From Saccharospirillum mangrovi (lineage in GTDB: Bacteria > Pseudomonadota > Gammaproteobacteria > Pseudomonadales > Natronospirillaceae), in the NCBI RefSeq assembly GCF_003367315.1, contig NZ_CP031415.1, positions 3,036,001 to 3,100,000 of the forward strand: 64,000 nucleotides of DNA, in the 5' to 3' direction. Positions within the stretch are counted from its first letter, which is position 1. Each line of letters starts with the position of its first letter. Shown piece after piece: positions 1 to 64,000 of the stretch. The position numbers were made by a program, and so were the translations under genes. The notes under the pieces are model-generated. The model saw only the letters and a program-made list of their open reading frames with translations. It searched no databases and was not told where the DNA came from.

Positions 1-451
1 CCAGATGCTTCATCCAATAGAAGTTGGGAATGATGGTGACTTCCTCGGGCATCATCAGCCCCATCAACAGGAAGATGAACAGGAAATTGCTGCCGCGAAA
101 TTTCAGGCGCGCGAAGGCGTAACCGGCCAGCGACGACACCGCCAGAATTAAAATCGTCACCGCCGCTGCTATGTACAGCGAGTTGAAATACTGCTGCGCA
201 AACGGCTGGTAACTGAAAATCTCGACGTAGTTTTCCCAAGCTGGATGTTTCGGAATCAGGGTCGGCGGGAAGGCGGTGATTTCGCTTTGTGTTTTCAGCG
301 ATCCGGACACCATCCAGATAAACGGAAACACGAACGGAATGCTCAGCCCGAGCAACGCCAGATACCAACAGATTTTTTTCAGCGACAGCCGAATAATCCG
401 GCCGCGCTGGCTCAGTTCGAAGTGGCGGTTTTGAGTCAGAGTCATCGACAT
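1..451 (-). CDS. Sugar ABC transporter permease, MalG type (partial)
   Basis: This is the 5' part (about 150 codons) of a carbohydrate ABC transporter inner-membrane permease; the 3' end lies outside the window. The start codon overlaps the stop of the upstream permease in a TGATG arrangement, so translation is probably coupled. The protein opens with a short hydrophilic tail, then a membrane segment (LALLGLSIPFVFPFIWMV). A periplasmic stretch with the MalG-type pattern SGSLKTQSEI...FPPTLIP follows, and then further membrane segments including YFNSLYIAAAVT and AGYAFARLKF, all typical of MalG/UgpE-like subunits. It would pair with the neighbouring MalF-type permease to form the sugar channel. 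The ATPase is not in the window and may lie just outside it. The substrate cannot be read from the sequence. Confidence 0.88.
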   Translation of the reverse strand, partial: MSMTLTQNRHFELSQRGRIIRLSLKKICWYLALLGLSIPFVFPFIWMVSGSLKTQSEITAFPPTLIPKHPAWENYVEIFSYQPFAQQYFNSLYIAAAVTILILAVSSLAGYAFARLKFRGSNFLFIFLLMGLMMPEEVTIIPNFYWMKHL

Positions 452-1365
452 CAGTGGCTCTCCTTCTTCATAAACCACTGCGCCAACGTCAGCCCCAGTG
501 TGACAATAAACAGCACCACGGCGAGCGCACTGGCGTAACCCACCTCGAAGAACTCGAAGGCGCGTTCGTAGATGTAATAGGCCAAAACGAGGGTGGCGTT
601 TTCCGGCCCGCCGCCGGTCATCAGATAGATGTGATCGAACACTTTCAGTGACCCGACCACGGTAACGATGCTGATCACCAAGGTGGTGGGTGCCAGCAAC
701 GGCCAGGTGACGTGACGGAAAATATGCCAGCGACCGGCGCCATCGAGCGTGGCCGCTTCGGCGTAATCGCGGGGAATGGTTTGCAGCGCGGCGAGATACA
801 AAATCATATTCAGGCCGACGTTTTTCAGCACCCGGGTGACGATGACGCTGACCATCGCCCAGTCCGGTTGACGCAACCAGTTGGGGCCGTCGATGCCGAC
901 CAACGCCAGCATTTGGTTAATGCCGCCGGATTCTTTTTGCAGCAAAAACGTCCAGACAATGGCCCAGGCCGCACCGGCGGTAACGACCGGCGCAAAAAAC
1001 ATCGTGCGGAAAATAATAACGCCGTGAAAGGCGCGGTTCAGCGCCAGCGCCAGCATTAAGGCGAGTGCCACGTTCAGCGGCACCAGGCCGCCAGCGAACA
1101 CTAATGAGTTGCGCAACACTTCCCAGAATTCAGGATTTTCAAACAAGATATCGCGGTAATTTTCCAAGCCAACGAAGCTGGACTGCTGCGACAAAATGTT
1201 CCACTCGGTCAGCGAATAGCCAAAGATGGCGATCAGCGGGCCGACAAAAAACAGACAGAAACCGGTCAGCAACGGGCCGACAAATAACCAGCCCGACAGG
1301 CTTTCGTAAAAGCGCGCAGAGCGGTACGACGGTTTCGATGCAGAGACTTGAGTTGCCGAAGACAT
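451..1365 (-). CDS. Sugar ABC transporter permease, MalF/UgpA type
   Basis: A 304-residue inner-membrane permease of a carbohydrate ABC importer. About six membrane helices are visible, the first at residues 26-48 (LFVGPLLTGFCLFFVGPLIAI). The cytoplasmic coupling loop with the EAA motif is at roughly residues 205-225 (EAATLDGAGRWHIFRHVTWP), which docks to the ATPase. Length and layout match the UgpA/LacF group. It lies 58 bp downstream of the binding-protein gene and overlaps the next permease by three bases, so the three form one operon with the LacI-type regulator upstream. The transported sugar is unknown; families with this gene order usually carry oligosaccharides or glycosides. Confidence 0.92.
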   Translation of the reverse strand: MSSATQVSASKPSYRSARFYESLSGWLFVGPLLTGFCLFFVGPLIAIFGYSLTEWNILSQQSSFVGLENYRDILFENPEFWEVLRNSLVFAGGLVPLNVALALMLALALNRAFHGVIIFRTMFFAPVVTAGAAWAIVWTFLLQKESGGINQMLALVGIDGPNWLRQPDWAMVSVIVTRVLKNVGLNMILYLAALQTIPRDYAEAATLDGAGRWHIFRHVTWPLLAPTTLVISIVTVVGSLKVFDHIYLMTGGGPENATLVLAYYIYERAFEFFEVGYASALAVVLFIVTLGLTLAQWFMKKESH

Positions 1366-1423
1366 AGTTCTTTCCAGGCAAAAATCAGCACAGGGCGTCG
1401 GCCGGAACCGACGCCCGCGTCAA

Positions 1424-2674
1424 TTACAGTTCGCGTTCAATACGGCGGCAGGCGTCCGCCATAATTTCTTCCACATCGGCTTCGGGCAGCCACAGACGAT
1501 CCAGCGTGCCGCGCGTGGCGGACTTGATCATCGGCAGACGCTCGTGCGCCGGCAGTACGCGGCCGTGTTCAATCTGCTCACCGACAACGGTCATCATCTC
1601 GGCGTTCAGGCGCGGGTTGGAATTCAAAAACGCGGTCGATGCCAACACTGAAGTACGCGCCGGCGGGAAGTATTCGGCCATGCGTTCAACGCCAATTTGG
1701 GTGGTCATGTAGGCCAGAAATTCGGTCGCCAGTTCAGCGTTCGGGCTGCCTTTGAATACCACGATGGCGGCCTGACCGATGATCGGGCTGGCACCAGCGG
1801 GGCCAGACGGCATCGGTGCAATGCCCCAGTCAAAATCGGCTTCGTCCAGTTTGGAGGCGCGCGAGATCTGGGTGTAAGTCATGGCCGACTGGCCGTTGAA
1901 GAAGTCGCCCATTTCACCCGGCGGTACGGCAGACTGATCGGCAAAAATCATGTCGTGGTAGAGCTCGACCGCTTGCACGGCTTCGGGGCTGTCCAAGGTG
2001 CAGGTATCGCCTTCCCAGACATCGCCACCGTAGGCGCGGATCAGCGGTACCAGGGTGTCCCAGACGCGGCTGTCGTAGCCTTGGCCGTCCATCGATTCAA
2101 AGCCGTATTGGCCGTTGCTGGCATCGGCCAGTTTGGCGGCGGATTCACGCACCGCTTCCCAGGTCCATTCGCCACGGGCGGCAAGTTCCGCTGGGTTGTC
2201 GAGGCCGGCAGCTTCGAACAGGTCGGCGTTGTAGAAGACGACGAACGGCGACGTGGAGAACGGCACGCCGTACAGGGCGTCGCCTTTGCGCCAAAGGCCC
2301 ATGGCGGAATCGGCGAAGTCGTCGAGGTTGTAGGCGGTGTCGGCGGCCAGGGCCGGGCCGACATCCTGCAACACGTTGGATTCAATAAAGGTCGGCGCTG
2401 CGCCTTCGAGCATCCAGCCCAGGTCCGGCGGGTTGCCGCCGCCGATTTGCAGCGTCAGCTTTTGGATGTAGTCGCCAAACGGGATGGTTTCGAACTGAAC
2501 GTTCACGCCCGGATGAGTTTCGCGAAAGCCGTCGGCAAACTCGTTCAGCATGCCCAGGTGGGCGGCGCTGCCAGTCCAGACGGTGAAACGCAGGTCTTCA
2601 GCCTGAGCGTTTGAGCCGAGCGCCAGGCCCAGACTCAGAGCGAGTGTCGTGGTTTTGATTAAGCGCATTATCAT
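1424..2674 (-). CDS. Extracellular sugar-binding protein (family 1)
   Basis: A 416-residue periplasmic solute-binding protein for the neighbouring ABC permeases. Residues 1-25 form a Sec signal peptide with a likely cut after AQA. The mature protein begins with the family 1 pattern LRFTVWTG and continues with a lysine-free lobe containing IPFGDYIQKLTLQIGGGNPP and the hinge-region pattern YGVPFSTSPFVVFYN, both typical of MalE/UgpB-like proteins. An AGAGG-like ribosome site sits about five bases before the ATG used here; a second ATG two codons later is also possible. The upstream gap to the lacI-type gene is about 70 bp with no clear terminator or operator, so the operon is probably read from the lacI promoter. 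Confidence 0.92.
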   Translation of the reverse strand: MIMRLIKTTTLALSLGLALGSNAQAEDLRFTVWTGSAAHLGMLNEFADGFRETHPGVNVQFETIPFGDYIQKLTLQIGGGNPPDLGWMLEGAAPTFIESNVLQDVGPALAADTAYNLDDFADSAMGLWRKGDALYGVPFSTSPFVVFYNADLFEAAGLDNPAELAARGEWTWEAVRESAAKLADASNGQYGFESMDGQGYDSRVWDTLVPLIRAYGGDVWEGDTCTLDSPEAVQAVELYHDMIFADQSAVPPGEMGDFFNGQSAMTYTQISRASKLDEADFDWGIAPMPSGPAGASPIIGQAAIVVFKGSPNAELATEFLAYMTTQIGVERMAEYFPPARTSVLASTAFLNSNPRLNAEMMTVVGEQIEHGRVLPAHERLPMIKSATRGTLDRLWLPEADVEEIMADACRRIEREL

Positions 2675-2743
2675 TTAAACCTCTTTGTTGTTTTTGTTAA
2701 ACGTCGGACTCCGCTGTCCGTTGGGTTCCTTGGGTTTAGGCTG

Positions 2744-3805
2744 TCAGGCGGTCAGCGCCGGACACGGAGCCAGAGTGGCTCCCGGGTGGAAGGTGCAAGG
2801 CAAAGTCACTTGCATGGCGGCTTTTGCCATGGGTCGTTCCAACCGCGACAGCAACGAAATAAAGGCCTGAAAGCCCATTTCCTCACGCGGGATGGTGAAA
2901 CCACACCAGTCCAGATTCAGGTCGGTCGGCGCATCGGGCTCGCCGAGCAGACCAATGGTGAAATCGTTCGGTACGTTCAGGCCGCGCGCGGTCAACAAGC
3001 GGTACAGCTGCTCGGCCTGGAGAATGTCTTCAACCACGGCGGCGGTGGCACCGGCGGCCAGAACGCTGTCGAGCCAGGCGGCATCCAGTTGATCGGCCTG
3101 GCGGCGGTGGCGCAGGGCGGCGTCGCTGTCGATCAGATCGCGTGCCAGCGCATCCTGATAGCCGGCTTCGCGATCGTGGTGGCGCTCAATCGGTTTGGTT
3201 TCGCCCAGGTACAGCACGCGGCGATGGCCGTGTTCGCTGAATTGCTCCAGCACATCGAAGGTGGCGCGGCGGTAATCGCCAGCGACATAACTGAGGCTGC
3301 GGCCGGGGGCGTCTTTGCGGCCGATGTAGACGAACGGAAAGCCTTCGTCGTCGAGCCGTTGCAGGTCTTCCGGGGCCGGGTTGCGACCGAGCAACACCAC
3401 GCCATCGGCCAGCGCCAGCCGGTTGATGCCGTCGCTGTAGATGGCGCGCCGGCCGTTCTTGACCGGCGCGGACGTAAACAGCATCAGGTCGTAGCCGTTG
3501 GCTTCGGCGGCTTTTTCGACGCCGAGCAGAAACGGCCGGAAGAAGTCGTTCTGTTCTTTGGGAAACACCGCTTCAAAACTGAACAGGCCGATGATGCGGC
3601 GCTTGCCGCCAGCCAGTGTCTGAGCCACAACATCGGGCACGTAATTAAGCTGTTTCATCGCTTCGAGCACGCGCAAGCGGGTGTCGTCGCTGACGCGGAT
3701 GTTGTGGTTGCTCTTGCCGCGAATCACCGTCGACACCACGGCCGGCGACACGCCTGCAAGGCGGGCAACGTCGGACTGGGTGGCGCGTTTACGGGTGTTG
3801 GGCAT
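2744..3805 (-). CDS. LacI-family transcriptional regulator
   Basis: A repressor-type DNA-binding protein of about 353 residues. The N-terminal helix-turn-helix reads TQSDVARLAGVSPAVVSTVI, followed by the hinge helix segment around NYVPDVVAQTLAGGK that enters the minor groove in this family. The remainder is a periplasmic-binding-protein-like sugar-sensing core (GLFSFEAVFPKE..., DGVVLLGRN, DFTIGLLGEPD). The ATG at 3805 is preferred over a TTG six codons upstream because it fits the family N-terminus. It is the first gene of the sugar importer operon and is preceded by its own promoter with a perfect 16-bp palindrome inside it, so it most likely represses itself and the transport genes until the sugar is bound. 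Confidence 0.93.
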   Translation of the reverse strand: MPNTRKRATQSDVARLAGVSPAVVSTVIRGKSNHNIRVSDDTRLRVLEAMKQLNYVPDVVAQTLAGGKRRIIGLFSFEAVFPKEQNDFFRPFLLGVEKAAEANGYDLMLFTSAPVKNGRRAIYSDGINRLALADGVVLLGRNPAPEDLQRLDDEGFPFVYIGRKDAPGRSLSYVAGDYRRATFDVLEQFSEHGHRRVLYLGETKPIERHHDREAGYQDALARDLIDSDAALRHRRQADQLDAAWLDSVLAAGATAAVVEDILQAEQLYRLLTARGLNVPNDFTIGLLGEPDAPTDLNLDWCGFTIPREEMGFQAFISLLSRLERPMAKAAMQVTLPCTFHPGATLAPCPALTA

Positions 3806-3853
3806 GGCGGCGGTTGGTCTCAATCTGGTTATTGTTGTATCGAGTCAGTCGCG

Positions 3854-3882
3854 AAGATAAAGCGCTTTATCAAAGCTGTCAA
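3854..3882 (-). promoter_or_regulatory. lacI-type gene promoter with overlapping palindromic operator
   Basis: Reading the minus strand, TTGACA (3882-3877) and TATCTT (3859-3854) are separated by exactly 17 bp, a near-consensus sigma-70 promoter. Between and overlapping them lies the perfect palindrome GATAAAGCGCTTTATC (3871-3856). Its AAAGCGCTTT core with a central CG is typical of LacI-family operators. Binding there would block RNA polymerase, which suggests autoregulation. Confidence 0.8.
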
Positions 3883-3891
3883 ATCGTGACC

Positions 3892-3916
3892 AAAAAAAAC
3901 CCGGGCAGAGCCCGGG
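3892..3916 (-). terminator. Rho-independent terminator of clpB
   Basis: On the minus strand a 7-bp GC stem (CCCGGGC, loop TCT, GCCCGGG) is followed at once by eight T residues. It lies 18 bp after the clpB stop codon and just upstream of the lacI-type promoter, separating the two transcription units. Confidence 0.9.
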
Positions 3917-3933
3917 CTTGGTCGAATGGGCCA

Positions 3934-6513
<2,580 letters not shown>

Positions 6514-6549
6514 GAGGTGTCCTCATCGAGGTTTTTCAATTACCCAAGC

Positions 6550-6578
6550 AGATAGGGGCACAGGCGGCAATAACAAGC
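6550..6578 (-). promoter_or_regulatory. Sigma-32-like heat-shock promoter of clpB
   Basis: On the minus strand GCTTGTTA (6578-6571) and CCCCTATCT (6558-6550) are 12 bp apart. This resembles the RpoH consensus (CTTGAAA and CCCCATnT). It lies about 40 bp upstream of the clpB start. The -35 match is partial. Confidence 0.5.
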
Positions 6579-6629
6579 ACTTGAACATCGCGCGATTGAC
6601 CCCGGTCAAGCGCGCGACTCAGTCATCGG

Positions 6630-7364
6630 CTAATCGTCAGCGGCGATCCAGATCAGGTTCGCCATGCGGCCGGTGCGACCATCGCGGCGGTAGGAATAAA
6701 AGTCGTCTGCCTGAACGAAAGTGCAGTCATTGCTGTGATACACGGCGGCGACACCGGCGTATTGCAACCTGGCGGCCGCCAAGGCGGGTAAATCGGCCAG
6801 CCATTTACCGGCTTTGGCGGTGGGCATGAAGGCCAACTTGGCATTGGGCCAGTTGATAAAGGCTTCAACAACATCAGCGCCAACTTCAAAGGCGGTCGGA
6901 CCAATGGCGGGGCCAATACCGCAAAAGACGTTGGCCGGATCGTCAAACTGCGCCAGCGTCTGCGCCAGCACACCGCCAGCCAGACCGCGCCAGCCGGCGT
7001 GAGCGATGGCAACCTGGCGGCCGTCGGCTTGCCAGAAAAACACCGGCAGACAATCGGCGGTCATCACACAGGCGGCCAGGCCCGGTTCGGTGCTGAACGC
7101 CGCATCGGCAGGTTCGCCGTTGGCGCTGAGGCAGACGTCTTTGACATCGGTGCCGTGCACCTGGCTGAGCCAGCGGATGTCGTTGCAGCCGGGCAAGTGA
7201 GTGAGCAGTTGCGCGCGGTTGGCGTCTACGGCCGCTGGCTCATCACCGACGTGATGCGCCAGGTTAAAGCTGTCGAACGGTTTTGCGCTGACGCCGCCAT
7301 GGCGTTGCGTCCAGGCCAGATGTACGCCTTGGGGCACCGGCCATTCAGGGAAGACGATGCTCAT
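6630..7364 (-). CDS. pgeF: Purine nucleoside phosphorylase / laccase-domain protein PgeF (YfiH)
   Basis: A 244-residue member of the YfiH/DUF152 family. Members act as copper- or zinc-dependent oxidoreductases, purine nucleoside phosphorylases, or editors of misincorporated L-Ser in peptidoglycan (PgeF). Visible family motifs are SQVHGTDV, MTADCLPVF and HAGWRGLAGG, which supply the His-Cys-His metal site. The start at 7364 overlaps the rluD stop in an ATGA arrangement and gives the usual family length, so the 25 codons available upstream are ignored. It sits between rluD and clpB, as in many pseudomonads. Confidence 0.93.
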   Translation of the reverse strand: MSIVFPEWPVPQGVHLAWTQRHGGVSAKPFDSFNLAHHVGDEPAAVDANRAQLLTHLPGCNDIRWLSQVHGTDVKDVCLSANGEPADAAFSTEPGLAACVMTADCLPVFFWQADGRQVAIAHAGWRGLAGGVLAQTLAQFDDPANVFCGIGPAIGPTAFEVGADVVEAFINWPNAKLAFMPTAKAGKWLADLPALAAARLQYAGVAAVYHSNDCTFVQADDFYSYRRDGRTGRMANLIWIAADD

Positions 7365-8332
7365 GGCAAGTCCCCTTCGACCTCGGCTTCGAGCAACGCC
7401 AGCAGGTCGATCAGATCGTCCGGCAGTTCCGATTCCCAAGCCATCAACTCGCCGGTTTTCGGGTGCAGCAGTTCCAGTCTGACGGCGTGCAACGCCTGGC
7501 GGCTGAAGGTGCGCAGGGCGTCGGCGACTTGCGGATGCACGCCCTTTGGCAGCCGATGCCGACCGGCGTACAGTGGGTCGCCGACCAGCGGGTAGCCAAT
7601 GTGCGCCAGATGCACGCGAATCTGGTGGGTGCGGCCACTTTCCAGTTTGCAGCGCACCAGAGTGTGATTGCGAAAGCGCTCCAGCACGCGATAGTGAGTG
7701 ACCGCTTCCTTGCCCATCGGCGTGACCGCCATCTTGACGCGTTGCGTCGGGTGACGGCCGATGGGTTCGTCGACGGTACCGCCGCCGGTCATCACACCGC
7801 TGGCGATGGCTTCGTATTCGCGGCCCATGGTGCGTTTTTGCAATTGCTTTACCAGCGCGGTGTGCGCCGTCAGGCTGCGCGCTACGACCATCAGGCCGGT
7901 GGTGTCTTTGTCGAGCCGATGCACAATGCCGGCGCGCGGAATCTGCGCCAGTTCCGGGTAGTGATACAGCAGGCCGTTCAGCACCGTGCCGCTCGGTGTA
8001 CCGGCGCCGGGGTGCACGACCAGACCGGCGGGTTTGTCGATGACGATCAGGTCGTCATCGGCGTAGATAACGTTGAGATCGACCGGCTCGGCGTCCCAGC
8101 GTTCGTCGGCTTCAAGCAGCGCATCCAGTTGCAGTGTTTCGCCGCCGATCAGCTTGTCTTTGGGTTTGCGCACCTGACCATCGACGCGCAAGGCGCCGTC
8201 TTTGATCCATTGCTGAATGCGCGAACGGGAGTGCTCGCTGAATAAGGTGGCGGCAATCTGGTCGAAGCGTTTTTGGCCCAGTTCCAACGGAACTTGCACG
8301 CTGTCTTCCAGACGCTCGGCGGATGCGATCAT
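7361..8332 (-). CDS. rluD: 23S rRNA pseudouridine synthase RluD
   Basis: A 323-residue pseudouridine synthase that modifies helix 69 of 23S rRNA. An N-terminal S4 RNA-binding domain (residues about 20-75, SRSRIQQWIKDGALRVDGQ) precedes the RluA-type catalytic domain, whose motif GIVHRLDKDTTGLMVVA holds the catalytic Asp. The motif RTHQIRVHLAHIGYPLVGD is also present. The ATG at 8332 gives the usual length. The gene is divergent from bamD with a 65-bp gap, a conserved arrangement in gammaproteobacteria, and is coupled to pgeF downstream. Confidence 0.96.
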   Translation of the reverse strand: MIASAERLEDSVQVPLELGQKRFDQIAATLFSEHSRSRIQQWIKDGALRVDGQVRKPKDKLIGGETLQLDALLEADERWDAEPVDLNVIYADDDLIVIDKPAGLVVHPGAGTPSGTVLNGLLYHYPELAQIPRAGIVHRLDKDTTGLMVVARSLTAHTALVKQLQKRTMGREYEAIASGVMTGGGTVDEPIGRHPTQRVKMAVTPMGKEAVTHYRVLERFRNHTLVRCKLESGRTHQIRVHLAHIGYPLVGDPLYAGRHRLPKGVHPQVADALRTFSRQALHAVRLELLHPKTGELMAWESELPDDLIDLLALLEAEVEGDLP

Positions 8333-8397
8333 TGGTGCCCTTAGGTGACTGTGGTTACAATGGCCGCCCATTGTACGTCACCGGCCGGATTCAACCC

Positions 8398-9231
8398 ATG
8401 CCTTCGTTGTTCACCAAACCTTTGTCTTTGTTCACCCTGGTGATTCTGCTCATCGGCCTGAATGGCTGCGCGCTGTTTCGCAACAACGACGCCGAGTCTG
8501 AGCAGGCGCTGTACGAACGCGCGTCCGACTATATAGAAAGCCAGAGTTTCGATCTGGCGATTGATACGCTGGAGCAACTGCAAAACCGTTTTCCGTTTGG
8601 CCGCTATGCGCAACAAACGCAGCTGGATTTGATGTATGCGCGTTATCGCAGTCGCGATTTCGCCCAGGCCGTTCTGGACGCCGACCGCTTCACCCGCCTG
8701 AACCCGGACTACGCCAGCGTCGATTACGCCTGGTACCTCAAAGGCATGTCTTATTACCGACTGTACGAACAGAACGCCGGCATCACCGGACGCGGCGATC
8801 TGGCGCAGCGGTCGCAGCAGGATGGCGAACGGGCGTTCTCGGCGTTGAAGGATTACACCGACCGTTTCCCGACCTCGGATTACCGCGAAGACGCCATCGA
8901 CACCATGATTCTGCTCAAAGACGCCCTGGCGCGTCACGAGCTGGTGGTGGCCGATTACTACATGCGCCGTGGCGCCTGGATTGCCGCGGCTGAACGCGCC
9001 AAGGTTGTGCAGTCGCACTACCCGGGCGTCAGCGCGCAAGGCGATGCGCTGGTGGTGTTGATCGAATCGTACGACGCGCTGGGCCGCGATGAAGACCGCG
9101 CCCTGGCGCTGGCCGATTTGCAGGAACAATACCCGGATCATCCGACGCTCAGCAGCGGCCACTACCGCACGCCGTACATCGAGAAGGAACGTTGGTGGGT
9201 GAAGTTGCTCACCCTGGGCTGGTTCAGCTGA
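8398..9231 (+). CDS. bamD: Outer-membrane assembly lipoprotein BamD
   Basis: A 277-residue lipoprotein, an essential part of the BAM complex that inserts beta-barrel proteins into the outer membrane. The signal peptide ends in the lipobox LIGLNGC (Cys at about residue 23). TPR-like repeats follow: ALYERASDYIESQSFDLAID, FPFGRYAQQTQLDLMYARYR and YYMRRGAWIAAAERAKVV. The ATG at 8398 places the signal peptide correctly; an in-frame start 75 bases upstream would add residues that do not fit the family. It is divergent from rluD and convergent with the HAD phosphatase gene. Confidence 0.95.
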   Translation: MPSLFTKPLSLFTLVILLIGLNGCALFRNNDAESEQALYERASDYIESQSFDLAIDTLEQLQNRFPFGRYAQQTQLDLMYARYRSRDFAQAVLDADRFTRLNPDYASVDYAWYLKGMSYYRLYEQNAGITGRGDLAQRSQQDGERAFSALKDYTDRFPTSDYREDAIDTMILLKDALARHELVVADYYMRRGAWIAAAERAKVVQSHYPGVSAQGDALVVLIESYDALGRDEDRALALADLQEQYPDHPTLSSGHYRTPYIEKERWWVKLLTLGWFS

Positions 9232-9280
9232 CTTTTATTGAATGAACTGAATCGAACGGAATAAGTCGGTCTGGCCGGCG

Positions 9281-9937
9281 TCAGCAGACGCAGACCAGAC
9301 TGGCGCGAATGGCATCCAGCAATTCATCGGGCGTATCGACCAAACGATGCGCACCGCCTTCCAGCAACGCTTCGTTTTCGCCGTAACCCCAGGTCACCCC
9401 GATGGCCGTCAGATCGTTGGCGCGGGCCGCTTCCATGTCGTAATGGGTATCGCCGATCATCAGCGTTTCGGCCGGTTTCAAGCCTTCTTCTTTGATCAGA
9501 TGCGCCAGCAATTCGGGCTTGTGGCCCAGCGCACTGCCCTCGCCCGAACCGTACACTTCGACAAACCAGCGTGACAAACCGCTCAGTTCCAGTAGATGAC
9601 GCGCTACCGGGCGGTATTTGGCGGTGGCAACAAATTGCTGGCAACCGGCATCGGCCAAGGCGCTCAGCACGGTTTCGACACCGGTAAAGACTGGAATCTG
9701 CGCCAGCGTTTCATCGCACAGTTCGCGATAGTGCCGCACGGCGGAATCGACCAGTTCGGCGTCGTTGGTTTGCAGAAACTGCGCGAAAGTCGGGTGAATC
9801 GCCGGACCGATGTAAGGCCGCAATTGCGCCATCGACAACGGTTCCAGATCGAACGCCTGACGGGTGCGATTCAAGGCGTCGGCAATGACCGGCATGGAGT
9901 CGACCAATGTGCCGTCCAGATCCCAAAGTATGTTCAT
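9281..9937 (-). CDS. HAD-superfamily hydrolase, phosphoglycolate phosphatase-like
   Basis: A 218-residue haloacid-dehalogenase-type phosphatase. Motif I is LWDLDGTLVDS (nucleophile and acid Asp), motif II FVATAKYR, motif III the Lys in GHKPELL, and motif IV MIGDTHYDMEAA. The cap between motifs I and II is the helical C1 type seen in Gph/PpaX-like enzymes. The chosen ATG overlaps the nadE stop (ATGA), indicating coupling; an ATG five codons upstream is an alternative. The substrate is not certain: phosphoglycolate, pyrophosphate or nucleotides are all possible in this family. Confidence 0.88.
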   Translation of the reverse strand: MNILWDLDGTLVDSMPVIADALNRTRQAFDLEPLSMAQLRPYIGPAIHPTFAQFLQTNDAELVDSAVRHYRELCDETLAQIPVFTGVETVLSALADAGCQQFVATAKYRPVARHLLELSGLSRWFVEVYGSGEGSALGHKPELLAHLIKEEGLKPAETLMIGDTHYDMEAARANDLTAIGVTWGYGENEALLEGGAHRLVDTPDELLDAIRASLVCVC

Positions 9938-11565
9938 CGTCCCGGTTTCCACCCTTGTGTAATCGGATAGCGGCGGTCACGGCCAAAGCCTCGTGGCGTG
10001 ACGCGCACCCCTTCCGGCGCCTGACGGCGCTTGTATTCGTTGATGTCGATCAGCCGCACCACCTTGGCAACGACGTCGCGCTCGAAACCGGCGGCAACGA
10101 TGGTGTCGAGGCTTTCGTCGCGCTCGACGTAGCGTTCGATGATGGCGTCGAGAATGTCGTAACCCGGCAGGCTGTCTTCGTCTTTCTGATCCGGCGCGAG
10201 TTCCGCCGACGGCGGCCGGGTGATAACACGTTCAGGAATCACCTCGCCCTGCGTATTGCGCCAGCGCGCCAATCGGTATACCCAGGTTTTCGGCACATCT
10301 TTCAAAGCATTGAATCCGCCGCACATATCGCCGTACAAAGTGGCGTAGCCGACGGCCATTTCGCTCTTGTTGCCCGTGGTCAGCACCATGTGACCGAGCT
10401 TGTTGGACAGCGCCATCAAAAACAGGCCGCGCAGCCGCGACTGCATGTTCTGTTCGGTGGTATCGACCAGACGGTCGCCAAACATCGGCACCAAAGTGCG
10501 GTGCGCCACTTCGTAGGCGTCGCCGATGGGCAGCACGTCGTAGCGAATGCCGAGTTCTTTGGCTTCGGCCTCGGCGTCTTCCAGGCTCATTTTGGCGGTG
10601 TATTGATAGGGCATCATCACCGCCATCACGCGCTCCGCGCCCAAGGCATCGACGGCAATGGCCGCGCTCAAGGCCGAATCAATACCGCCCGATAAACCCA
10701 ACACCACGCCGGGAAAACCGTTGCGATTCACGTAATCGGCCAGGCCCAGTTTCAACGCTTCGTACAGCGACGCCTCGACGGACAGCACCGGCGCCTTAAC
10801 CGGCGCAACCACGCGCCAGCCGGCGTCGGTTTTTTCCAGATCGCAGCAATGCAGGCATTCCTGGTAAGCCGGCAACGTCAGACTGATGCGGCCATCGGCT
10901 TCGGCAATAAACGAAGCGCCGTCGAACACCAGTTCGTCCTGACCGCCGATGTGATTGACGTAGACGGTCATCATGTCGGTCTGGCGCGAAACCCGGCCGA
11001 CCTGTTCGTGGCGCTGGGCCTCGCGATCGATGTGATACGGGCTGCCGTTGATGTTGAGGTTGATCTCGGCACCGGCTTCGGCCGCGCGCCGGGCCGGGCC
11101 GTCGTACCAGATGTCTTCGCAGATGGTCAGCGCGACCCTGGCGCCTTTGAATTCGAACACACAGGTCTCGTTGGCTTTGGTGAAATAACGCTTTTCGTCG
11201 AAAACCTGATAGTTGGGCAAATGCTGTTTGCGATAGTCGGCGATGACGCGGCCGTGATGGATGACCATCGCTTTGTTGTAGAGCTTGCCGGCCTCGCGCT
11301 CGGGGTAACCGACCAGCATGGCGATATCGAGTTGCGCCTGCTTTAACCGCTCGATGGCGTCGCCGATGCGCAATTCCAGACTCGGGCGCAGCAGCAAATC
11401 TTCTGGTGGGTAACCGGCCAGTGTCAGTTCGGGGAAGACGATCAGGTCGGCGCCGTCGGCCTGCGCCTGACGCGCCAGGTCGAGCACCTTGTCCGTGTTG
11501 CCGGGAATGTCGCCCACCGGAAACCGGAATTGGGCCAGAGCAACGCGCAATGTCATCGAGGGCAA
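9934..11565 (-). CDS. nadE: Glutamine-dependent NAD+ synthetase
   Basis: A 543-residue two-domain enzyme making NAD+ from deamido-NAD+, ATP and glutamine. Residues 1 to about 255 form a nitrilase-type glutaminase domain with the catalytic Glu (FPELTLAGYPPEDLL), Lys (RKQHLPNYQVFDE) and Cys (VALTICEDIWYDG). The C-terminal synthetase has the ATP pyrophosphatase loop LGLSGGIDSALSAAIA and the GNKSEMAVGYATLYGD segment. The length is normal for the glutamine-dependent form. It overlaps the downstream HAD phosphatase gene by four bases. A GC-rich stem-loop lies between it and the pilin gene upstream. Confidence 0.96.
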   Translation of the reverse strand: MPSMTLRVALAQFRFPVGDIPGNTDKVLDLARQAQADGADLIVFPELTLAGYPPEDLLLRPSLELRIGDAIERLKQAQLDIAMLVGYPEREAGKLYNKAMVIHHGRVIADYRKQHLPNYQVFDEKRYFTKANETCVFEFKGARVALTICEDIWYDGPARRAAEAGAEINLNINGSPYHIDREAQRHEQVGRVSRQTDMMTVYVNHIGGQDELVFDGASFIAEADGRISLTLPAYQECLHCCDLEKTDAGWRVVAPVKAPVLSVEASLYEALKLGLADYVNRNGFPGVVLGLSGGIDSALSAAIAVDALGAERVMAVMMPYQYTAKMSLEDAEAEAKELGIRYDVLPIGDAYEVAHRTLVPMFGDRLVDTTEQNMQSRLRGLFLMALSNKLGHMVLTTGNKSEMAVGYATLYGDMCGGFNALKDVPKTWVYRLARWRNTQGEVIPERVITRPPSAELAPDQKDEDSLPGYDILDAIIERYVERDESLDTIVAAGFERDVVAKVVRLIDINEYKRRQAPEGVRVTPRGFGRDRRYPITQGWKPGR

Positions 11566-11602
11566 ACCCTTGTCGCGAGCGGGGCGGTATTGTCCGGCAA
11601 AG

Positions 11603-11624
11603 GCCGGGCCAGAACAAGCCCGGC
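11603..11624 (-). other. GC-rich stem-loop between pilE-like gene and nadE
   Basis: Perfect 7-bp arms GCCGGGC and GCCCGGC with an 8-base loop, in the 75-bp gap between the pilin gene and nadE. No T-run follows, so it may be a weak terminator or a processing site rather than a classical terminator. Confidence 0.35.
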
Positions 11625-11640
11625 TCGGGCGGCCTGGGCA

Positions 11641-12108
11641 TTACCAGCAGGGATCGTTGGTGCCGGGCGTATTCTGGCGGCCATCGGTTTGATAGGAGCG
11701 TTTGCGGCCAAGGTAGTCGAGCGTGAACAGCGCGCAGTCGGTATCGGCGATCTGCCCGCCTGTCTCTGTGGCGGCCAGAGCGAAACAAGGCACGCCGTTG
11801 CAGCTCAGTTGCGATAGCGCCGACCCGGCGGGCAATGCAATCGGCCCGGTCAGGTCGGTCGCCAGATTCAGTTGATAGTTACCCGGCTCCGGGAATTCAG
11901 CGCTCAAAGCGTCGGCATAATTGCCCGACTGAGCGCGAGTTTGTTGCAACTCGTTGGCGGCCGACAGCAAGGCGCTGACCGCTTCGGAGCGATGCGCTTG
12001 CCGCAACGTCTGTTGAAAGCCCGGCACCACCAGCGCCAGTAACAGACCAAGAATGGACACCACCATCAGCAATTCGATCAAAGAAAATCCGGTTGATGTT
12101 CGCGGCAT
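11641..12108 (-). CDS. Type IV pilin-like protein (PilE family minor pilin)
   Basis: A 155-residue pseudopilin. The short basic leader MPRTSTG ends in the Gly recognised by prepilin peptidase, and the mature N-terminus FSLIELLMVVSILGLLLALV carries the key Glu5 and the hydrophobic helix. Four cysteines in the C-terminal half (SCNGVPC, DC, DPCW) suggest a disulfide-bonded D-loop at the very end, as in PilE/ComP-like minor pilins. The ATG at 12108 follows AAGGAAGAAAAG; an upstream extension of 53 codons would destroy the leader and is rejected. It is the last gene of the pilin cluster, 23 bp after pilX. Confidence 0.85.
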   Translation of the reverse strand: MPRTSTGFSLIELLMVVSILGLLLALVVPGFQQTLRQAHRSEAVSALLSAANELQQTRAQSGNYADALSAEFPEPGNYQLNLATDLTGPIALPAGSALSQLSCNGVPCFALAATETGGQIADTDCALFTLDYLGRKRSYQTDGRQNTPGTNDPCW

Positions 12109-12131
12109 CTTTTCTTCCTTGAACAGATTCA

Positions 12132-12800
12132 TCAGGGCGCAAACAACAACGGCACTTCGCGCCAACTGAGCCGACCGGTTTTCTGACCCACAACTGTCTG
12201 CGCCATTAACCGTGCCTCGCCATTCCGGCCGGAGGTGTATGCCGTAAGCCGAAACAACGGTTGCCAATAGGCTGAATCAAAACGATGTTCCTGGTTGCTC
12301 GCATCGTGCGAATTCAGTGGCGTAAAGCAGCGCCATTCGACCAACGCCAGAACAGGAACGGTTTCGCCACCGGCTTCGACTTCTATGTCGATGCGTTGAT
12401 GTCGGTTTGAATCCTGCCAAACCGAACGGTCCTGAAAGATTTCGTTTTTATCCAGACTGGGCGGCAATAAACATTGATCCGGCTGATCGGCATCGATGAC
12501 ATAATTACCGAAGAAACAGCGGCCATTCGCGCAGACCTCGCGGTAGCAGTCGCTCGATGCCACGCGGCACAATTCGCCGGCCGGGTTCACCTCAAAGTCG
12601 CCCGCCACGATATCGTTTTCCAACTGCAACAAGGCGGCTTCAACCCACTGGCGACTGTGGCTAAGTTCACCCACGCTGCCGCCCAGTTGCAGTTCCAGCC
12701 GAGCTAATTGCATTGCCGCCGTGCCGGCCACACTGAGCACGACCATCAGAATCAACGCCAGTATTAATACCGCGCCTTGTTGTTGATCAGGGCTTCGCAT
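12132..12800 (-). CDS. pilX: Type IV pilus minor pilin PilX
   Basis: A 222-residue minor pilin. Leader MRSPDQQQG and mature N-terminus AVLILALILMVVLSVAGTAA match PilX/GspK-like proteins, which lack the usual Glu5. The start overlaps the stop of the upstream pilW (TGATG), showing translational coupling. Several cysteines in the middle (GELCRVASSDCYREVC, GRCFF) probably form disulfides in the periplasm. In related bacteria PilX, PilW, PilV and FimT prime the pilus and form a tip complex with PilY1; here no pilY1 follows. Confidence 0.85.
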   Translation of the reverse strand: MRSPDQQQGAVLILALILMVVLSVAGTAAMQLARLELQLGGSVGELSHSRQWVEAALLQLENDIVAGDFEVNPAGELCRVASSDCYREVCANGRCFFGNYVIDADQPDQCLLPPSLDKNEIFQDRSVWQDSNRHQRIDIEVEAGGETVPVLALVEWRCFTPLNSHDASNQEHRFDSAYWQPLFRLTAYTSGRNGEARLMAQTVVGQKTGRLSWREVPLLFAP

Positions 12801-13798
12801 CAGCTTCCCTTATTGCGCAGATAGACACTGGAAGACAGCGTGGCCGACAGAGGCTCGCCATTTTTGAGCGGCGATTCGCTGGTGACGGTGACGTCGATTT
12901 CGACACTCACAACCTGGCTAAAATTCAACGTCGCCGAGTCACGAATGTGTTGGGCGTCGACAAAGCGGTCAACCGCATCGTCATCGTTGGTATCGAGGCC
13001 ATAACGCAGTTGCAGATCGGTAACGCCTTCGACCAGAACTTCGCTGTTGGCGTCGGAATTGATTCGGCCCAGCAAAATCGTTTTAACGTCATCGTCCTCT
13101 TGTTCACGAATCGCGTAGGAATGCTGTGTGAACAAATAGAGTCGCGAGTCGGGAGAAAATTGACTGTCACTGCTTGCCGCTGAGGTATCGCTGCAATCGA
13201 AATGGCCGCGCAGTTGGTGGGTGCAATTGTCACTGTGAGTTGAGATAGAGGATGACGAGTTTCGGGTCGCCCTGAACAGCGACAATTGACTGCAATCGCT
13301 ATCGACCACGGCCAGAATTCGGTTGTCGTATTTAGCGTCGATTCGGCTACCAGCGGTCAACGTAAAATCAGTGCTGTCTGCATCTGAGGTTTGGTTACTG
13401 ATCACCCAGGACGGATCCGACTCCAGAACCGTCAGTGTTAGAACGTCGGTGCCATCGACAACGTCAAAGCCGTAATCCTCAACATTGTTCGAGCCGCTGA
13501 CGATTGGAAACGGCGGTAAATAATTCGAGCTGTCGGGCGCTACCACATTGGCGATGTTGATCGACGTCCAGTCACAGCCGGCGTGACCAGACTGACGCAG
13601 ATCCGCTAATACAATGTCTAACGCCAATCGCGCGCTTTCCTGCAGTCGAGTCTGTTGTTGCAGCAACATCTGGCTGCGCTGGGCATCGATTAACAAAGTA
13701 ACAACGCCACCGATCACCAACAGCGACAGTGCCATAGCGATCAATAATTCCAGCAGACTGAAACCTTGTTGTGTTTCGTCTCTTTGTTGCAACACCAT
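12800..13798 (-). CDS. pilW: Type IV pilus minor pilin PilW
   Basis: A 332-residue minor pilin, the largest in the cluster. The leader ends in QQG and the mature helix starts FSLLELLIAMALSLLVIGGVV with Glu5 present. The remainder is a long, acidic, Ser/Asp-rich globular domain with several cysteines, in keeping with PilW, which has a large C-terminal domain. It lies 12 bp after pilV and overlaps pilX by one base. It is needed for pilus assembly in homologous systems; its exact role here is inferred from position. Confidence 0.88.
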   Translation of the reverse strand: MVLQQRDETQQGFSLLELLIAMALSLLVIGGVVTLLIDAQRSQMLLQQQTRLQESARLALDIVLADLRQSGHAGCDWTSINIANVVAPDSSNYLPPFPIVSGSNNVEDYGFDVVDGTDVLTLTVLESDPSWVISNQTSDADSTDFTLTAGSRIDAKYDNRILAVVDSDCSQLSLFRATRNSSSSISTHSDNCTHQLRGHFDCSDTSAASSDSQFSPDSRLYLFTQHSYAIREQEDDDVKTILLGRINSDANSEVLVEGVTDLQLRYGLDTNDDDAVDRFVDAQHIRDSATLNFSQVVSVEIDVTVTSESPLKNGEPLSATLSSSVYLRNKGS

Positions 13799-13810
13799 CA
13801 GATTCCAACC

Positions 13811-14251
13811 TCAAAGTTGAGCGAAGAAAACAGACACGGTTTCGCTACCGGGCCATTGAATCAACAGACGCACACTTTCTCCGCTGCGCTCCAGTGTTGC
13901 GCTGGCAGCGGGCAACACTTCTTTGAATCGTTGCAGCCAAATGCCCAGGTCGCGTTGCGCAATTTCTGCGGCAGAGCAAACCTGGGTTTCGCACTCAGGT
14001 GCAACCGGAACGGGAGTTGATGGGCCAAATTCATAGCGATTGCTACTGAGCGCGTAATCACGATTGGCGCGCATTCGGTCGAATAATTCGTCGGCCAATA
14101 AGGCGGCCTGTACTTGTCTGATCGCTTCCTGATTCAAACTCAACGCTCGGCTCTGCAGTTGCGCGAATCCGAGTAAGGCGATGGCTAGAATGGTGATGGC
14201 GATGAGCACTTCGATTAGCGTGGCGCCTGTCTGCGAGCTGATTCTTTTCAT
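13811..14251 (-). CDS. pilV: Type IV pilus minor pilin PilV
   Basis: A 146-residue prepilin. MKRISSQTG is the leader and ATLIEVLIAITILAIALLGF the mature helix with Glu5, the pattern of PilV/GspI proteins. The middle contains a CETQVC pair likely to form a disulfide. It starts only six bases after the fimT stop, so it is co-translated with its neighbours. Confidence 0.88.
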   Translation of the reverse strand: MKRISSQTGATLIEVLIAITILAIALLGFAQLQSRALSLNQEAIRQVQAALLADELFDRMRANRDYALSSNRYEFGPSTPVPVAPECETQVCSAAEIAQRDLGIWLQRFKEVLPAASATLERSGESVRLLIQWPGSETVSVFFAQL

Positions 14252-14257
14252 GAGTCG

Positions 14258-14809
14258 TTAGCCCACGCAATTTTCAGGTTTTGCGGCGTCAAACCGAATG
14301 CGGCCAGTGGGCGAAATCACCACGGCGCTGAGAAATTCGATATCCAAACGGCACACAAAAAATGATCCGTTACTGCCCGACGCCCTGCCTTGTCGGTCAA
14401 ACAGGACGGCACGATTGAGATTAAAACGAACGGAAACATTCAATGGCGCGTCTTCATAAACAGAGATTAACGGTTCGCCATCCTGATGCTGTTTATCTTC
14501 GTTCAGGTCGACAAAAACAAACCAGCCGGGCGTCCAGTCACCACCCGCCGAAGCGCATTGCAAATTATTGGGATTGGCAACAAAGAGATCGGTTGTTGTG
14601 CAGACAGCCACCGGCAAACCCAAAGTGCGCGCCTGGGTTCGCGCCAGTGTCAGATGAGCAAACAGATCGTCGCGCAGGCGATTCGCGCTTTGCGTTTGAA
14701 TTAACGATTGGTAACCGGGCAGCGCCACAGCGGTGAGCAGCGCGAGTAACGCCAGACTTACCAAGAGTTCGATCAGCGTCCATCCGTGCGCTGAATGCCA
14801 GCCGTTCAT
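14258..14809 (-). CDS. fimT: Type IV pilus minor pilin FimT/GspH type
   Basis: A 183-residue pseudopilin of the GspH/FimT group and the first gene of the minor pilin cluster. The leader MNGWHSAHG is followed by WTLIELLVSLALLALLTAVA with Glu5 and then the usual PGYQSLIQTQSANRLRDDLFAHLTLARTQA helix-turn of FimT proteins. In several species FimT-like minor pilins bind DNA during natural transformation; whether this one does is unknown. A perfect hairpin ends five bases before its start codon and contains the only plausible ribosome site. ispH lies about 120 bp upstream on the same strand. Confidence 0.87.
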   Translation of the reverse strand: MNGWHSAHGWTLIELLVSLALLALLTAVALPGYQSLIQTQSANRLRDDLFAHLTLARTQARTLGLPVAVCTTTDLFVANPNNLQCASAGGDWTPGWFVFVDLNEDKQHQDGEPLISVYEDAPLNVSVRFNLNRAVLFDRQGRASGSNGSFFVCRLDIEFLSAVVISPTGRIRFDAAKPENCVG

Positions 14810-14813
14810 CCGT

Positions 14814-14840
14814 GTCGGCCCTATTCGTCAGAGGGCCGAC
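14814..14840 (-). promoter_or_regulatory. Hairpin in the fimT leader
   Basis: Reading the minus strand, GTCGGCCCT and AGGGCCGAC form a perfect 9-bp stem with a 9-base loop, ending five bases before the fimT ATG. The 3' arm contains AGGG, the only Shine-Dalgarno-like stretch there. It could act as an attenuator after ispH or as a translational switch for the pilin cluster. Confidence 0.5.
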
Positions 14841-14931
14841 AGAGTAACGGAGACGTTTGAGGAAAGGCAGGGTGGCGTGTCGATCAGCGGTCGGCTTTGC
14901 CAACCGCTTCAAGTTTTAAGCGGGATTCGAG

Positions 14932-15879
14932 TTAACCCAAATCCTTCATGCGCAGTTCGCGCGGAATGGAGAAGGTGATGTTTTCCGGAATGCCGTCGAG
15001 TTCGATGGGAGTGTCAGCGCCCAAAGCCTTCAAACCATCCAACACCTGCGTCACCAGAATTTCCGGCGCTGAGGCACCGGCCGTCACACCAATGCGCTGT
15101 TTGCCTTCAAACCATTTCGCCTGTAACTGGCTGGCGTCATCGAGCAAATAGGCTTCGCAACCCATGCGTTCGGCGAGTTCGCGCAACCGGTTGGAATTGG
15201 ACGAATTCGGCGAGCCGACCACCAACACAATGTCGCATTCGGCGGCGAGAGTTTTCACCGCATCCTGACGGTTTTGCGTGGCGTAGCAGATGTCGTCTTT
15301 GCGCGGGCCTTGAATCTGCGGGAAGCGTTCGCGCAGCGCGTCGATGATGCGTGCGGTGTCGTCCATGGACAGCGTGGTTTGGGTGACGTACGCCAAACGG
15401 GATTCATCGCGCACGGGCAGGCTGGCGACATCGGTTTCGTTTTCGACCAGATAAATATCACCACCCTGGCTGTGATCGTACTGGCCCATGGTGCCTTCCA
15501 CTTCCGGATGGCCGCGGTGACCGATCAGAATGCATTCCATGCCGTCGGCGCTGTATTTGGAGACTTCTAAATGCACCTTGGTAACCAGCGGGCAAGTGGC
15601 GTCGAAGACTTTCAGGCCGCGTTTATCGGCCTCGGCACGTACCGCTTGCGAGACGCCGTGGGCGGAAAAGATCACCAGTTGGTCGTCGGGCACTTCGTTC
15701 AGCTCATCGACAAAGACCGCGCCGCGCTGGCGTAAGTCGTCGACGACGAATTTGTTGTGCACCACTTCGTGACGCACGTAGAGCGGTGCGCCGTAAAGTT
15801 CCAGCGCCCGGTTTACGATGTCGATGGCGCGGTCTACGCCGGCGCAGAAGCCGCGTGGGTTGGCGAGTTTAATGTCCAT
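14932..15879 (-). CDS. ispH: 4-hydroxy-3-methylbut-2-enyl diphosphate reductase IspH
   Basis: A 315-residue iron-sulfur enzyme for the last step of the MEP isoprenoid pathway, giving IPP and DMAPP. Cluster-binding cysteines are visible in [13 protein letters not shown] (residue 12), [12 protein letters not shown] (about 96) and the DCD-like [10 protein letters not shown] (about 197). The motif [15 protein letters not shown] is also diagnostic. It overlaps the end of fkpB by 11 bases, and the order lspA-fkpB-ispH is conserved in gammaproteobacteria. Confidence 0.97.
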
Positions 15880-16309
15880 CCGTCGCGCTCTCTATGGCGA
15901 GAATTTCCACTTCGAAGTCCAGCGCTTTGCCAGCCAACGGGTGGTTGAAGTCTACGGTAACAAATCCATCCTCGATGCTGTCAATCACACCGGGTAACTC
16001 ATTGTTACCGGCGTCGGCAAACGACATCACCATGCCCGGCTCGATTTCTGCGCCAAACTGTTCGCGTTTGAACGTCTGGCGATTTTGCGGGTTGTGCTGA
16101 CCGAAAGCGTGTTCGGGTTCGACGCGTACAGTGCGGTGGTCGCCCACAGCCAAGCCGAGCAAATGTTGCTCGAAACCTTCGGGCAGATTGCCGTCGCCGA
16201 TGGTCAGTGTCGCCGGTGCTTTGTCGAAGGTGGAATCTACGGTCTCGCCGCTGGCCAGCCGCAACGCAAAATGCAGCGTGACGGTGGCGTTTTCCTGAAT
16301 CACATCCAT
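15869..16309 (-). CDS. fkpB: FKBP-type peptidyl-prolyl isomerase FkpB (SlpA)
   Basis: A 146-residue cytoplasmic FKBP-fold prolyl isomerase of the SlyD/FkpB type. The pattern [20 protein letters not shown] is the start of the FKBP half-barrel; an insert-in-flap domain follows ([13 protein letters not shown]-like segment with [17 protein letters not shown]), and [16 protein letters not shown] completes the barrel. Unlike SlyD it has no His-rich tail. It overlaps lspA at its 5' end and ispH at its 3' end, so the four genes ileS-lspA-fkpB-ispH are tightly coupled. Confidence 0.92.
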
Positions 16310-16821
16310 CGTTTTTCACCGCCAGGCATACGGCGACGCTTGTCCAAAAAGAAGGCGTCGATCAACACCATGATGGCACCGACGGTGATGGCGCTGTCAG
16401 CCAGATTAAACGCCGGGAAATAGCTGTTGCCCCAGTGCGCGTGAATGAAATCGACAACGTAGCCGAGCGTTACACGGTCGTACAAATTGCCCAGCGCGCC
16501 ACCGAGAATCAACGCCAGCGCGATCGACAACCAACGTTCGTGACGCTTCAGACGCAGTATCCAGTTGATCAGCAACAACGACACCGCCAGGGCGATGGCG
16601 ACAAACAGCCAACGCTGCCAGCCGCCGGCCGCGTTCAGAAAACTGAAAGCAGCGCCGCGGTTGTGCAACAACGTGAAGTTGAGCACCGGCAACACCGACA
16701 CTGGCTGAGCGTAAGCGAGCGTGGCGACGGCGATTGACTTGGTCCACAAATCGGCAGCGATGACCGCCGCCGAAATCAACAGCCAAAATGACTGACGCAG
16801 GTTCAATTTGAGCTTAGGCAA
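16300..16821 (-). CDS. lspA: Lipoprotein signal peptidase LspA
   Basis: A 173-residue inner-membrane aspartyl protease that removes signal peptides from prolipoproteins such as BamD and BamE. Four membrane helices are visible, with the catalytic Asp residues in [21 protein letters not shown] and [18 protein letters not shown]. No ATG fits the expected N-terminus; a TTG at 16821 overlaps the ileS stop and gives [14 protein letters not shown] with normal length. An upstream ATG would overlap ileS by a further 70 bases and is less likely. The non-ATG start may keep expression low. Confidence 0.9.
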
Positions 16822-19633
16822 AGTGGCGTACCTCGCCGGAACCTGCGACGTTTTCAACGCAGCGACCGCACAGATCCGGGTGTTCGGCATGCTTACCAAC
16901 GTCAGGACGCTGATGCCAGCAACGCTCGCACTTGGCTTCTTCGGAGGCGACGACGACAACTTTCAGACCTTCGAGTTCGGTCTCAACGGCGTCCGCCGGG
17001 GCGTCGTTCAGATCGGCCAGACGCGCTTCGCTGGTCAGAGTAACAAAGCGCAGTTCGTCGCCCAGTTCTGCCAGCGCTGTTTTCAGTTCGGCGTCGCAGT
17101 AGAGCGTTACTTCGGCTTTCAGACTGCCGCCAACGCGACCTTCATTGCGCGCCAGTTCCAGTACTTTGTTAACGCCTTCTTTCGCCGCCTGAACCTGTGC
17201 CCAGAAGGCGCTATTCATCGGCTCGGTTTCGGACAACGGCAGCAGACCTTCGTACCAGGTTTGCTCGAACACACTCAGGCTGCGCTCGCCCGGCAGGAAC
17301 TGCCACAGCTCGTCAGCGGTGAAGCTGAGGATCGGCGCAATCCAGCGCACCAAGGCTTCCAGCACGTGGAACAGTGCGGTCTGGCAGGAACGACGCGCCA
17401 GTGAATCGGCCTGGGTGGTGTATTGGCGATCTTTGATGATGTCGAGGTAGAAGCCGCCCATATCGAGCACGCAGAAATGATGGATCTTCTGGTACACCTG
17501 GACGAACTGATAGTTGTCGTACAGGTCAGATATTTCCTGCTGCAAACGGTAGGCACGGTCCATGGCCCAGCGGTCCAGCGCCAGCATCTGGTCCGGGTCG
17601 ACCTGATCTTTCGCCGGGTCAAAACCGCTCAGGTTGGAGATAAAGAAACGCGCGGTATTGCGGATGCGACGATAGGCATCGGCGGTGCGGTTCAGAATTT
17701 CCTTCGACATCGCCATCTCGCCGCTGTAATCGGTCGCGGCCACCCACAGGCGCATGATGTCGGCGCCCATGGTGTTGAAGATTTCGTCCGGCTCGATGCC
17801 GTTGCCCAACGACTTGGACATCTTGTGTCCTTTTTCGTCGATGGTGAAACCGTGCGTCAGCACCTGTTTGTACGGCGCGGTGCCGTTGATCGCGACGGCG
17901 GTTTTCAGCGACGACTGGAACCAGCCGCGATGCTGATCCGAACCTTCCAGATACATGTCAGCCGGGTATTGGCCGAGTTCCGGACGCTTGCGCAACACGG
18001 TGTCGTGGGTGACACCGGAGTCGAACCAGACGTCGAGGGTATCGGTGACTTTTTCGTACTGATCGGCATCGCTGATGACATCGGCCAGATCGAGTTCCCA
18101 CCAGGCATCCATACCGCCGGTTTCAACGCGCTGGGCGACTTCTTCGATGATGCGCGACAGTTCCGGATGCAGCTCGCCGGTTTCTTTGTGCGTGACAAAA
18201 GCGATGGGCACGCCCCAGGTTCGCTGACGCGAGATACACCAGTCGGGGCTTTGTTCCATCATTGCTTCGATGCGGTTCTGGCCCCAACCCGGCACCCAGC
18301 GCACACCTTTGATGGCATCCAGCGCCTGGCCGCGCAGGTTTTGTTTGTCCATGCTGATGAACCATTGCGGCGTGGCGCGGTAGATCAGCGGGGTTTTGGT
18401 GCGCCAGCAATGGGCGTAGCTGTGCGTCAGTTTGCCTTCACTGAGCAGACGGCCGTGTTCTTTGCACACTTCAATGATGTGCGGCTCGACTTTATAAACG
18501 TGCTCGCCGGCAAACAGCTCGACGTTGTTGCGATAGACACCGCCGTCGTCGAGCGGATTCAGTGTTTCGATGCCGTAGCGTTGGCACACCAGGAAGTCGT
18601 CCATGCCGTGATCGGGCGCGGTGTGGACCAGACCCGTACCGGCGTCGAGCGTGACGTGTTCACCGAGCAGAACCGGAATGTCACGCTGATAGAACGGATG
18701 ATCGAACACCAGCCCTTCCAACGCCTGACCTTTAGCGCGACCAAGCACTTCGGTGTTGCTCAGATTCTGACGCGCCGTCGCCGCTTCCAGCAGACCTTCG
18801 GCCAGGATCAGGCGCGCCGGGGCGCCATTCACTTCGGTTTGCACCAGCACATAATCCAGTTCTGGATGCACGGAAATGGCTTGCGAGGCGGGCAACGTCC
18901 AAGGTGTGGTGGTCCAGATAACGGCGCCGATTTCGCCCTCGCCTGCGTCGCTTCCAAACGCTTTCAACACCGCAGCCGGATCTTGAGCAGCGTAGCGTAC
19001 GTCGATGCTGAACGAGGTTTTGTCTTTGTATTCGACTTCGGCTTCAGCCAACGCCGAACCGCCGACAACGCTCCAGTACACCGGTTTAAAACCGCGCACC
19101 AGATGGCCGCTGTCGGCGATTTTGCCGAGTGCGCGGATGATGTCGGCTTCGGTTTGATGATTCAGCGTCAGATAGGGGTTTTGCCAATCGCCAAACACGC
19201 CCATGCGGATAAAGCCTTTGCGCTGGTTGTCGATCTGACCCAGGGCATAGGCGCGGCATTCGGCGCGGAAGGTTTTGAAGTCAACCTTGTCGCCGGCGCG
19301 GCCGATGGTGGTTTCGACTTTGTGTTCGATTGGCAGACCGTGGCAGTCCCAACCGGGCACGTAAGGCGCATCGAAACCGATAAAGCTCTTCGATTTGATG
19401 ATGATGTCTTTAAGGATTTTGTTAACCGCGTGACCCAGGTGCAGATCGCCGTTCGCGTACGGCGGTCCGTCGTGAAGAATGAACTTGGGGCGACCTGCGC
19501 TGGCGGCGCGAATGCGCTGGTAAATGCCGTTTTGCTCCCAATGAGCCAGCATTTCCGGCTCACGCTGGGCCAGGTTTCCGCGCATCGGAAAATCCGTGTG
19601 CGGCAGATTCAGTGTCGCTTTGTAATCAGTCAT
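16814..19633 (-). CDS. ileS: Isoleucyl-tRNA synthetase
   Basis: A 939-residue class I aminoacyl-tRNA synthetase. The HIGH-type motif is [16 protein letters not shown] (about residues 57-72), the KMSKS motif is [11 protein letters not shown] (about 605), the editing domain lies between them, and the C-terminus has a zinc-binding segment CERCWHQRP...LCGRC. The length is normal for the bacterial type. It lies between ribF and lspA, a conserved order. Confidence 0.98.
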
Positions 19634-19704
19634 GGAGGTCGGTCACTTCGGTCAATGGGCCTGTCTCAGGCAACCGGGGTTGGATGGGTTGGTGCTCACT
19701 CAAA

Positions 19705-20625
19705 TCAAAGGTGTTGTCGATCATTGATGTTGAACCAGTCCCGGGCTTGGTTAATGTCGCGCTGGATCTGGTTTTTAAGGGCGTCAAGGTTATCAAATCT
19801 TTCTATACCTCGCAGCCGCTGCCATAGCTGCACATCGAGGCGTTGGCCGTACAAATCAAGTTCGGTGTCGAACAAGTGAACTTCGAGCCAATTGCGGGTG
19901 TCGCCAACGGTCGGTTTGGGGCCGAGGTTAGCGACACCGGGAATCCAACGGTCGCCAACGCGAGTGCGCACGACGAAGACGCCGTTGGTCGCAAGCTTCG
20001 GATGGTTCAGCAGAATGTTGGCCGTGGGCACACCGATGGTGCGGCCCAACTTACGACCGTGGACCACGCGGCCACTCAAGGTATAGGGTTCACCCAGCAA
20101 TTCCGCCGCTTCGTTCAATCGGCCTTCGGCAAGGCAGGTGCGGATGGCGGTGCTGGAAACCCGGTCGTCGCCCAGCCGCTGGGATTCCAGTTGCTGAACT
20201 TCGAAATCGTATTGGCGCAGGAAATCGACATCGCCGCGTCGGTCGTTGCCGAAGCGGAAGTCGTCGCCGACTTGTACCCAGCGCGCATTCAAACCATCGA
20301 GCAGAATCTTCTGCACAAACTCCGCGGCCGACATGGCGCGCAAAGCTGAGTTGAACGGCAGCACCACCAGTTGATCGACGCCCATGGCGCTGAGCCGACG
20401 GACTTTGTCGTTCAGTGCGGCCAGGCGTGCTGGCGCGCCTTTGGGGTCGAAAAACTCTCGCGGTTGCGGTTCGAAAGTCACAACGGTGGATGCCAGACCG
20501 CGCGAGTGGGCGGCCTGGTTCAGCGCTTCGATAAGTCGCTGGTGGCCCAAATGCAGGCCATCAAAACTGCCAATGGTCACGGCCGAGGGCTGGCCGAGCG
20601 GTCGAGGTCGACGACTGATGCGCAT
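19705..20625 (-). CDS. ribF: Bifunctional riboflavin kinase / FMN adenylyltransferase
   Basis: A 306-residue enzyme that makes FMN and FAD. The N-terminal nucleotidyltransferase domain shows VTIGSFDGLHLGHQRLI (HxGH-type motif) and SSTAIRTCLAEG; the C-terminal flavokinase domain shows GRVVHGRKLGRTIGVPTANI with the PTAN motif. The ATG at 20625 gives the normal length; the reading frame stays open 95 codons further upstream but that stretch overlaps murJ and has no family match. It lies between murJ and ileS as in many gammaproteobacteria. Confidence 0.97.
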   Translation of the reverse strand: MRISRRPRPLGQPSAVTIGSFDGLHLGHQRLIEALNQAAHSRGLASTVVTFEPQPREFFDPKGAPARLAALNDKVRRLSAMGVDQLVVLPFNSALRAMSAAEFVQKILLDGLNARWVQVGDDFRFGNDRRGDVDFLRQYDFEVQQLESQRLGDDRVSSTAIRTCLAEGRLNEAAELLGEPYTLSGRVVHGRKLGRTIGVPTANILLNHPKLATNGVFVVRTRVGDRWIPGVANLGPKPTVGDTRNWLEVHLFDTELDLYGQRLDVQLWQRLRGIERFDNLDALKNQIQRDINQARDWFNINDRQHL

Positions 20626-20699
20626 AGCGATCTGCGGTGGCGAACAGGGCCGCGCAGTATACAAAAAAGTGCCCTTGGCGTCTTCCGTCCTGCACAGTT

Positions 20700-22289
20700 T
20701 CAGTGCCCACTCAATTGACGTATGCGACCGCCCACCAACACCCAAACCAGGGTGTAGACCAGCAGGCCATCCGCCACCAACAACGCCAAACGCCAGATGC
20801 GCCCGAAGATGTCGGCTGGCAACGCCATGCCATCCAGATTCATCAACAGCAGCAGCGATAGCGCCATCACCAGCGATGCGGCCAATGCCCGCAATGTGCC
20901 AGGCAACCACAGCGGCGCGGCGGGCAGGCGTTGTTCGCGTCGCAATTGCCAGGCGAGCATGCCGGCGTTGACCCAGGCTGAAAGTGCGGTTGCCAATGCC
21001 AGGCCAACATGCGCCAGCGGCAAGATCAGCAACAGGTTAAACACCATATTCAGTGACATCGCCCAAATGGCGATGCGCACTGGGGTGCGGGTGTCCTGTC
21101 GGGCAAAGAAGGCCGGCGCCAGAATCTTGATCAACATAAAAGCCGGCAGGCCGGCGGCATAAGCCATCAAGCTGGCAGCGCTGCGGCTGACGTCGTGGGC
21201 GGTGAATGCCTGATATTGAAACAGCACGGTCAATAAAGGTTTTGCCAACACCATCAAGGCTGCCATGGCGGGCAGGCCGGCGGTCAACACCAGACAAAGC
21301 GCCCAACCCAGGGTGCGCTGGAATGCTTGCGGATCGTCGGCGCTGGCCTGACTCGACAGGCGCGGCAACAAAACCGTACCGATGGCGATGCCGATAACGC
21401 CCAGTGGCAACTCGGATAAGCGGTCGGAGTAATACAGCCAGCCGACAGAACCGTCGGTCAGCAATGACGCCAGAACGGTATCGAGCAATAAATTGATCTG
21501 ACTGACAGAGACACCGAACAAAGCCGGCACCATCAGCACAGCTATGCGTTTGACGCCCGCGTGGCGTGCACGCCAGTTCAGCGGTTGCCAGATGCCCAGC
21601 CGAATCAGCGACGGCCATAACCACAGCCACTGCAACAGGCCGGCCAGCAAGACGCCAAGCGCCAGACCAGTCATCGGCACCTCAAACAGCGGCGTCAGCC
21701 AGAAGGCCGCCACAATCAAACACAGATTCAAGATGACCGGCGTAATGGCTGGCGCGGCAAAACGGCTGTAGGTGTTGAGTACCGATTGGCCGAGCGCGGT
21801 CAACGAAATAAACCAGAGATAGGGGAACGTCAGACGCAGAAAGTCAGCTGTCTGCGCTAGCTTGACGCCATCGTCGTGGAAACCCGGCGCAAACAGCCAG
21901 GCAACTAACGGCGATGCAGCCATGGCGACAACGGTGATCAAGCCCAAGACGGAACCCAGTGCTACTTGGGTCGCGGCCACCAGACGCCGGACGCCGGCAT
22001 CGCCTTCGTCTTGCCGAACCTGGCTCAGCACCGGGATAAACGCCTGGTTAAAGGCACCTTCCGCAAACAGTCGACGCAAAAAGTTGGGAATTTTAAAGGC
22101 GACGAAAAATGCGTCCATGGCACCGCCGGCGCCAAAGAGCACCGCGAACACCACATCCCGAACCATGCCCAACACGCGAGACACCATCGTCGCTGCGGCC
22201 ACAGTCACCGAATGCCCCAACAGCCCCCGGCGGCGAGTGGTTTTTTTGGGTCCAGATTCGTCTGTCGGCATACTTCGATCCGTGGTCAA
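20700..22289 (-). CDS. murJ: Lipid II flippase MurJ
   Basis: A 529-residue polytopic membrane protein that moves lipid II across the inner membrane for cell-wall synthesis. About 14 membrane helices are present. The N-terminal region carries TMVSRVLGMVRDVVFAVLFGAG and DAFFVAFKIPNFLRRLFAEGAFNQAFIPV, which are diagnostic of MurJ/MviN. It is divergent from rpsT with a 150-bp gap and precedes ribF by about 75 bp. Confidence 0.97.
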   Translation of the reverse strand: MTTDRSMPTDESGPKKTTRRRGLLGHSVTVAAATMVSRVLGMVRDVVFAVLFGAGGAMDAFFVAFKIPNFLRRLFAEGAFNQAFIPVLSQVRQDEGDAGVRRLVAATQVALGSVLGLITVVAMAASPLVAWLFAPGFHDDGVKLAQTADFLRLTFPYLWFISLTALGQSVLNTYSRFAAPAITPVILNLCLIVAAFWLTPLFEVPMTGLALGVLLAGLLQWLWLWPSLIRLGIWQPLNWRARHAGVKRIAVLMVPALFGVSVSQINLLLDTVLASLLTDGSVGWLYYSDRLSELPLGVIGIAIGTVLLPRLSSQASADDPQAFQRTLGWALCLVLTAGLPAMAALMVLAKPLLTVLFQYQAFTAHDVSRSAASLMAYAAGLPAFMLIKILAPAFFARQDTRTPVRIAIWAMSLNMVFNLLLILPLAHVGLALATALSAWVNAGMLAWQLRREQRLPAAPLWLPGTLRALAASLVMALSLLLLMNLDGMALPADIFGRIWRLALLVADGLLVYTLVWVLVGGRIRQLSGH

Positions 22290-22364
22290 AGAGGCAAAGC
22301 GGCCCAGTCTAGCCGATCTGAAGTCCAGGCCGGAAGCTCACTGGCTTTCGCCTTACCCTCAGCA

Positions 22365-22393
22365 TTGACAACCACGGGGCAAAACCCTAGAAT
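22365..22393 (+). promoter_or_regulatory. Sigma-70 promoter of rpsT
   Basis: TTGACA (22365-22370) and TAGAAT (22388-22393) with a 17-bp spacer, a near-consensus promoter as expected for a ribosomal protein gene. The leader to the GTG start is about 40 nt. Confidence 0.85.
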
Positions 22394-22439
22394 CGCGCCC
22401 CTCGAATTTGACCCTCAAGACAGTTGAAAGGAGCTGCCC

Positions 22440-22709
22440 GTGGCAAACTCTGCTGGTTCCAAGAAACGTGCTCGTCAGGCAGTGAAGCGCCGGGCGCACA
22501 ACGCCAGTCAACGATCCATGGTTCGCACCTACGTGAAGAAGGTTGTGAAGCAGATCGAAGCTAAGAACTATGATGAAGCAACCAAAGCCCTGAATACCGC
22601 ACAACCGGTAGTCGATGGCATGGCTCGCAAAGGCATCATCAGCAAGAACAAAGCGTCTCGCACCATGAGCCGTCTGTCCGCTCGCGTTAAAGCGCTGAAA
22701 GCCGCTTAA
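22440..22709 (+). CDS. rpsT: 30S ribosomal protein S20
   Basis: An 89-residue, very basic ribosomal protein that binds 16S rRNA. The sequence ANSAGSKKRARQAVKRRAHN and the closing SRTMSRLSARVKAL match S20 along the whole length. Translation starts at a GTG preceded by GAAAGGAG, a good ribosome site. Non-ATG starts in rpsT are known in enterics, where they take part in autoregulation by S20; the same may hold here. A strong promoter lies upstream and a bidirectional terminator downstream. Confidence 0.98.
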   Translation: MANSAGSKKRARQAVKRRAHNASQRSMVRTYVKKVVKQIEAKNYDEATKALNTAQPVVDGMARKGIISKNKASRTMSRLSARVKALKAA

Positions 22710-22723
22710 TCCGATCGGAAACG

Positions 22724-22752
22724 AAAAAACCCGCCAGATGGCGGGTTTTTTT
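22724..22752. terminator. Bidirectional terminator between rpsT and pirin gene
   Basis: A 6-bp stem CCCGCC / GGCGGG with loop AGAT, flanked by six A residues on the left and seven T residues on the right. It can stop rpsT on the plus strand and the convergent pirin gene on the minus strand. Confidence 0.93.
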
Positions 22753-22770
22753 ATGGCTGTAAATCGATGC

Positions 22771-23601
22771 TCAGAATCGGCCTTCATTGAAGTCAACAAT
22801 GGCTTGCTGCACTTCTTCGACGGTATTCATCACAAACGGACCGTACTGTACGACCGGCTCTTCGATTGGGTCGCCAGCCACGACCAACAGTCGGGTATCG
22901 GGTGATTGCGAGCTGACTTCGATGTAATCGCCCTCGCCCAAAATGCCCAGATGCCGTTCCGGCAAGTCGGTTCCTGCCAAACGCGCAGAACCCTGGTAGA
23001 CATAAACAAACGCTGTTTTACCCAATGGCACCTCGACTTTCTGAGTTGCCCCATCGTCCAGATGAAAATCCAGATACAGCGGATCGGTCACAACATCCTC
23101 AACCGGACCTTCAACGCCCTGGAAATTGCCCACCAGCACTTTGACTTTGCCATTTTCTAACGCGACTTCCGGTACATCTTCCGGACGGATGTCCTGATAA
23201 CGCGGCGCAGTCATCTTGTGCATTGAAGGCAAATTGACCCACAGCTGGAAGCCCCATACCGGACCATCCTCCTGGTTGGGCATTTCCTCATGGACAATGC
23301 CCCGCCCCGCCGTCATCCATTGAATGGAGCCCGGCGCCAGGTAACCAGTGTTGCCCTGGTTATCACCATGGCGAAAAGCACCTTTGAGCATATAAGTTAC
23401 GGTTTCGAAACCCCGATGTGGATGCATTGGAAAACCGGCCATGTAATCGGCTTTATCATCCGACTTGAACTCGTCCAACATCAGGAACGGGTCCAGATTC
23501 CGGACATACTGATTGCCGATCACCCGAGTCAATTTAACGCCAGCACCGTCCGACGTCGGGATGCCTTTCGCAATTTGACGAACGCTTCGCTCTTGATTCA
23601 T
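22771..23601 (-). CDS. Pirin family protein (cupin)
   Basis: A 276-residue two-domain cupin of the pirin family. The iron ligands expected for the N-terminal cupin are present in MHPHRGFETVTYML (two His) and IVHEEMPNQ (His and Glu), so quercetin 2,3-dioxygenase activity or a redox-sensing role is possible; the true substrate is unknown. The ATG at 23601 is chosen because GGAGG lies five bases before it; a start four codons upstream would place that site inside the gene. It is divergent from a LysR-type gene, a common pair, and shares the rpsT terminator. Confidence 0.9.
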   Translation of the reverse strand: MNQERSVRQIAKGIPTSDGAGVKLTRVIGNQYVRNLDPFLMLDEFKSDDKADYMAGFPMHPHRGFETVTYMLKGAFRHGDNQGNTGYLAPGSIQWMTAGRGIVHEEMPNQEDGPVWGFQLWVNLPSMHKMTAPRYQDIRPEDVPEVALENGKVKVLVGNFQGVEGPVEDVVTDPLYLDFHLDDGATQKVEVPLGKTAFVYVYQGSARLAGTDLPERHLGILGEGDYIEVSSQSPDTRLLVVAGDPIEEPVVQYGPFVMNTVEEVQQAIVDFNEGRF

Positions 23602-23703
23602 AGCAACCTCCACAGGTTCAGTTGACGGTCGCTAAAGTAAGCATTTGCAGGTCTTGCTGTAAGCGGAATATATTGCCTCTTCAATTCAAAATTACTGAAC
23701 GCC

Positions 23704-24615
23704 ATGGCCCACAACCCCATCACCCTTGACCTATTGCGCGCCCTCGATGCCATTGACCAACGAGGAAGCTTCGCCGCCGCCGCTCAAGCGCTGCACAAAG
23801 TCCCATCCGCTCTGACCTATACCGTTCAGAAAGTCGAACAGGATTTGGGAATCGAGCTGTTTGACCGATCCGGCCATCGCGCCAAGCTGACGCCTGCTGG
23901 CCGACTGGTACTGGAAGAGGGTCGAGACATTCTGCGCGACATGGACAGCTTAGCCAGCTCTGCCAAGAAAATTGCCAGTGGCTGGGAACCTGAGTTACGC
24001 ATTGGCGTAGATACGTTCTTTGAAGCCAACCGGCTGTTCCCATTAATCGCCACCTTCAATGCCGAACATCCGTACATTAAATTGCATCTAATGCACGGCT
24101 CACTCACTGGAACCTGGGAGATGCTGATCAACGGCAGCGCCGATCTCATTCTTTCGGCAAGGAATCTCGACCCAAAGCTCGAAGGTTACGAAACCCAATC
24201 CCTAGGCCCAACCAACATGGCCTTTGTCGTTGCCCAAAATCACCCGCTGGCCGAACGGGCGTGTGAAGTGTCAATCGAGGAAATTGAGCAATACCCCACC
24301 ATCGTAGTACGAGATACAACTCAGCTGATGGCACCTCGGACAGTGGGTTGGACCCGACAAAACCGAGTTATTACGGTCCCAACGATGAGTGACAAAATTG
24401 ACGCTCAAAAAGCCGGCCTGGGTGTGGGGTATCTACCAACCCATCGGATAAAAACCGAATTGGCCGAAGGTAGCCTGGTGCCAGTCCGTGTTGATACACC
24501 AATACAGGAAGATGAAGCCCTCATAGCATGGCGCAAGGGTGTAAGTGGTGAAGCACTAAAATGGTTTAGAGAAAAGATCAGTGGTGAGCTATTAGGGATA
24601 CAACAGCCAGCTTAG
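23704..24615 (+). CDS. LysR-family transcriptional regulator
   Basis: A 303-residue LysR-type regulator. The N-terminal winged helix-turn-helix spans residues about 6-65 (GSFAAAAQALHKVPSALTY, then VEQDLGIELFDRSGHRAKLT). The C-terminal co-inducer domain begins around LRIGVDTFFEANRLFPLIA. It is transcribed away from the pirin gene with a 102-bp intergenic region, the usual location of LysR operator half-sites (T-N11-A type), so it probably controls the pirin gene. The inducer is not evident. Confidence 0.92.
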   Translation: MAHNPITLDLLRALDAIDQRGSFAAAAQALHKVPSALTYTVQKVEQDLGIELFDRSGHRAKLTPAGRLVLEEGRDILRDMDSLASSAKKIASGWEPELRIGVDTFFEANRLFPLIATFNAEHPYIKLHLMHGSLTGTWEMLINGSADLILSARNLDPKLEGYETQSLGPTNMAFVVAQNHPLAERACEVSIEEIEQYPTIVVRDTTQLMAPRTVGWTRQNRVITVPTMSDKIDAQKAGLGVGYLPTHRIKTELAEGSLVPVRVDTPIQEDEALIAWRKGVSGEALKWFREKISGELLGIQQPA

Positions 24616-24751
24616 CAAGCCCCAAAGAAGATCATCGCCTACAACTGAACAACCTTCCATTTTCAGAGCCCAATGCCGGGCGAACTCAGCATCTAATTAG
24701 TACCTACTTTTTGACCTTTGCTCTTCCAAACATTCGTTTTGTTTCAGGCAT

Positions 24752-24785
24752 AAAAAAGCCGCCCCCTAAGGGGGGCGGCTTCGTT
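24752..24785. terminator. Bidirectional terminator between LysR gene and porin
   Basis: A 10-bp stem AGCCGCCCCC / GGGGGCGGCT with a 4-base loop. The A-run on its left gives a T-run for the porin transcript on the minus strand; on the right a shorter T-rich stretch (TTCGTTTC) follows for the plus strand. Confidence 0.9.
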
Positions 24786-24808
24786 TCTAGGTTCAGAGGA
24801 AATCTGAA

Positions 24809-26098
24809 TTAGAAAGCGTAGGCAGCAGACAGGCGCAGGTTGTTAGCACCGTCAGTCTGGAAGTCGTAGTCAGCAGCGTACACTACACCGTTGTCTTGGG
24901 TGTAAGATGCACCAGCTTCGTACAGCAGCTCGTCAGCTTCTTCAGCGTCGAAGTTGCCCAGAGTTACGCCAGCGTAAGCAGCGACCGGACCATCAGCATA
25001 AGCGACTTCACCGTAGATCTCGTCACCAGCTTCTTCTTCCTCAGTAAAGGTGTATTCACCAGTTACTGTAATAGTGTCGATGGTGTAAGCAGCACCGAAC
25101 AACAGCTTCATAGAAGTGTCTTCGATAACTTCACCGCCCATGTCCAGATCCTGACCATTGACGTATACAGACAAAGCATCGATCGGAGTTACAGTCAGTT
25201 CGAAACCGTATTCCAAAATCGCAGTGTCGTTAGCGTCAGTGACAGAAACTGTATAACGGTTAGCACCAACTTTAGCCGTGACCATATCCATGGTGTAAGT
25301 AGCACCAGCACCTACATAAATGTACGGCAGATCGTCTTCGCCACCCAAGCTAGAAGTGCGGACCTGAGCCTCAACTACATAACTCAGTGCATCAGCTTCA
25401 GAAACATACTGCGCAGCAACACCATAGTCAGAGCTGTTTACGTACGCAGTAGCGGCGTCAATATCTGTTTGGGAGTTAAGGATAGTGCCATCACCATCAG
25501 CATCGGAGACGCTAGTAGGGATATTGGCAACTGTGAAAGTAGGACTTGTAAAGCCATCAGACTCTTTACGGTTGACACCTTCAAGTTGGACTTTCAAATC
25601 GCCCATAGTGTAGCGAAGACCAGCGTCTACATCGAAGCCTTCGGATGCAGAACCGATGTCGTCGCCTGAATCGTCCATGTCAAAGGCATATTCCTGAGTC
25701 AGATCAACCAGACTATCAATTTGACCGAAAGAAATAGCACCATCAGTAATGATGATGTCATTTACTTCAGTAGTGACGCCCGCTTCGTCATCAGCAGTGA
25801 AGACCAAATTGGCAGAGAACGGACCATGAGTAACGGCCAAAGTAGATTCCATACCAAAGCCATCGCCAGCGTCACCGCTGTCGAAATCATCTTCTTCATC
25901 CAATTCTACGTCGATGCTTGTTACATCATCACCATCAACGTTAGTGATGCCATCGGCCATATCAACAACAGTCAGAAACTCCATAGAACCAGTGAAGCTC
26001 CAGGAAGTTTCAGTATCCATCTCAGCGTGAGCCTGAGCAGAGATTGCAGCAGCCAGAGCGGTAACCGCTACGCCAGAAGCAATTTTGATCGCTTTCAT
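24809..26098 (-). CDS. Outer-membrane porin, acidic
   Basis: A 429-residue outer-membrane beta-barrel protein. Residues 1-25 form a signal peptide ending in AQAHA. The mature protein has alternating beta-strand patterns throughout and ends in AAYAF, with the C-terminal Phe recognised by the BAM complex. It is very rich in Asp and Glu and has few basic residues, as often seen in marine bacteria. It resembles general (Gram-negative) porins of the trimeric type, though the substrate cannot be told. It has its own strong promoter about 160 bp upstream and a strong terminator, so it is probably abundantly expressed as a single gene. Confidence 0.85.
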   Translation of the reverse strand: MKAIKIASGVAVTALAAAISAQAHAEMDTETSWSFTGSMEFLTVVDMADGITNVDGDDVTSIDVELDEEDDFDSGDAGDGFGMESTLAVTHGPFSANLVFTADDEAGVTTEVNDIIITDGAISFGQIDSLVDLTQEYAFDMDDSGDDIGSASEGFDVDAGLRYTMGDLKVQLEGVNRKESDGFTSPTFTVANIPTSVSDADGDGTILNSQTDIDAATAYVNSSDYGVAAQYVSEADALSYVVEAQVRTSSLGGEDDLPYIYVGAGATYTMDMVTAKVGANRYTVSVTDANDTAILEYGFELTVTPIDALSVYVNGQDLDMGGEVIEDTSMKLLFGAAYTIDTITVTGEYTFTEEEEAGDEIYGEVAYADGPVAAYAGVTLGNFDAEEADELLYEAGASYTQDNGVVYAADYDFQTDGANNLRLSAAYAF

Positions 26099-26256
26099 TC
26101 AAGATTCCCCTTTTTTTATTTAACTGGTTTGGTGACCAGACTTTCTCGATGAATCATGACTGACATCTGAGTCGGTACGCTACCGATTTGGCAACCAATA
26201 ACGACACACGAAACTTACGCCAACCAGGACCCTTGTTATCGTTGTATCCTGCTATA

Positions 26257-26285
26257 CGTATATTACAACCGCATTGCAGAGTCAA
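26257..26285 (-). promoter_or_regulatory. Porin promoter
   Basis: On the minus strand TTGACT (26285-26280) and TATACG (26262-26257) with a 17-bp spacer, inside an AT-rich patch. It implies a 5' leader of about 150 nt, long enough for post-transcriptional control by small RNAs, which is common for porin genes. Confidence 0.6.
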
Positions 26286-26289
26286 AACG

Positions 26290-26762
26290 TTACCGGAGGG
26301 AAAACGTCTTGGCAGCAAGGCTACTCTGGGCGGAAAGACGATTCAACATCGGCTCCTATTGAGTGACTTACTGCATCGGGGTGAGGGTGAGTTGGATTGT
26401 TGTCGAGTTATAGATCGACACCGCACCGAAGCCCTTCAACCCCGGTCCGCTCCCTTGTCCGGGCTTGATCGAGAATGCCTCAATCAACGTCCGAGGCCTA
26501 TCAAACCAGAGCCTCCAAGGGTGGTCAACCCATTTTTTTGCGTTTTTTTGACGTTGATCAGCCTTGTTTCATACGGCGTTATGGTTGCACCAAATCAGCC
26601 TGCAGCCCCCATAAATACTGACCTGCTTCTATCGCCTCCAGATTAGCCACCTGAATGCCATTCTTGCCAACGTGAACCAGGACTGAACTTCACCAGTTTG
26701 AAGTCTGCTTTGGCCGAGTTCTCTCTGATCAAAAACACGCCACTTGTCTTTTCAAGTCAGCC
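26290..26762. other. Non-coding junction between porin promoter and dapB
   Basis: About 470 bp without a gene I can support. The right part (26590-26740) has minus-strand stretches that read like decayed protein code in shifting frames, for example NGIQVANLEAIEAGQYLWG before a stop at about 26580, and GVFLIRENSAKADFKL before a stop at about 26646. I do not recognise the family. Two A/T homopolymer runs (TTTTTTT) lie at 26530-26551. No RNA gene or mobile-element end was found. Confidence 0.4.
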
Positions 26763-27602
<840 letters not shown>

Positions 27603-27705
27603 TTAAGCAAGGGGATTATAAGGAAGGGATAGAGACCCGGATACGGCGGACATTGGATTGCCGGCCGCACCGGGGAAAGTATCGGCTTTAGCCGAGAACG
27701 AAGGA

Positions 27706-28827
27706 CTACATTTCCTCGAAGAATTTTTTCACACCGTCAAACCAACCTTTGGTTCGGGGCGAATGTTTTTTGCCGTCGTTCAAACTGGCGTTCAATTCTT
27801 CCAGCAACTCTTTTTGCTGCTGCGTCAGGTTCACCGGCGTTTCAATCACCACACGACACAACAAATCACCGGTAACGCCACCGCGCACCGATTTCACGCC
27901 TTTGCCGCGCAACCGGAACAAGCGACCCGTTTGAGTCTCGGCTGGGATTTTCAGTTTGACTCGGCCATCCAAGGTCGGCACTTCCAACTCTCCGCCCAAG
28001 GCCGCCTCGGCGAAACCGATCGGCACTTCACACAGCAAGTTGGTACCTTCACGGTCAAAAATCTCATGTTTTTTAACATGCGCTTCGACATAAAGGTCAC
28101 CCGCAGGCCCACCATTGCGCCCGGCTTCACCTTCACCAGACAAACGAATCCGATCGCCAGTATCCACACCCGCCGGAATCTTCACGTTCAGGGTTTTGGT
28201 TTCTTCTTTAACACCACGACCGTAGCAGCTGGTGCACGGCTCTTTAATGATGCGGCCGCTGCCCGAGCAGGACGGACAGGTTTGCTGAACGGCGAAGAAA
28301 CCTTGCTGCATGCGCACCTGACCCATGCCGTTACAGGTAGTACAGGTGACCGGCTGGGTGCCTTTCTTGGCACCGTTACCACCACAGGTATCGCACGTTA
28401 CCAATGTTGGTACTTTTAACGTTTTTTCCGTGCCACGAACGGCTTCTTCCAGCGTCAGCTCAAGGTTGTATTTGAGATCCGAACCACGCTGAACGCCGGA
28501 GCGGCGACTGCCACCGCCGCCAAAGATGTCACCAAAGACATCGCCGAAGATGTCACTGAAACTGCCAGCCCCGGCACCGCCGCCGCCAAAACCGCCCTGG
28601 CCATCGACGCCAGCGTGACCAAATTGATCGTACGCCGCTTTTTTCTGCGAATCGGACAGCACTTCATAGGCTTCAGACAGTTCTTTGAACTTGGCTTCAG
28701 ATTCTGCATCGCCCGGGTTGCGGTCCGGGTGATACTTCATCGCCATGCGGCGGTACGCCTTTTTGATTTCTTTTTCGTCCGCGCCGCGTTCGACACCGAG
28801 GACTTCGTAGTAATCTCGCTTGGACAT
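27706..28827 (-). CDS. dnaJ: Co-chaperone DnaJ
   Basis: A 373-residue Hsp40 protein that stimulates DnaK ATPase. The J-domain has the HPD motif in [10 protein letters not shown], a Gly/Phe linker follows ([15 protein letters not shown]), then the zinc domain with four CxxCxGxG repeats ([32 protein letters not shown]) and the C-terminal substrate-binding domains. It is the third gene of the grpE-dnaK-dnaJ unit. Confidence 0.98.
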
Positions 28828-28905
28828 CGCTGCTTAAGCCTTCAGCCTTTTATTCCAGAAACAGGACGGCCCCGGGTGCGTTGGAACACACCTCGGAGCC
28901 GATGG

Positions 28906-28926
28906 GGCTGCGACCAGGTCGCAGCC
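28906..28926. other. Perfect hairpin between dnaK and dnaJ
   Basis: Ten-base arms GGCTGCGACC and GGTCGCAGCC around a single central A, 20 bp after the dnaK stop. No T-run follows. It could be an RNA processing or stabilising element that sets the dnaK to dnaJ ratio. Confidence 0.5.
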
Positions 28927-28946
28927 AAGAGTCAGCCAGAGGCCGC

Positions 28947-30872
28947 TTACTTGTTGTCTTTTACTTCTTCGAACTCCGCATCAACGGCGTCGTCGGAAGT
29001 CGAGGAAGCAGACTCAGCACCGCCAGTCGCTGCATCCGCGCCTTGCTCAGCGTAGAGTTTCTGCGCCAGGGTGGCGGACGCTTCGCTCAACGCTTCGGTC
29101 TTGGCGTTGATGGCCTCGATGTCATCGCCTTTGAGCGCTTCTTCCAACTCTTCGGCCGCTTTTTCGATGGCAGCTTTTTCTTCATCGGTTGCTTTGTCGC
29201 CCGCGTCTTTCAAGGTCTTACGCGTGGCATGAACCAAGCCGTCGCCGGTGTTGCGAGCCTGCGCCAATTCCTCGAACTTGCGGTCGTCCTCGGCGTGCGC
29301 TTCAGCGTCTTTAACCATCTTGTCGATTTCATCATCGCTCAAACCAGAGCTGGCTTTGATGATGATCGACTGTTCTTTGCCAGTGCCTTTATCTTTTGCC
29401 GAGACGTTCAGAATACCGTTGGCGTCGATGTCAAAGCTGACTTCGATCTGCGGCACACCACGCGGCGCCGGCGGAATGTCAGCCAGGTCAAACCGACCCA
29501 GCGACTTGTTCTGGCTCGCCATCTTACGCTCGCCCTGGAGCACGTGAATGGTCACCGCGCCCTGGTTGTCATCTGCAGTGGAGAACACCTGGCTCTTCTT
29601 GGTCGGGATGGTGGTGTTCTTCTCAATCAAGGACGTCATCACGCCGCCCATGGTTTCGATACCCAACGTCAGCGGGGTAACGTCGAGCAGCAACACGTCT
29701 TTAACATCGCCAGACAACACCGCACCCTGAATCGCTGCACCAATGGCAACCGCTTCATCCGGGTTCACATCACGACGCGGCTCTTTGCCGAAGAAGTCGG
29801 CAACGCGTTTCTGCACCAGCGGCATACGCGTCTGACCACCAACCATGATGATTTCGTTGATGTCGGAAATTTCCTGATCGGCATCGCGCAGTGCGGTGCG
29901 AACCGGCTCCAATGAACGCTCAACCAGATCTTCCACCAGCGATTCCAGTTTGGCGCGAGTCACCTTGACGTTCAGGTGTTTCGGGCCGGACTGGTCGGCA
30001 GTGATGTACGGCAGGTTGACGTCGGTCTGCTGGCTGGACGACAACTCGATCTTGGCTTTTTCAGCGGCTTCTTTCAGACGCTGCATCGCCAGCGGATCGC
30101 CTTTCAGGTCGATGCCGGAATCTTTCTTGAAGCTCTCCGCCAGGTATTCGATCAGGCGCAGGTCGAAGTCTTCACCACCGAGGAAGGTGTCACCGTTGGT
30201 AGCCAGCACTTCAAATTGATGCTCACCATCGACTTCAGCGATTTCGATGATGGAAATATCGAAGGTACCACCACCGAGGTCATAGACGGCCACGACGCTA
30301 TCGCCGCGTTTTTTGTCCATACCGTAAGCCAAAGCGGCAGCGGTCGGCTCGTTGATGATGCGCTTAACTTCCAGACCGGCGATGCGGCCGGCGTCTTTGG
30401 TCGCCTGACGCTGGGAATCGTTGAAGTAAGCCGGCACGGTGATTACCGCTTCGGTCACTTCTTCACCGAGGTATTCCTCAGCGGTTTTCTTCATCTTCTT
30501 CAGCACTTCGGCAGAAATCTGCGGCGGTGCTTTTTTATCACCTTTAACCTTCACCCAGGCGTCGCCGTTATCAGCTTTGACGATCTCGTACGGGACCATC
30601 TTGATGTCCTTCTGGACAACATCGTCCTCGAAACGACGACCGATCAAACGCTTGACCGCGTACAGGGTATTGGTGGGGTTGGTGACGGCCTGGCGTTTGG
30701 CCGGCTGACCAACCAGAGTTTCGTCATCGTCGGTGAAGGCCACAATGGACGGGGTGGTACGATCGCCCTCGGCGTTTTCGATCACCTTCGCCTTGTCGCC
30801 TTCCTGGATGGCCACACACGAGTTGGTGGTGCCCAAGTCGATGCCTATGATCTTGCCCATTTTAACTGACAC
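28947..30872 (-). CDS. dnaK: Chaperone DnaK (Hsp70)
   Basis: A 641-residue Hsp70 chaperone. The nucleotide-binding domain opens with [13 protein letters not shown] and holds [14 protein letters not shown]; the substrate-binding domain follows the linker [15 protein letters not shown], and the protein ends in the acidic EEVKDNK tail. It is 79 bp downstream of grpE and about 120 bp upstream of dnaJ, each gap holding a stem-loop. It works with DnaJ, GrpE and the ClpB encoded elsewhere in the window. Confidence 0.99.
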
Positions 30873-30930
30873 TCCGTAGTTCGTTTAACTGCTTGCTTCG
30901 CTATATGTGAGCGGCTGTTTCGAATTCAAG

Positions 30931-30949
30931 ACCCTGCACTGCGCAGGGT
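30931..30949. other. Stem-loop between grpE and dnaK
   Basis: Perfect 7-bp arms ACCCTGC and GCAGGGT with a 5-base loop directly after the grpE stop. It lacks a T-run, so it is more likely a processing or partial-termination site than a full terminator. Confidence 0.4.
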
Positions 30950-30951
30950 TA

Positions 30952-31545
30952 TTAAGCGGTTTCGTCGATGCTTTGACCGCCTGCACCGCCGCCTTTACTA
31001 ACCATCACCATGGCCGGGCGCACCAAACGATCGTGCAGGGTGTAGCCCTTTTGCATCACAGCGATAACGGTGTTGGGTTCCATATCCGGGTTTTCCACCA
31101 TAGACATGGCCTGGTGCAATTGCGGATCGAACGGGTGGCCCTGCGGATCGACGGCGACCACGTTCAGTTTCTCAAAGGTGTCGAGCAGGCCTTTCAGCGT
31201 CATCTCAACCCCTTCTTTCAGCGGTTTGACATCATCGGTTTCTTCACCGATGGCGGCCAGAGTCCGCTCGAGGTTATCCACGACCGTCAGCATTTCCTTG
31301 ACCAGTTTTTCCTGCCCAAACTTGTGGGCATTCTCGACGTCTTTTTCCACCCGACGCCGCAGGTTCGCCATTTCCGCTTCGGCACGCAGATATTGTTCGC
31401 GGTTATCCTGTGCCTGTTGTTGCGCGGCGACTAACTGCTCCGCCAGATCAGACGCATCAGCGCCAGCCTGTTGATCGGTTTCGGCTGCTGCTTCGGCAGC
31501 GGCAATGTCTTCCTGGGTCTCTACTGGTTTATCTTCGCTTGCCAT
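30952..31545 (-). CDS. grpE: Nucleotide exchange factor GrpE
   Basis: A 197-residue exchange factor for DnaK. An acidic, disordered N-terminus is followed by the long coiled-coil (AQQQAQDNREQYLRAEAEMA, NLRRRVEKDVENAHKFGQEK) and the beta-wing with HPFDPQLHQAMSMVENP. It is the first gene of the heat-shock unit and is preceded by a sigma-32-like promoter. It is divergent from recN. Confidence 0.97.
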   Translation of the reverse strand: MASEDKPVETQEDIAAAEAAAETDQQAGADASDLAEQLVAAQQQAQDNREQYLRAEAEMANLRRRVEKDVENAHKFGQEKLVKEMLTVVDNLERTLAAIGEETDDVKPLKEGVEMTLKGLLDTFEKLNVVAVDPQGHPFDPQLHQAMSMVENPDMEPNTVIAVMQKGYTLHDRLVRPAMVMVSKGGGAGGQSIDETA

Positions 31546-31655
31546 CGTCGAATCCCAAATTCAAATAATCTGTACTTATCCGGCGAACGCCGGGCGATAC
31601 AATCACCCTCATACCCAGTCGGTACGAAGTTGATTCAGTTGGTTAACTGGCCGAA

Positions 31656-31684
31656 TTAATTGGGACTGGCCTTACTATTTCAAG
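31656..31684 (-). promoter_or_regulatory. Sigma-32-like promoter of grpE-dnaK-dnaJ
   Basis: On the minus strand CTTGAAA (31684-31678), a perfect RpoH -35 element, is followed 13 bp later by CCCAATTA (31664-31657), close to the CCCCATnT -10 element. It lies about 110 bp before the grpE start. Confidence 0.7.
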
Positions 31685-31730
31685 GGAATAAAACCACCGA
31701 TACGCAAGCCGCTTGAATCATGCCAAATAA

Positions 31731-31750
31731 TACTGTACATATAGCCAGTA
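31731..31750 (+). promoter_or_regulatory. LexA (SOS) box of recN
   Basis: TACTGTACATATAGCCAGTA matches the gammaproteobacterial LexA palindrome (CTGT-N8-ACAG with flanking TA) with one mismatch in the inner half-site. It ends 24 bp before the recN start, a place typical for SOS control of recN. Confidence 0.8.
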
Positions 31751-31774
31751 TTCGTTGTGCTCAGGGAATATCCC

Positions 31775-33448
31775 ATGTTGCAGAATCTGGTTATTCGAAA
31801 CATCGCCATTGCCGACAACGTTGAAATTGAATGGCATAAAGGCATGACCTCCATTTCCGGCGAAACCGGCGCTGGTAAATCCATCCTGCTGAACGGCCTG
31901 TCTCTCGCGCTCGGCGAACGCGCCGATTCAGCCATCGTGCGCCACGGTGAAAAACGCGCCGAAGTGACCGCCAGCTTCCAGGTCAGCCGAATCCCCACCG
32001 CCCAAACCTGGCTCGCCGAGCGCGACCTGGACCAGGGCGACGACTGCATCTTGCGGCGCACTGTCTCCGCCGAAGGCCGCTCACGCGCCTACATCAATGG
32101 CCAGCCCGTTCCGCTCAGCGAACTCAAAGACCTGGGCGAATGCCTGATCGACATCCACAGCCAACACGCGCACCAATCACTGCTGCGCGTCGACACCCAT
32201 CTGCGTTTGCTCGACGAATACGCCGGCCAGGAAACACTGCGCCAGACCGTGCGCGAGGCCTGGCTGCAATGGCAAGGCCGTGCGCGCAAATACCGCCAGT
32301 TGAAAGACAACGCCGACGAAAACGCCGCCCGTCGCCAACTGCTGGAATATCAAGTCGATGAATTGCAGCAACTCGCGTTGCAAGTTGACGAAGTAGATGC
32401 ACTTGAGCAGGAATTCCGCCGCTACAGCCAAACCGAGACACTGGTCAGCGAAAGCTATGCCGCCCGGCAACTGCTGGAAAACGAAGACGATAGCGACGCC
32501 CTCACCGCCTTGAAGCAGGCGCTGCAACGGCTCAGCAGCCTGCAAGACGGACATCCGCGACTGAATAACGCCATCAGCTTATTGGAAAGCGCCTTGATTC
32601 AGGCGCAGGAAGCGAGTGGCGATCTGGACAGCTACCTGGAAAGTTTTGAAGTCGACGAAGCACGGGTGCAGGAAGTGGAAGAACGCCTCGACCGCATCCA
32701 CAGCCTGGCGCGCAAACACCAAATTCGTTCAGAAGCACTGCCGGAACACAGCCAACTGCTGGCCGAGGAACTGCAAAGCCTGACGTCAGATGCCGAAAAT
32801 CTGGATGGCATGGCGGAAGAGGTTGAGCAACTGGAACATCGGTATCTCGATTTGGCTCATCAGCTAAGCAATGGACGCCGCCAGGCAGCAGCACGTTTCA
32901 GTGCGGAAGTGATGGACAAGCTGAACCAGCTCTCCATGCCTGGGGCTCGTTTTGAAGTGCTGTGCGAAGCACTCGACAAAGCCACAGCCGATGGCCTGGA
33001 CCGCATCGAATTCCAGGTCAGCATGAACCAGGGGCAACCGTTGCGACCGCTGGCGAAGGTTGCTTCCGGTGGTGAACTGTCGCGAATTTCCCTAGCGATC
33101 CAAGTGATCTGCGCGGAACATTCCACCATTCCGACCCTGGTGTTTGACGAAGTGGATGTCGGTATCAGCGGCGCGACAGCCGAAATTGTCGGTTTGATGT
33201 TGCGCGCCGTGGGTGAACGCGGCCAGGTGATTTGCGTTACCCACTTACCGCAAGTCGCCGCCCTCGGCCACCACCATTGCGTGGTGATTAAACAACAGGA
33301 AGCCGACCGCACCCGCACCGACATTCGCCCAATCCAAGACAGCCGACGCATCGATGAAATTGCCCGGATGCTGGGCGGTATCGACATCACGGCACAAACC
33401 CGGGCACACGCCGAAGAAATGCTGATGCGGCATCATCGGCAACATTGA
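31775..33448 (+). CDS. recN: DNA repair ATPase RecN
   Basis: A 557-residue SMC-like protein for double-strand break repair. Walker A is GETGAGKSILLNGL near the N-terminus, a coiled-coil arm spans roughly residues 150-370, and the C-terminal head carries the signature VASGGELSRISLAIQV and Walker B PTLVFDEVDVGISG. The ATG at 31775 follows CAGGGAAT and gives the usual N-terminus (LQNLVIRNIAIADNVEIEW). A LexA box lies just upstream. It is divergent from grpE and convergent with fur. Confidence 0.97.
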   Translation: MLQNLVIRNIAIADNVEIEWHKGMTSISGETGAGKSILLNGLSLALGERADSAIVRHGEKRAEVTASFQVSRIPTAQTWLAERDLDQGDDCILRRTVSAEGRSRAYINGQPVPLSELKDLGECLIDIHSQHAHQSLLRVDTHLRLLDEYAGQETLRQTVREAWLQWQGRARKYRQLKDNADENAARRQLLEYQVDELQQLALQVDEVDALEQEFRRYSQTETLVSESYAARQLLENEDDSDALTALKQALQRLSSLQDGHPRLNNAISLLESALIQAQEASGDLDSYLESFEVDEARVQEVEERLDRIHSLARKHQIRSEALPEHSQLLAEELQSLTSDAENLDGMAEEVEQLEHRYLDLAHQLSNGRRQAAARFSAEVMDKLNQLSMPGARFEVLCEALDKATADGLDRIEFQVSMNQGQPLRPLAKVASGGELSRISLAIQVICAEHSTIPTLVFDEVDVGISGATAEIVGLMLRAVGERGQVICVTHLPQVAALGHHHCVVIKQQEADRTRTDIRPIQDSRRIDEIARMLGGIDITAQTRAHAEEMLMRHHRQH

Positions 33449-33534
33449 TTAATCAGCAACGTTAATGACGCCTAAGAAAGTTAATTAACAGCAAGAACGT
33501 CAGTTACGGGAAAGGAAGAAAGGAAGCTACGACA

Positions 33535-33571
33535 CCTTGGTCTGCCGAGTGTCGATTCAGGCAGACCAAGG
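33535..33571. terminator. Inverted repeat between convergent recN and fur
   Basis: A perfect 12-bp stem (CCTTGGTCTGCC / GGCAGACCAAGG) with a 13-base loop, 23 bp from the fur stop. It lacks a T-run on either side, so its role as a terminator for both genes is inferred from position. Confidence 0.5.
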
Positions 33572-33593
33572 TTGGGCATATATAGGAAGGGCG

Positions 33594-34001
33594 TTATTTC
33601 TTGGGACGGACGTAGAGCACCAGGCTGTGATCTACCAAGTCAAAACCATGCTCTTTGGCAATGGCACGCTGACGTTCTTCAATGACGGGATCGACGAACT
33701 CAACCACTTCGCCATTCTCAATATTTACCATGTGATCGTGATGCTCTTCGCTGGCCAGTTCATACACCGAATGCGTGCCGTCGAAGTTGTGTTTCATCAC
33801 CAAACCAGCCGATTCAAACTGAGTCAGCACCCGGTAAACCGTCGCCAGACCCACATCTTCACCGCCATCCTGCAACGCCTTATAGACTTCTTCTGCACTG
33901 AGATGGCCGTCCGGATTGCCTTCGAACATCTGAAGAATTTTCAATCGGGGCAAAGTCACCTTCAAACCCGCTTTTTTGAGCTCCTGATTTTGTGTTGTCA
34001 C
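33594..34001 (-). CDS. fur: Ferric uptake regulator Fur
   Basis: A 135-residue iron-responsive repressor. The winged helix is at residues about 10-85 (KVTLPRLKILQMF, then GLATVYRVLTQFESAGLV), and the metal-binding region holds EEHHDHMVN and the dimer domain DPVIEERQRAIAKEHGF. The protein contains no cysteine at all: the segment that is CxxC-bearing in E. coli Fur reads NIENGEVVEF, and the C-terminal cysteine-rich tail is absent, as in the Pseudomonas type which keeps one Cys. It is divergent from bamE, the fur-omlA order known in pseudomonads. Confidence 0.96.
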   Translation of the reverse strand: MTTQNQELKKAGLKVTLPRLKILQMFEGNPDGHLSAEEVYKALQDGGEDVGLATVYRVLTQFESAGLVMKHNFDGTHSVYELASEEHHDHMVNIENGEVVEFVDPVIEERQRAIAKEHGFDLVDHSLVLYVRPKK

Positions 34002-34076
34002 TTATCGTCTCCTTGGGTCGGTGTTACACTGCGCCGCGCCCCGCGGGGCCATTATTCTGTCGAGGATGATAACGAT

Positions 34077-34382
34077 TTGAACTTGAAAAGAACAAAGTTA
34101 ATTGCAATGGCGCTTATAGTCTCCAGCCTGGCCGCCTGCAGTTTCTTTCAGCCCTATCAGCCCGAATTAAAACAGGGCAACTACATTCGTCCGGAACAGC
34201 TGCAACAACTGGAAACGGGTATGACACCGGACCAGGTTCAGTTCCTGTTGGGCACACCGATGCTGACCGGAGAACTGCCAGAACAACGCTGGGTATATCC
34301 GATTCAGCAAGACGGCGAACAATTTGAACACTTGGAAGTCGAGTTTGAAGGCGGTCGGGTCGCGCGCATTAATCGCAGCTGA
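34077..34382 (+). CDS. bamE: Outer-membrane assembly lipoprotein BamE (SmpA/OmlA)
   Basis: A 101-residue lipoprotein of the BAM complex. The signal peptide ends in the lipobox SLAAC, and the mature part has the family pattern QGNYIRPEQLQQLETGMTPDQVQFLLGTPML followed by WVYPIQQDGE, typical of the SmpA/OmlA fold. The start is read as TTG at 34077, downstream of GAGGA; the first in-frame ATG (34107) would leave too short and uncharged a signal peptide. It is divergent from fur and convergent with rnfH. Confidence 0.9.
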   Translation: MNLKRTKLIAMALIVSSLAACSFFQPYQPELKQGNYIRPEQLQQLETGMTPDQVQFLLGTPMLTGELPEQRWVYPIQQDGEQFEHLEVEFEGGRVARINRS

Positions 34383-34393
34383 CACACGCGGAT

Positions 34394-34702
34394 TTAATTC
34401 GATTCGCGGGCCTTGGCAGCACGATTGAGCCGGGCCTGCTTGGGGTCGATCAACAACGGTCGGTACACCTCAACCCGATCACCCGCCTGCAAGACCGTCG
34501 ATTCCGGCTGCGACAGTTTGCGACCAAAAATGCCCAGCGGCGCACCAGCAAAATCGAACTCCGGAAAATCCTTCGCAATGGCACTGTGCCGGACCGCTTC
34601 TGCTGCTGTGGTACCTGACGGCACATCCAGCGTCACAATCTGCTGTTTCTGCGGCGTCGCAAACGCCACTTCGACTTGAATCATCGCCGCTGGCTCAGCC
34701 AT
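34394..34702 (-). CDS. rnfH: RnfH family protein (UPF0125, ubiquitin-like fold)
   Basis: A 102-residue small protein of the RnfH family. The patterns VEVAFATPQKQQIVTLDVP, GIFGRKL and GDRVEVYRPLLIDPKQARLNRAAK are diagnostic. The function is unsettled; the family has a beta-grasp fold and sits beside ratA in many proteobacteria. The ATG at 34702 overlaps the ratA stop by eight bases; an ATG six codons later (34684) is also possible and would fit the family N-terminus equally well. Confidence 0.9.
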   Translation of the reverse strand: MAEPAAMIQVEVAFATPQKQQIVTLDVPSGTTAAEAVRHSAIAKDFPEFDFAGAPLGIFGRKLSQPESTVLQAGDRVEVYRPLLIDPKQARLNRAAKARESN

Positions 34703-35123
34703 ACAATTGGTCCGCCCGCTGCACAAAGGCATCCACCATTCGATCCGCCAATTGACGCATGATTGGCCCAAACGCCATCGCCAACAGACCATCGGTCTCA
34801 AACGCCATGTCCAGGGTGACTCGGCAACCATCGTCACCCAATGGCGTCAGCGTCCAGCAGCCGGACAAACTCTTCAACGGCCCTTCCACCAACGTCAGTT
34901 CGATGCGATGTGGTCGTTGCAACTGGTTGCGCGTCACCAAGGTTCGTTCGATGCCAGCCTTACGCACCACCAACCGCCCCACCATTTCTGTCTCCGACGA
35001 CTCAACCGCTTCGGCAGCCACAATGCCATCGAGAAACTCAGGATAGGCTTCCACATCGTTGATCAGGTTGTAGAAGGTTTCGGCGGAGTGCGACACCAGG
35101 GCGGTGCGATGGATTTCAGTCAT
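34695..35123 (-). CDS. ratA: RatA-type START-domain protein
   Basis: A 142-residue protein of the polyketide cyclase/START-like fold. The N-terminus TEIHRTALVSHSAETFYNLIND and the pattern VEAYPEFLDG are typical of RatA/Coq10-like proteins. E. coli RatA blocks 70S ribosome association; other members bind ubiquinone, so either role is possible. It is translationally overlapped with rnfH. In relatives smpB is usually divergent from ratA; here a transporter gene lies upstream instead, on the same strand, 39 bp away. Confidence 0.9.
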   Translation of the reverse strand: MTEIHRTALVSHSAETFYNLINDVEAYPEFLDGIVAAEAVESSETEMVGRLVVRKAGIERTLVTRNQLQRPHRIELTLVEGPLKSLSGCWTLTPLGDDGCRVTLDMAFETDGLLAMAFGPIMRQLADRMVDAFVQRADQLYG

Positions 35124-35162
35124 GACAACCTGTTTGGACAGAGCCCTTGCCAGGGCCACTCA

Positions 35163-36536
35163 CTAAAAGCGCGGATACACGGCTTGCTGGCGTAACCAAT
35201 CGAACAATCGCCACAACACCAGCAACAGAATGGCGACCCCCAATACCTGCGTGGGGCTGGCGCCACCAAAGCCAAGAGTGGCGCGGACGAATACTAACGC
35301 AACCGCAATAGGTATCAACACCTTGACCGCCAGACGCCAGGCCAGATAGCGGCCGCCCGTGCGTGGATTCACCTGCTTTAGCACCTGATTCGGCGACAAC
35401 CCCCAACCCACCCAAAGCGTGGTCAATAGCGCCATGGCCGGCGCCACCAACGAGAAGGCGAAACGACTGAACACTTCGGTGAGCGGCAGGCCGTACCAGG
35501 TCAATCTGGGTTCGACCCGAGCGGACAATTGCAGCAGCAACGCCAGCAACAGAGCCGCGAACAACGCCGCGATCAACCAACGTCGACTGCTGCGTCCGGT
35601 GTGCACCAATGAAAAATGCAGCAACAGCGGCAAACTGCCCAAAGCACCAACGACAGAACCCACCGCAACAAACGCAGCCCAGGTCGGCGACAAACCATCG
35701 CTCTGCGCCAATTGGGCGACCATGGCCTGCAACACCACACCTGCTTCCGAGCCGGACATATCGGTCACCGCCAGACCGGCGTGCAATGTCGCGACGATTA
35801 CCAGACCCAGACACAAATCGAACAACTGCGCCGCCAACACCCAACGCCCGGTCGGCAAACTTAGCGGCAATCGGCTGCCAATCAGATACCAGACCATAAA
35901 GCCGGCCATCGACGAGGTCAGCGCGTATTGCAACGCCTGAATGGTTTCGCTGACGCCAATCGGGTGCCAGTCCCATTCGCGCAGCAACACCACCACGTCC
36001 GGTATCTGGACCAACATCAACACCAGACACAGCGGCAACACCAGGGCGTAAACCAGCGCCGCGCCGGTCCAAGCGAAAATCGCCACCGCGCCCAGAAGCA
36101 CCACTTGCAACAGAATCAGCGCCACCAGGCGTTCGTTTTGCAGACCCAATTCGTACCAATAAAGCACGCGATCCAATCGGTCGAAACCCGCCAGCCGGCC
36201 GGTCAAACCGTCCCAGCCAACCGCCAACGTCCAACTGGCGTTATAGAGGTTAATCGCCAACACGCACAGCACCGCCGCCAGCAAACACACCAGCAAGGCA
36301 CGCGCCCAGGGCCGGCCACGCCGTTCCGTCGCCAATTCGACCGGCGACACCCCCTGGTAACGCCCCGCTACCAATTCGGCGTGCAACAACGGTAGGACAA
36401 TCACCAGTTTGAAAATGGCGTACAGCAGCAAAAAGCTGAGCTCGCCGGAACGAGCAGCGTGGGCGGGCAGCAACAGGAAATCGGACAAGCCAATCTGACT
36501 GCCAAACAGGATCAGCAAAATGAGCAATTGATTCAT
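35163..36536 (-). CDS. Sodium-dependent transporter, NSS-like (divergent)
   Basis: A 457-residue integral membrane protein with about 11-12 predicted helices. The first helices follow the layout of neurotransmitter:sodium symporters (GLSDFLLLPAHAARSGELSF, then LPLLHAELVAGRY, comparable to the G-x-FP...G..F...P.L..E...G pattern), but the match is weak and substrate residues cannot be assigned. It starts about 85 bp from the divergent sugar dehydrogenase gene and precedes ratA closely. A related but unclassified carrier is the alternative. Confidence 0.6.
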   Translation of the reverse strand: MNQLLILLILFGSQIGLSDFLLLPAHAARSGELSFLLLYAIFKLVIVLPLLHAELVAGRYQGVSPVELATERRGRPWARALLVCLLAAVLCVLAINLYNASWTLAVGWDGLTGRLAGFDRLDRVLYWYELGLQNERLVALILLQVVLLGAVAIFAWTGAALVYALVLPLCLVLMLVQIPDVVVLLREWDWHPIGVSETIQALQYALTSSMAGFMVWYLIGSRLPLSLPTGRWVLAAQLFDLCLGLVIVATLHAGLAVTDMSGSEAGVVLQAMVAQLAQSDGLSPTWAAFVAVGSVVGALGSLPLLLHFSLVHTGRSSRRWLIAALFAALLLALLLQLSARVEPRLTWYGLPLTEVFSRFAFSLVAPAMALLTTLWVGWGLSPNQVLKQVNPRTGGRYLAWRLAVKVLIPIAVALVFVRATLGFGGASPTQVLGVAILLLVLWRLFDWLRQQAVYPRF

Positions 36537-36620
36537 GGCGACAGTATAGTCGCCCGGCCTTGCGCATGGACAGTCAGCCAGCCACAGTGAAGCCGCATAA
36601 ATCGCCCCGGAGTGCTGACC

Positions 36621-37745
36621 ATGCCATCGCCCCGCCCGTTACTGTTGCTCGCGTTATTGAGCTGTGCATCCTGGGCATCCGCTGCGCTCTTGCTTGAAGG
36701 TCGCAGCGCCGGCCAATCCTTTGTTGTTGAACCAATCGCCAGCAATCTGGGCGTCCCCTGGGGTCTCGCCTTTATCGACGAAACGACGCTGATCGTCACC
36801 GACAGAAGCGGCCGGGCCTGGCGTTTGAATACCGACGATGGCACGCGCCAAACGCTGACCGGCCTGCCCGAGGTCTCCGCCCAAGGTCAGGGTGGTTTGC
36901 TGGATGTTGCCGTCAGCCCGGATTTCGCCCAAAACCGCTGGCTCTATTTCACCTACGCCAAGCCGAAAAGTGGACGCGCTGCCACAACCCTGGCCCGCGC
37001 CCGGCTCGACGGCAACCGACTGAACGACTGGCAGGATTTACTGGTCACCGAATCGATCACATCCACCCAGCGTCACTTTGGCAGCCGCATCGCGTTCGAT
37101 AACAACGGCCACGTTTTTTTCGGCATCGGTGATCGCGGCGAACGCCCCAACGGCCAAAACCGCCAAACGCACGCTGGCAGCATTCTGCGGCTGAATCTCG
37201 ATGGCACCGTTCCAGCCGACAATCACTTTATTGGCGACACCAATACGTTGGACGAAATCTGGAGTCTCGGGCACCGCAACCCGCAAGGGCTGACGTTTGA
37301 TCCGGCCACCGGCCGGTTGTGGGAAATCGAACACGGGCCGCGCGGTGGCGATGAAATCAACCGCATCGAAGCGGGCGCCAACTACGGTTGGCCGCTGGTG
37401 TCTCAGGGGCAGGAATATTGGAGACCGGTCGATGTGGGTGAGTCGTCACTGCCGGGCATGACCGCCGCCACCAAGGTCTACGTGCCGTCCATCGCACCGA
37501 GCAGCCTGGTGGTGTATCACGGCGATGCCTTCCCGGCCTGGCGCGGCAATTTATTCGCCGGCGCCCTGGTCTTGCAGCACCTGAATCGAGTCAGCCTGAA
37601 CGAGGCGGGCGAACCCATCGACGAAGAACGTTTACTGGGTGAATTGAACGAACGCATCCGCGCGTTAGCAATCAGCCCTGAGCGCGGCTGGTTGTATGTG
37701 AGTACCGACAGCGGCCGGCTGCTGCGCATCAAGCCCGCCGAATAG
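36621..37745 (+). CDS. PQQ-dependent aldose sugar dehydrogenase family protein (periplasmic)
   Basis: A 374-residue exported protein of the soluble glucose dehydrogenase (YliI/Asd) family, a six-bladed propeller that oxidises sugars with PQQ in the periplasm. A signal peptide ends near SWASA. Family motifs are GVPWGLAFID, QGGLLDVAVSPDFAQNRWLY, FGSRIAFDNNGHVFFGIGDR, EIWSLGHRNPQGLTFDP and EHGPRGGDEINRIEAGANYG; the His of HFGSR corresponds to the catalytic base. The ATG at 36621 follows GGAG by eight bases. No PQQ synthesis genes are in the window. Confidence 0.92.
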   Translation: MPSPRPLLLLALLSCASWASAALLLEGRSAGQSFVVEPIASNLGVPWGLAFIDETTLIVTDRSGRAWRLNTDDGTRQTLTGLPEVSAQGQGGLLDVAVSPDFAQNRWLYFTYAKPKSGRAATTLARARLDGNRLNDWQDLLVTESITSTQRHFGSRIAFDNNGHVFFGIGDRGERPNGQNRQTHAGSILRLNLDGTVPADNHFIGDTNTLDEIWSLGHRNPQGLTFDPATGRLWEIEHGPRGGDEINRIEAGANYGWPLVSQGQEYWRPVDVGESSLPGMTAATKVYVPSIAPSSLVVYHGDAFPAWRGNLFAGALVLQHLNRVSLNEAGEPIDEERLLGELNERIRALAISPERGWLYVSTDSGRLLRIKPAE

Positions 37746-37767
37746 ACGGTCTGGGCCTGGGTTTAAA

Positions 37768-38523
37768 TCAGAGCCGCAACCAGCCGTTGGCCACCATCGA
37801 CAGCCCGGTCAGCAGCAGCAACCCAAAAATCAGCCGACGAAACGCCGTTACCGACAGGCGGTTGCGTGCCCGATGTCCCAGGTTCAAACCCAGCAGCGCT
37901 GGCAGTAATACCAGCAACGAGAGCAGCGCGTCCGTTCCCGTCACCAAGCCTTGTCCGCCCAGGCCGATGGCCAGAATCACACCGCCGACCAGAAACGTCA
38001 GGCTGACGGAAAACACAAAGTCGTCTTTATGCAGCCCCGAAGCGATCAACGCCTGCAACGCCGGGAACCCGAAAAACGACGTCACACCACCCAAAGCGCC
38101 ACTGATCAGGCCACTGATACCCAGCGCCCACGGCTGCCACGATGGCGAAAACTGCATCGGCTTAGCCAACTGAGACGCCACCGACACCAACATCATGGCG
38201 CCCACCAACATCGACAACACCGGTGCACTCAGCCACGCCAGCAACTGCACCGACGCCGCCAACGCCACCGCCATGCCCAGCACCAAAGGCCAGATCCGAC
38301 GCACAACACCGCGGCGCGACCAATGCTGGGCAAGCTGCACCACGTTGGTGGCAAACACCGGCATCAGCGCCCAGCTCATTGCCTGCGGCACCGTCGCGCC
38401 CAGCAACAACGTCGACACCGGGATCGACACCATCGGCATACCGAAACCCGATAACCCCTTAATCGCGCCGGACAGCAAATACACCAACACCAGCACAACC
38501 ACCAAAACCGTCGTATCGCTCAT
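37768..38523 (-). CDS. TauE/SafE family sulfite/anion exporter-like permease
   Basis: A 251-residue membrane protein with seven to eight helices. The internal repeat of the DUF81/TauE family is seen in GLSGFGMPMVSIPVSTLLLG and ISGLISGALGGVTSFFGFPAL. Family members export or import sulfite, sulfoacetate or other organosulfur anions; the substrate here is unknown. It is convergent with the sugar dehydrogenase gene and divergent from the TAXI-TRAP genes. The ATG at 38523 is chosen over one three codons upstream for its fit to the family N-terminus. Confidence 0.85.
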   Translation of the reverse strand: MSDTTVLVVVLVLVYLLSGAIKGLSGFGMPMVSIPVSTLLLGATVPQAMSWALMPVFATNVVQLAQHWSRRGVVRRIWPLVLGMAVALAASVQLLAWLSAPVLSMLVGAMMLVSVASQLAKPMQFSPSWQPWALGISGLISGALGGVTSFFGFPALQALIASGLHKDDFVFSVSLTFLVGGVILAIGLGGQGLVTGTDALLSLLVLLPALLGLNLGHRARNRLSVTAFRRLIFGLLLLTGLSMVANGWLRL

Positions 38524-38585
38524 GGCACCCAACCGTTATGAAACGCCTTACCCTAATTCACGCAACAGCCAAACGATGACGTTAA

Positions 38586-38608
38586 CCAGCGAACGCAGTG
38601 TTCGCTGG
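38586..38608. other. Inverted repeat upstream of the TAXI-TRAP operon
   Basis: Perfect 9-bp arms CCAGCGAAC and GTTCGCTGG with a 5-base spacer, in the 246-bp region between the divergent TauE/SafE and TAXI genes. It may be an operator or an RNA hairpin; no regulator gene is adjacent. Confidence 0.4.
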
Positions 38609-38769
38609 CAATGCCAGCCTATTCAGGCTAAACAACCGATTGGGACTGCCTATTTGCAAGTAAGCCGCAACGGCGTTTGACTGAGCAACGCTTGCGCGAC
38701 GTCCGCAATACCGCACTCCCAAGCGAAGACTCGACCTAATAATAATGATACCGAGGAGTTCAGATTCTC

Positions 38770-39699
38770 ATGCGAATCCTGTCTGTTGTTCCAACCGTAT
38801 TGGCCGCTGCGGCCCTGTTATCTACGCCAGTGCACGCGGATGAACGTCTGTCCATCGGCACCGGTGGCACCGGCGGTCTGTTTTACGTCATCGGCGCCGG
38901 CATGGCCGACACCATCAACCAACACGTGCCCGACACCACCGCCCGCGCAGAAGTCACTGGCGCCTCCGTTGAAAACATCCGCCGCGTATCCGCCGGCCAG
39001 ATGCAATTCGGTCTGTCGTCATCGTCAACGCTGTATGAAGGCAAAAACGGCATGGGTCCGTTTAACGGCCAGACCATGGACGTCGCCGCTGTCGCCTACC
39101 TCTACCCGGCGGTTCTGCAAGTAGCGACCATCGATAAAACCGGCATCACCGACATCAGCGAACTGGCCGGCCATCGCGTCTCCATGGGCCCGCCGGGCAG
39201 CAACGCCGCTGTGCTGGCTCAGCGTCTGTTCGAAGCCTACGGCGTGTTTGACGGCATCCAGCCTCGGTTCCTGTCTTACAACGAAGGCGTCAGTGCCTTG
39301 GCAAACGGCCAGGTGGACGCCACCGTCGTGCTTGCCGGTGCACCAACCGCCGCGCTGATCGATCTCGACTCGCAACAAAACATGCGCCTGCTGGGTGTCG
39401 ATGCGGCCACTGTCGCCGACATGCTGAAGCAGTATCCGTTCTACCAACTGGAAGCGATTCCCGCCGGTACCTATGGCGACCAGACCAGCACCGTCATCAT
39501 GATCAACGACCCGGCGACCCTGTTCACCGCCGCCAGTGCCTCGGATGATCTGGTCTACCGCATCACCGCAGCGCTGTTCGATCACCTCGACCAACTCGGT
39601 GCCGTCCACCCGCAAGCGGCCGCCATATCGGCAGAGACCGCACCGCGCACGCCCATTGATCTGCATCCCGGTGCGGCCCGTTACTTCGACGAACACTGA
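38770..39699 (+). CDS. TRAP transporter solute-binding protein, TAXI family
   Basis: A 309-residue periplasmic binding protein. The signal peptide ends around TPVHA, and the mature start SIGTGGTGGLFYVIGAGMA is the TAXI hallmark, followed by ASVENIRRVSAGQMQFGLS. It delivers its ligand, in the family usually a C4-dicarboxylate or amino acid, to the fused permease that starts two bases after its stop codon. A GAGGAG sequence lies upstream of the ATG with a slightly long spacer. No regulator is linked. Confidence 0.95.
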   Translation: MRILSVVPTVLAAAALLSTPVHADERLSIGTGGTGGLFYVIGAGMADTINQHVPDTTARAEVTGASVENIRRVSAGQMQFGLSSSSTLYEGKNGMGPFNGQTMDVAAVAYLYPAVLQVATIDKTGITDISELAGHRVSMGPPGSNAAVLAQRLFEAYGVFDGIQPRFLSYNEGVSALANGQVDATVVLAGAPTAALIDLDSQQNMRLLGVDAATVADMLKQYPFYQLEAIPAGTYGDQTSTVIMINDPATLFTAASASDDLVYRITAALFDHLDQLGAVHPQAAAISAETAPRTPIDLHPGAARYFDEH

Positions 39700-39701
39700 T
39701 C

Positions 39702-41633
39702 ATGACTGAGACCGCACTGCACCCGACCCTAGCGCTCGACAGCCGGGTCGGCCCTCTGGAAACCCGGATCGTATCCGGGTTCTTTGTTGTTATGGCCGTG
39801 GCGATTTCCGCCCTGGTCATCTACGGCGCTTATTTCGGCGGCATCACCGCCTTGCTGTTGCGTTCGCTGTTTTTCTCCGGCGTCGCCGCAGCGGGTTTGT
39901 CGGCAGCGGCGCTGCGCTTGCGTTGGCCCGGCTGGCGGTTGCTGTGCTACCTGCTGGCGCTGGTCGCGCTGATTCCCGGCCCCTACCTCTGGCACAGCTA
40001 TCTGGACATCATCATGCGCGGCGCCATGTCGGTGCCGATGGATGAGTGGGTGTTTCTCGGACTGGTCGCCGTCGTCTTCGTGTTCGTGCGGCTGACGCTG
40101 GGTTGGGCGCTGGTGGCGTTGATGGCGCTGGCGTTTGCCTACGCCTGGTTCGGCTATGTGATACCGGGCAAATACGGCCACGGCGGATACGATCTGGCGC
40201 GGCTGACCTCAACATTGCTGTTGTCCACCGAAGGCTATTTCGGCGTGCCCATGGGCGTGGCGGTCGAATACATCTTCCTGTTCGCGCTGTTCGGTGCACT
40301 GCTCAGCCGCATTGGCACTGGCGAAGTCTTTGTCGATATTGCCCGGGGTCTGACTGGCCGCGTCCAGGGCGGGCCGGGTTTGTCGGCGGCCTTGTCCAGC
40401 GCGCTGATCGGCTCGCTGAACGGCAGCGCGGTCGCCAACGTCGTCACCACCGGCACCTTCACCATTCCGTTGATGAAGAAAGTCGGCTACACGCCACGGC
40501 TGGCGGCGGCGATTGAAGCGGCGGCTTCATCCGCCGGGCAAATCATGCCGCCGGTCATGGGTGCCGCTGCCTTCTTGATGGCGGAAATGATCGGCATGCC
40601 ATACCCGCAAGTGGCGTTGGCGGCACTGATTCCGGCGCTGCTCTATGTGTTCGCGCTCATGGTCGCTGTGCGCCTGGAAGCCGGGCGGCTCGGGTTGGCG
40701 CGCGACACCGAAGGCGGCCTCGCCTTCCTCGTCCAAACGCTGCGCACACGTGGCTACATGCTGATACCGCTGTTCGTGCTGATCGCACTCATGGTCGCCG
40801 GCCGTTCACCGACGCACGCGGCTGTCGTTGCCATTGTGGCCGGCCTGCTGATCAGCCCCTGGCGCAGCGACACCCGCATCGGCCCCAAAGGCATCGCTGT
40901 GGTGTGCAAGGAAACTCTGGTCGCCACCGCGCCCATCGTCGCCGCTGTGGCGGCGGCTGGCACCGTGATCGGCATCCTCAACCTGACCGGCATGGGGCTG
41001 ATGGTCTCCAGCCTGATCGTTGAAGCCGGCGGCGGCAGTCTGTGGGGTGTGTTGGCGCTCACCGCCTTAGCGTCGTTCGTGCTCGGCATGGGCTTGCCAA
41101 CCTCAGCGGCTTACTTGCTGCTGGCGGTTCTGGTTGCCCCCGCCCTGACGCGTTTGGGCATGGAACCCATTGCCGCGCACATGTTCATTTTCTACTTCGG
41201 ACTGGTATCAGCAATTACGCCACCCGTGGCACTGGCCGCTTATGCAGCAGCGTCCATCGCCGGTGCGTCCGCCAACGCCACGGCCATTGAATCGATCCGG
41301 CTCGGTTTTGTGAAACTGCTGGTGCCGTTCCTGTTCGTTTCCATGCCGGGCTTGTTAATGATCGGCTCGGCTGGCGACATCGCCGGCGCCATCGTGCTGG
41401 CGGTTATCGCCACCGGCGGGTTGACCATCGGCCTCGCCGGTTGGCTGGGCCAGCCGATGCCCAAGCCCGAACGACTGCTCTGGCTGGTCGCGTCCCTCGG
41501 CATCGCCTGGCCGGCACCGGTAGCGGACGTGTCGCCGTTGGTGGTTAGCGCCCGGCTGTTGGGCTTGGTTATCTTGATCGTTCTAGCGTGGCGACACACC
41601 CCGATGGCGCAACGCCACTCCACCGTGGCCTAG
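39702..41633 (+). CDS. TRAP transporter permease, 4TM/12TM fusion
   Basis: A 643-residue inner-membrane permease with DctQ-like and DctM-like parts fused, the form always paired with TAXI binding proteins. The large part holds the DctM patterns ALFGALLSRIGTGEVFVDIA, GSLNGSAVANVVTTGTFTIP and SAGQIMPPVMGAAAFLMAEM, with a second repeat at MGLPTSAAYLLLAVLVAPAL. Transport is driven by a sodium or proton gradient. It is coupled to the upstream binding protein gene and convergent with the oxygenase gene, with a small hairpin over the two stop codons. Confidence 0.95.
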   Translation: MTETALHPTLALDSRVGPLETRIVSGFFVVMAVAISALVIYGAYFGGITALLLRSLFFSGVAAAGLSAAALRLRWPGWRLLCYLLALVALIPGPYLWHSYLDIIMRGAMSVPMDEWVFLGLVAVVFVFVRLTLGWALVALMALAFAYAWFGYVIPGKYGHGGYDLARLTSTLLLSTEGYFGVPMGVAVEYIFLFALFGALLSRIGTGEVFVDIARGLTGRVQGGPGLSAALSSALIGSLNGSAVANVVTTGTFTIPLMKKVGYTPRLAAAIEAAASSAGQIMPPVMGAAAFLMAEMIGMPYPQVALAALIPALLYVFALMVAVRLEAGRLGLARDTEGGLAFLVQTLRTRGYMLIPLFVLIALMVAGRSPTHAAVVAIVAGLLISPWRSDTRIGPKGIAVVCKETLVATAPIVAAVAAAGTVIGILNLTGMGLMVSSLIVEAGGGSLWGVLALTALASFVLGMGLPTSAAYLLLAVLVAPALTRLGMEPIAAHMFIFYFGLVSAITPPVALAAYAAASIAGASANATAIESIRLGFVKLLVPFLFVSMPGLLMIGSAGDIAGAIVLAVIATGGLTIGLAGWLGQPMPKPERLLWLVASLGIAWPAPVADVSPLVVSARLLGLVILIVLAWRHTPMAQRHSTVA

Positions 41634-41650
41634 CCGCCCGCTAAGGGCGG
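41634..41650. terminator. Short hairpin between convergent TRAP and oxygenase genes
   Basis: Arms CCGCCC and GGGCGG with a 5-base loop occupy the 7-bp gap and the end of the minus-strand gene. There is no T-run, so termination strength is uncertain. Confidence 0.35.
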
Positions 41651-42624
41651 AAGTTTGCAGCAATGCGTTGCTGCAGATAATCGGCCGCCGTAATCGGCGG
41701 GTATTTACCCGCCGGACTTTCAATCATCACATCGCGATTGGCCTGGCAGAAAAACGCCAGGCTGTAACGCGCGCCCTGGTCTTCGCCCGGTTTCGGCATC
41801 CGCACCCGATGCAGCGTCGATTTCAACCGATCGTCACTCCAGCGCATCAGCATGTCGCCAATGTTGCAGGTGATGATGCCGTCGCGCGCTGCCACGCTGG
41901 TCCAGGCTTGCTGGCCTTGGGCGTCTTTGCCCGGACACAGCTGCAAGCCACCTTGGCCGGTGCGCTGAAACACCATCGTCAAACAATCGAAATCGGTGTG
42001 AGCGCCCGCGCGCCAGATGCCGGGGCCGGTCTCGGCGGCGTCCAGCGGTAAGTAATGCAGCAGGCGCAGCGTGCTTTGATAATCCGACTGACGCCAATCG
42101 TGGGCGCGGGTGAAAAAATCGGCTTCAAACCCCAGCCGTTCCGCCAGACAACTGAGCACCTTCATGCCCAGTTCCCAACAGGCACGTTCGAATGCCAGCA
42201 GTTGCGGCTGAAAATCCGGCAGGCTGGCGGGCCAGATGTCGTCCATGTGCGGCCGGGTAATCTGGTACGACTCTTTCTGGTCCAACGTGCCAGTGGACGG
42301 TCGTTTTTGGGTGCGGAATTCCCAACCCGCGTTCTTGCCGGGCTTCAGCGCACAGTCGGATTTTTCCGCCTCGGGCAGCGCGAAAAAGCGTTCGGACCAG
42401 GCAAAGGCGTTGTCAATATCGGCTTGCGCCAGGCCATGGCCGGTGAGCTGAAAGAAGCCGACCTCGCTCGCCGCCGCCCACAGTTCACCGCCAATGGCGT
42501 CGCGACGGTTCTCGAACTCGCTCAGATCAATCAACGGCACCGTGCGGTCATGGGTTTCAACGCCTTCGCCACCGAGGGTGGATTCAAAGCGCAATTCTTC
42601 GAGGCTGTATTCGGATGGGTTCAT
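41641..42624 (-). CDS. Isopenicillin N synthase-like 2OG-Fe(II) oxygenase
   Basis: A 327-residue non-haem iron oxygenase of the isopenicillin N synthase/flavonol synthase group. The N-terminal DIOX_N region shows VPLIDLSEFE and EVGFFQLTGHGL. The iron ligands are the HxD of AGAHTDFDCLTMVF and the distal His of LHRVRMPKP, with the RYSL arginine-serine pair (GARYSLAFF) that binds 2-oxoglutarate. The natural substrate is not evident. GGAGACACACC precedes the ATG at 42624, and the upstream open frame is not supported. Confidence 0.92.
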   Translation of the reverse strand: MNPSEYSLEELRFESTLGGEGVETHDRTVPLIDLSEFENRRDAIGGELWAAASEVGFFQLTGHGLAQADIDNAFAWSERFFALPEAEKSDCALKPGKNAGWEFRTQKRPSTGTLDQKESYQITRPHMDDIWPASLPDFQPQLLAFERACWELGMKVLSCLAERLGFEADFFTRAHDWRQSDYQSTLRLLHYLPLDAAETGPGIWRAGAHTDFDCLTMVFQRTGQGGLQLCPGKDAQGQQAWTSVAARDGIITCNIGDMLMRWSDDRLKSTLHRVRMPKPGEDQGARYSLAFFCQANRDVMIESPAGKYPPITAADYLQQRIAANFRP

Positions 42625-43033
42625 GGTGTGTCTCCGTGTTCGGGAAATGGGCAACAGATGCAGCCGAAACGGAGTGGGACCAAGGCGGGAAAGCGGTCGA
42701 GAGAAGCCAATGCCCATCCGATCCGTTAGCCATTGCGGCTGCAGATCCGACAGTGAGCAATGCCCGGGTTCGCTGAACCTGACCGCTTCTACTCAATGCG
42801 ACCTTGCCAACGCAAGGCGCATGCCATTTCCAAAACACCCGACGCCGCCGGCCGCCAGGCTTGCACAGTCACACAAGGCGCTTCAAAAGGTGGCAACCGG
42901 CCAATTCGACGCACCAAAACGCCGCCGCAGCTCGGGGTTGTCGGCGCCCAACTACTGTAATAATATCCAGTACCGAATATCGAACCACGAGCGGCGCTCA
43001 AAACCCCGCCGCTCACACCCTGGGAGTTGGAAC
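42625..43033. other. Intergenic region without a recognisable gene
   Basis: About 410 bp between the oxygenase gene and the divergent coiled-coil gene. It probably holds both promoters. A short hairpin CCTTGCCAACGCAAGG lies near 42800. No conserved RNA or reading frame with protein-like features was seen. Confidence 0.5.
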
Positions 43034-43387
43034 GTGGATTATCAACTGATAGGTAAGACCTTGGAAAACGCCGGCAAAGAGATCCAGAAGCTCAATAACA
43101 AGCTCGACAAAATCCTGGAAAAACTGCTCGAGGTGGAAGCCATTGAAGAGCGTAAAAGCGAAGCTGTTGAGCACATTCAGGCCAACCGCATTGGCGACGC
43201 CATCGAATTGCTGAAGCTGGTCGAGAAAGACCAGGTGAAGGCCGAAACCCTGAAAACCGAAGAAAGCGAATTGCGCGAACAACTGGAAGTCGCCCGCGAA
43301 CAAGCGGCTCAGGCGGCGGCTGGCAAAGTCGACACCGAGACCAAAGGCCCGCATGCGGTACCCGACGCCGAAAGCGACGCTGCTTAA
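43034..43387 (+). CDS. Small coiled-coil protein of unknown function
   Basis: A 117-residue protein with no signal peptide or membrane segment. Residues 8-90 are strongly helical with heptad spacing (LENAGKEIQKLNNKLDKILE, then LLEVEAIEERKSEAVEHIQ and LKTEESELREQLEVAREQ), so a dimeric coiled coil is likely; the tail is acidic and disordered. Translation appears to start at GTG, eight bases after GGGAG. It is followed by a strong terminator, which supports a real single-gene transcript. No family was recognised. Confidence 0.7.
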   Translation: MDYQLIGKTLENAGKEIQKLNNKLDKILEKLLEVEAIEERKSEAVEHIQANRIGDAIELLKLVEKDQVKAETLKTEESELREQLEVAREQAAQAAAGKVDTETKGPHAVPDAESDAA

Positions 43388-43426
43388 TTTATTCCCCACT
43401 CAGCGGTGGCATTTCATGCTGCCTTT

Positions 43427-43463
43427 TCCCGGACCGGCTCGTTCACCGCTCCGGGATTTTTTT
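43427..43463 (+). terminator. Terminator of the coiled-coil gene
   Basis: A 7-bp stem TCCCGGA / TCCGGGA with an inner CGG/CCG pairing, followed by seven T residues on the plus strand. It lies about 40 bp after the stop codon. Confidence 0.85.
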
Positions 43464-43480
43464 GCGTCGTCGGTTGATCG

Positions 43481-44368
43481 TTACAGCAACTCAACCGCGA
43501 CCGCCAAAGCCTCGGCGATGCGGCTGTTGAGTTTCAGATCGACCAACGGATCGGCGCGCGTTCGGCCCAGGTTCAACACCGCCAACGGCTGCCCGGCCTG
43601 ATGCGCCTGGCGGCAAAAACGAAACCCGGAATAGACCATCATCGACGAACCGACCACCAACAGAGCATCGGCTTCGGCCAATTGCGCGAAGGCATCGGCA
43701 ACGCGCTCGCGCGGTACGTTGTCGCCGAAAAACACCACGTCCGGTTTCAACAGGCCGTCGCATTGCGGGCAGTTCGCCACGACAAAACGACTGAAATCGA
43801 CTTCCAGATCGGCGTCGCCATCGGGCGCGACCTCAGCCTGATAATGGCGATAGTCCGGGTTTAATTCGTCGCAACGTTGGTGCACATCGGCGCGCGAACA
43901 CTGGTAGCCGCAACTCATGCAAATCACCGCATCGGCACGGCCGTGCAGATCAATCACCGAACGACTGCCCGCCTGCTGATGCAGGCCATCCACGTTTTGC
44001 GTAATCAAACCGCTGACAAAACCACGCTGCTCCAACTGCGCCAAATAAAAATGCGCCGGATTCGGCTGCGCCCGTTTCATCAACGGCCAACCGATCAGAC
44101 TGCGGCCCCAGTACCGCTGGCGCATGGCGGCGTCGCCCATAAACACCTGATGCTGCACCGGAGGCTTGCGCTTCCAGCCGCCCTGGTCGTCGCGGTAATC
44201 GGGAATGCCGGAATCGGTGCTGACACCCGCGCCCGTGAGCACCAGCGTACGCGGATGCCGACGCAGAAAGTCGGCCAGTTGTTCGCCGGCAGTAGCGGCA
44301 TCAAGTAACGGATCGGGTTCGAGTTGCGGCGGCAGTTGCACACTGCGCACCGGGCTGTGCAGGGTCAT
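43481..44368 (-). CDS. NAD-dependent protein deacetylase, SIR2 family
   Basis: A 295-residue sirtuin. The NAD-binding motif TGAGVSTDSGIPDYRD, the TQNVDGLHQQAG segment and the catalytic His in DLHGRAD are present, with a zinc site made of CMSCGYQC and CPQCDG. The N-terminal extension and long length match the class II (SIRT4-like) bacterial sirtuins. It probably removes acyl groups from lysines on metabolic enzymes. It is convergent with the coiled-coil gene and divergent from the flavoprotein gene. Confidence 0.93.
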   Translation of the reverse strand: MTLHSPVRSVQLPPQLEPDPLLDAATAGEQLADFLRRHPRTLVLTGAGVSTDSGIPDYRDDQGGWKRKPPVQHQVFMGDAAMRQRYWGRSLIGWPLMKRAQPNPAHFYLAQLEQRGFVSGLITQNVDGLHQQAGSRSVIDLHGRADAVICMSCGYQCSRADVHQRCDELNPDYRHYQAEVAPDGDADLEVDFSRFVVANCPQCDGLLKPDVVFFGDNVPRERVADAFAQLAEADALLVVGSSMMVYSGFRFCRQAHQAGQPLAVLNLGRTRADPLVDLKLNSRIAEALAVAVELL

Positions 44369-44532
44369 GGCGGGTCCGCTTTGTGGATTGGCGCTACTCT
44401 AATCAAGCTGGCCGTTCAGGCCAACTTTGTGGCGACATCAAATGACGTTCGGTTACTTAATTAGCGCTGTGACCACGCAATTTTGTTAGGCTGGCGCCCG
44501 GTTTTTACCGCCGCATCCGAGGAGCCGTTTGC

Positions 44533-46074
44533 ATGTCCGGATCGTTCACTCAATTGGGTCTGACCATTCTGGCCTTTTCCGGCCTGTTGATTCTGGGCAG
44601 TTTGATCGTACTGGGGCTGGTATTGATCGGCCTGTACATCATCGACCGCCGCCAAAGCACGCACACCATTCGTCGCAATTATCCGATTATCGGCCGCTTC
44701 CGTTACTGGTTCGAACACCTGGGCGAATTTTTCCGGCAATACTTTTTCGCCATGGATCGCGAAGAGTTGCCGTTCAACCGCGCCGAACGTTCCTGGGTAT
44801 ACCGCGCCGCCAAAAACCTCGACAACACCATTGCCTTTGGCTCGACGCGCTCGCTCGAACCGGTCGGCTCGCTGTTCTTTATGAACGATGCCTTTCCGAC
44901 ACTCGAAGACACCGCCGACCACCCGCTGCCAGTCACCATCGGTCCCGACGCCAAACACCCTTACCAGCCGAAATCTTTCTTCAATATTTCCGGCATGAGT
45001 TACGGCGCGCTGTCGGAACCGGCGGTGCGGGCACTCTCGTTCGGCGCCGCCAAAGCCGGTTGCTGGATGAACACTGGTGAAGGCGCACTGTCGCGCTTTC
45101 ACCTGGAAGGCGGTTGCGATCTGGTGTTTCAAATCGGCACTGCCAAGTACGGCGTGCGCGATAAGAACGGCAATCTGAGCGACGAAAAACTGCGCGAAAT
45201 TGCCGCGCACGACAGCGTGCGGATGTTCGAAATCAAACTCAGCCAGGGCGCCAAACCCGGCAAAGGCGGCATTCTGCCGGGCGAAAAAGTCACCGAAGAA
45301 ATTGCCCGGGCGCGCGGCATTCCCGAAGGCGAAGATTCGATCAGCCCGAACCGTCATCTGGACATCGAACAACCCGACGATTTGCTCGACATGATCGTTC
45401 GCGTGCGCCGCGTTACCGGCAAGCCGGTCGGCTTCAAATGCGTGCTCGGCGAAACCGGCTGGCTGGTGGCGTTGCTGCGCCGCATCAAAGAACGCGGCCT
45501 GGAATACGCGCCCGACTTCATCACCCTCGACAGCGCCGACGGCGGCACCGGCGCAGCGCCCCAACCGTTGATGGATTACGTCGGTTTGCCGATCAAGGAA
45601 AGCCTGCCGTGGCTGGTCGATACGCTGAAATCGGAAGGCATGCGCGAGCGCATTAAAATTGTCGCGTCCGGTAAATTGATGGTGCCGTCGAAGGTCGCCT
45701 GGGCGCTGGCGACCGGCGCCGATTTCATCGTGTCAGCGCGCGGCTTTATGTTCGCGCTCGGCTGTGTGCAGTCGCTGCAATGCAACAAAAACACCTGCCC
45801 GACTGGCGTCACCACGCACAACCCGCGCCTGCAACGCGGTTTAGTGCCGGCCGACAAAGCCGAACGGGTGGCGCATTATCACGCTCAGATGGTGCACTTT
45901 TTGGGGATTCTGGCGCATTCGTGCGGCGTGGCTGGTCCGCGAGACCTGCAACGCAAACACGTGCGCATCGTCACTCAAAGTGGCATTTCGATGCCGCTGG
46001 ATACCTTCTACCAACGGCACATCCCACTGACGATGATCGAACCGAGCCAGAGCGGCATTCCCGGCCAGCCGTAA
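44533..46074 (+). CDS. FMN-binding glutamate synthase-like protein, membrane-anchored
   Basis: A 513-residue protein resembling the FMN and iron-sulfur core of the large glutamate synthase subunit. An N-terminal membrane segment covers residues about 10-37 (LAFSGLLILGSLIVLGLVL). The central domain shows FFNISGMSYGALSEPAVRAL, DFITLDSADGGTGAAPQPLM and VASGKLMVPSKVAWALATGA. The cysteines of CVQSLQCNKNTCPTGV fit a 3Fe-4S site. It lacks the glutaminase domain and the usual C-terminal glucan-like domain, so ammonia-dependent glutamate synthesis or another amino-acid redox reaction is possible. GAGGAG lies upstream of the ATG. Confidence 0.9.
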   Translation: MSGSFTQLGLTILAFSGLLILGSLIVLGLVLIGLYIIDRRQSTHTIRRNYPIIGRFRYWFEHLGEFFRQYFFAMDREELPFNRAERSWVYRAAKNLDNTIAFGSTRSLEPVGSLFFMNDAFPTLEDTADHPLPVTIGPDAKHPYQPKSFFNISGMSYGALSEPAVRALSFGAAKAGCWMNTGEGALSRFHLEGGCDLVFQIGTAKYGVRDKNGNLSDEKLREIAAHDSVRMFEIKLSQGAKPGKGGILPGEKVTEEIARARGIPEGEDSISPNRHLDIEQPDDLLDMIVRVRRVTGKPVGFKCVLGETGWLVALLRRIKERGLEYAPDFITLDSADGGTGAAPQPLMDYVGLPIKESLPWLVDTLKSEGMRERIKIVASGKLMVPSKVAWALATGADFIVSARGFMFALGCVQSLQCNKNTCPTGVTTHNPRLQRGLVPADKAERVAHYHAQMVHFLGILAHSCGVAGPRDLQRKHVRIVTQSGISMPLDTFYQRHIPLTMIEPSQSGIPGQP

Positions 46075-46088
46075 CGGCTGGCACTGCG

Positions 46089-46994
46089 TCAGAGCTCGCG
46101 CACCAGGCTCAGCCAGACAATGCCGCAAATCACCACGGCACCGCCGAGCAACTGCAACGGCGACAACGTCTGGCCGAGCACGATAAAGCCGAGAATCAGC
46201 GACGCCACTGGCTCGAAATTCACCACCGGAGCGTTGCGCGCCATGTCCAACCGTGGCGCCAGCACGAACAAGAGTGTCGAGCCGGTGCCATACAGCAGCG
46301 CCAGCAACGCCAACCCGACCCAACCCTGAGTCGCCGTTGGCACATCCAACCCGCCCGGCACCAGGCTGAACAGGCCACCGAACACCATAACGATCAGCAC
46401 CGTGAACATGGTAAACACCGACCGCACTGAGCCGGGCATACCGGCAAGCCGGTGATCCGTAGTCCACATGGCGACGGTAAAAAAGCAGGCAGCGGCAAGC
46501 GCAAACGCCACGCCGGGCAACCAGTTCGGCCCCATGCCAGCCGGGTCAGCCAACCAGGCGGGCACATCCAACACCAACACAACGCCAGCCAGAATCAGCG
46601 CCATGATCGACACCAGTCGCCACGACGGCGGCCGACGGGTGATCGCCCAATTCAACAACACCAGCAAGATCGGCCAGGTGTTCATCACCAGCAGCGCCAC
46701 CGCCACCGGCACCCGTGCCACCGCCGAATACAGGCACAGACTCTGGCCGGCAATCATCAGCCCCAGCAACACCTGCCAGCCGCGCTTACCGGCCGGAACG
46801 CGAAAACGATGCCCCTGCCACAGCGCCAGCACCGTCATAATCAACAACGCCACACCACCGCGCGCCAGAATCGCCAGCAACAGACCGGTACCGTCGTCGA
46901 ACGCCAGACGGGCGGCAACGTGGTTGCCTGCAAACATGGTTGCAGCGGTGATCAGAATCAGAATGGCGATCGGTCTGGCGATGGCAGTGGGCAT
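46089..46994 (-). CDS. EamA-family DMT transporter
   Basis: A 301-residue, ten-helix drug/metabolite transporter with two EamA repeats (for example LILITAATMFAGNHVAARLA at the start and LALLYGTGSTLLFVLAPRL in the second half). Members export amino acids or other small metabolites; the substrate is unknown. The ATG at 46994 follows TTAGGA with good spacing. It is convergent with the flavoprotein gene, 14 bp away. Confidence 0.88.
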   Translation of the reverse strand: MPTAIARPIAILILITAATMFAGNHVAARLAFDDGTGLLLAILARGGVALLIMTVLALWQGHRFRVPAGKRGWQVLLGLMIAGQSLCLYSAVARVPVAVALLVMNTWPILLVLLNWAITRRPPSWRLVSIMALILAGVVLVLDVPAWLADPAGMGPNWLPGVAFALAAACFFTVAMWTTDHRLAGMPGSVRSVFTMFTVLIVMVFGGLFSLVPGGLDVPTATQGWVGLALLALLYGTGSTLLFVLAPRLDMARNAPVVNFEPVASLILGFIVLGQTLSPLQLLGGAVVICGIVWLSLVREL

Positions 46995-47069
46995 GAAGAA
47001 TCCTAACGACAGCAAACAAACGACGGGAGCCTAGCACGAACCGGTACGGCGCCCGATTGAACCCAGCGT

Positions 47070-48038
47070 TCAGACGCTGGCGATAAGCCAGACCGTGTAG
47101 CCGACAAAAGCGGCCAGCAACACACCGCCCTCCCAACGATTAATACGACCGGGCCGACCACGCCGCCCCATGCCGAGCAGAAACAGCGCCAGCGTCAGCG
47201 CGACCAACACCACCAGATCGCGCGACAACAACACCGGCTCGGCCAGCAACGGCCGGATCACTCCAGCAAGCCCGACCACCGCCAGGGTATTGAACAGGTT
47301 GGAGCCAAGAATATTGCCCAACGCCAGATCGTGTTCGCCGCGCCGCGCCGCCAACACCGACGACGCCAATTCCGGCAACGAAGTACCGACGGCAACAATG
47401 GTCAGACCAATCACCAGATCGCTGACGCCCAACTGAGTGGCAATGCCCACCGCGCCCCACACCAGCAAACGCGAACTGAACACCAGCACGAGCAGCCCGA
47501 ACACCAGCCAGAACAATGCCCGCCCGCGCGACAACGCTTGCGCCGCCAGAGCCTGATCGGCGTCGGCCGCCAGCGCATCGTCAGAGGCCCGCCTCGCCTG
47601 CCACAGCATCCAGCCGATCAAACCGGCAAATACCAACAGCAACGCGACGGCATCCAAGCGACCGATGCGACCGTCTGCCAACAGCGCAAAGGCCAGCAAG
47701 GTAACGCCGGTCAGCACCGGCAATTCAACGCGCAACACGCGCGATTGCACGGCGATGGGGCTGATCAACGCCGTCACACCCAGAATCAAAGCGATGTTGG
47801 TAATGTTCGAACCGAAGGCGTTACCCAGCGCCAAACCGCTCTGGCCTTGCCAGGCAGCCAACGCCGAAACCGTCATTTCCGGCGCCGACGTGCCAAAGCC
47901 GATCACCACCATGCCGATGATCAACGGCGACCAACCCAGATACCGGGCAGTGACGGCCGCGCCGAGCACGAACCGGTCGGCACTCCAGACCAACGCCGCC
48001 AAGCCTGCGGCGATGGCAATGAGAAACCACAGCATCAT
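47070..48038 (-). CDS. Calcium/sodium antiporter (CaCA family, YrbG-like)
   Basis: A 322-residue membrane antiporter with two inverted halves. The alpha-1 repeat is GFGTSAPEMTVSALAAW with GNAFGSNITNIALILG, and the alpha-2 repeat is AVGTSLPELASSVLAA with GNILGSNLFNTLAVVG; the two Glu residues and GSN motifs bind the cations. The start overlaps the stop of the upstream MFS gene (TGATG), so the two are coupled. Ca2+ or Na+ extrusion is likely. Confidence 0.94.
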   Translation of the reverse strand: MMLWFLIAIAAGLAALVWSADRFVLGAAVTARYLGWSPLIIGMVVIGFGTSAPEMTVSALAAWQGQSGLALGNAFGSNITNIALILGVTALISPIAVQSRVLRVELPVLTGVTLLAFALLADGRIGRLDAVALLLVFAGLIGWMLWQARRASDDALAADADQALAAQALSRGRALFWLVFGLLVLVFSSRLLVWGAVGIATQLGVSDLVIGLTIVAVGTSLPELASSVLAARRGEHDLALGNILGSNLFNTLAVVGLAGVIRPLLAEPVLLSRDLVVLVALTLALFLLGMGRRGRPGRINRWEGGVLLAAFVGYTVWLIASV

Positions 48039-49204
48039 ACGGCGGCCAACGATTGTTGCGACTGGCGGCGCATGGCGCGGCCAGTCAACCACACCAAGCC
48101 AGCGTTAAGCAGAATGACCAACGCGCCGACCAGCGGAATCCACTGCATCGACGCGCCCAGACTGATCACCAAGCCACCGAGGGCCGCGCCCGCAGCGTTG
48201 CCTAAATTAAACGCGCTCTGGTTCAGCGTTGACGCCAGATTCGGCGCGTCGCCGGCCTGATCGACCACCAGCAATTGCAGCAACGGCACGATGGAAAACG
48301 ACAGCGCTGCCCAACCAAAAATCGCCAGCATCGCCAACGGCAACCAGCCGATCACCGCCGCCAGCAACGCCAGCATGACGGCAATACCGATCATCAGTTT
48401 GACCAGCACCGGAATCACCGCGTGGTGCCCCAGGCGGCCGCCGAAAATGGACCCGGCCGTCAAACCGACGCCGAACACGCCCATCACCACACTGATCCAC
48501 AAACCGCCAATGCCGGTCAGATCGCGCAGCATCGGCTCAATAAAAGTCACCACGGTGAACATCGACACCGACGCCAAGGCACTCAACCCCAACGCCAGCA
48601 ATACCGACGCCTGCCGCAACACCCGGAATTCACCGACGATACCGCCAGCGCTCGGCTGCAACCCGGTCGGCAACCAGCGCATCATCGCCAGCACCGCCAA
48701 CACGCCGATAATCACCACACCGGCAAAGGTCGCGCGCCAGCCAAACGCCTGACCGATGGCCGCGCCTGCCGGCACACCCAAGACGTTGGCCAAGGTCAGA
48801 CCGGCAAACACCAACGAGATCGCCTGCGCACGTTTGTCCGGCGCCGCCAGACTCGCGGCGGTTACAGCGGCAATGCCGAAAAAGGCACCGTGCGACAACG
48901 CCGTTACCACGCGCGCCACCATCAAACTCCAGTAATTCGGCGCCAGGGCACAGAGCACATTGCCGAGCAGAAAGATGCTGATCAGCACAATCAAGGTCGG
49001 CCGCCGCGGCCAGCGCGCCGTCAGCACCGCCAGAATCGGCCCGCCAACCACCACGCCAATGGCGTAGCTCGACACCAGATGCCCGGCCGCCGGAATGCTG
49101 ACGTTCAGATCAGCCGCCACCGCGGTAAGCAAACCCAGAATGACAAACTCGGTCGTGCCGATGCCAAAAGCGGCAACAGCCAAAGCGATGATAGGCAGGG
49201 ACAT
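48035..49204 (-). CDS. MFS transporter, AraJ/YdhP-like
   Basis: A 389-residue, 12-helix major facilitator. The N-terminus ALAVAAFGIGTTEFVILGLL and the loop ARWPRRPTLIVLISIFLLG match the DHA1 group that includes AraJ, YdhP and arabinose or purine efflux proteins. The substrate is unknown. It lies upstream of and overlaps the antiporter gene. A short CGATCG inverted repeat occurs just before the start. Confidence 0.9.
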   Translation of the reverse strand: MSLPIIALAVAAFGIGTTEFVILGLLTAVAADLNVSIPAAGHLVSSYAIGVVVGGPILAVLTARWPRRPTLIVLISIFLLGNVLCALAPNYWSLMVARVVTALSHGAFFGIAAVTAASLAAPDKRAQAISLVFAGLTLANVLGVPAGAAIGQAFGWRATFAGVVIIGVLAVLAMMRWLPTGLQPSAGGIVGEFRVLRQASVLLALGLSALASVSMFTVVTFIEPMLRDLTGIGGLWISVVMGVFGVGLTAGSIFGGRLGHHAVIPVLVKLMIGIAVMLALLAAVIGWLPLAMLAIFGWAALSFSIVPLLQLLVVDQAGDAPNLASTLNQSAFNLGNAAGAALGGLVISLGASMQWIPLVGALVILLNAGLVWLTGRAMRRQSQQSLAAV

Positions 49205-49358
49205 GACAGCCTCATGGAAAGGGTAACAACAGAACGATCGAACCGATCGGCCCCGCCAGGAATCGGCGGGAGCGCGTAGTTTATCACGGCGAATGTCGAG
49301 CGTTAGTGAACAATGCGTTGCAGCAATCGATCACTCGCACTGCGCCGTTCAGGCCAGA

Positions 49359-49541
49359 CTAAAGCTCATCGCCCTCGCTTTGCTGGCGTTCGCCAGTACG
49401 CGAACGCAGCGTCGTTTGCGGCCGGGTGGTGTCGTCTTCGTGGACGCGTTCCAGCAAGTCCATTCTGGCCTGGCGGTATTCTTCCTTGCTCAAGGTACCG
49501 TTGGCGTATTGGCGCGATAAGGTTTTCAAATTGGTTGGCAT
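49359..49541 (-). CDS. Small SHOCT-like protein downstream of the kinase gene
   Basis: A 60-residue protein. The first half, LKTLSRQYANGTLSKEEYRQ and then ARMDLLERV, follows the short amphipathic pattern (NGxLSxEEY...R..LL) seen in SHOCT-type oligomerisation motifs; the second half is polar and probably disordered. AGGA is about nine bases before the ATG at 49541; an ATG two codons earlier has a ribosome site that is too close. It begins 29 bp after the kinase stop and is likely the last gene of the signalling operon. The function is unknown. Confidence 0.65.
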   Translation of the reverse strand: MPTNLKTLSRQYANGTLSKEEYRQARMDLLERVHEDDTTRPQTTLRSRTGERQQSEGDEL

Positions 49542-49570
49542 CTTCATTCTTCCTGGCGCTGAAGGCTCGG

Positions 49571-52500
49571 TCACTGGCTAACGGTCTGTAACGGCGGCGG
49601 CAGCACCTCTTCCAGCAACAGTCGGAAACCGGTGAGGTTGTCGGCGCTGCCGGTGTATGGACGGGTCAAGTCGAGTCCGCATTCTGCGTGCGGATCCTGG
49701 AAAGAACCGCCCACCGCCAAACGGGTATCGCCCTGGAAGACAATTTCCTGAGCGTTGCCGATGACGTTTTGCAAACCCCAGCCATTTTGGTGGCCGGTCG
49801 AGACGCGGTTGATCTGGTCGCCTTTCAACACCTGGCCGCCGAGTCGCACCCGACAATTGTAGTCGCGCGGCGGCGGTTGGCCGGCGGCATCGGCAGCGTA
49901 ATGCCATTCTTCCAGCGTCGGCAGGCGATAAGTCTGGCCGGTGCGTTCGGCAACCCAATCCACGTATTCGCTGATCTGGGCGAAGCTCAGGCCGGTGCGT
50001 GGCAGGTCTTTGTCCAGTGAATCGTCAACCGGGCACTGGCCGCTAAGGAAACAGTATTTGTTGTAATCCTCGTTGGAGATTTCGTACTTGCTCATGGCGA
50101 AGCTGCGGCCGCCGGAGCGTGGAATCACCACCATCAATGGGCCGCGCACCTGATCGTGCAGCATGTCGAAACAGATGGCGCGGGCACGCCGGCCGTAGCC
50201 GCCCAAATCTTCGGTGCACGGCCGCGAGCTGGTGACTGGCACCCAGGATTGCGCGGTAATGTCGGCGCCGGTCAATTCCGATTGCGTCCGCAAGGTGCGG
50301 ATATCGACGTCGCGTTGCAGAATCCGGCCCTGCCAACGCTGTTGCGCCATCTGCTGGCTGAGCGTGGAAATGGCGCTGCGGTATTCCTGGTTGTCGGTCC
50401 ACATCTGACGGGCGGCCGACAGTTGCTCACGCGCCTGTTCGTATTGCTGGGCGTCGAGGCTGGCCTCGAACTGGGCGTATTGGGCTTCGGCGTCGGCAAT
50501 GCGGGCGGTCAGGTCTTTTTCGAAATCGAGCACTTCCGGATGCTCCGGCAGCTGCTCTTTGGACGACGCCAGAATGTTGCTCGCTTCGGTCAACCGGCCG
50601 GTCGATAACGCCACCCTTGCGGTGCGGCCTTCGGTCCAGGGCGGCGGTGCCAGTTCAGCGCGTAACTGGGTCAACTGAGCGCTGCCCGGGAACAGAATGC
50701 TGGCGCGCGTCGCCAGACTTTCTGCCTGTTTGCGGTCGTCGTCAGACATAGCCATCACCCGCTCGACCAGCATCAGGGTGTATTGTCGTTCCAGGTCCGG
50801 GTAACGCGCCGGCGCGAAGGTGCGGATTTCATCGATCATCACCTGCGCTGCCGGGGTATCGAAATGATCCGAATCGCCGAACAGGCCGTTCAAGTCGACA
50901 ATGTTGGCTTCCACCAGAAATTGCTCGCGCGTGTTCTGCAACAGCAGATCGTTCGGCGCGATGGTCAACCCCCGGTCGGCCATGCGCGTGGCGGCGCGGT
51001 ACTCGCCCTGCGCACCCAGCCCTTCGGTCAATTCCAGATACGCCTCGGCCATGGCATCGGCAGCGGTGATGGTCAGGAACGGATCGTCGTTGTCGAGGTA
51101 GCGCCGCAGTTCGGCGAGCGTCTGTTCGGCTTCGTCCACAGCGCGCGCTTCAGCTTCGACCAGCAAATCGCTTTGCATGCCTTCGATGCGCGCCTGTTGG
51201 GCGGCGGCTTCACGCGCGACCAGGAATTGGTTGTAGGCGGTCTCAATGCGCTCGCGCGCCGACGCCAGTTTCGGCTCGTTCAGATTGAAACGGTCAATGC
51301 GATCAAGCACCGCTTCGGCCAGACTGAACCGCTGCGCCTGTTCCAGTTCATCGATGCGCTGCAAGTAAAGTGCGGCCAATTGCTCACGCGCCTGTACCAG
51401 CGGCGGATAACTGCGGCTGCGTTCGGCCTGCAAGCGTTGCAACAGGCCGTAGACATCGGCTTCCCAGCGGGCGTCCATTTCCGGCGACTGCAACCGTTGT
51501 TGCAGCCGTTGGGCCATCTGGTCGAGCGCGTCATCTTCGTTCAGGTCGCGGTGCGATACGCTCAGCGCCAGCAGCAAATCCTGATTCACCGGTTCACGCA
51601 CGCTGGTTTCGTTCAGTGCCGACGCGGCGGCCGGGGCGGCCAGATTGGCGAGCAGACGCAACGCCCGGTCGCCCGGTGCCAGTTGCGACAGTTCGACAAT
51701 GGCGTCGTGCTGCTCGACAAAATCCCGCCAGCTCACCGGCTGTGCTCGGGCGTCGCCGAACTGTTGCTGCAATTGAGCAATACGTTGCTGACGTTGCTGA
51801 TCCTGGCGCGCCAGCATCAAACGGTCTTGGGTATTGATCAGGTCGATGTCGTCCGGCATGTGCGCCAGGCCGACACCGAGGAATTGCTCGGCCTTGTCCA
51901 GCTCGCTCAGGTTGATCGCTTCCTGCGCTACCGTGGCGTACAGATCCGGCACGCGCGGGTCGCTGAGCAAGGCGTGTTGCGGCGATACCCGAGCGACGCG
52001 TTCGAGCACGGCGCCAATGCTGTTGCCCTCGCCGCCGTCGCCGGGCAGTAACCATTCATTGGCAAGCGCCTGGTTCAGTTGCTGACTGAGTTGCAGCAGA
52101 TAGCGGTTGCGTTGCAGTTCGAGGTGGCCGCGCAGGGTGTCGAGCGCCACTGAGTCGGGGTAGAGCCGTTCCATGCGCGTCAGTTCGCGCACGGCCGCGT
52201 CGAAGTCGTAGTGCTGTTCGTCGAGGTTGACCACCGCGTCTACCCGCTCGCGGAAGTACGACTGGAAGATGTCGCGGCCGCTGTCGGTGATGCGGTTCTG
52301 GGCGTTGACGTCCATGCTCGGCAGCACGTCGATGGTGTCTTCAAGCACCTGTGGTTCGCCGGTCAGTACGTCGTCGATCATCGCTTCGATACGGCGGTTA
52401 TCGAGATAATTCGACACCGGGTTATACGCCGCCACGGCAAAAATAACCGCAAAGGCCGGCCCGACCACCCAGGGGTTTTTGTAGTAATTGGCCTTGCCTT

Positions 52501-53986
52501 CCAGCTCTTCGAGGAAGTCTTCGACCGTTTCGGTGCGCTTGTCTTTTTCAAACGCCAGACCGTGCATCAAGCCGCGCCATTGCCGCGTTTTCAAACCCTT
52601 GATCGGCGCTGGCACCAGGCTGGCTTCCATCGCTTTGGTGGCCGATTTTTTGTTGAACGGGTGATAGCCGGTCAGCAGTTCGTAGGCGACGCAGGCCAGG
52701 GCGTACAAGTCGTCCTGAGTCGATGGGTCTTTGCCTTGCAGCATTTCCAGCGAGGCGTAGGCCGGTGTTAATGCGCCGAGTGAACCGGCGTCGAAATCGT
52801 CACTTTGGGTGTCGGTGTTGTCGCTGCTGTCGTTTGTGTCGTCGTCCACGACCCGCACGTTGATCGCTCGGGCGATACCAAAATCGAGCGTTTTCACCGC
52901 ACCGTCGTCACACAGGAAGGCGTTTCCGGGTTTGAAATCCGAGTGCACGATGTTGCGTTGGTGCGCGTAAGACAGCGCCGCGCCCAACTGTTTAATGATC
53001 GGAAAGGCTTCGTCGAACGGCAGCCCGCCGCGCGGCCGCACCACTTTGCGGATATACGAATCCAGCGGTTTACCGACCAGCAATTCCATGGTGATGAACA
53101 CCTGGGTGCCGGTCATGCCGATGCGGTCGAAATCGAACACCGTGACGATGTTGGGGTGCGCCAGTTTTTGTTGGCGGCTGGCTTCGCGCTGCAACGCGAC
53201 GAAGGCTTTAGGGTGTGCTTTAAAGTCTTCAGTCAAGACTTTCATGGCGACGAACGGGTTGCTGTCGCTGGCTTCCACCTTCAACAAATCGCGCGCCTGG
53301 AACACCTTGCCCATGCCGCCGGCGCCGAGCACTTTGTCGAGAATAAAGCGGTCTTTGATGATCGAGCCCGGACCGAGGTTTTGCAGTTGCGGGTTGGTAG
53401 CACCGGGCAAATCCCAGGAGCGTTGCGAGGTGTTGTCGGTGGTCGAGGTCTGCGCGCCGGTGGTGTGCATGGTGCCGCCGGTCGAGGTCTGGCCGGTGGT
53501 GCTGGTGTTGATGACGGTGCGGTCTTCGTCTTCATCGTCGTCGGGGTTGGCGATGACGGTCATTTCTTCGTCATCGTCATTACCCGGCGGACGGTGATCG
53601 GCGATGACGGTCATCTGGTCGTCGTCGATCTCAGTCTGGTTCGGTGGCGCTTCCGGGAACGCAATGACCGTCATCTGTTCGCTTTCTTCTTCGCTCAGCG
53701 GGTCGGCACGGTCGTGATGCGCGATAACGGTAACGGCGTCGTCATCGTCCAGGGTGTCGGCGCCATCGGGCGCGTCCGGGTTCCAGCCGGGAATGTCTTT
53801 GATGCGTTCGGCGAAATCCTCGCCCATCCAGCCTTCGGCGACCGCCTGATCCAGCGCCGTCAGCCATTGCTCGGCGCTGAACGCGCCCTGCTTGAGCAGG
53901 CTGGGCAGGATGGACTGCAATTCCGGCAACGCCAGTTCGGCGTTGGCCAGATCCTGCAATAAGCGCTGTGGGGTAACCGTTGCCAT
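49571..53986 (-). CDS. Membrane Ser/Thr kinase with C-terminal formylglycine-generating-enzyme-like domain
   Basis: A 1471-residue Hanks-type kinase. Residues 80-160 form an acidic tail with five T-V-I motifs (Thr 86, 106, 126, 143, 157). The kinase domain spans about 210-495: glycine loop GAGGMGKV (221-228), Lys249, catalytic loop HSDFKPGN (348-355, HSD instead of HRD), DFG (368-370). One membrane helix lies at about 507-522. About 750 residues of helical, TPR-like and coiled-coil sequence follow, then a C-type-lectin/SUMF1-like domain from about 1280 (MSKYEISNEDYNKYC, RLPTLEEWHYAADAAG, GLQNVIGNAQEIV, TGFRLLLEEV). The topology implies a cytoplasmic kinase and a periplasmic sensor or scaffold. 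Kinases of this make-up (PpkA) act with PP2C and FHA proteins, both encoded just upstream. Confidence 0.93.
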   Translation of the reverse strand: MATVTPQRLLQDLANAELALPELQSILPSLLKQGAFSAEQWLTALDQAVAEGWMGEDFAERIKDIPGWNPDAPDGADTLDDDDAVTVIAHHDRADPLSEEESEQMTVIAFPEAPPNQTEIDDDQMTVIADHRPPGNDDDEEMTVIANPDDDEDEDRTVINTSTTGQTSTGGTMHTTGAQTSTTDNTSQRSWDLPGATNPQLQNLGPGSIIKDRFILDKVLGAGGMGKVFQARDLLKVEASDSNPFVAMKVLTEDFKAHPKAFVALQREASRQQKLAHPNIVTVFDFDRIGMTGTQVFITMELLVGKPLDSYIRKVVRPRGGLPFDEAFPIIKQLGAALSYAHQRNIVHSDFKPGNAFLCDDGAVKTLDFGIARAINVRVVDDDTNDSSDNTDTQSDDFDAGSLGALTPAYASLEMLQGKDPSTQDDLYALACVAYELLTGYHPFNKKSATKAMEASLVPAPIKGLKTRQWRGLMHGLAFEKDKRTETVEDFLEELEGKANYYKNPWVVGPAFAVIFAVAAYNPVSNYLDNRRIEAMIDDVLTGEPQVLEDTIDVLPSMDVNAQNRITDSGRDIFQSYFRERVDAVVNLDEQHYDFDAAVRELTRMERLYPDSVALDTLRGHLELQRNRYLLQLSQQLNQALANEWLLPGDGGEGNSIGAVLERVARVSPQHALLSDPRVPDLYATVAQEAINLSELDKAEQFLGVGLAHMPDDIDLINTQDRLMLARQDQQRQQRIAQLQQQFGDARAQPVSWRDFVEQHDAIVELSQLAPGDRALRLLANLAAPAAASALNETSVREPVNQDLLLALSVSHRDLNEDDALDQMAQRLQQRLQSPEMDARWEADVYGLLQRLQAERSRSYPPLVQAREQLAALYLQRIDELEQAQRFSLAEAVLDRIDRFNLNEPKLASARERIETAYNQFLVAREAAAQQARIEGMQSDLLVEAEARAVDEAEQTLAELRRYLDNDDPFLTITAADAMAEAYLELTEGLGAQGEYRAATRMADRGLTIAPNDLLLQNTREQFLVEANIVDLNGLFGDSDHFDTPAAQVMIDEIRTFAPARYPDLERQYTLMLVERVMAMSDDDRKQAESLATRASILFPGSAQLTQLRAELAPPPWTEGRTARVALSTGRLTEASNILASSKEQLPEHPEVLDFEKDLTARIADAEAQYAQFEASLDAQQYEQAREQLSAARQMWTDNQEYRSAISTLSQQMAQQRWQGRILQRDVDIRTLRTQSELTGADITAQSWVPVTSSRPCTEDLGGYGRRARAICFDMLHDQVRGPLMVVIPRSGGRSFAMSKYEISNEDYNKYCFLSGQCPVDDSLDKDLPRTGLSFAQISEYVDWVAERTGQTYRLPTLEEWHYAADAAGQPPPRDYNCRVRLGGQVLKGDQINRVSTGHQNGWGLQNVIGNAQEIVFQGDTRLAVGGSFQDPHAECGLDLTRPYTGSADNLTGFRLLLEEVLPPPLQTVSQ

Positions 53987-53999
53987 GCTGCGACTCGCT

Positions 54000-54749
54000 C
54001 TAGTTGATCTCGACGACAACGACGGTGACGTTGTCTTTGGCACCCCGTTCCAGGGTCAGGTCGATCAGGTGTCGGCACACCGACTTGGGTTCGCCCTCGG
54101 CCAGCAGGCGGGCGATCTCGGTATCTTCCAAGTGGCGCGTCAGACCGTCGCTGCACAGCAAGTAACGGTCGCCACTGTTGAGCTCACACAAATCGGCTTC
54201 AAGATACAGCTCGTCCTGGCTGCCCACCGCCCGTGTGATGATGTTGCGCTCCGGGTGCGAACGCGCCTGTTCGCGCGTGATGATGCCCTGGCGAACATAG
54301 GATTCGACCTGCGAATGATCGGTCGATAACTGCGCCAGTTCGCCACCGCGCAGCCGGTAAATACGGCTGTCACCGGCCCACAGAATGGCGCCCAGATGAT
54401 CGCTTTCCGCAATCAGAATAGCGATGGTGCTGCCGATGATGTGCTTCCGACCGTCGTCGTGATAGCTGCGGCTGAGCAGATGCTGGTTCACCTGTTCGAC
54501 GGCGTCTTCCAAGCGATCCAGCCGTTGCGCCAGCGGGCCATCCAGCGGCGTGGTGCGCAGCGTTTCAACGATCATGCGGCTGGCGACATCGCCGGCGTCG
54601 TGACCGCCCATGCCATCGGCCACGACCCAGAGCCCCTGTTTGGGCAAGTCGAGAAAAGCGTCTTCATTCACGCGGCGCACCAGGCCCCGGTCGGTCAATC
54701 CACTGGATTGGGCGATGTGCGCTTGAGCGTCGGGCTTTGCTTCAAACAT
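54000..54749 (-). CDS. PP2C-type Ser/Thr phosphatase
   Basis: A 249-residue metal-dependent protein phosphatase of the PppA/StpA type. All core motifs are present: RRVNEDAF, VVADGMGGHDAGDVAS, GDSRIYRLRGGEL, LLCSDGLTRHL and KDNVTVVVVEI, giving the Asp residues for two Mn2+ or Mg2+ ions. There is no membrane segment, so it is cytoplasmic. It ends 13 bp before the kinase gene and almost certainly reverses that kinase's phosphorylations. Confidence 0.95.
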   Translation of the reverse strand: MFEAKPDAQAHIAQSSGLTDRGLVRRVNEDAFLDLPKQGLWVVADGMGGHDAGDVASRMIVETLRTTPLDGPLAQRLDRLEDAVEQVNQHLLSRSYHDDGRKHIIGSTIAILIAESDHLGAILWAGDSRIYRLRGGELAQLSTDHSQVESYVRQGIITREQARSHPERNIITRAVGSQDELYLEADLCELNSGDRYLLCSDGLTRHLEDTEIARLLAEGEPKSVCRHLIDLTLERGAKDNVTVVVVEIN

Positions 54750-54773
54750 CCTGTTGTTCCCCTCAAAGCGGCG

Positions 54774-55676
54774 TCAGCCTTCCAGTGTGAACCGGATCAG
54801 TTCCTGTGGATCGTTATCGAGCGCGCGGCCCAGACTGATAACGCCGTTGCCGGTCAACACCAGTTCGTCGCGACGCACATAAACCGGAGCGCTGCCTTCG
54901 GCCTGAACGTAGGTGCCGTTGGTGCTTTGGTCGATCAGCACAAAGCGGTCGCGGCGCAGCTCAATGCGCACGTGCTGACGCGACGCCAGCGCTTCGGCGA
55001 CCGGAATGTCACAGGTGTTGCTGCGTCCCAACACCGCCGATTCGCGCTGGTGGCTGAGCTGAATCTGGGTGCCGTTGTATTCCAGTTGCAACTGAGCGCT
55101 GTGGCCCTGGTTGCCCGACACAGACGCAACGTCCACCTGCATGCGGGTAACGTCTTCTTCCTGCCAGATGATTTCGGCAATTTCCATTTCGCCCTTGCCT
55201 TTGATGGCGGCGTAATCGACCACCCGGGCGCTGTCGCGCAGCAGCGGCGGCAACAGTTTGACTGTTTCAGCGGTGGTGATGATTTGTCGCGACTTGGCTT
55301 GCGACGCCATGCGCGCCGCCACGTTAACGGCATCGCCATGCACGTCGCCGTCTTCCAGTACGCACGGGCCAAACTGATAGCCGACGCGGATGGTCACCGG
55401 CACTTCGTTTACGTTGTCGTTGATGGCGTCTTCGATGGTTTCCTGCATGTCGCAGGCGGCCTTGGTGGCAATTTCGGCGTCATCGAAGGTGCACATGATT
55501 TCGTCACCGATCATTTTGACGACGGTGCCCTGATAGCGAGTGACCACCTCAGAGAGCATGTCCAAAGTGACCGCGACGATCTTGCGTGCGCGTTCGTCAC
55601 CCAGGCTGTCATATAGCCGCGTGCTGCCCACGATGTCGGCAAACAGAATGGCTAATTTTTTGGTTTGGGTAGACAT
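54774..55676 (-). CDS. Class III adenylate/guanylate cyclase with C-terminal FHA domain
   Basis: A 300-residue cytoplasmic protein. Residues 7-165 form a class III cyclase domain with every catalytic position intact: metal-binding Asp14 (LFADIVGSTRL) and Asp58 (KMIGDEIM), purine-specifying Lys54 and Asp111, and transition-state Asn118 and Arg122 (GDAVNVAAR). The Lys/Asp pair favours ATP, so cAMP is the likely product. Residues about 205-290 form an FHA phosphothreonine-binding domain (AVLGRSNTCDIPV, ASRQHVRIEL, STNGTYV). It would be activated or localised by binding a phosphothreonine, most simply on the operon's own kinase. Confidence 0.94.
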   Translation of the reverse strand: MSTQTKKLAILFADIVGSTRLYDSLGDERARKIVAVTLDMLSEVVTRYQGTVVKMIGDEIMCTFDDAEIATKAACDMQETIEDAINDNVNEVPVTIRVGYQFGPCVLEDGDVHGDAVNVAARMASQAKSRQIITTAETVKLLPPLLRDSARVVDYAAIKGKGEMEIAEIIWQEEDVTRMQVDVASVSGNQGHSAQLQLEYNGTQIQLSHQRESAVLGRSNTCDIPVAEALASRQHVRIELRRDRFVLIDQSTNGTYVQAEGSAPVYVRRDELVLTGNGVISLGRALDNDPQELIRFTLEG

Positions 55677-55699
55677 GAATAGCTTCCTTCGTTCGAGTC

Positions 55700-56245
55700 C
55701 TACTCAATGGGTAGGGGCTGGTTAAGGTCTTCAAATCGGCTCAATGGCACATCCGCATTCGGAAACGGCACCTGCGGCCCGACGACGATTTCGTCAATTT
55801 CAAACTGGTCCGACCAGGCACCATCCAGGGCATCCCGGTCGATATCCGCGATCACTTGGACCACGCTTTGTTGCATCTGTTCCTGCTCATCGAGCAGGGC
55901 CAAAAACCGCTGCCGCAACTCGCCGTCTTCGGGCATATCGCGCTCGGCCAGTAACGCGTCCAGGTCGTCGCGCATGTGCTGCATTTCCTGTTCGTTCAAC
56001 GCGGTCACGCAATACGCCTCTTCGGCACAGGCGGCCAGTGCCAGTGCCAGCCCGGCCTGAACGTCTTCGAGCAACTGCAGCTCGGTTGCCAGATCGGTGG
56101 CCGGCGCTTCTGCTTCTGCCGCTTCGTCCACCACCGTTTCGGCGTCTAAAGCGTCGGTCGCCGGTGCGTCTTCCGCCGCCACGCTTTGGACGACTAACCA
56201 AAGCGGCAACACGACAGACAACAGGCGATGGGCAATTCGGTTCAT
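55700..56245 (-). CDS. Secreted acidic protein with Cx5C helical motif
   Basis: A 181-residue protein of no recognised family. Residues 1-24 are a signal peptide ending in VAAED. The mature protein is Ala/Glu/Asp-rich, with a helical core from about residue 50. Its segment GLALALAACAEEAYCVTALN has a Cys-x5-Cys spacing that recurs in the C-terminal stalk of the giant protein encoded directly upstream (ALAFAQCEEIEGCT), and both continue with similar acidic helices. The shared pattern suggests that the two interact or are related by duplication. It lies 13 bp after the giant gene and 23 bp before the cyclase gene. Confidence 0.7.
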   Translation of the reverse strand: MNRIAHRLLSVVLPLWLVVQSVAAEDAPATDALDAETVVDEAAEAEAPATDLATELQLLEDVQAGLALALAACAEEAYCVTALNEQEMQHMRDDLDALLAERDMPEDGELRQRFLALLDEQEQMQQSVVQVIADIDRDALDGAWSDQFEIDEIVVGPQVPFPNADVPLSRFEDLNQPLPIE

Positions 56246-56258
56246 AGCCATCCGACCA

Positions 56259-59200
56259 TCAGTCCAACAAGGTCTCGAGTTGGGCTTCAGCGCGGGCGGC
56301 TACCGCCAGCGTGCTTTCAATAATCTCGTTCAAACGCTCTTCGCTCAAATCCAGACCGGTGGCGTCGGCAAAATGCTCACGCCGCTCGGTGTTGAATTGC
56401 AGGTTCTCCAGGAAACGCACCCGAGTGTAGATGGTTTCGATCACCGCCAACTGACGTTCAACCGCTTCCATGTCGATTTCCTGGTCGGTGCCGAGTTCTT
56501 CATCCATCAATTCCTCGAAGCCGGTGAACGACTGCAAATCGCTGCGGTAGGTGCTGAACTCCGCCTGCTGCGACCGGAAGCCAGCCAGCAAGGTCTGAAT
56601 CTGCTCGCGGCGTTCGACATCGCTGGTGGTGGTCAGTTCGCTTTCCAGCTGATCGATGCGTTGCTGCAATTCGTCGATGGAGGCGGTCAATTCGTCCGCC
56701 GTTACATCGGGCGTACAGCCTTCAATTTCTTCACACTGGGCAAACGCCAGCGCCACACCTTCGCCCATGCGGCCGAACAGCGTCAGGTCTTCTTCGAACA
56801 ACGCCAGGTCAACCACTTCGATCGCCCGGACACCCAAAACCGCCGCTGCCGGGTTGCTGAAGTTCACCGCGACGCTGACCACTTCCAAACCCAGCCGATT
56901 GATGAAGGCGTTAGTGTTGGCGCTCAACGCCACACCGGTGGCGTTCGACAAACCACTGGGTTGCGAGGTTTCCTGCTGCTCCTGGCTGACGGCCAATTCA
57001 AAGGCGCCGCCGTTGAAGTCCAGAATCAGGTTGTCTGATTGGGTGACACCACCGGCGGCAATGATCTGGCCGCCTTCGGCTTCCACCAGCGTTTCCTGCT
57101 GAACGATGACGTTGCCCGAACCGCTCAAACCGCTGCACACATCGCAGAAGGAACCGGTTGCCACGAAGCTGACGTCACCGCCACTGCTAATGGATGCACC
57201 GGTAAGGATTATTTCTGACGCCAGCAACACCAGGTTGCCGCCGGTCTCGATAACGTTATTCAACGTCAGTTGGTTGGCGTTGATGGCGATGCTGCTGAAA
57301 TTGGCGTTCAGCGGCAAGGTGCCCGGCGTGATGACGCCGCCAATGAACAGATTGCCGACGAAACTGGTCAAGCTGGGCAGGAACAGATCGCTGTTGCTGA
57401 CTGACATATTGCCCGAAGTGCCGTTGTCGCGACGCGGGATAAACAGTGTGCCCGAGCCGGTAACCTGGCCTTGGGTCAACTTCTTGCCCGCGGTGTAATG
57501 CCAGCGGTTGTCGCCGCCACGAATTTCCACCGTGCCGGTGTACTGACCGTTGGAGACAAAGGTATTGGTGCCGCCCAGCCCGCTGATCACGTGACTGAAA
57601 CCATCGAAACTGACGTTGCTGGCGCCGACACCCAGGGTGCCGCTGTCGTTGCCGCTGAGTGTCCAGTTGCTGGCGGTGGAACCACTGCCCTGCAAAATAT
57701 CGCCGTTGCCAAGCAGCGTCTGGATGTTGCTGAAACCCTGACCAAACACCAAGGTCACCGGGCTGCTGGTGCCGGAGACGTCATAAGTGTTGCTGCCCGC
57801 GCCACCGTTGATCTGCCCGGTTACCCGGCCGGTGCCGGTGCGGTTGAAGCGATCGTTGCCGCTGCCGCCGATCAGATTGCCGTTGTAGACACCGCTGATG
57901 TTAAAGGTGTCGCCGGTGTCGCCACCGAGCAGTTCCGAAAAGCCGGTGAAGCCAGCGCCAACGGCCAAACTCGCGTTGTTCAAGGTACCGCTGGTGCTAC
58001 CGGTAACGGCCCAGGTGTTGGCAACGTTGTCGTAACCTTGCAGACGATCAACACCGCTGCCTTGCAGAGTAATGCTGCTGCCATCAAGCGTCAGACCGTT
58101 CAGATCCAGCGTCACGCCTGCGGCGCTGCCCGCCTGATTGACCGCCAGGGTCAGCGCGCCGCCGGCGTCCAGGGAAGTGCCCGGATTAAAATTCAGCGTG
58201 TTCTGCGCCGACAGCGACAAGGTGCCGTTGGTGGTGATGTTGGTAAACGTGATGTCGCCGCCATTGACGGTCAGCGACGCCAACGGCGTGGTCGCGCCGA
58301 CCGCGCCGTTAAAATCAACATCGCCGGTGCCGGTGTTGATGCTCAGGCTTTCATTGCCATCGATGGTGCTGCTGAAATCGATGTCGGCGTTATCAGTGAC
58401 CAGACTGGTGGTGCCGGCCAATTCAACCGCGCCGGTGTACGACTGGGCACCGTCGGTATTGATGGTCGCCGCGCCCAGGGTAATTGTTCCGGTGCCGCCG
58501 TCAGCGGTGATCGCCAAATCACCGCCCAGCGTGATGTTGTCAGCAATGATGACACCGCCGCTGCCAGAGCTGAGCGTCAGGCTGTGGGTGCTGTCGAATT
58601 CGCCATCAAAGGTGATGGCACCCGCACCGGTGTTAGCCAGAGTCAGATCGTAACTGGCTGAGAAACCGTACAGCGTAATGTCGCCGGTGTGATTGGTTTG
58701 GCCGACCTGGAATTGCGCTTCGGCGTTGAAGGTGAAGCCGGAGCCGATGTCGTATTCGGCACCGTCACCCACCGTGCCAGCACAGGAAGCGCCACTGCAC
58801 AATTCCAGATGCGAGCTGCTGTCTTGCGGTGCCAGCGTGATCGTGCCGGTACCGACTTCCATATTGAGATCGCCAGAAATGGTCAGATGGTCGGTGATCA
58901 GATCAATGTCGCCGTTGTTCAGCGTGGTCAGTTCAATCGGCGTGGCGTTGGTGGACGTAATGGTGTCGGCGTTCAGGCCAATGTTGGCGGCGGTCAGTTC
59001 CAGGCCGTCCACCAAGGTCAGCGTACCCAAGGCATTTTGCAGATCGAAATCGCCATCGATATCGACGGTACCGCCGAGGTTGACGTTTTGCGCTTCGACA
59101 ATGGTCAGGTCATTGAGATTGTTGATGCTACCGCTGAAAACGATATCGCCAACGCCACCCGTGCTGTCTGAGTTGGTGTTCAGCGTCAGGTTGCCGGAGG

Positions 59201-62200
59201 TGGCACTGCTCAGGTCTCCGGTAATGGTGATGTCGCCTTCCTCACTCAACAACGAGAAATTGCCACTCAGCAAGACGTTGGAGTTGTAGTTCTGGTGGTA
59301 CTGGGTATGCACCTGACCGCCTTGCAGCAACGCATTGCCGGCGCCCGGATTCAACACCAGTGCGCCGCCGTTGGTGCCATCCAGATTGCCGGTGACGACG
59401 ATGTTGGCGTTGTTGATCACCTGCAGGATGTAATCGAAGTTGATGCCTTCGAGGGTGATCACCCCGCTGTGGGTGTTGCGGCCAAACTGAATGGTCTGGG
59501 CGGTGATTGAAAGATCGCCCAGATCGTAAGTGGTGTCGAAGCTGCCAACGCAGGTGGTGTCGCGGCAGATGTGTACGGTGTTGCTTGCGGTGGAAGGTGC
59601 CAGTGAAACGGTACCGGTACCGGCATTGATGGTGGTGCTGCCGCCCACTGTCAGCAGATCGTCCACATTCAAGGTGATGTTGCCGTTGGTAGCACTGGTG
59701 TTAAGGCTGATGTTGTTCAGCGTCAGGCCGTTCACCGTCAGGCTGATGTTGTCGGCCGCGATGGCGCCACCCAGAGTGGTTGTGCCGTTACCCAGGGTTT
59801 GAGTGAAATTATTCGCCAGCGAGATGGTGCTGTTAAAAGTGCTGTTGTTGGCGTTATCGATGTCCAGGTTCGCCAGTTGCGTTGTGGCACCAATGGCGCC
59901 GGTCACCAGAATATTGCCGTTGCTGCCGGTATCGAACGTTAGTGACTGTGCACCCACACCCAGGCCATCCACGCTGCCATTGATGCTGATATCACTGTTG
60001 GTGGTGGTGAGTTCCAGGGTGTTGTTCAGCACGACCGCGCCGTTGTAAGTCTGGCTGCCCGAGGTGGTGACATTGGCGTTCAGCGTGATGCTGTCGCCGG
60101 TCGCGGTCAGGCTGGTCAGCGAAACCGTGTCACCAAACTCGACATCGCCACTGCCAGCATTCAGCGTCAGAGTGTGGCTGCCGCTCAGGGTTTCGCTGAA
60201 GGTGATGTCGCTGTTGCTTGTGCTCAGGCTGACGTTGGCACCCAAGGTTGCGACACCGTTGTAGCTCTGGCTGCCGCTGGTGGTGATGTTGTGACTCAGG
60301 TCGATGTCGTCGGCGTTGATGGTCAGGCTGGCTAAGGCGCTGCCCGCACCGACAGCGCCGCCGAAATTGATGCTGCCATTGTTGGCGGTCAGTGTCAGCG
60401 CACCGGGGCCGTCGAGCGTGTCTTCAAAAATGATGTCGCTGTTAGCGCTGGTCAGGGTGGCGCTGCCGTTGATGGCGACGGCATCTTGGTATGTCTGGCT
60501 GCCGCTGGTGGTAACGCTGGCGGCCAAAGTGGATTCACCGGTGACGTCCAGGCTGGCGACGTTGGTCATCGCACCTTGCAGATTCAGATCGCCGGTGATG
60601 GTCAGGCCATTGGTGTTATCGCCAGTCACGATGTCGTTGAACTGAATCAGGCTGCCGTCCAGATCACGCGCGCCGGATAAGGTGACTTCTCCGTTGTAGG
60701 TCTGGCTGCCGGTGGTCGTAATGTTCTTGTCGATCAGAATGTCGTCTTCGGTGATGGTCAGATTCTGCAAACCGACGAGTTGCTGATAACTGAAATTACC
60801 GCTGCCAACATCGATGCCCAGGCTGTGGCTGTTGCCGGCCAGGTTGCTGCTGAAAGTGATGTTGTTATTAATGGTGGTGAGGTCAACGTCGCCAGTCAAC
60901 GACAACGCGCCGGTGTAGGTTTGCACACCGGACGTCGTGACGTTTCCACCCAACTGAATGGTAGCGCCGGTCACCGCCAGGCTGGTCAGCGCCGCGCTGT
61001 TGCCCACGGTATTGGCGAAGGTCACGGTACCGGAGCCAGCGTTGGCGCTGAAGGTCTGGCTGCCGTTGAGCGTTGAACCGAAGTTGATAGCGCTGTTGGT
61101 GGTTTGCAGGGCAACGGCGTCGGTCAGGGTGACGGCGCCGCTGTAGGTTTGTGTGCCTGTGGTGGTGACGTTGCCGCCCAGCTGGGTCGAGCCGGTCGCA
61201 CTGGTGACGTTCACGAATTCGAGGCTGTCGGTATTGCCAACCGCTGAACCGAACACGACCGCGCCGGTTCCGGTCGTCAGCGTCAGCGATTCTTTGTCGC
61301 CAGCCCCGTTGCCATTCACCGTGCTGGTGAAGGTGATGTCATCGTCGCTGGTTTGCAGCGTAACGTCGCTGTCCAAGGTCACGGCACCGGTATAAGACTG
61401 CGCACCGCTGGAAGTGACATTGCCCGCCAGGTTGGACGTGCCGCTCACGCTCAGGGTGGTGATGCCGCTCAGGCTGCTGTCCAAATTCAGCGCTGCGTCA
61501 ATGCTCAGGCTGTCGTCGCCATCGCCGGCCACCGCATTGGTGAAATTCACCTGTGTGCCGGTCAGGGTAATGCCGCCGTCCAATGCCACCGTGCCGGCGT
61601 AGGTTTGAGCGCCTGCGGTGGTGACGTTGCCGCCCAGGTTGGTTGAACCGGTTGCACTGGTGACGTTCAAAAATTCCAGGCTATCGCTATCGCCGACGTC
61701 AGCACTGAAGGTAACCGCGCCGCTTCCGGTGGTCAGCGTCAGCGCTTCTTTATCACCGGCGCTGTTGCCATTCACAGTGCCGTTGAAACTGATGTTGCTG
61801 TTGCTTGTTTGCAGCGTGACATCGTTATCCAGCGTGACGTTACCGCCGTAGGTCTGGGCGTTTACAGTGCTGACGTTGCCACCCAGGGTGATTGACCCAG
61901 TGGCGCTGGCGAGGTTCAGCGACGCCAGGCTGTCAATATTGCCTACGGCGGCATTGAAGGCCACTGCGCCGGTTCCTGTATTCAGCGTCAGCGCTTCTTT
62001 GCCGTCGCCTGCATTGCCGTTGCCGTTCACGGTGCCGTCAAAGGTGATGCTGCCGTTGCTGGTGGTTTGCAGTGTCAGGCTGTCGTTCAGTGTGACGGCG
62101 CCGCCGTAACTTTGGTTACCGCTGGTGGTGACATTGCCTGCCAGACTGACCGCATGGTTAGCGGTCAAGCTGGCCAGATCGGCGACCGCATCGGCAAAGA

Positions 62201-64000
62201 TGGCGGTGCCGTTGGCGGTCGATAACGTCAGCGACTGGGTGCCGTCGTCGCCATCGACGGTTTCGCTGAAGGTAATGTTGCCATTGTTGGATGTGAGCGC
62301 CGCGCTATCGGTCAGCGTCACAACGCCGCTGTAAATCTGGCTGCCTTCGGTGGTGATGGCGCTGCTGCCGATGCTGACCGAGCTGTCGGCGCTGGTGACA
62401 TTCAGACTCGCCAGACTGTCGGTGTTGCCCATCACGCCATTCAGGGTGACGGTGCCGGTTCCGGTACTGAGCGTCAGTGAATCTTTGGCGCCACCGCCGT
62501 TGCCATTCACGGTGCTGGCACTGGTGAAGGTGATGTTGCCGTTGCTGGTGGTTTCCAGCGTGAGGTCCTGATTCAACGTCACTGCGCCGTCGTAACGTTG
62601 ATTGCCACTGGTCGTTACGTTGTCGCCCAGTGCAATGGCATTCGCGCTGACATCCAGACCACCCAGTTCGATGCCGCCCACAACGCCCGCAAAGCTGACA
62701 TCGCCGTCGGCCACCAGCGTTAACGATTCACCGTCGGCGTCGCCGGTAAAGCCGTTGACGGTGCCGCCAAAATCAATGTTGCCGTTGCTCGCGGCTGTTG
62801 TCGTCAACGTCACGTTATTAGTGAGTGTGACGTTGCCCGCGTAGTTCTGATCGCCGTCGGTGGTGACGTTGCCACCCAATGTGACCGCGCTGTTTGAACT
62901 GGTCACGTCCAGGAATTCCAGCGCATCGATGTTGCCAACCGATGAATTAAATATGACCGCGCCGGTTCCAGTGGTCAGTGTCAGCGATTCTTCACCGTCA
63001 CCAGCGTTGTTGTTGCCATTGACCGCACCCGAAAAGGTAACGCTGCCGTTGCTGGTGGTTTCCAGCGTGACGTCGTCATTCAAGGTCACTGCGCCGACAT
63101 AACTCTGGTTGCCACTGGTGGTGACATCGCCCGCCAGACTGACCGCATGGTTGGCAGTGACGCTGGCGAGATTACTGATGGCATCGGCAAAAATTGCGGT
63201 ACCGCTCGCGTTCGACAAGGTCAGCGATTGCGAACCATCGTCACCACTCACCGTGTTGTTGAAGGTGATGTTGCCGTTGCTGGAGCTGAAGGTTGCGTTG
63301 TTCGTCAGTGTGACCGCGCCGCTGTACAACTGACTGTTGGTGGTTGATACGTTGCCACCGATGTTGATCGTGCTGTTGCCGCTGTTAATGCTCAGGCTGG
63401 TCAGGGTGGCGGTGCCGCCGACCGTGTCGTCGAAGCTGACCACGCCGGTGCCGGCGCTCAAGGTCAGTGAGTGCGCGCCATTCAGCGTGTCTTCAAAATG
63501 AATGTCGCTGTTGTTATTGGTCGCCAGCGTGAGGTTGCTGGTCAGATTCACCTCGCCCACGTAATGCTGGTTGCCGCTGGTGGTGACGTTGCCACCCAAG
63601 TCGATGGCGTTGGCGGTTACGTCCAGGCCACCCATTTCGGTACCGCCGACGACATCGGCAAAACTCACGTCGCCATCGGCGACCAGCGTTAACGATTCAC
63701 TGTCGGCGTCACCGGTGAAGCCGTTCACTGTGCCGCCAAAATCGATGTCGCCTGCGCTCGCGCTTGTGGTGGTCAGCGTGAGGTTGTCGTTTAACGTGAC
63801 ATCGCCCGCGTAGAGTTGATCACCACTGGTGGTGACGTTACCGCCCAGCACAATGGCACCGTCGGCACCGGTGATGGTCAGACCGCCCAGTTCACCATCA
63901 ACGCCGCCACCGACGACGCCGCTCAAGGTCACTGTGCCGGTGCCAGCATTCACGGTCAGCGTATGCGCCGCACTGGCTTCGCTGTCGACGCTGTTGTCAA
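56259..64000 (-). CDS. Giant beta-repeat exoprotein (partial, 5' end outside window)
   Basis: At least 2,580 residues in one uninterrupted frame; the N-terminus lies beyond the window. The visible part starts with at least 17 copies of a roughly 80-residue repeat built around L-G-G-N-V-T-T-x-G-x-Q-x-Y-x-G-x-V-T-L, expected to form a long beta-helix or beta-solenoid. More divergent repeats follow (to about 58.4 kb), then a Gly/Asn/Asp-rich region with an RTX-like GGSGNDRFNRTG, and a final acidic helical stalk of about 190 residues ending in AQLETLLD. There is no autotransporter barrel, LPXTG or RTX secretion tail. Two-partner secretion is one possibility, but the TPS domain and export signal would be off-window. 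It is likely a surface adhesin or matrix protein. Confidence 0.85.
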   Translation of the reverse strand, partial: DNSVDSEASAAHTLTVNAGTGTVTLSGVVGGGVDGELGGLTITGADGAIVLGGNVTTSGDQLYAGDVTLNDNLTLTTTSASAGDIDFGGTVNGFTGDADSESLTLVADGDVSFADVVGGTEMGGLDVTANAIDLGGNVTTSGNQHYVGEVNLTSNLTLATNNNSDIHFEDTLNGAHSLTLSAGTGVVSFDDTVGGTATLTSLSINSGNSTINIGGNVSTTNSQLYSGAVTLTNNATFSSSNGNITFNNTVSGDDGSQSLTLSNASGTAIFADAISNLASVTANHAVSLAGDVTTSGNQSYVGAVTLNDDVTLETTSNGSVTFSGAVNGNNNAGDGEESLTLTTGTGAVIFNSSVGNIDALEFLDVTSSNSAVTLGGNVTTDGDQNYAGNVTLTNNVTLTTTAASNGNIDFGGTVNGFTGDADGESLTLVADGDVSFAGVVGGIELGGLDVSANAIALGDNVTTSGNQRYDGAVTLNQDLTLETTSNGNITFTSASTVNGNGGGAKDSLTLSTGTGTVTLNGVMGNTDSLASLNVTSADSSVSIGSSAITTEGSQIYSGVVTLTDSAALTSNNGNITFSETVDGDDGTQSLTLSTANGTAIFADAVADLASLTANHAVSLAGNVTTSGNQSYGGAVTLNDSLTLQTTSNGSITFDGTVNGNGNAGDGKEALTLNTGTGAVAFNAAVGNIDSLASLNLASATGSITLGGNVSTVNAQTYGGNVTLDNDVTLQTSNSNISFNGTVNGNSAGDKEALTLTTGSGAVTFSADVGDSDSLEFLNVTSATGSTNLGGNVTTAGAQTYAGTVALDGGITLTGTQVNFTNAVAGDGDDSLSIDAALNLDSSLSGITTLSVSGTSNLAGNVTSSGAQSYTGAVTLDSDVTLQTSDDDITFTSTVNGNGAGDKESLTLTTGTGAVVFGSAVGNTDSLEFVNVTSATGSTQLGGNVTTTGTQTYSGAVTLTDAVALQTTNSAINFGSTLNGSQTFSANAGSGTVTFANTVGNSAALTSLAVTGATIQLGGNVTTSGVQTYTGALSLTGDVDLTTINNNITFSSNLAGNSHSLGIDVGSGNFSYQQLVGLQNLTITEDDILIDKNITTTGSQTYNGEVTLSGARDLDGSLIQFNDIVTGDNTNGLTITGDLNLQGAMTNVASLDVTGESTLAASVTTSGSQTYQDAVAINGSATLTSANSDIIFEDTLDGPGALTLTANNGSINFGGAVGAGSALASLTINADDIDLSHNITTSGSQSYNGVATLGANVSLSTSNSDITFSETLSGSHTLTLNAGSGDVEFGDTVSLTSLTATGDSITLNANVTTSGSQTYNGAVVLNNTLELTTTNSDISINGSVDGLGVGAQSLTFDTGSNGNILVTGAIGATTQLANLDIDNANNSTFNSTISLANNFTQTLGNGTTTLGGAIAADNISLTVNGLTLNNISLNTSATNGNITLNVDDLLTVGGSTTINAGTGTVSLAPSTASNTVHICRDTTCVGSFDTTYDLGDLSITAQTIQFGRNTHSGVITLEGINFDYILQVINNANIVVTGNLDGTNGGALVLNPGAGNALLQGGQVHTQYHQNYNSNVLLSGNFSLLSEEGDITITGDLSSATSGNLTLNTNSDSTGGVGDIVFSGSINNLNDLTIVEAQNVNLGGTVDIDGDFDLQNALGTLTLVDGLELTAANIGLNADTITSTNATPIELTTLNNGDIDLITDHLTISGDLNMEVGTGTITLAPQDSSSHLELCSGASCAGTVGDGAEYDIGSGFTFNAEAQFQVGQTNHTGDITLYGFSASYDLTLANTGAGAITFDGEFDSTHSLTLSSGSGGVIIADNITLGGDLAITADGGTGTITLGAATINTDGAQSYTGAVELAGTTSLVTDNADIDFSSTIDGNESLSINTGTGDVDFNGAVGATTPLASLTVNGGDITFTNITTNGTLSLSAQNTLNFNPGTSLDAGGALTLAVNQAGSAAGVTLDLNGLTLDGSSITLQGSGVDRLQGYDNVANTWAVTGSTSGTLNNASLAVGAGFTGFSELLGGDTGDTFNISGVYNGNLIGGSGNDRFNRTGTGRVTGQINGGAGSNTYDVSGTSSPVTLVFGQGFSNIQTLLGNGDILQGSGSTASNWTLSGNDSGTLGVGASNVSFDGFSHVISGLGGTNTFVSNGQYTGTVEIRGGDNRWHYTAGKKLTQGQVTGSGTLFIPRRDNGTSGNMSVSNSDLFLPSLTSFVGNLFIGGVITPGTLPLNANFSSIAINANQLTLNNVIETGGNLVLLASEIILTGASISSGGDVSFVATGSFCDVCSGLSGSGNVIVQQETLVEAEGGQIIAAGGVTQSDNLILDFNGGAFELAVSQEQQETSQPSGLSNATGVALSANTNAFINRLGLEVVSVAVNFSNPAAAVLGVRAIEVVDLALFEEDLTLFGRMGEGVALAFAQCEEIEGCTPDVTADELTASIDELQQRIDQLESELTTTSDVERREQIQTLLAGFRSQQAEFSTYRSDLQSFTGFEELMDEELGTDQEIDMEAVERQLAVIETIYTRVRFLENLQFNTERREHFADATGLDLSEERLNEIIESTLAVAARAEAQLETLLD
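60030..63860 (-). repeat. Tandem about 240-bp repeats in the giant exoprotein gene
   Basis: At least 17 units, spacing 225-260 bp (75-86 residues), each containing a variant of GGNVTTSGNQxYxGAVTL followed by a TLxTTSNGNITF-like strand pair and a SLTLxTGTGAVxF-like strand pair. Units are diverged at DNA level but keep frame and length. Confidence 0.9.
61843..63804 (-). repeat. Higher-order duplication of a four-repeat block
   Basis: Two adjacent blocks, 62836-63804 (969 bp) and 61843-62835 (993 bp), match repeat for repeat. Examples are FGGTVNGFTGDAD then ESLTLVADGDVSFA in the first unit of each, and GTAIFADA then TANHAVSLAG in the third. This shows that the gene grew by doubling of a four-unit segment after the single units had already diverged. 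Confidence 0.8.

Follow-up and report, generated by a model that had tools for sequence, protein, structure and literature searches.

Two-partner secretion (TPS, type Vb) is usually regarded as an export pathway of just two genes that is regulated from outside. The exoprotein HMW1 is anchored in the periplasm by a disulfide-bonded C-terminal region, the same is expected for HxuA, and the C-terminal tail of CdrA is periplasmic (PMC5422565). In that TPS review, the word "kinase" appeared twice, each time for a host kinase. In the H1 type VI secretion system (H1-T6SS), periplasmic regulators feed the kinase, and the T6SS set of kinase, PP2C phosphatase, and FHA protein acts post-translationally on the machine itself (PMC10482370). 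The SiaABC(D) system of Pseudomonas aeruginosa ties a threonine phospho-switch to a nucleotide cyclase and to CdrAB-dependent aggregates (PMC7647112), and a reference title in the same paper names SiaD as a diguanylate cyclase. In the MST2–SLMAP pair of the Hippo pathway, an effector protein is brought in by the linker of the kinase once this linker has been autophosphorylated (PMC5663475). A TPS system combined with such a signalling set seems undescribed so far; searches directed at the combination or at FHA-cyclases gave no description of the combination in the titles and abstract openings of the matches listed, with subscription papers and preprints outside the scope of the search.

The window, which is the whole 64,000-nucleotide stretch analysed here, contained the exoprotein-signalling gene row of Saccharospirillum mangrovi, with all six genes on the minus strand and positioned as in the preliminary description. 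The six same-strand genes with gaps of 7–30 bp reported there were borne out, with gaps of 7, 23, 24, 13, and 29 bp when starts suggested by relatives were applied (ATG 53986 for the kinase, whose longest ORF begins at 54043, and ATG 49541 for the SHOCT-like protein). The giant gene, tpsA, was followed downstream by genes for a Cx5C protein (P5), a cyclase-FHA fusion, a PP2C phosphatase, a transmembrane FGE kinase, and a 60-residue SHOCT-like protein. Position and Pfam agreed with the identities given earlier, P5 being without a family. The features were as follows.

56259..64000, minus strand: tpsA, C-terminal 2579 aa of a 4213-aa exoprotein (PF05860, TIGR01901)
56262..56798, minus strand: conserved C-terminal domain of TpsA (helix, Cx5C loop, helices), from an alignment and a low-confidence model
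55700..56251, minus strand: P5, 183-aa predicted periplasmic protein with a hydrophobic N-terminus and a Cx5C module (Cys at 56009–56029)
54774..55676, minus strand: class III nucleotide cyclase with a C-terminal FHA domain, 300 aa (Pfam, residue conservation)
54000..54749, minus strand: PP2C phosphatase, 249 aa (PP2C_2, Stp1-type model)
49571..53986, minus strand: membrane Ser/Thr kinase with an FGE-like domain (Pfam Pkinase 7.5e-31, FGE 7.8e-08)
53516..53731, minus strand: five T-V-I motifs following acidic stretches in the kinase N-terminal tail, candidate autophosphorylation/FHA docking sites
49736..50107, minus strand: FGE-sulfatase-like domain of the kinase, predicted periplasmic (Pfam, solved-structure search)
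49359..49541, minus strand: SHOCT-like protein, 60 aa (SHOCT 7.6e-06, 25.9 bits, cut-off 27)
C1:3104884-3106698, outside the window, directly upstream of tpsA: tpsB, 604 aa (ShlB and POTRA_2)

The giant gene was present as described but was not complete within the window, running on past its end at 64000 for a further 4.9 kb (genome span C1:3092259-3104900, 4213 aa as the longest ORF). TpsA has an N-terminal TPS/haemagglutination domain (PF05860, E 4.3e-31; TIGR01901, 1.2e-19). A TpsB or type I exporter had been suggested as the gene to look for upstream of 64000, and a TpsB was found there, directly upstream of tpsA, with POTRA_2 (PF08479, 4.5e-11) and ShlB barrel (PF03865, 1.8e-20) domains. 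The longest ORFs of tpsB and tpsA overlapped by 17 bp. The giant TPS-domain protein and the adjoining TpsB therefore constitute a TPS system, in which TpsB is predicted to export TpsA. The window part of tpsA contained only three short tandem-repeat arrays. A sigma-70 promoter scan of two stretches found no promoter-like site in either, and terminator-like sites in the scanned stretches were near the background level and uninformative. A parvulin gene adjoins tpsB in a divergent gene order found in relatives, yet its profile also matched at L080, L089, and L090, three loci for which no neighbouring TPS gene was found; a role as a dedicated TpsA chaperone is therefore not claimed.

The last 579 aa of TpsA matched no Pfam family above its cut-off. 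The tail shared 64–86% identity in seven relatives with the same gene order, and the reading of TpsA as a CdiA toxin of contact-dependent inhibition was rejected because the tail is conserved and is not a variable toxin tip. The Cys pair of the C-terminal domain, coded at 56715–56735, was present in 11/11 aligned TpsA tails, ~150 residues from the C-terminus, and the Cys pair of P5 in 10/10 sequences. P5 had no Pfam family at a useful E-value. When the two profiles alone were compared (hhalign), P5 and the TpsA tail shared the Cx5C module with an E-value of 1.4e-6 and a probability of 90, and this module was likewise found in the divergent gene order (L136, L139). This comparison makes P5 and the TpsA C-terminal domain paralogues, a relationship new here. 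That kinship, together with the hydrophobic N-terminus of P5, led to rejection of the reading of P5 as an immunity protein. The giant proteins of L091 and L125 gave no Cx5C tail at their ends, and L140 had the tail with no P5 gene following. Structure models of both the TpsA tail (pLDDT 59.5, pTM 0.30) and P5 (pLDDT 67.1, pTM 0.45) were weak, an insufficient basis for fold searches.

The cyclase-FHA fusion matched the guanylate cyclase (1.2e-18) and FHA (1.1e-11) families of Pfam. Cyclase residues D, K, D, D, N, and R, which are the metal-binding Asp pair, the Lys and Asp for adenine, and the Asn-Arg transition-state pair, were invariant at all six sites in 39/39. FHA residues R, S, H, N, and G, which belong to the phosphothreonine pocket, were equally invariant at five sites (39/39). 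The fusion thus has the residues of both a class III adenylate cyclase and an FHA domain, and is predicted to make cAMP. The phosphatase matched PP2C_2 (2.2e-14) and, below the cut-off of 230, a Stp1-type model (3.7e-63, 213.1 bits); its four Asp sites were kept in 38–39/39, and R26, one of seven chosen sites, was variable. In the kinase, the K, catalytic D, N, and DFG D were kept in 37/37. Judged from these residues, the active sites of the signalling enzymes are intact. The conservation bears on the proposal that cAMP activity is minor and that the FHA-cyclase is mainly a phospho-scaffold acting directly on secretion or anchoring, like the Fha protein of T6SS. Such a role would suit the phosphothreonine binding expected of the FHA family and the post-translational action of the T6SS set on its machine (PMC10482370), but all six cyclase active-site residues were kept in 39/39, and a mere scaffold is therefore unlikely.

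The same three kinds of protein, with kinase, PP2C, and FHA encoded together, and a weak match of the FHA domain to TagH (1.4e-07; 31.7 bits, where the cut-off is 120.25) would also fit a T6SS-type threonine phosphorylation pathway that merely landed beside a TPS operon. The T6SS core argues against this. The preliminary description had seen no type VI gene in the window, and a profile search for the sheath gene TssC/VipB (PF05943) alone found none in the whole 3.69-Mb genome. Co-occurrence with T6SS, the check proposed earlier, was followed by the same gene, and TssC was present in only 5/30 genomes, which were a part of the cluster-bearing genomes. T6SS is therefore not required, and a chance landing of its pathway is highly improbable.

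The kinase was composed of a cytoplasmic tail with the T motifs, the kinase domain, one TM-like segment, and a predicted periplasmic part of ~770 residues with the FGE-like domain near the C-terminus. The best match of the FGE domain among solved structures was 7spq, "Serine/threonine kinase ToxD" (8.7e-5), and a search for a paper on this structure gave none. An acidic-Thr-x-hydrophobic motif, defined after sight of the sequences, occurred 158 times in 43 kinase tails against 33 expected, and single tails were enriched at p<0.05 in 24/43; tails shorter than 90 aa (11/54, of which L120 alone was TPS-linked) were omitted from the count. Clusters of at least four motifs were present in 19/51 kinases and in 1/1124 other ORFs of the same loci, these being ORFs and not verified genes. 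The remaining 32/51 kinases had no cluster, five TPS-linked tails scored 0 (L063, L065, L068, L075, and L081), and deltaproteobacterial kinases were without a tail (3–4 aa). The repeated tail motifs in many of these kinases, new here, are likely autophosphorylation and FHA docking sites. Elsewhere, relatives of the SHOCT-like protein were longer at the C-terminal end and had a hydrophobic segment, some of them with an FGE domain as well, the 60-aa protein being a short form.

In order to follow the gene set across genomes, a locus was called linked when its flank held a TpsA/TpsB label or when PF05860 matched on the same contig no more than 30 kb away. Counted as linked by this definition were L074 (24.6 kb), L120 (18 kb), L064 (by flank labels only, with no PF05860 match in its genome), and L078 (PF05860 at 26.7 kb together with an unusual ORF of 2869 aa). 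The HMM labels were built iteratively from the window proteins with ORFs picked by length, so that distant genes may be missed. The loci were the best 80 of 334 cyclase relatives picked with two short peptide patterns; the patterns were seeded from TPS-linked clusters, and the set is therefore biased towards linked loci. A TPS gene lay in the flank or within 30 kb at 37/80 loci. Among the 50 genomes with the closest FHA-cyclases, 27 had a TPS locus near the FHA-cyclase, against 1.28 by chance, a value worked out from the number of PF05860 copies with a target of 60 kb and genome sizes that were rounded. The other 30 loci were mostly on short or one-sided contigs, together with L056 (the same record as G084), L111, L122, and L127; besides L056, nine of the 30 were linked (L065, L066, L070, L075, L084, L086, L122, L127, and L134).

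The linkage followed the FGE kinase. The preliminary description had considered that homologous kinase, PP2C, and cyclase genes might occur mostly without the giant gene, and this failed: TPS was nearby in 25/31 genomes with the FGE kinase and PP2C beside the cyclase, versus 2/19 without them. Where both flanks extended over 5 kb or more (53 of 99 loci), TPS accompanied 27/30 FGE-kinase loci and 1/23 others. Six genomes had the FGE kinase and PP2C with no TPS gene nearby (L094, L095, L096, L099, L102, and L107), and the whole genomes of L094 and L099 gave no PF05860 match. At L085, L088, L089, and L090, the cyclase and PP2C were accompanied by a kinase that lacks FGE, and no TPS was seen in the vicinity. 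In a sample of 293 genomes of the order, free of such pattern choice, the FHA-cyclase was present in 34 and the TpsA tail in 2. At least 3 of these 34 had a TPS gene within 30 kb among the matches listed, by a by-eye comparison of places, with five further TPS matches lacking placement. FHA-cyclases on their own are mostly not TPS-linked. Within the genus of the window, this FHA-cyclase was found in 2/5 sampled genomes, a patchy distribution.

The cluster might instead be a neighbourhood of unrelated functions, its genes having travelled together through inheritance or transfer without working together. On the cyclase tree, a quick tree with warned long branches, one part of 33 rows held 31 TPS-linked loci, so the linkage counts are not independent, and a test of the FGE–TPS association by independent pairs (3 testing pairs, ~2 agreeing, 0 opposing) was underpowered and not significant. 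However, TPS-linked lineages lay apart on this tree, where the TPS label needed 7 changes (shuffled mean ~31), at least 5 of them forced by starred branches. The set was also kept while gene order and strand changed, in at least three gene orders including the divergent one, and mere neighbourhood is very unlikely. Since the genes stay together in related bacteria although their order is reshuffled, secretion and signalling probably belong to a single system. The earlier interpretation of the locus is supported in part. The earlier observation on this locus is confirmed as real, and it was understated, the exoprotein and signalling genes being a joined unit that is recurrent, rearrangeable across genomes, and distinct from T6SS.

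The best explanation, to which we give a little better than an even chance, is a TPS system with a dedicated threonine-phosphorylation/cyclic-nucleotide module. The computation shows which genes are present, that they are linked repeatedly and in several orders, that the active sites are intact, that kinase tails carry motif arrays, and that P5 is homologous to the TpsA tail. We infer the phosphorylation, the docking of the FHA domain, the production of cAMP, the nature of the ligand, and all steps from cAMP to the cellular response. TpsA exported by TpsB would remain anchored through its conserved Cx5C C-terminal domain, which would stay behind in the periplasm. The membrane kinase would monitor the envelope through its periplasmic part and FGE domain, the cue probably being TpsA biogenesis or the anchored state. 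The active kinase would phosphorylate its own cytoplasmic tail at the repeated Thr motifs, and the FHA domain may bind the phosphorylated sites, bringing the fused cyclase to the kinase and altering cAMP output. PP2C would take the phosphates off the tail, and P5, as a periplasmic copy of the TpsA C-terminal module, may compete with, cap, or report on the TpsA tail.

Signalling might run in the reverse direction, with the kinase sensing an unrelated envelope or nutrient cue, cAMP and CRP controlling tpsBA transcription, and the exoprotein being output only. CRP-like sites with one mismatch lay upstream of tpsB in both Saccharospirillum species, which are close relatives, in each case ~90 bp ahead of the corresponding start codon (P ~0.01 each). 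Next to the cluster, L036, L122, and L131 had a cNMP-binding/rhodanese gene, and L122 had a Crp gene as well, although Crp is perhaps just a resident neighbour there, as it is in Pseudomonas. Sites with at most one mismatch were found in 2/6 A-type upstream regions, both of Saccharospirillum, but in none of the 4 others; L147 and L149 had sites with two mismatches (P ~0.1), the partnership of L149, one of the six, being assumed because its contig differs from that of its cyclase. Such sites were likewise absent from 28 of the 29 divergent regions (one found against 0.30 expected), three of which were not TPS-linked (L080, L095, and L124). The idea that CRP generally controls tpsB as the output of the module was rejected, since the one-mismatch site occurred only in Saccharospirillum among A-type regions. 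The reverse direction also leaves P5 and the joint absence of the FGE part and TPS unexplained, and we regard it as rather improbable. As an extension of the TPS system with its dedicated module, we suggest tentatively, as a possibility that is more unlikely than likely, that the bacterium reads its own TpsA secretion state. The TpsA tail and P5 would be the kinase ligands, export, anchoring, or fibre pulling would set kinase activity, the number of phospho-motifs would set FHA-cyclase recruitment, and cAMP would report surface contact or secretion success.

A recurrent TPS to which a kinase, a phosphatase, an FHA-cyclase, and a paralogue of the anchor domain are dedicated would have a built-in signalling arm, parallel to the T6SS threonine phosphorylation pathway. 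It would offer a tractable way into how bacteria sense their own surface proteins, and the kinase-tail arrays directly predict FHA recruitment graded by the number of phosphorylated repeats. When compared with known type Vb systems (FhaB/FhaC, HMW1/HMW1B, HxuA, and CdrA/CdrB), the locus shared the POTRA_2/ShlB TpsB adjoining a giant TPS-domain protein, whereas a tail paralogue, P5, was encoded next door. A further difference was that the Cys pair sat ~150 residues before the C-terminus, within a domain that is longer and predicted to be helical. The SiaABC(D) system is similar in its threonine phospho-switch, nucleotide cyclase, and the TPS adhesin CdrAB, but it has another kinase type, no known FHA domain, and c-di-GMP instead of the cAMP predicted here, and the sia genes are not known to adjoin cdrAB. 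SLMAP binds MST2 through its FHA domain, with several pThr sites used; this pair is eukaryotic, recruits a phosphatase complex and not a cyclase, and serves as a works-like analogy only. The H1-T6SS pathway (PpkA, PppA, Fha1, and TagQRST) likewise has a membrane Ser/Thr kinase with a periplasmic part, a PP2C antagonist, and an FHA protein, and its TagR is FGE-like. Here, in contrast, the neighbouring secretion system was TPS in a genome with no TssC, the FHA domain was fused to a cyclase and the FGE domain to the kinase, and the kinase tail had repeated Thr motifs.

The Saccharospirillum mangrovi genome was composed of one contig of 3.69 Mb, in which the window covered C1:3036001-3100000. The row of six same-strand genes with short gaps, proposed in the preliminary description, was real; it occupied the minus strand, starting with the giant gene and ending at position 49359, with gaps of 7–29 bp when start codons were chosen as relatives suggest. 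The giant gene extended outside the window to C1:3104900, and its product of 4213 residues (TpsA) contained a two-partner secretion (TPS) domain. The preliminary description proposed looking for an exporter gene upstream of position 64000, and a TpsB exporter gene was located there as the next gene, directly upstream of tpsA. The TPS domain and the upstream tpsB therefore indicate a two-partner secretion system. The following genes encoded P5 (a predicted periplasmic Cx5C protein), an FHA-cyclase (a class III nucleotide cyclase fused to FHA), a PP2C phosphatase, a membrane Ser/Thr kinase with an FGE-like domain (FGE kinase), and a 60-residue SHOCT-like protein. Further genes were observed in locus L002 and in the window's own genome (G000):

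L002:7463-12183, minus strand, upstream of tpsB: three predicted secreted proteins that look alike, each ending in a hydrophobic, basic tail (no Pfam match for the one scanned)
G000 C1:1741506-1743951: second FHA gene adjoining a second Ser/Thr kinase

Two peptide patterns were used to scan 84,980 species genomes for relatives, with an alignment of three FHA-cyclases as the query. The confirmed FHA-cyclase relatives numbered 334, and the best 80 were taken with flanks of up to 10 kb, in which HMM labels on the ORFs gave three main layouts. In layout A (Saccharospirillum, Natronospirillum, four Marinospirillum, and Hylemonella), the order was tpsA-P5-cyclase-PP2C-kinase-SHOCT on one strand throughout. 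A TPS domain or tpsB was present upstream on the same contig in the window's genome, in the same-genus assembly G084, and in those of L057, L060, and L061, and the contig stopped within tpsA in L058, L059, and L062. Layout B (22 loci, mostly gammaproteobacterial MAGs by title) was divergent: a PPIase gene preceded tpsB and tpsA on one side, and the other side carried cyclase and PP2C, followed by kinase and SHOCT where the contig extended that far. Pfam assigned the PPIase to the parvulin type in all three loci tested. In layout C (L122, L127, L131, L134, and genome G220), PP2C was divergent from cyclase-kinase-tpsB-tpsA. In two additional loci, L091 and L125, the gene immediately upstream of the cyclase was giant and beta-rich, and a TPS domain was located 12–13 kb away. 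Accessory genes of these layouts and of deltaproteobacterial relatives were as follows:

L063:8647-9684, L067:8621-9637, L072:8715-9791: PPIC-type (parvulin) PPIase gene between tpsB and cyclase, layout B
L136:2989-3750, L139:3067-3822, L140:421-1170: SapC-family gene (PF07277, down to 3.8e-73) after P5 or TpsA, layout B
L036:11448-12515, L122:7855-8913, L131:7302-8309: cNMP-binding plus rhodanese gene beside the cluster, layout C
L096:4540-8628, L120:12512-13813: caspase-domain (PF00656) gene amid two PP2C genes, FGE kinase, and FHA-cyclase, deltaproteobacterial relatives

L080, L089, and L090, for which no TPS gene was found in the vicinity, also had an ORF that fitted the same PPIase profile. 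A 2869-residue ORF labelled TpsB (L078:1-8607), far longer than other TpsB, is possibly a fusion or an assembly effect. The L076 cyclase grouped closely with that of L079, an uncultured gammaproteobacterium, and the Klebsiella pneumoniae MAG label of L076 is doubtful.

A TPS gene was present in the flank or within 30 kb at 37 of the best 80 of 334 loci. In the 50 whole genomes behind these loci, the cyclase was located beside a TPS locus in 27, whereas random placement expects 1.28. A TPS gene was nearby in 25 of 31 of these genomes with FGE kinase and PP2C, 1 of 3 with PP2C only, 1 of 6 with an FGE-less kinase and PP2C (the one, L077, is cut by the contig end), 0 of 3 with kinase only, and 0 of 7 with neither. 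At 53 of 99 loci, both flanks extended for at least 5 kb; in this subset, TPS was present in 27 of 30 FGE-kinase loci versus 1 of 23 others. These linkage counts were not independent, because 31 TPS-linked rows fell within a single part of the cyclase tree that comprised 33 rows. Elsewhere on this tree were layout C, L091, L125, and L120, and starred branches forced at least five TPS-label changes (a quick tree with long-branch warnings). The FGE-TPS association was not significant on independent pairs, which numbered only three. The six FGE-kinase and PP2C genomes with no TPS nearby count against the linkage, as does the presence of the cyclase in only 2 of 5 sampled genomes of the window's genus.

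In an order-wide sample of 293 genomes, FHA-cyclase was present in 34 and a TPS gene in 109. Among the TPS places listed, the two were close together in G000, G084, and G220, where kinase and PP2C were also present. Five TPS matches in the other FHA-cyclase genomes (G011, G047, G098, G214, and G274) were not among these places, and the flanks read of G011 and G274 contained no TPS gene. Therefore, neither TPS nor FHA-cyclase was linked in general, and the combination of FHA-cyclase with FGE kinase is what is TPS-linked. A second, more distant FHA-cyclase (34% identity) was located about 3 kb from another TPS gene at G310 C59:346074-349894.

The metal, adenine, and transition-state residues of the cyclase and the FHA pocket residues were identical in all 39 TPS-linked proteins. 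Four Asp sites of PP2C were kept in 38–39 of 39, and R26, another picked site, was variable. The kinase Lys, catalytic Asp, Asn, and DFG Asp were present in 37 of 37, with HSD instead of HRD in 36. The cyclase product is predicted to be cAMP.

The window kinase had five T-V-I motifs after acidic stretches, N-terminal of the kinase domain, and the tails of its relatives contained up to twelve T-[VIL]-[IVLM] motifs. The surroundings of the Thr varied by lineage (TVIA, TILR, TQLA, and TEIN), while the motif form was constant. A general motif, picked after the sequences were looked at (at least two acidic residues among the five before T, hydrophobic at +2), occurred 158 times in 43 kinase tails versus 33 in shuffled tails. 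It was enriched at p<0.05 in 24 of the 43 and scored zero in five TPS-linked tails. As a specificity control, clusters of at least four within 120 residues were counted: 19 of 51 kinases had them, compared with 1 of the 1124 remaining ORFs in these loci. In the window's genome, the two further Ser/Thr kinases had no array, their T-hydrophobic matches (2 and 4) being dispersed. The tail Thr residues are probably targets of autophosphorylation that the FHA domain of the neighbouring cyclase recognises. The deltaproteobacterial kinases of L096 and L120 had no N-terminal tail.

TpsA ended in a conserved domain, in which the Cx5C was invariant (11 of 11 aligned tails); no such tail was found in the L091 and L125 giant proteins. 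P5, encoded next, was hydrophobic at its N-terminus and shared this Cx5C module (10 of 10). The P5 and TpsA-tail profiles, compared alone, matched with an E-value of 1.4e-6 (probability 90), and single-sequence BLASTP without composition correction gave 3e-5. Structure models of both, which were poor, showed a helix, Cx5C loop, helix, and helix. According to PMC5422565, a disulfide-bearing C-terminal domain of HMW1 is kept in the periplasm and locks TpsA in TpsB, the same lock is expected for HxuA, and LapG cuts a C-terminal tail of CdrA that lies in the periplasm. The Cx5C domain of TpsA would likewise stay periplasmic and lock TpsA in TpsB, as for HMW1. The Cys pair of HMW1 is nearer the C-terminal end. 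In layout B, the SapC-family gene followed P5 in L136 and L139, where P5 came after tpsA, and directly followed tpsA, with its tail present, in L140; SapC may be a further component.

Counterparts of the 60-residue SHOCT-like protein elsewhere were longer and had a hydrophobic segment; in several loci, HMM labels also gave them an FGE-like part, which was confirmed by Pfam in L076 (PF03781, 1.5e-44). Thus, FGE-type parts occurred in the kinase and again in its SHOCT-like partner.

In both Saccharospirillum species, a CRP-like site with one mismatch preceded the tpsB start by about 90 bp. At this stringency, no site was present in 28 of 29 divergent regions or in the four other A-type regions. 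The cNMP-binding/rhodanese protein of layout C is a possible reader of the predicted cAMP. A Crp gene was near the cluster in L122, and the window's genome had four cNMP-binding matches.

The exoprotein/signalling row stands on stronger evidence than first stated, and moderate confidence is placed in the proposed mechanism. The components are of known kinds. No description of a TPS operon with kinase, PP2C, and FHA-cyclase was present among the literature titles and abstract openings listed. As far as the literature searched shows, the recurrent union of parts, the kinase-tail arrays, and the anchor-domain paralogue are undescribed. The type VI sheath gene TssC was absent from the window's genome and occurred in 5 of 30 genomes that carry the cluster. 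In the type VI secretion system, according to PMC10482370, the PpkA-Fha-PppA set acts post-translationally on secretion, with periplasmic regulators. The present kinase/PP2C/FHA-cyclase set would work in a similar way but, judged by TssC, is not part of it.
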